DNA of 12,901 nt from Candidatus Aenigmatarchaeota archaeon (GTDB lineage: Archaea; Aenigmatarchaeota; Aenigmatarchaeia; PWEA01): positions 1 through 12,901 of the forward strand of contig PWFY01000091.1 in the NCBI GenBank assembly GCA_003554235.1, read 5' to 3'. Below the pieces are notes generated by a model, which had not been told where the DNA came from, did not search any database, and saw only the letters and a program-made list of their open reading frames with translations. Below are positions 1-12,901 of this stretch, piece after piece. Position 1 is the stretch's first letter, and each line of letters begins with the position of its first letter. The position numbers and the translations under genes were made by a program.

Positions 1-96
1 ACAGCTGAACGTCTTGAATCCATACTTTTTTTCAAGATAGTTGGATACCTCGTCCTTACCTGCACCTATTGGACCTGTTATTCCTAGCACAATCAT
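1..96 (-). pseudogene. N-terminal fragment (P-loop) of a CoaE/UPF0200-like nucleotide kinase, displaced by inversion
   Basis: Reading leftward from ATG at 96-94, 32 open codons run to the window edge. They begin MIVLGITGPIGAGKDE and continue to a ...KYGFKTFSC end. This is a typical N-terminus of a P-loop nucleotide kinase: a hydrophobic strand 1, then Walker A GPIGAGKD at residues 8-15, with Asp in the usual Ser/Thr place, then helix 1 and strand 2. No C-terminal part follows inside the window on this strand. The part of the family expected next, a (G/S)D-I-[IV]-R-E motif, is found instead on the plus strand from about 95. The two pieces therefore look like halves of one gene in opposite orientation. 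No Shine-Dalgarno precedes the ATG, because the sequence beyond 97 is already the other half. This may be an assembly or amplification chimera rather than a real pseudogene. Confidence 0.75.
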
Positions 97-544
97 AAGG
101 GAGATAGCAAAAGATGAGGGTGCGGAACCCAACAGAGAAAACCTTCAAAAAATAGGCAAAAGGTACAGAAAAAAAGAAGGGAAGGGCTTTCTCGGTAGAA
201 AGGCCGTGGAAATGATTGAAAAATCAAAGGATGAGAGGATAGCAATAAACGGTATAAGAAATCCTGAAGAAGTTGAAGTTTTAAGAGAAAATCTTGGCAG
301 AAGTTTCAAACTGATCCTTGTGCAGGCTGAAAATCAAATCAGGTTCGAAAGGCTCAGCAACAGAAAAAGAACAGGAGATCCAGAAAGGATAGAAGAATTC
401 AAAAAACAAGACAGGGATGAAAAGGAAAAGTTCAATATGGAGAAAACCTTTTCTATGTCAAACAAAAGACTAGACAACAACGGATCCTTTGAAGAGCTTC
501 ATAAAAATATAGATAAAATTCTAAAAGATTTAACCAATGAATGA
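95..544 (+). pseudogene. C-terminal part of the same CoaE/UPF0200-like nucleotide kinase
   Basis: About 149 residues resembling everything after strand 2 of archaeal UPF0200/dephospho-CoA-kinase-like P-loop proteins. IIREIAKDEG corresponds to the motif that follows strand 2. A helix with GKRYRKKEGKGF comes next, then a strand ERIAINGIRNPEEVEVL (the 'I-x-G-I-R' turn of the family), then strand and lid FKLILVQAENQIRFERL, RKRTGDPERIEEFKKQDRDE, and a C-terminal NNGSFEELHKNIDKIL helix. The frame stays open upstream to an ATG at 41, but 41-94 is the antisense of the displaced P-loop segment, so those residues are not native. No start codon or ribosome site of its own is visible. Roughly two codons appear to be missing between this piece and the N-terminal fragment. 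The 3' end overlaps the convergent M50 peptidase gene by 15 bases. The family is believed to bind and phosphorylate nucleotides; the substrate is unknown. Confidence 0.75.
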
Positions 545-1690
545 TACTGCAAGTGCAGCCAGCAAGAAAACCAAAGACAGGGACGACACAAATCTCACGA
601 CATCTCCACTCTTTTTCGGATAGAACTTTTCAGCAATCGATTCTAAAATAAGGCCCCCGTCCAATGGTTTCAGGGGCAGAAGGTTCATTATACCAATACC
701 AAGATTTAATATAAAGAGCCATGAAAGAAGGTCCCTTAGGAAGTCCAGAACAGTTCCGGATCTAGTTCCCCTGTAAGCATCCCTAAGTATATAATCCTCC
801 GCAACACCTGCTATGCCCAAAAAAGGCTCTTCAGGTTCATTTGGATTCTCTGCCAGGGTTATTGTGAAGTTACCTTCAATGGACCCAACTGTCACCCTAT
901 CTCCAGGGTTGTATTCACCGATGATATTTCTAAAGTCGTCGTAGCTCCTAACCCCCCTGCCACTCAGCGTCAGAATAGGACTAGTCATATTTACCTCTTC
1001 AGCTGGAAAGGATTCCACACCATACTCGGTGGCGTTAACATATCCCATGAATCCTAAGGACTGCATGGTAAAGGCAGGTAAAAAAACGAAACTCATAAAT
1101 GCAAAAACCACAGCTGCCAGACAAAAGTTTCCAAATGAGCCTGCGGAGTAAACCTTTATCTGATCCCACCAACTTTTTTGATTCAGATCCTCCTCGTCCG
1201 GCTCAACAAAAGCACCCGGAATTACAGCAAAAAGTGCTACTCCAAGGCTTTTTATTCTGGACTTTACATTTTTAACCATAATACCGTGCATGCCTTCATG
1301 GACCACAATTAAAATTAGTATAGATATTATCCATTCCCAAAATGGTACAGCTATGATTCCAGGCCTTGTCGTTACCTCGCCGCTTGGAGAAGGTAATACA
1401 AGCGCGGGCCCTTCGGCAGTCGGTGGTCCCACCATCTGCTGTGCAAACACATAACCTATGAAAACAAAGGCAAAAACCATCCCTCCTATACCTATTATAT
1501 TAGAGATGTTCCCCACCTTACTCCAGAAGCTATCGCTAAATGAAGCTATTCTCTCTATTAGACCCCTGCCTCGATTGGTTCTTCTCATAAAAAGAACATA
1601 GTTGTTTACTTCGACGTTTTCTCTATCGATGAATAAAAGCAATGCCAGAACCGCTACAAATACAAGCACGGATAGTATGTAAGGATCCAT
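530..1690 (-). CDS. M50-family intramembrane metalloprotease (site-2-protease-like) with PDZ domain
   Basis: A polytopic membrane protease that would cleave transmembrane segments of substrates, as site-2 proteases do in regulated proteolysis. The zinc motif HEGMH (HExxH) is at residues 131-135 inside a hydrophobic helix. The second ligand motif is NLLPLKPLDGG at 336-346, with Asp344. The conserved GAFVEPDEE loop is near 159-167 and AGSFGN near 183-188. An N-terminal helix (about 4-20) and another near 62-84 precede the catalytic core. A PDZ-like segment lies at about 222-295 between the two halves, and hydrophobic helices near 318-345 and 364-385 close the protein. The ATG at 1690 is preceded by a strong AGGAGG Shine-Dalgarno. 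The gene is alone on its strand, divergent from lysS, and its substrate is not evident from the context. The 386-residue length is normal for archaeal members. Confidence 0.93.
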   Translation of the reverse strand: MDPYILSVLVFVAVLALLLFIDRENVEVNNYVLFMRRTNRGRGLIERIASFSDSFWSKVGNISNIIGIGGMVFAFVFIGYVFAQQMVGPPTAEGPALVLPSPSGEVTTRPGIIAVPFWEWIISILILIVVHEGMHGIMVKNVKSRIKSLGVALFAVIPGAFVEPDEEDLNQKSWWDQIKVYSAGSFGNFCLAAVVFAFMSFVFLPAFTMQSLGFMGYVNATEYGVESFPAEEVNMTSPILTLSGRGVRSYDDFRNIIGEYNPGDRVTVGSIEGNFTITLAENPNEPEEPFLGIAGVAEDYILRDAYRGTRSGTVLDFLRDLLSWLFILNLGIGIMNLLPLKPLDGGLILESIAEKFYPKKSGDVVRFVSSLSLVFLLAALAVSFIG

Positions 1691-1719
1691 TATTCCCCCT
1701 CCTAATGGTTTGAATGCAA

Positions 1720-1731
1720 GCTTATAAAAAC
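1720..1731. promoter_or_regulatory. TATA box shared by divergent M50 peptidase and lysS
   Basis: GCTTATAAAAAC contains TTATAAAA on the plus strand and reads TTTTTATAAG on the minus strand, so it fits the archaeal TATA consensus either way. It would place transcription starts about 25 bases away: near 1750 for lysS and near 1700 for the peptidase, giving leaders of about 42 and 10 bases. No other good TATA element lies in the 101-base gap. Bidirectional use is an inference from the near symmetry. Confidence 0.55.
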
Positions 1732-1791
1732 TAACGACTCGAGGAAAATAAATAAGGTGAGAAAGGTAAAAAAAAAGATGAACGTGGTTCC

Positions 1792-3396
1792 ATGGAATCT
1801 GAAGATGTAAAGCACTGGGCTGATCAGCTCAAAGAAAAAATAATCAAAGAAAGGGAAGAAAAGGAAAGGTATGTATTCAACTGTGGTATGTCTATCTCAG
1901 GTATGATGCATATAGGAAACCTCAGAGGAGAGCTTCTCATTCCATCAAGTATAGCAAAAATATTTGAATCAACTGAGAAAAAAGTGGATTTCAAAGGCGT
2001 CTACTACACACAGGACAGGTTCAAGGCCAGGGATGGACAGGTCCAGAACTTCGAAAACCCAGAAGATGCAAAAAAATACAAAGGCTGGCGGCTCATAGAT
2101 GTACCGGACCCAAAGGATTGCCATGAAAACTGGGTCGAACACTTCAACTCAAAAAACGACCCCTTTCTCAGTAAGTTTGGGATAGAGGTCGACCCAATAA
2201 CCACGACCGAATTTTATAGAATGGAGGAAACAAAATCTCTCGTCAAGGGTTTTCTCAAAGAAAGAAACAGGGTCAGAAAAATTCTCAACCAGTACAGAGA
2301 AAGAAATCCATATCCTGAAGGATGGATACCCTTCGATCCTCTCTGCAAAAAATGTAGGAGAATAGACAGCACAGAATCAATTGACCTGGATTTCAAAGAA
2401 GAAAGAGTAAAATACAAATGCAACAGCTGCGGTAGTGAAGGCTGGTCAAGTATAGAAAACGGCAAACTTGCTTGGCGCCTTGAATGGTCTGCTCTATGGG
2501 AAATACTGGAAGTTGACTTTGAACCCTTTGGCAAGGACCATGCAACACCTGGAGGGTCAAGAGATTCCTGTGTAAAACTTTCCAAGGAGTTCGGCCTGAA
2601 CTACCCTTCCGGATTTCCCTTTAACTGGGTCTACTGGAAAAAGGACGGCAATATCAAAGAGATGACGTCGTCGGGTAATGTAGGAATGACAGCCGAAGAC
2701 TTTCTTGAAATAGCAGAACCTGAAGTCCTCAACTACCTTTACATCTCTACAAAACCCATGAAGGAAATATACTTCAACCCCCTCGAACTTCCGACATACA
2801 CAAGACGTTTTGATAGGGCTGAAGCCGTGTACTTTGATGAGAAAGAAGCCAGAACAGAAAAAAGAGGGATGAACATGAAGAGGAACTATGAACTTGCGGT
2901 AAAGGAAGTTCCGGATAAAAAACCTCTGAGAGTACCATACGGCACCTGTGCCTTTGTAGCTCAGTTAGCTGAAAAGGAGGACAGGCTTCTTGAGCTCACG
3001 AAAAAAACCGGACAGATTCCCGACACAGTCTCCGGCAAAGACAAGGGTGCAATATTAAATAGAATAAAACGGGCTGGAAAATGGATCAAGAAGTTCAATC
3101 CAGAACAGCATGTTATTAAGGTACAGGAAAATGTCCTTGATGTAAAGGACAGGTTAAGTGAAGAACAGAAGGAGGTCTTGAGAAAGTTAAGGGAAGATTT
3201 AGAAGAAAAACAATGGAAACCGGATGAACTCCAGAACAGAATATACCAGTTCAAAGAGGAGTACGGTATATCTGCCGGTGAAGTCTTCCAGGCAGTGTAT
3301 CTAGCAGTTCTGGGCAAGAAAAGTGGGCCCAGAGCAGGACAACTTATAAAGGCAGTGGGACAGGACAAGGTCGTGAAGATTCTGAACGGAATCTAG
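1792..3396 (+). CDS. lysS: Lysyl-tRNA synthetase, class I (archaeal type)
   Basis: Charges tRNA-Lys with lysine in the cytoplasm. The 534 residues and motif order match class I LysRS. HWADQLKEKI near the start is followed by GMSISGMMHIGN, whose HIGN (40-43) is the HIGH signature of the Rossmann core. A zinc-ribbon insertion has Cys185/Cys188 and Cys210/Cys213. The core continues with FGKDHATPGGS near 246-256 and an alpha-helix-bundle C-terminus ending in the GKKSGPRAGQLI helix near residue 511. The KMSKS position reads KEMTSSGN (289-296), a weak version: the first Lys is Glu and the loop is shorter than the common KMSxSxGN. The ATG at 1792 is the natural start from family length, though it has no clear Shine-Dalgarno. 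A short out-of-frame reading frame (1778-1810) overlaps the start. The stop TAG abuts the stop of the convergent membrane-protein gene. Confidence 0.96.
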   Translation: MESEDVKHWADQLKEKIIKEREEKERYVFNCGMSISGMMHIGNLRGELLIPSSIAKIFESTEKKVDFKGVYYTQDRFKARDGQVQNFENPEDAKKYKGWRLIDVPDPKDCHENWVEHFNSKNDPFLSKFGIEVDPITTTEFYRMEETKSLVKGFLKERNRVRKILNQYRERNPYPEGWIPFDPLCKKCRRIDSTESIDLDFKEERVKYKCNSCGSEGWSSIENGKLAWRLEWSALWEILEVDFEPFGKDHATPGGSRDSCVKLSKEFGLNYPSGFPFNWVYWKKDGNIKEMTSSGNVGMTAEDFLEIAEPEVLNYLYISTKPMKEIYFNPLELPTYTRRFDRAEAVYFDEKEARTEKRGMNMKRNYELAVKEVPDKKPLRVPYGTCAFVAQLAEKEDRLLELTKKTGQIPDTVSGKDKGAILNRIKRAGKWIKKFNPEQHVIKVQENVLDVKDRLSEEQKEVLRKLREDLEEKQWKPDELQNRIYQFKEEYGISAGEVFQAVYLAVLGKKSGPRAGQLIKAVGQDKVVKILNGI

Positions 3397-3657
3397 CTAT
3401 TTCTCAAGCTTACCTGAAAAAAAGTTGTAGAACAAAGCCAACAATGCCCCGGCTATGACACCGTCCACAAAGGCCCATATGGCCCCTAAAACAATGCCTA
3501 CTGCAGAAGTATCGAAACCTAAGTATATGCTAGATATAAGAGGAATAAGATCTTCGCCCCAGCCTAAACCAGCGGCTACCCCTAGAAACACAATGCCTAT
3601 CATCCAAGTAAAGCCCAAGGACGCGGCGAGCGCCCATGGGTCTAGTTTCTTATCCAT
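3397..3657 (-). CDS. Small two-helix membrane protein, holin-like family
   Basis: An 86-residue protein with two hydrophobic segments, about residues 10-32 and 52-80. The second holds GAIWAFVDGVIAGALLALFYNF, a pattern shared with short proteins in many archaea and bacteria that databases often label 'bacteriophage holin' without phage context. The conserved Asp in FVDG sits inside the second helix. Molecular function is unknown, and I would not infer lysis. The ATG at 3657 lies one base after the stop of the upstream zinc-ribbon gene, so translation is probably coupled; the local ribosome site (AGAAGAGA) is weak. It is the last gene of a three-gene minus-strand unit. Its stop directly abuts that of lysS (TAGCTA at 3394-3399). 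Confidence 0.8.
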   Translation of the reverse strand: MDKKLDPWALAASLGFTWMIGIVFLGVAAGLGWGEDLIPLISSIYLGFDTSAVGIVLGAIWAFVDGVIAGALLALFYNFFSGKLEK

Positions 3658-3658
3658 C

Positions 3659-3793
3659 TTATCTCTTCTTCTTTAGTTCGTGCTTACAGTCCGGATTTGT
3701 GCACTTCCACTTTTCGAAGACGTCCTCACCAAACGAAAAGGGAACCAAGACTCCTTCATCACACTTGGGACAATCCGGGAAAATGTTTTCCAT
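3659..3793 (-). CDS. 44-residue zinc-ribbon protein
   Basis: A short gene easily missed by length cut-offs. The product begins MENIFPDCPKCDEG and has a second pair CTNPDC near residues 31-36, then a Lys/Arg tail ending KKKR. The two Cys pairs, C8-x2-C11 and C31-x4-C36, are about 20 residues apart, as in a rubredoxin-like zinc ribbon. The start is firmly supported: AAAGGAGGTGG, an excellent Shine-Dalgarno, sits five bases before the ATG at 3793. It lies 19 bases after the HIT gene stop and one base before the membrane-protein start, in an obvious operon. Small zinc ribbons of this type often bind nucleic acid or protein; the target here is unknown. Confidence 0.85.
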   Translation of the reverse strand: MENIFPDCPKCDEGVLVPFSFGEDVFEKWKCTNPDCKHELKKKR

Positions 3794-3812
3794 CAAACCA
3801 CCTCCTTTGGGT

Positions 3813-4226
3813 CTACATACAGTCCTTTATCTTTCTTAATAAATCTTCGCCTTCTTCGTCTTTTAGCTCACTCTCGCTCCAGTCTATTTCTACATCGTCT
3901 CCATGGTACCTAGGTATTATGTGAAAATGAACATGGAATATCTGCTGCCCGGCCACCGGATTGTTAGACTGTAGGATGTTAAAACCATCGGCATCTGTAG
4001 CTTCTACTACGCCGTCGGCCACGTCCTGCACTACCTTTAGAGCATGCTTCAACTCATGTTCAGGTAGATCCAAAAGCTCGGGATAGTGTTCCTTTGGAAC
4101 CACCAAAGTATGTCCCCTGGAAGCTGGATTTACGTCAAGGAATGCCAGAAAGTGTTCATCTTCATATATCTTCCATACCGGCATCTCACCTTCCACCATC
4201 TTACAGAAAATACAGTCTTCGTTCAT
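3813..4226 (-). CDS. HIT-family nucleotide hydrolase/transferase
   Basis: A 137-residue histidine-triad protein of the Hint/Fhit-like superfamily, which hydrolyses or transfers nucleoside monophosphates from dinucleoside polyphosphates or aminoacyl/lysyl adenylates. The N-terminal CIFCKMVEGEMP zinc-type motif opens the protein. FLDVNPASRGHTLVVPKEHY follows at about 29-48, and the catalytic triad HVHFHIIP (H-x-H-x-H) is near 99-106, preceded by the usual GFNILQSNNPVAGQ strand-turn. An acidic tail, about 112-137, is typical of salt-adapted or simple variants. It is the first gene of a three-gene unit. A TATA-like TTATTTAAA lies about 30 bases before the ATG, so the transcript may be nearly leaderless, which fits the lack of a strong Shine-Dalgarno. 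The physiological substrate cannot be read from the sequence. Confidence 0.94.
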   Translation of the reverse strand: MNEDCIFCKMVEGEMPVWKIYEDEHFLAFLDVNPASRGHTLVVPKEHYPELLDLPEHELKHALKVVQDVADGVVEATDADGFNILQSNNPVAGQQIFHVHFHIIPRYHGDDVEIDWSESELKDEEGEDLLRKIKDCM

Positions 4227-4250
4227 AGCTCTTTATGTTTGCGTCCAGGT

Positions 4251-4261
4251 TTAAATAAGTG
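4251..4261 (-). promoter_or_regulatory. TATA box for the HIT–zinc ribbon–membrane protein operon
   Basis: On the minus strand the sequence reads ACTTATTTAAA, close to the archaeal TATA consensus. Its centre is about 30 bases upstream of the HIT start codon, predicting a transcription start within a few bases of the ATG and hence an almost leaderless mRNA. Confidence 0.5.
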
Positions 4262-4273
4262 GAGGTCTGGAAG

Positions 4274-4285
4274 ATTTTTATATTT
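4274..4285 (+). promoter_or_regulatory. TATA box for the large surface-protein gene
   Basis: ATTTTTATATTT fits a TATA box and would start transcription near 4305, about 24 bases before the GTG at 4329. It lies in the 102-base gap between the divergent HIT operon and the surface protein and is separate from the HIT TATA element. Confidence 0.5.
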
Positions 4286-4328
4286 CTGAGAAGAAGATGA
4301 GTTTAGAAAGGCTTACCCCAAATAACTT

Positions 4329-7300
4329 GTGAGATGGATGAAGTTTTCTGAAGCAAAGGCTATTTTTTGTGGATTCTTTTTAATATCGGGTATAGTTTTA
4401 ACAATTCTCCTTCCAAAGTTCGTTCTAGCCGAAGGCTGCCACAACGATTTCGATCGGATTTACAATGAGGAATACCAAAAAAATGGAATTGAGGATACAA
4501 ACACAATAGACAATCTCGCAATGAAAGCCCCACAAACCAACAACAGCTTAGAAACTGATACATGTGAAATAGATTCCCAAAATACTGATGACGGAGTAGG
4601 GTTTTTCGCTGGTGGGAAGATAACAGGGGAGCCTGGCATCATGGAAAGTACATCAGTAGTAAGCTTTCCTTTAGATGGTAATGCATGGAGAAGCTTTGAT
4701 GGTAAAATAAATAACTGGGGATTTTGTCACCAAATGACAGGCAACTGGCATGATATAGACGAGTTCTGTGAATGTATGGGATATGAAGGTGCAGTTGCAG
4801 AAGGAGATGAGCCCTGTTATATATCGTCGGATCAAAGTCAGTACAGATGGACTGTTGATTGGGATAAGTCTGGTTGTGTGGAAGAGGGGGAAGATATGGG
4901 AAGAGGAGACGCGCTTACAAGGGTTAAATGTACTGATGAAAATATTATAGTCCATGAACTAAAAACAGAAATCGAGGGTGGCGGCATTGTTCACATAGAT
5001 GGTCGTCCTTTTTCACCTATAGTTTATGAAGACGGAAGTACTGCGACACTCGAAGCAGTAGCCCATGAGGATTGGGAGTTTGTCGAATGGACAGGAGATA
5101 TAGCGGAAGAGGAGTTAGAAGCATTCGCTACAACGGAAGAGAAAACCTGGGAAGTTCCTGATGGTGTGGAAGAAGTTGATGTGCTAGTTGTAGGAGGTGG
5201 GGGAGGAGGTGGTTTTCAAAAAGATTTCAACACTGCTGGAGCCGGGGGTGGAGGTGCAGGCGGCGTAGTACTTGCAGAAGGTTACGACGTAGACCCCGGT
5301 GAACAAATTGACATAAAGGTAGGGGAAGGTGGTGAAGGTGAGAAACAAAACACTGACTACGGTGAAGATGGTGAGAGTTCGTCCTTTGGATCGCTCGTTG
5401 CTTTGGGTGGTGGTGGTGGTGGAGCCGGACAAACAGAAGACGATGGATGGGGAGGTTACTGGCAGGCTGTAAAAGGTAATGATGGAGGTTCTGGCGGAGG
5501 TAGCAGAACCGAGGAAGAAGTAGTTCCTGGCGGTGAAGGGCTCCAACCCGGAACAAACGATGGGTTTGATGACTATGGAAACGATGGCGGTGATGGAAAA
5601 GGTGCCGGTGGAGACGAAGAGCCATATGATCAAGGTGCCGGAGGAGGTGGAGGAGCTGGTGAGGCCGGATACCCAAATCCCGATCCCGAGGGCGCCACAG
5701 GCGGTGATGGTGGCGAAGGCATGTGTTTTGAAGATATTTTTGGAGATGAATATGGTGATGATGGCTGTTTCGCTGGGGGCGGAGGCGGAGGAGCTGGTGA
5801 AAGTGATGAAAACTATGGTAAAGGAGGGTTAGGAGGTGGAGGCGACGGTGCTAACCACGTCGACACACCGGCTCAAGATGGTGAACCAAACACCGGAGGG
5901 GGAGGAGGTGGAGGAAGCAGTGATCCCGCCGCAACCGGCGGAGACGGAGGGTCAGGAATTGTTCTGGTTAGGTATGAAAAGGATGTCAACTCTACAAAAG
6001 AGAAAATAACCCTGACCATGGACCAGGATAGGGAAATCACTGCACACTTTGAGGAAGAGTTCGGAAAGATATACGACTGGTGCGACCTAGACGAGCTTAG
6101 GGACAACCTTTATGCGGACGCCGTGCTGATGAACGACCTGGATGAAACGACGGATGGCTACGGAGAGGAAGATTGTGGCTGGGACGAAGACAAGGGTTGG
6201 GAACCGATAGACGATTTTGAAGGAACCTTCGACGGTGATGGGTATGAAATTAAAGATTTGGTTATTGACAGGCCAAATGAGGAATTCGTTGGTTTGTTTG
6301 GTAATACCGAAGAAGGATCTGTAATTGAGAATATTGGCGTTGTTGACGCAGATATAATCGGCGAAAGACTCATGGGCATCTTAAGTGGTACACCTAGGGG
6401 CATAGTTCGCCATTCTTACACAAGTGGCATGATAGAATCCAGTCGAGATTACGGTGAAAGTAATGCAGGCGGCCTTGCCGGACAGCCCTACGGAGAAATA
6501 AAGGATACATACAGCTCCGCTGATGTCATCGGTCATAACAGGGTGGGTGGGTTAGTTGGTCAAAACTACGCCCAGATAGATAATTCTTATTCGGTTGGTG
6601 AAGTAACTGGTAATGATGATGTTGGTGGATTAGTCGGGTGGGATATTGGGGGTTACGGTGAAATTACGGACTCCTACTGGGACAACATAACCTCCGGTCA
6701 GGAGACCTCAAACGGAGGTAAAGGAAAATACACCTACGAGATGACGCTGGAGGATACATTCCAGGACTGGGACTTTACCGGCACCTGGCAGAGCAACGAG
6801 TGGGAAACATACCCCTGTTTGTACTGGCAGGACGAATGTCCTGTTGCTCCGGAGCAGAATCTGGCCGTGGAAGCAGAAGGGGAAGGTAAGGTGGAAGTCG
6901 AATGGTATGAAGGTGAAGATAAGGATGAGATGGTCGATGAAGAAGAAGACTTTGGTATCCTTGGTGGTATAGAAGTTAGCCTGGAAGCCGTCCCTGAAGA
7001 AGGTTACGAGTTCGTGGAGTGGTTTGAAACCCTCTGGTTTGAATGTCTGGAACATCAGGACGAAGATAAATGCGGGGATCAGGTCACTATACCCGGGAAT
7101 ATGGGAACGCACACTGAATATACGCTGGCCTTTTGGTTTGTCCAGGACGAAAAACCCGATGTTTGGCACTACCTGATGGATACAAGAGAAGAAGGAGCCG
7201 AATCGCCCTGGGAGGACTTCTGGGGCCCAGCCTACGATGGATCCGATATAAGCAATCTTGCAGGGGCGGATATCCCTGATACAAAATATGAAACCGGCAC

Positions 7301-8792
7301 TTGGAACCACCTGATCGTGACCAGTGACGGCTCAAATACTCACGCTTACCTTAATGGGGAACTCGAAGACACAGTAGGTAATGCAGAAGAGATGGATTTA
7401 GAAAACGAGTTCCGTATAGGGAATAGATTCTCACAAGATGAAACATGGATTGGGAAGATAGGTGACGTCCGTATATATGATAGGGCTCTCGATGAAGATG
7501 AGATCAACGACCTTTATGAAAACAAATATATGGAGCTAGGTGACGAGATGGCATGGTGGAGGATGAATGAAGGGGAAGGTAATACAATCAACGACTTCTC
7601 GGGTAACGGTAATCATGGATCAATAGACGGTGCAGAGTGGATAGTAGGTTCTCCAGAAGAGGAAGAGATAACCTTGGCGATGGATGGAAATAAGGAGGTT
7701 ACCGCTTTGTTTGAAGAGACTGTAAAACATGAACTTACTGTTGAGACGGATCCTAAGGAGGGTGGGAACGTTACTGTGGGATGGGAAGACGTGGATGGAG
7801 AAGATGTAGAGGAAGAAGTGGTAGAGAATGAAACCTTTGAGATTGTGGAAAGTACGGAGGTTGAACTTACTGCAGAATCTTCCGATGGCTGGGAGTTCGT
7901 TGAGTGGACAGGGGACAAAGAAGAGGATTTCCACGAAACGATAACCATAGAAATGGACGAAGACAAGGAGGTCACTACACACTTTGAGCCAGAAGAATAC
8001 GAACTGAAAGTAGAAGCCATGCCAGAACATGGTGGTAATATTACAGTGGAATGGGACGAGGAGGAATACGTAGTCTACGACGAAAAAAGTTTCAATATAG
8101 AGTATGGCACATGGGTGGAACTTGAAGCTGTAGAAGAGGAAGAATGGGAGTTTGTAAACTGGACAGGGGACAAGGAAACCGAAGATGAACATATTGAAGT
8201 TTTTATCAATGGGAACAAGAATTTGACAGCCAACTTCAACCCCAGACTTACACTGGACGTCAACAACGAACAAGGAGGAAATGTCACAGTTGACGGTATG
8301 CCACTGGGACCGCTTGGTTACCCCTACAGTGACTATTACAGTTACGGTTCTGAAATGGAACTCGAGGCTACGTCGGCAGACGGCTGGAACTTCAGCTTCT
8401 GGTCCGGAGACACCGAAGGCATCGAAGATAGAGAATCAAACAACACAAATATAACCATGGACGACAGCTACCATGTGACTGCCTACTTCGAAGCAGATCA
8501 TGTGATAAACGTAACGGTCCTTGGAAAAGGATATGTAGATGTGGATGGAGAAAAGGTACTGGATAAAAAAACGTTTTACTATGGCTACGGCGACATAGCC
8601 GAGTTGGAAGCCTTTCCTGAACACGGTTTTAGTTTAAGGGAATGGAGGGGCACCGAAGAAAGCGGAAGAGAAATAGAAATAACAGTTGATGAGGACATGG
8701 AAATTTATGCCATATTTACCATGGCCGACCACTGCAGATTGACAATTTGTGCCCCTGGAGGAATATGTGATGAGGTGACTGTGAGGTGCTAA
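4329..8792 (+). CDS. Giant acidic secreted surface protein with InlB-type repeats, Gly-rich, GLUG and LamG-like domains
   Basis: 1487 residues, very rich in Asp/Glu/Gly. Residues 1-34 form a signal peptide (hydrophobic AIFCGFFLISGIVLTILLP, cleavage likely after VLA34). Residues about 130-201 hold a Cys-rich segment (Cys133, 147, 149, 163, 183, 201). InlB-type repeat 1 runs 208-257 and resumes at 558-576; between them, 273-550, is a bacterial-type Gly-rich domain. GLUG-type repeats follow at about 640-800 (GGLVGQ, GGLVGW, NSYSVG). Repeat 2 runs 844-898 and resumes at 1112-1131 around a LamG-like domain (about 916-1108). Repeats 3-6 fill 1134-1465 and a Cys-rich stub ends the protein. No C-terminal membrane anchor is visible. 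The start may be GTG 4329 or in-frame ATG 4338, the latter with GTGAG just upstream. The pilin-like gene follows one base after the stop. An adhesive or surface role is inferred from the domains; the ligand is unknown. Confidence 0.9.
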   Translation: MRWMKFSEAKAIFCGFFLISGIVLTILLPKFVLAEGCHNDFDRIYNEEYQKNGIEDTNTIDNLAMKAPQTNNSLETDTCEIDSQNTDDGVGFFAGGKITGEPGIMESTSVVSFPLDGNAWRSFDGKINNWGFCHQMTGNWHDIDEFCECMGYEGAVAEGDEPCYISSDQSQYRWTVDWDKSGCVEEGEDMGRGDALTRVKCTDENIIVHELKTEIEGGGIVHIDGRPFSPIVYEDGSTATLEAVAHEDWEFVEWTGDIAEEELEAFATTEEKTWEVPDGVEEVDVLVVGGGGGGGFQKDFNTAGAGGGGAGGVVLAEGYDVDPGEQIDIKVGEGGEGEKQNTDYGEDGESSSFGSLVALGGGGGGAGQTEDDGWGGYWQAVKGNDGGSGGGSRTEEEVVPGGEGLQPGTNDGFDDYGNDGGDGKGAGGDEEPYDQGAGGGGGAGEAGYPNPDPEGATGGDGGEGMCFEDIFGDEYGDDGCFAGGGGGGAGESDENYGKGGLGGGGDGANHVDTPAQDGEPNTGGGGGGGSSDPAATGGDGGSGIVLVRYEKDVNSTKEKITLTMDQDREITAHFEEEFGKIYDWCDLDELRDNLYADAVLMNDLDETTDGYGEEDCGWDEDKGWEPIDDFEGTFDGDGYEIKDLVIDRPNEEFVGLFGNTEEGSVIENIGVVDADIIGERLMGILSGTPRGIVRHSYTSGMIESSRDYGESNAGGLAGQPYGEIKDTYSSADVIGHNRVGGLVGQNYAQIDNSYSVGEVTGNDDVGGLVGWDIGGYGEITDSYWDNITSGQETSNGGKGKYTYEMTLEDTFQDWDFTGTWQSNEWETYPCLYWQDECPVAPEQNLAVEAEGEGKVEVEWYEGEDKDEMVDEEEDFGILGGIEVSLEAVPEEGYEFVEWFETLWFECLEHQDEDKCGDQVTIPGNMGTHTEYTLAFWFVQDEKPDVWHYLMDTREEGAESPWEDFWGPAYDGSDISNLAGADIPDTKYETGTWNHLIVTSDGSNTHAYLNGELEDTVGNAEEMDLENEFRIGNRFSQDETWIGKIGDVRIYDRALDEDEINDLYENKYMELGDEMAWWRMNEGEGNTINDFSGNGNHGSIDGAEWIVGSPEEEEITLAMDGNKEVTALFEETVKHELTVETDPKEGGNVTVGWEDVDGEDVEEEVVENETFEIVESTEVELTAESSDGWEFVEWTGDKEEDFHETITIEMDEDKEVTTHFEPEEYELKVEAMPEHGGNITVEWDEEEYVVYDEKSFNIEYGTWVELEAVEEEEWEFVNWTGDKETEDEHIEVFINGNKNLTANFNPRLTLDVNNEQGGNVTVDGMPLGPLGYPYSDYYSYGSEMELEATSADGWNFSFWSGDTEGIEDRESNNTNITMDDSYHVTAYFEADHVINVTVLGKGYVDVDGEKVLDKKTFYYGYGDIAELEAFPEHGFSLREWRGTEESGREIEITVDEDMEIYAIFTMADHCRLTICAPGGICDEVTVRC
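5145..5978 (+). other. Gly-rich domain inserted in the first InlB-type repeat
   Basis: Residues about 273-550 of the surface protein. It opens with TWEVPDGVEEVDVLVVGGGG and closes with GGSGIVLVRYEK, the hallmark ends of the Gly-rich (collagen-poor, poly-Gly loop) domain seen in bacterial secreted proteins. Internal marks include YDVDPGEQIDIKVGEGG and SSSFGSLVALGGGGGG. The segment is built of poly-Gly loops alternating with acidic stretches. The GGN codon runs create long antisense reading frames that are not genes. Confidence 0.8.
6066..6749 (+). repeat. GLUG-type repeat region of the surface protein
   Basis: Residues about 580-807. Several copies of a roughly 26-30-residue unit are visible: VGLFGNTEEGSVIENIGVVDADI, then a diverged copy, AGGLAGQPYGEIKDTYSSADVIG, VGGLVGQNYAQIDNSYSVGEVTG and VGGLVGWDIGGYGEITDSYWD. 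The preceding FEGTFDGDGYEIKDLVI strand is the usual lead-in. GLUG repeats are expected to stack as a right-handed beta-helix in surface adhesins. Confidence 0.8.
7074..7652 (+). other. LamG/concanavalin-like domain, apparently circularly permuted, inside InlB-type repeat 2
   Basis: Residues about 916-1108. Strand motifs typical of LamG-like domains are present: TEYTLAFWF, TGTWNHLIVTSDGSNTHAYLNG, and IGKIGDVRIYDRALDEDEIN. The element that normally opens such a domain, an AWWRMNEGEGNTINDFSGNGNHG-like strand and turn, is at its C-terminal end (about 1075-1097) instead. These domains bind carbohydrate or protein in many secreted proteins; the ligand is not predictable. Confidence 0.7.
7728..8723 (+). 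repeat. Four tandem divergent InlB-type repeats
   Basis: Residues about 1134-1220, 1223-1304, 1306-1389 and 1391-1465 of the surface protein. Each begins with a strand such as ELTVETDPKEGGNVTV, passes through VELTAESSDGWEFVEWTGD and ends with ITIEMDEDKEVTTHFE or a variant. The copies have diverged in protein and more so in DNA, so they are old duplications rather than recent slippage products. Repeats like this form small beta-grasp modules that act as stalks in bacterial surface proteins. Confidence 0.85.
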
Positions 8793-8793
8793 T

Positions 8794-9135
8794 ATGAGGA
8801 AGGGTTTGTCTGTGGTCCTGGGTTTTGTTCTCTTAACAGTATTGGCTATTGTCTTAGTAACAGGTGTCATGATCTGGATGAGAACAACGGGACAAGAAGC
8901 AAGAGAAGGGGTTGATGAAAGATTTGAGGAGGAGGATGTAAAGTTCTATATAAGTAGAGTTAACCAGGACGGACCGGAGATAAACGCAACTATAAAAAAT
9001 ACTGGAAACTTTCCCTTGTCCTTGGAAGAACTACAGGCCTATTACGATGGTTCTCCAGAGGATTTTGAGCATATTGGAGGGGAAGTTCCTATTCCACCGG
9101 GTAGCTCGGCAAACATCTCGATAACGGTTAGTTAG
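8794..9135 (+). CDS. Archaeal type IV pilin-like / FlaG-like secreted subunit
   Basis: A 113-residue protein starting MRKGLSVVLGFVLLTVLAIV. The short basic leader ending Lys-Gly before a 25-residue hydrophobic helix is a class III (prepilin peptidase) signal, with cleavage predicted after Gly4. The helix is followed by an acidic linker and then a beta-rich domain (about 48-113) with the INATIKNTGNFPLSLEELQA and IPPGSSANISITV pattern found in archaeal pilin and CARDB-like sandwiches. Two N-glycosylation sequons are visible, Asn64-Ala-Thr and Asn107-Ile-Ser. GAGGTG (8783-8788), inside the last codons of the surface-protein gene, is a good Shine-Dalgarno five bases before the ATG, so the two genes are coupled. 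It may be a minor pilin or a membrane anchor partner of the large protein. The stop overlaps that of the convergent RFC gene by four bases. Confidence 0.82.
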   Translation: MRKGLSVVLGFVLLTVLAIVLVTGVMIWMRTTGQEAREGVDERFEEEDVKFYISRVNQDGPEINATIKNTGNFPLSLEELQAYYDGSPEDFEHIGGEVPIPPGSSANISITVS

Positions 9136-10076
9136 ATGCTTGCAAACTGTGCAAGCAGCGCCTCCAACTGTATCTGCTCATCGGCCCCTTCATCAAGTCT
9201 GAATTCATACTCACCCATCTTCTCCACAAGCCTTACCTTTTTCTTCTCATCTATATCTAAACTATAGACCTGCCTATGGATTTCCTTTATTATGTCCATG
9301 CCCGATATGCCCTTTTCTAAAACCAGTTCCTGGAGTTTATCTCTGGCTTCGATGAACCTACCGTCCAGAGCCCCTTCCAAGAGCTCCCTTATAGCCTGCG
9401 GCTTTGCCTGCGACGAAACCTCATAGACCACTTCTTCTGTAACCTCTTTACCTGTAGCAGATACAGACTGAAGAAGATTTATGGACTTCCTCAAATCGCC
9501 TCTTGTGACTGAAAATATAGCCTCGAGGCCGCTTTCATCGTATTCAACAGTTTCTTCATTGCATATATCCTCCAAAAGTTTGGATGCCTCCTTTTTTTCC
9601 AGACGGGGAAATCTAAATATAGAACAACGGGACCTTATTGGATCTATTATCTTGCTGGAATAGTTACAGATAAGTATGAATCGGGCTGTTTCAGTGTAAT
9701 TTTCCATTGTCCTCCTTAGGGCATGCTGTGCCTCGGGGGTCAGGGCGTCGGCTTCGTCAAGTATAATTATCTTAAAGGGTACATCGCCGACGGCCTTGGA
9801 CCGTGCAAAATTCTTGACCTGATTCCTTATAACATTTATACCTCTTGTATCCGACGCGTTTAGCTCCAGGAGATTGTTCTTCCATTTTTCGCCGAATAGA
9901 TCCTTGGCTGCCGCCAGAGCCGATGCACTCTTGCCTGTGCCAGCAGGACCAGTAAAAAGAAGGTGTGGCAATGATTCATCCTCTACAAAGGCCTCAAGAC
10001 GGCGAATCACATGCTCATGACCTACTATGTCCTCTAATGTCCCGGGCCTATACTTTTCGGTCCAAACCTCTACCAT
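9132..10076 (-). CDS. rfcS: Replication factor C small subunit (clamp loader)
   Basis: An AAA+ ATPase that, with RFC large subunit, opens and loads the PCNA sliding clamp at primer junctions. Counting from the chosen start, WTEKYRP is at 5-11, Walker A GPAGTGKS at 43-50, ELNASD near 71-76, the DEAD Walker B box at 107-110, and the SRC arginine-finger motif at 149-151, followed by the GDLRKSINLLQ sensor-2 region and a helical C-terminal collar. The frame is open to an ATG at 10100, adding MPKIFRGN, but ATG 10076 matches the family start (M-x-WTEKYRP). It has GGGGT just upstream and lies a few bases after the transcription start predicted by the TATA element at 10103-10112. That gives 314 residues, close to the usual archaeal length. 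It is divergent from the kinase/sua5 operon. Confidence 0.96.
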   Translation of the reverse strand: MVEVWTEKYRPGTLEDIVGHEHVIRRLEAFVEDESLPHLLFTGPAGTGKSASALAAAKDLFGEKWKNNLLELNASDTRGINVIRNQVKNFARSKAVGDVPFKIIILDEADALTPEAQHALRRTMENYTETARFILICNYSSKIIDPIRSRCSIFRFPRLEKKEASKLLEDICNEETVEYDESGLEAIFSVTRGDLRKSINLLQSVSATGKEVTEEVVYEVSSQAKPQAIRELLEGALDGRFIEARDKLQELVLEKGISGMDIIKEIHRQVYSLDIDEKKKVRLVEKMGEYEFRLDEGADEQIQLEALLAQFASI

Positions 10077-10101
10077 ATTACCCCTAAAGATTTTAGGCAT
10101 C

Positions 10102-10113
10102 TATTTTAATAAG
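10102..10113 (-). promoter_or_regulatory. TATA box for the RFC small-subunit gene
   Basis: On the minus strand the bases read CTTATTAAAATA. Transcription would begin near 10082, just upstream of the ATG at 10076 and downstream of the alternative ATG at 10100, supporting the shorter protein. Confidence 0.5.
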
Positions 10114-10128
10114 TTTGTTCCGTTGGAA

Positions 10129-10138
10129 GATTTAAATC
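10129..10138 (+). promoter_or_regulatory. TATA-like palindrome for the AK6/sua5 operon
   Basis: GATTTAAATC is a perfect 10-base palindrome and a fair archaeal TATA element. Its centre is about 35 bases before the ATG at 10168, predicting a leader of under ten bases that still includes a GGTGA ribosome site (10158-10162). Confidence 0.45.
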
Positions 10139-10167
10139 AACAAAAGAAAAATACTGTGGTGAAAACA

Positions 10168-10692
10168 ATGAAAGTAGCGGTTACCGGAACCCCTGGAACA
10201 GGAAAGACAACAGTAGCGAAGGGACTTTCTGAAGAAACAGACCTAAAATACGTTTCAGTCAATAAACTTGCAAGAGAAAAGGACTGTATAATATCCTACG
10301 ACGATAGGAGGGAATCGGATGTGGTGGATGTAAAGAAACTGAGAAATGAAACCAATGATCTAGAAAACTGTGTCCTTGACGGACATCTCTCACACTTCCT
10401 CGCTGTAGACAAGGTCATAGTTCTGCGATGTAAGCCTTCCTCTTTAAAGGATAGGTTGGAAGGAAAGGGATGGGATGAAGACAAGGTGATGGAAAATGTG
10501 GAATCAGAGATAGCAGGAATAATAGAAAGGGAGGCAAGAAACAGCAAAGAAAGAGTATACTCGATAGATACAACCGACAAAAGCCCGAAACAAGTTGTTG
10601 ATGTAATAATAAACATTTTCGAAGGAGAGGATGATGGAGTTTATAGCCAGTACTTTGACTGGATAGAAAGAGATGAGGTAGAGACCCTATGA
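10168..10692 (+). CDS. Adenylate kinase of the Fap7/AK6 type
   Basis: A 174-residue P-loop kinase beginning MKVAVTGTPGTGKTT, with Walker A at 7-15. The family marks follow: VSVNKLAREKD, a YDDRRES stretch with VVDVKKL, then CVLDGHLSHFL near the adenine/substrate cleft, a strand VIVLRC, and SLKDRLEGKGWDEDKVMENVESEI as the lid region, closed by YSIDTTDKSPKQVVDVI. In eukaryotes and archaea this family has adenylate kinase activity and helps the final maturation of the small ribosomal subunit. The chosen ATG 10168 has GGTGA five bases upstream, and the codons before it on the same frame cross the promoter. The last four bases, ATGA, overlap the start of the sua5-like gene, so the two are translationally coupled. 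Specific ribosomal partner use here is inferred from the family. Confidence 0.9.
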   Translation: MKVAVTGTPGTGKTTVAKGLSEETDLKYVSVNKLAREKDCIISYDDRRESDVVDVKKLRNETNDLENCVLDGHLSHFLAVDKVIVLRCKPSSLKDRLEGKGWDEDKVMENVESEIAGIIEREARNSKERVYSIDTTDKSPKQVVDVIINIFEGEDDGVYSQYFDWIERDEVETL

Positions 10693-11291
10693 CACTCATA
10701 GTAGAAAATGCAGATGAATTTTGCCTCGAAGAAATTGGGAAAAGGGTGAAAGGGGGCGAAACCTGTATATATCCTACAGAAACCTGTTATGGGCTTGGAA
10801 CCAATGCACTGAAAGAGGAGGCAGTAGAAAAAATCTACGAGGTAAAGAAAAGGGACAGAAGTAAAAAACTTCCATGTATTGTATCCTCAGTTGAAATGGC
10901 AGAAAAATACTGTGATCTTGGTGTGTTGGAAAAAAAGATCTGCAAAGAGTTCATGCCTGGTCCTATAACAATTGTTGCAAGCAAAAAGGATTCTGTACCC
11001 AACCTACTTAATACGGACTTTGTCTTCCGGGTACCTTCGGACGAAACTGCAAGAATGCTTGTCGAAAAGTCCGGTGTTCCCATCGTTTCAACCTCGGCCA
11101 ACTTTTCCGGAGCCAGAAACAACTACCGCATAGAGGACATCTCTAGAATCCTGAGAGATCGTATAGATATAATTATAGACTGCGGCGAGCTCGATGAGAA
11201 TATGCCTTCGACGGTTGTCAAGGTAACCGGAGGAAAAGTAGAAGTTTTAAGAGAGGGTCCCATACCAGAAGAAAAAATCAAAGAACTTTAA
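10689..11291 (+). CDS. Threonylcarbamoyl-AMP synthase (Sua5/YrdC/YciO family)
   Basis: Makes threonylcarbamoyl-AMP from threonine, bicarbonate and ATP for the t6A37 modification of ANN-decoding tRNAs, upstream of the Kae1/KEOPS transferase. The protein has 200 residues: the YrdC domain alone, without the C-terminal Sua5 domain. Visible marks are CIYPTETCYGLG (24-35), YEVKKRDRSKKLPCIV (50-65), FMPGPITIVA (88-97) and PIVSTSANFSGARNN (130-144), then STVVKVTGGKVEVLREG near the end. A Cys replaces the common Val/Ile of PTETVYGLG. The ATG lies inside the preceding kinase gene's stop (ATGA overlap), a tight pairing of ribosome maturation and tRNA modification. The lysyl-tRNA synthetase in the same window fits the general translation theme, though it is a separate unit. 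Confidence 0.93.
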   Translation: MTLIVENADEFCLEEIGKRVKGGETCIYPTETCYGLGTNALKEEAVEKIYEVKKRDRSKKLPCIVSSVEMAEKYCDLGVLEKKICKEFMPGPITIVASKKDSVPNLLNTDFVFRVPSDETARMLVEKSGVPIVSTSANFSGARNNYRIEDISRILRDRIDIIIDCGELDENMPSTVVKVTGGKVEVLREGPIPEEKIKEL

Positions 11292-11477
11292 GACAACTAC
11301 AAATCCCCTTTCTTTAGTATGGTTTTTGAACTACAAAATTTTGGGAGCATCAGATGTTCTCAAAGTATAAATGCTTTAGGGTTAAAGTAATTATTACATT
11401 TGTGACCATCTAGGGGTGAATGGGGGAAACGTATAAAAGCTTTAGGTACAAATGGTGGTCACTGGGGTGTCATAAAT
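11292..11477. promoter_or_regulatory. Intergenic region with duplicated TATA module and an inverted repeat
   Basis: The only gap well over 100 bases. T-rich runs after sua5 (11306-11314 and 11323-11327) could end that transcript. GTATAAATGCTTTAGG (11365-11380) and GTATAAAAGCTTTAGG (11431-11446) agree at 15 of 16 positions, and each contains a TATA element followed downstream by a GGGGTG ribosome-site-like motif and an ATG. The second would drive the gene at 11478, with a transcription start near 11458. GTGACCA (11402-11408) and TGGTCAC (11456-11462) form an inverted repeat that flanks the second TATA element and could be an operator. A 21-residue reading frame (11420-11485) lies after the first copy. 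No tRNA or other RNA gene is evident. Confidence 0.5.
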
Positions 11478-12901
11478 ATGACTGAAAAATGGATAAAAGA
11501 TCACACGGAAAATCTAGAAAAATACGACAATACATGGGAAGCTCTAAAAGATTACGAAGATCTACAGGAGAAGCTAAATGAGATGGATGAAGAAGAGGGC
11601 TCTGAACTTCTTATTAACATATCTAAAGATATTCATGGTGGTGTTTCCGAAGCTCTTTCGCCGGAAATATACGCAGAAAGGGGAATCCAGAAGGATCTCA
11701 GCCATAAGTCTACATCAGAAGGAGACAAATTCTATATAAAAACAGACCTCCTGATGGAACTCAACGAAAGAGCAAAGGAAGAAGATGGTGAATACAAGGG
11801 AATAACAATAAACCATTACACGAAGTCCAGGACTGGTAATCTTGCTGTAAAGGACGAGGCAAAAATAGGAAGCATGGAAATAACAGACGAAGATGTTGAA
11901 ATAAACAACTACAACCTTTTCAAGGACTATGCATCCCGCCTAGAAGCACATGAGGAATACAAACAACTAAAGAAAGTTGAAAGGGAAAAAGAAATTCTGA
12001 AAGATAGTAAGGAAGAGTTGGAAGAGAAAAAGAAAGACCTGAAAAAAGAACTAGAAAAAACGAAGGAAAAACTCAGTGACAAATTAAGTGAAGTAGACGA
12101 CATAGATGACATGGATGAAAGTGATTTCAATGAGCTCCAGGAAGAGATCAAAGACGCAAAGAAAAACAAGGAGATTGAGAAGGAAATTGATGAAATAGAA
12201 GAAGATCTAGAAGAAATCGAGACTAGCTATGACCACCTAAAAGACATTTATGAACGAATGGAAGATAAGAAGGACGAATTAAAGAACAAGTCTGATGTTT
12301 CAGAATCCATCAAAAAATACAGGGATAAACTTTTCCTCAATGGTTTAGAAAAGTACGAGGAAGAAGGCGAAATACAGGAAGGTGTTTTTGATGAGAAGGC
12401 GCTTGGAGGTTTTGTCGGTGTTTTCAAAAATAAAGACGATGCCCTGGATGCCTTCGAGGAATACGAAGAATGGAAGGAAAAGAAGCTTGAAGATATAAAG
12501 AAGAGAATACTGGAAGAGCACGAGGATGTAAAAGAAGGAGATATTAAGTCAATGGATATAGATGATCTAAGAAAAATGGGGTATGAAGAAGAAATCAAAG
12601 ACTTCGTCTTTCCCAATGCCAAGCTTGTTAGGATAGGACGTGAAGCAAGAACTGGTGAAAGCGAAATCACTGAGAAGGTCCTCAATGGAGAAATTGGATT
12701 TAGCGATACCACAAAATATTATGGTGACGACGCAGAGGCCTGGTGGTTGGACACTTTACACGACATGGATATAGCCTACAAAGTTTCGGAAGCATACGAA
12801 CCCGAGGAAAAGATGGAAGGCTATGTAGCCGATGATGACAGGGCAGAGCCCGCCGGATTCGGGGAAAAGGTAAAGGATAGATCAAAGCTACCTATTGCTG
12901 C
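11478..12901 (+). CDS. Cys-free Glu/Lys-rich coiled-coil protein of unknown function, 3' end missing
   Basis: 474 complete codons with no stop before the window edge. The ATG at 11478 follows GGGGTG (11464-11469) by eight bases. I do not recognise the family. The N-terminal part (1-155) is mixed alpha/beta, with segments such as LLINISKDIHGGVSEALSPE (44-63) and KGITINHYTKSRTG (107-120). Residues about 155-275 are a long heptad-rich coiled coil (EELEEKKKDLKKELEKTKEK and following). The C-terminal part (280-474) is again acidic, with DFVFPNAKLVRIGREA (375-390) and AWWLDTLHDMDIAYKV (421-436). There is no signal peptide, membrane helix or Cys, so it should be cytoplasmic. Codon use resembles the neighbouring core genes. 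It could be a structural or scaffold protein, but nothing visible fixes a role. Confidence 0.85.
   Translation, partial: MTEKWIKDHTENLEKYDNTWEALKDYEDLQEKLNEMDEEEGSELLINISKDIHGGVSEALSPEIYAERGIQKDLSHKSTSEGDKFYIKTDLLMELNERAKEEDGEYKGITINHYTKSRTGNLAVKDEAKIGSMEITDEDVEINNYNLFKDYASRLEAHEEYKQLKKVEREKEILKDSKEELEEKKKDLKKELEKTKEKLSDKLSEVDDIDDMDESDFNELQEEIKDAKKNKEIEKEIDEIEEDLEEIETSYDHLKDIYERMEDKKDELKNKSDVSESIKKYRDKLFLNGLEKYEEEGEIQEGVFDEKALGGFVGVFKNKDDALDAFEEYEEWKEKKLEDIKKRILEEHEDVKEGDIKSMDIDDLRKMGYEEEIKDFVFPNAKLVRIGREARTGESEITEKVLNGEIGFSDTTKYYGDDAEAWWLDTLHDMDIAYKVSEAYEPEEKMEGYVADDDRAEPAGFGEKVKDRSKLPIA

What the first reader, a model, noticed from the sequence alone, without database searches (positions are those of the whole stretch)
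4950..7721. Two InlB-type repeats split at the same loop by whole domains
Repeat 1 stops after FVEWTGD (residue 257) and its missing last strand, ITLTMDQDREITAHFE, appears at 560-575 after the Gly-rich domain. Repeat 2 stops after YEFVEWF (899) and its last strand, ITLAMDGNKEVTALFEE, appears at 1114-1130 after the LamG-like domain. In repeats 3-6 the same two strands are joined by only 6-16 residues. So one loop of this module has twice accepted a domain of roughly 200-300 residues. This suggests a modular presentation scaffold in which the loop displays binding domains.
Basis: partly seen in the sequence, partly recalled or inferred. Interest (0 to 1): 0.75.

Follow-up and report, generated by a model that had tools for sequence, protein, structure and literature searches.

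The report
Stalk repeats carrying nested binding domains
A large surface protein of a tiny soda-lake archaeon has two of its six stalk repeats opened at the same loop to carry whole extra domains, one resembling a virus tail-fibre tip and one a sugar-binding lectin fold, and cousins show the same trick.

Summary
The 1487-aa protein (window 4329-8792, +) has four intact InlB-type repeats (Pfam Flg_new_2) and two split ones. The halves are complementary on a repeat HMM built without them. The loop from W to the last hairpin is 7-17 residues (median 11) in 111 unsplit repeats but 305 and 215 here. Insert 1 is a Gly_rich_2 domain whose model matches phage tail-fibre and ALK glycine-rich domains. 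Insert 2 is a LamG/pentraxin lectin fold whose usual first strand comes last. A third case (242-residue loop, another LamG-like insert) lies in a differently built protein of a sister genome, and GLUG domains of sister genomes are nested too. The organism is an aenigmatarchaeon. The 'display scaffold' is the best reading and matches published 'split domains' of bacterial RTX adhesins: the principle is known, the archaeal InlB-type version was not found described in my searches. AlphaFold modelled both halves of module 2 as strands (helped by intact-repeat rows) but not those of module 1 (misaligned rows). Binding is inferred, not tested.

The parts
4329..8792 (+). whole gene, 1487 aa, GTG start (a database entry starts 3 residues later, 1484 aa); signal-peptide-like N-terminus
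   Evidence: P0001; signal peptide by eye only
4959..5099 (+). split repeat 1, N-half (residues 211-257)
   Evidence: HMM 2-53, 25.3 bits for 211-265
5106..5990 (+). insert 1: Gly_rich_2 domain (residues 260-554), phage tail-fibre / ALK glycine-rich fold
6006..6056 (+). split repeat 1, C-half, last hairpin (residues 560-576)
   Evidence: 21.0 bits for 547-576
6069..6833 (+). GLUG domain (residues 581-835)
6861..7025 (+). split repeat 2, N-half (residues 845-899)
   Evidence: 25.3 bits for 845-900
7026..7667 (+). insert 2: LamG/pentraxin-like domain, body 913-1064 followed by the strand that usually comes first (1075-1101)
7668..7718 (+). split repeat 2, C-half, last hairpin (residues 1114-1130)
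   Evidence: 11.1 bits for 1110-1130
7758..7988 (+). intact repeat 3 (1144-1220)
8040..8240 (+). intact repeat 4 (1238-1304)
8253..8492 (+). intact repeat 5 (1309-1388)
8508..8720 (+). intact repeat 6 (1394-1464)
8733..8789 (+). C-terminal cysteine tail, shared by the three complete syntenic orthologues

Best explanation
The protein is a fibrillar surface adhesin of a DPANN archaeon. InlB-type beta-grasp repeats form the stalk. In two of them the loop before the last beta-hairpin has been replaced by a whole recognition-type domain, so the repeat acts as a 'split domain': the chain leaves the stalk, folds a side domain whose two ends lie close together, then returns to finish the repeat. Side domain 1 is a glycine-rich domain of the tail-fibre-tip type used by viruses for host recognition; side domain 2 is a LamG/pentraxin-type lectin fold. 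Shown: split halves, same loop, insert families and modelled folds, a third case, nested GLUG domains. Inferred: that each pair of halves folds as one module, that the side domains project outwards, and that they bind glycans or glycoproteins of partner or host cells.
Against: Module 1's halves were not folded in the model (block means 37-48 for residues 208-257, 28-39 at the C-end). Module 2's model used four intact repeats as rows, so pairing of the halves is partly built in; mean pLDDT was only 68.9 and pTM 0.58, and I could not inspect contacts. C-half 2 is weak (11.1 bits). Third-position G+C changes along the gene near residue 555 (0.30-0.35 before, 0.46-0.55 after), so recombination between genes is possible. 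No ligand, localisation or expression data. The complete syntenic orthologues in G002, G004 and G005 lack both inserts, so the inserts are not needed for whatever role of the locus is conserved.
Confidence: 0.62

Rival explanations
1. Mosaic relics: recombination between surface-protein genes left truncated half repeats at domain junctions; the halves do not form one module and the inserts are simply in line on the chain.
For: Third-position G+C step near residue 555; weak C-half 2; module 1 halves not folded by AlphaFold.
Against: All three N-halves are followed by exactly the missing C-half, at the same loop. Every other partial match above 14 bits lies at a contig end or runs across the loop. 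The three inserts are of three different kinds.
Confidence: 0.2
2. True nested domains, but architectural: the inserts lengthen or stiffen the surface layer and bind nothing.
For: No ligand shown; LamG and glycine-rich domains also occur in many proteins without the repeat.
Against: Both folds are recognition folds where studied: glycine-rich tail-fibre adhesins are implicated as host-range determinants of haloarchaeal viruses (PMC8651126, passages); lectin, CBM and pentraxin structures fill much of the match list of the LamG model.
Confidence: 0.15

Closest known systems
Split domains of bacterial RTX adhesins (AhLap, PMC12077191, passages; FrhA and an Aeromonas veronii adhesin, PMC10865825, listing only)
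   Same: A stalk-type domain is interrupted by a whole ligand-binding domain and completed afterwards; several per protein; even an RTX solenoid can serve as the split domain, as GLUG does here.
   Different: Bacterial, Ig-like or RTX beta-roll split domains; here archaeal and InlB-type. No RTX repeat family among the Pfam matches up to E 1.
InlB B repeat / Flg_new stalk domains
   Same: Same Pfam family (PF18998) for the intact repeats. The B repeat is a beta-grasp variant, and strand b3 with its following loop is unresolved in one chain (PMC8900821, passages); that this is the loop used here is my inference. Flg_new is called a stalk domain in PMC9210967 (passage).
   Different: No published InlB-type repeat with a domain-sized loop insert turned up in my searches (listings of an open-licence library).
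Glycine-rich tail-fibre adhesins (Pam3 gp24; haloarchaeal hafunaviruses)
   Different: Here on a cellular surface protein, inside another domain, not at a trimeric fibre tip. tblastn found no phage record at E 1e-5, with the low-complexity filter on.
LamG surface proteins of nanohaloarchaea (PMC10266531)
   Same: DPANN archaea of hypersaline sites with several LamG proteins proposed for host contact (passages).
   Different: Nesting inside a stalk repeat was not mentioned in the passages I saw; strand order in the window's LamG is B then A.

Membership tests
Flg_new_2 / divergent InlB B-repeat (PF18998) | profile match over the curated cut-off | tested here: met
   149 bits for the protein, 7 stretches; repeats 3-5 pass 23.6 bits singly, the two N-halves (21.2, 19.6 bits) and repeat 6 (18.8 bits) do not, and the C-halves are not listed alone
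Flg_new_2 / divergent InlB B-repeat (PF18998) | beta-grasp-like fold completed by the last hairpin across the insert | tested here: inconclusive
   module 2 strands fairly confident but intact repeats were in the alignment; module 1 halves not folded; fold searches were filled by the inserts
Split domain of RTX adhesins | stalk domain interrupted by a ligand-binding-type domain and completed afterwards | tested here: met
   at sequence level only:
Split domain of RTX adhesins | RTX repeats | tested here: not met
   no such family among Pfam matches up to E 1; it works like one and is not filed as one. Type I secretion was not tested
Gly_rich_2 (PF21722) / glycine-rich tail-fibre fold | profile match and fold | tested here: met
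Laminin_G_3 (PF13385) | profile match and lectin fold | tested here: met
Fibrillar adhesin | binding to a surface or cell; cell anchoring | not testable with these tools
   no anchor identified; the cysteine tail is of unknown role

The most novel reading that the evidence does not exclude
In this aenigmatarchaeal genus the loops of stalk modules (the InlB-type repeat and both ends of the GLUG domain) work as reusable sockets into which recognition domains are dropped and exchanged, including a virus-type glycine-rich receptor-binding domain taken over by the cell. The archaeon would thus recognise its haloarchaeal partner with the same kind of tip that haloarchaeal tailed viruses use.
Probability: 0.3. 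Interest if true: 0.78.

Novelty: new variant of a known kind. Interest (0 to 1): 0.6.

Why it matters
How DPANN archaea recognise partners is open. Split domains pinpoint candidate recognition domains in their large surface proteins from sequence, as already done with models for RTX adhesins, and they hand over clean construct boundaries. A stalk repeat whose one loop tolerates 200-300 residue domains is also a natural display scaffold. If the glycine-rich insert binds haloarchaeal surfaces, virus and symbiont would share one kind of recognition tip.

Tried and rejected
Contig ends as the cause of the half repeats: rejected for the three split repeats; other partial matches lie at contig starts or ends (L041, L051, L058, L062, L066) or run across the loop and are divergent (L011, L047). 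Candidates outside the genus whose Pfam match lacked the C-part (2): L148 is intact; L147 has a 61-residue loop, not a domain. Public homologues: 2 of the other 135 proteins carried the repeat (P0010, P0095), without a domain-sized loop insert in the matches; P0010's last match covers only the C-part (HMM 32-67) and was not examined further; 0 of the 51 proteins scored above 2.2 bits. One search listed only 120 of 1392 hits. Genome contigs gave no relative of module 2, with the window's own or near genomes possibly left out. PDB sequence searches with a repeat, with the glycine-rich insert and with alignment A3 found nothing at E below 0.3 or 0.01. Rows naming clostridial neurotoxin binding domains (phmmer E 0.26-0.96; Foldseek E 3.8e-4 to 7.4e-4, query TM 0.29-0.36) sit among lectins, pentraxins and sialidases and reflect a shared lectin fold; not followed. 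InlB-type entries were absent from the fold lists shown, which the inserts filled: no evidence either way. Pfam named none of three GLUG inserts over its cut-off; the L040 insert sits just at the Laminin_G_3 cut-off. Shared GAG TGG at both ends of insert 2: too short to mean anything. 'Permuted LamG is unique': rejected; of 73 proteins scanned, 44 begin with the A strand, 22 begin and end with B, 7 begin with B and end with A; fragments blur such counts. Recalled, not tested: pentraxins also end on such a strand.

Full report
WHAT IS THERE. The gene (window 4329-8792, +) encodes 1487 residues. Pfam finds Flg_new_2 (InlB-type repeats, 149 bits, 7 stretches), Gly_rich_2 at 270-550, Laminin_G_3 at 916-1060 and GLUG. 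Order: N-terminal region without a Pfam match up to E 1 (1-205), half repeat, glycine-rich domain, half repeat, GLUG, half repeat, LamG, half repeat, four intact repeats, cysteine tail.

THE SPLIT IS REAL. An HMM built from 17 intact repeats and no halves gives 211-265 (HMM 2-53, 25.3 bits) with 547-576 (40-69, 21.0), and 845-900 (2-44, 25.3) with 1110-1130 (49-69, 11.1); the best match in 500 shuffled insert sequences reached 6.7 bits. In 111 unsplit repeats (106 from the genus, 5 from four other genomes) the loop from W to the last hairpin is 7-17 residues, median 11; here it is 305 and 215. The rows counted had E 1e-4 or better and letters at both ends of the loop. Elsewhere, insertions against the HMM are small: up to 19 residues in the first hairpin and up to 8 at one position of this loop.

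IT RECURS. In a sister genome (G004, locus L040) a CarboxypepD_reg protein has one repeat, split at the same place (502-554, HMM 1-47, 43.5 bits; 787-807, HMM 48-68, 12.5 bits; loop 242) by a LamG-like domain of another subtype. So the loop holds three different inserts in three cases; that these were separate events is my inference. In a phylum-wide search (156 genomes held; 220 asked) 20 genomes had the repeat at E 0.001, 6 of 6 in the genus and 14 of 150 outside. Among the outside matches two lacked the C-part; neither is a domain insert. Splits with weaker halves would be missed.

GLUG DOMAINS ARE NESTED TOO. In the loci scanned from the genus, the GLUG N-part and the next conserved block are 5-32 residues apart in 16 of 19 distinct cases, but 83, 139 and 202 in L049 (G005), L047 (G004) and L044 (G003) (my de-duplication of its rows). 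In L044 one GLUG C-cap is split (3569-3616, only 8.1 bits, and 3808-3844, 48.5 bits) by a LamG of the same strand order as the window's, while another GLUG of the same protein has that cap whole (2769-2837, 101.7 bits).

SITES WITHOUT INSERT. In L044 an intact repeat sits directly before a GLUG in the position of split repeat 1; its end plus the GLUG start match window 552-658 at 51%. The best GLUG match (52%), in L048, is followed by an intact repeat. Syntenic orthologues beside the RFC gene in G002, G004 and G005 (frames of 504, 510 and 736 residues) share the cysteine tail but carry neither insert; G003's is cut by a contig end.

MODELS OF THE HALVES. Module 2 (841-1135): mean pLDDT 68.9, pTM 0.58; N-half block means 69-88, C-half 73-82 with strands at 273-277 and 282-290 of the model. 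Four intact repeats were in that alignment, so this is consistent with one module but not independent proof. Module 1: block means 37-48 for the N-half and 28-39 for the C-end, because in A8 the intact repeats' last hairpins were misplaced: inconclusive.

WHO. RFC small subunit is 84-88% identical to four Candidatus Aenigmatarchaeota MAGs named T1Sed10/B1Sed10; the lengths of those four contigs equal those of contigs in G002-G005. Those sample names belong to high-salinity soda lake sediments in PMC6146748 (passages). The window's own genome is in the same genus and is 77% complete.

WORKING MODEL. Signal peptide (by eye), stalk of InlB-type repeats and GLUG, two side domains budding from split repeats, unknown anchor. 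Published split domains of RTX adhesins project ligand-binding domains away from the axis, with adjacent termini (PMC12077191, passages). PMC10266531 proposes LamG and related surface proteins of nanohaloarchaea for host contact (passages). That this archaeon is host-associated, and that the inserts bind, is inference.

NOVELTY. The principle is known in bacteria. My searches around InlB-type repeats, split or nested domains, aenigmarchaeal and DPANN surface proteins and permuted LamG (listings, open-licence PMC only) showed no description of this case. Filed as a new variant of a known kind.

Noticed in passing
window 8733-8789; L049, L059, L073 frame ends: A cysteine tail (C.I.ICGP...CDE.TV.C pattern) ends the window protein and three complete syntenic orthologues; of the frames scanned only these four matched. 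Possibly an anchoring or cross-linking tag.
   Followed up: partly
window 8794-9135; L049 5312-5656; L041 412-753: A 113-114 aa neighbour with one N-terminal membrane stretch, pilin-like by eye, follows the surface protein; no Pfam family over its cut-off for the window copy.
   Followed up: partly
window 4329-5993 versus 5994-8792: Third-position G+C steps from about 0.30-0.35 to 0.46-0.55 near residue 555, hinting at a mosaic gene.
   Followed up: no
L044 4819-5424, L047 5831-6226 (-), L049 3331-3573: Three GLUG inserts (stretches of 202, 132 and 81 residues searched) match no Pfam family over its cut-off; by eye jelly-roll or discoidin-like in two.
   Followed up: partly
L044 residues 3617-3804; window residues 913-1101: LamG domains with the usual first strand placed last; usual order in L071, L100, L101.
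   Followed up: partly
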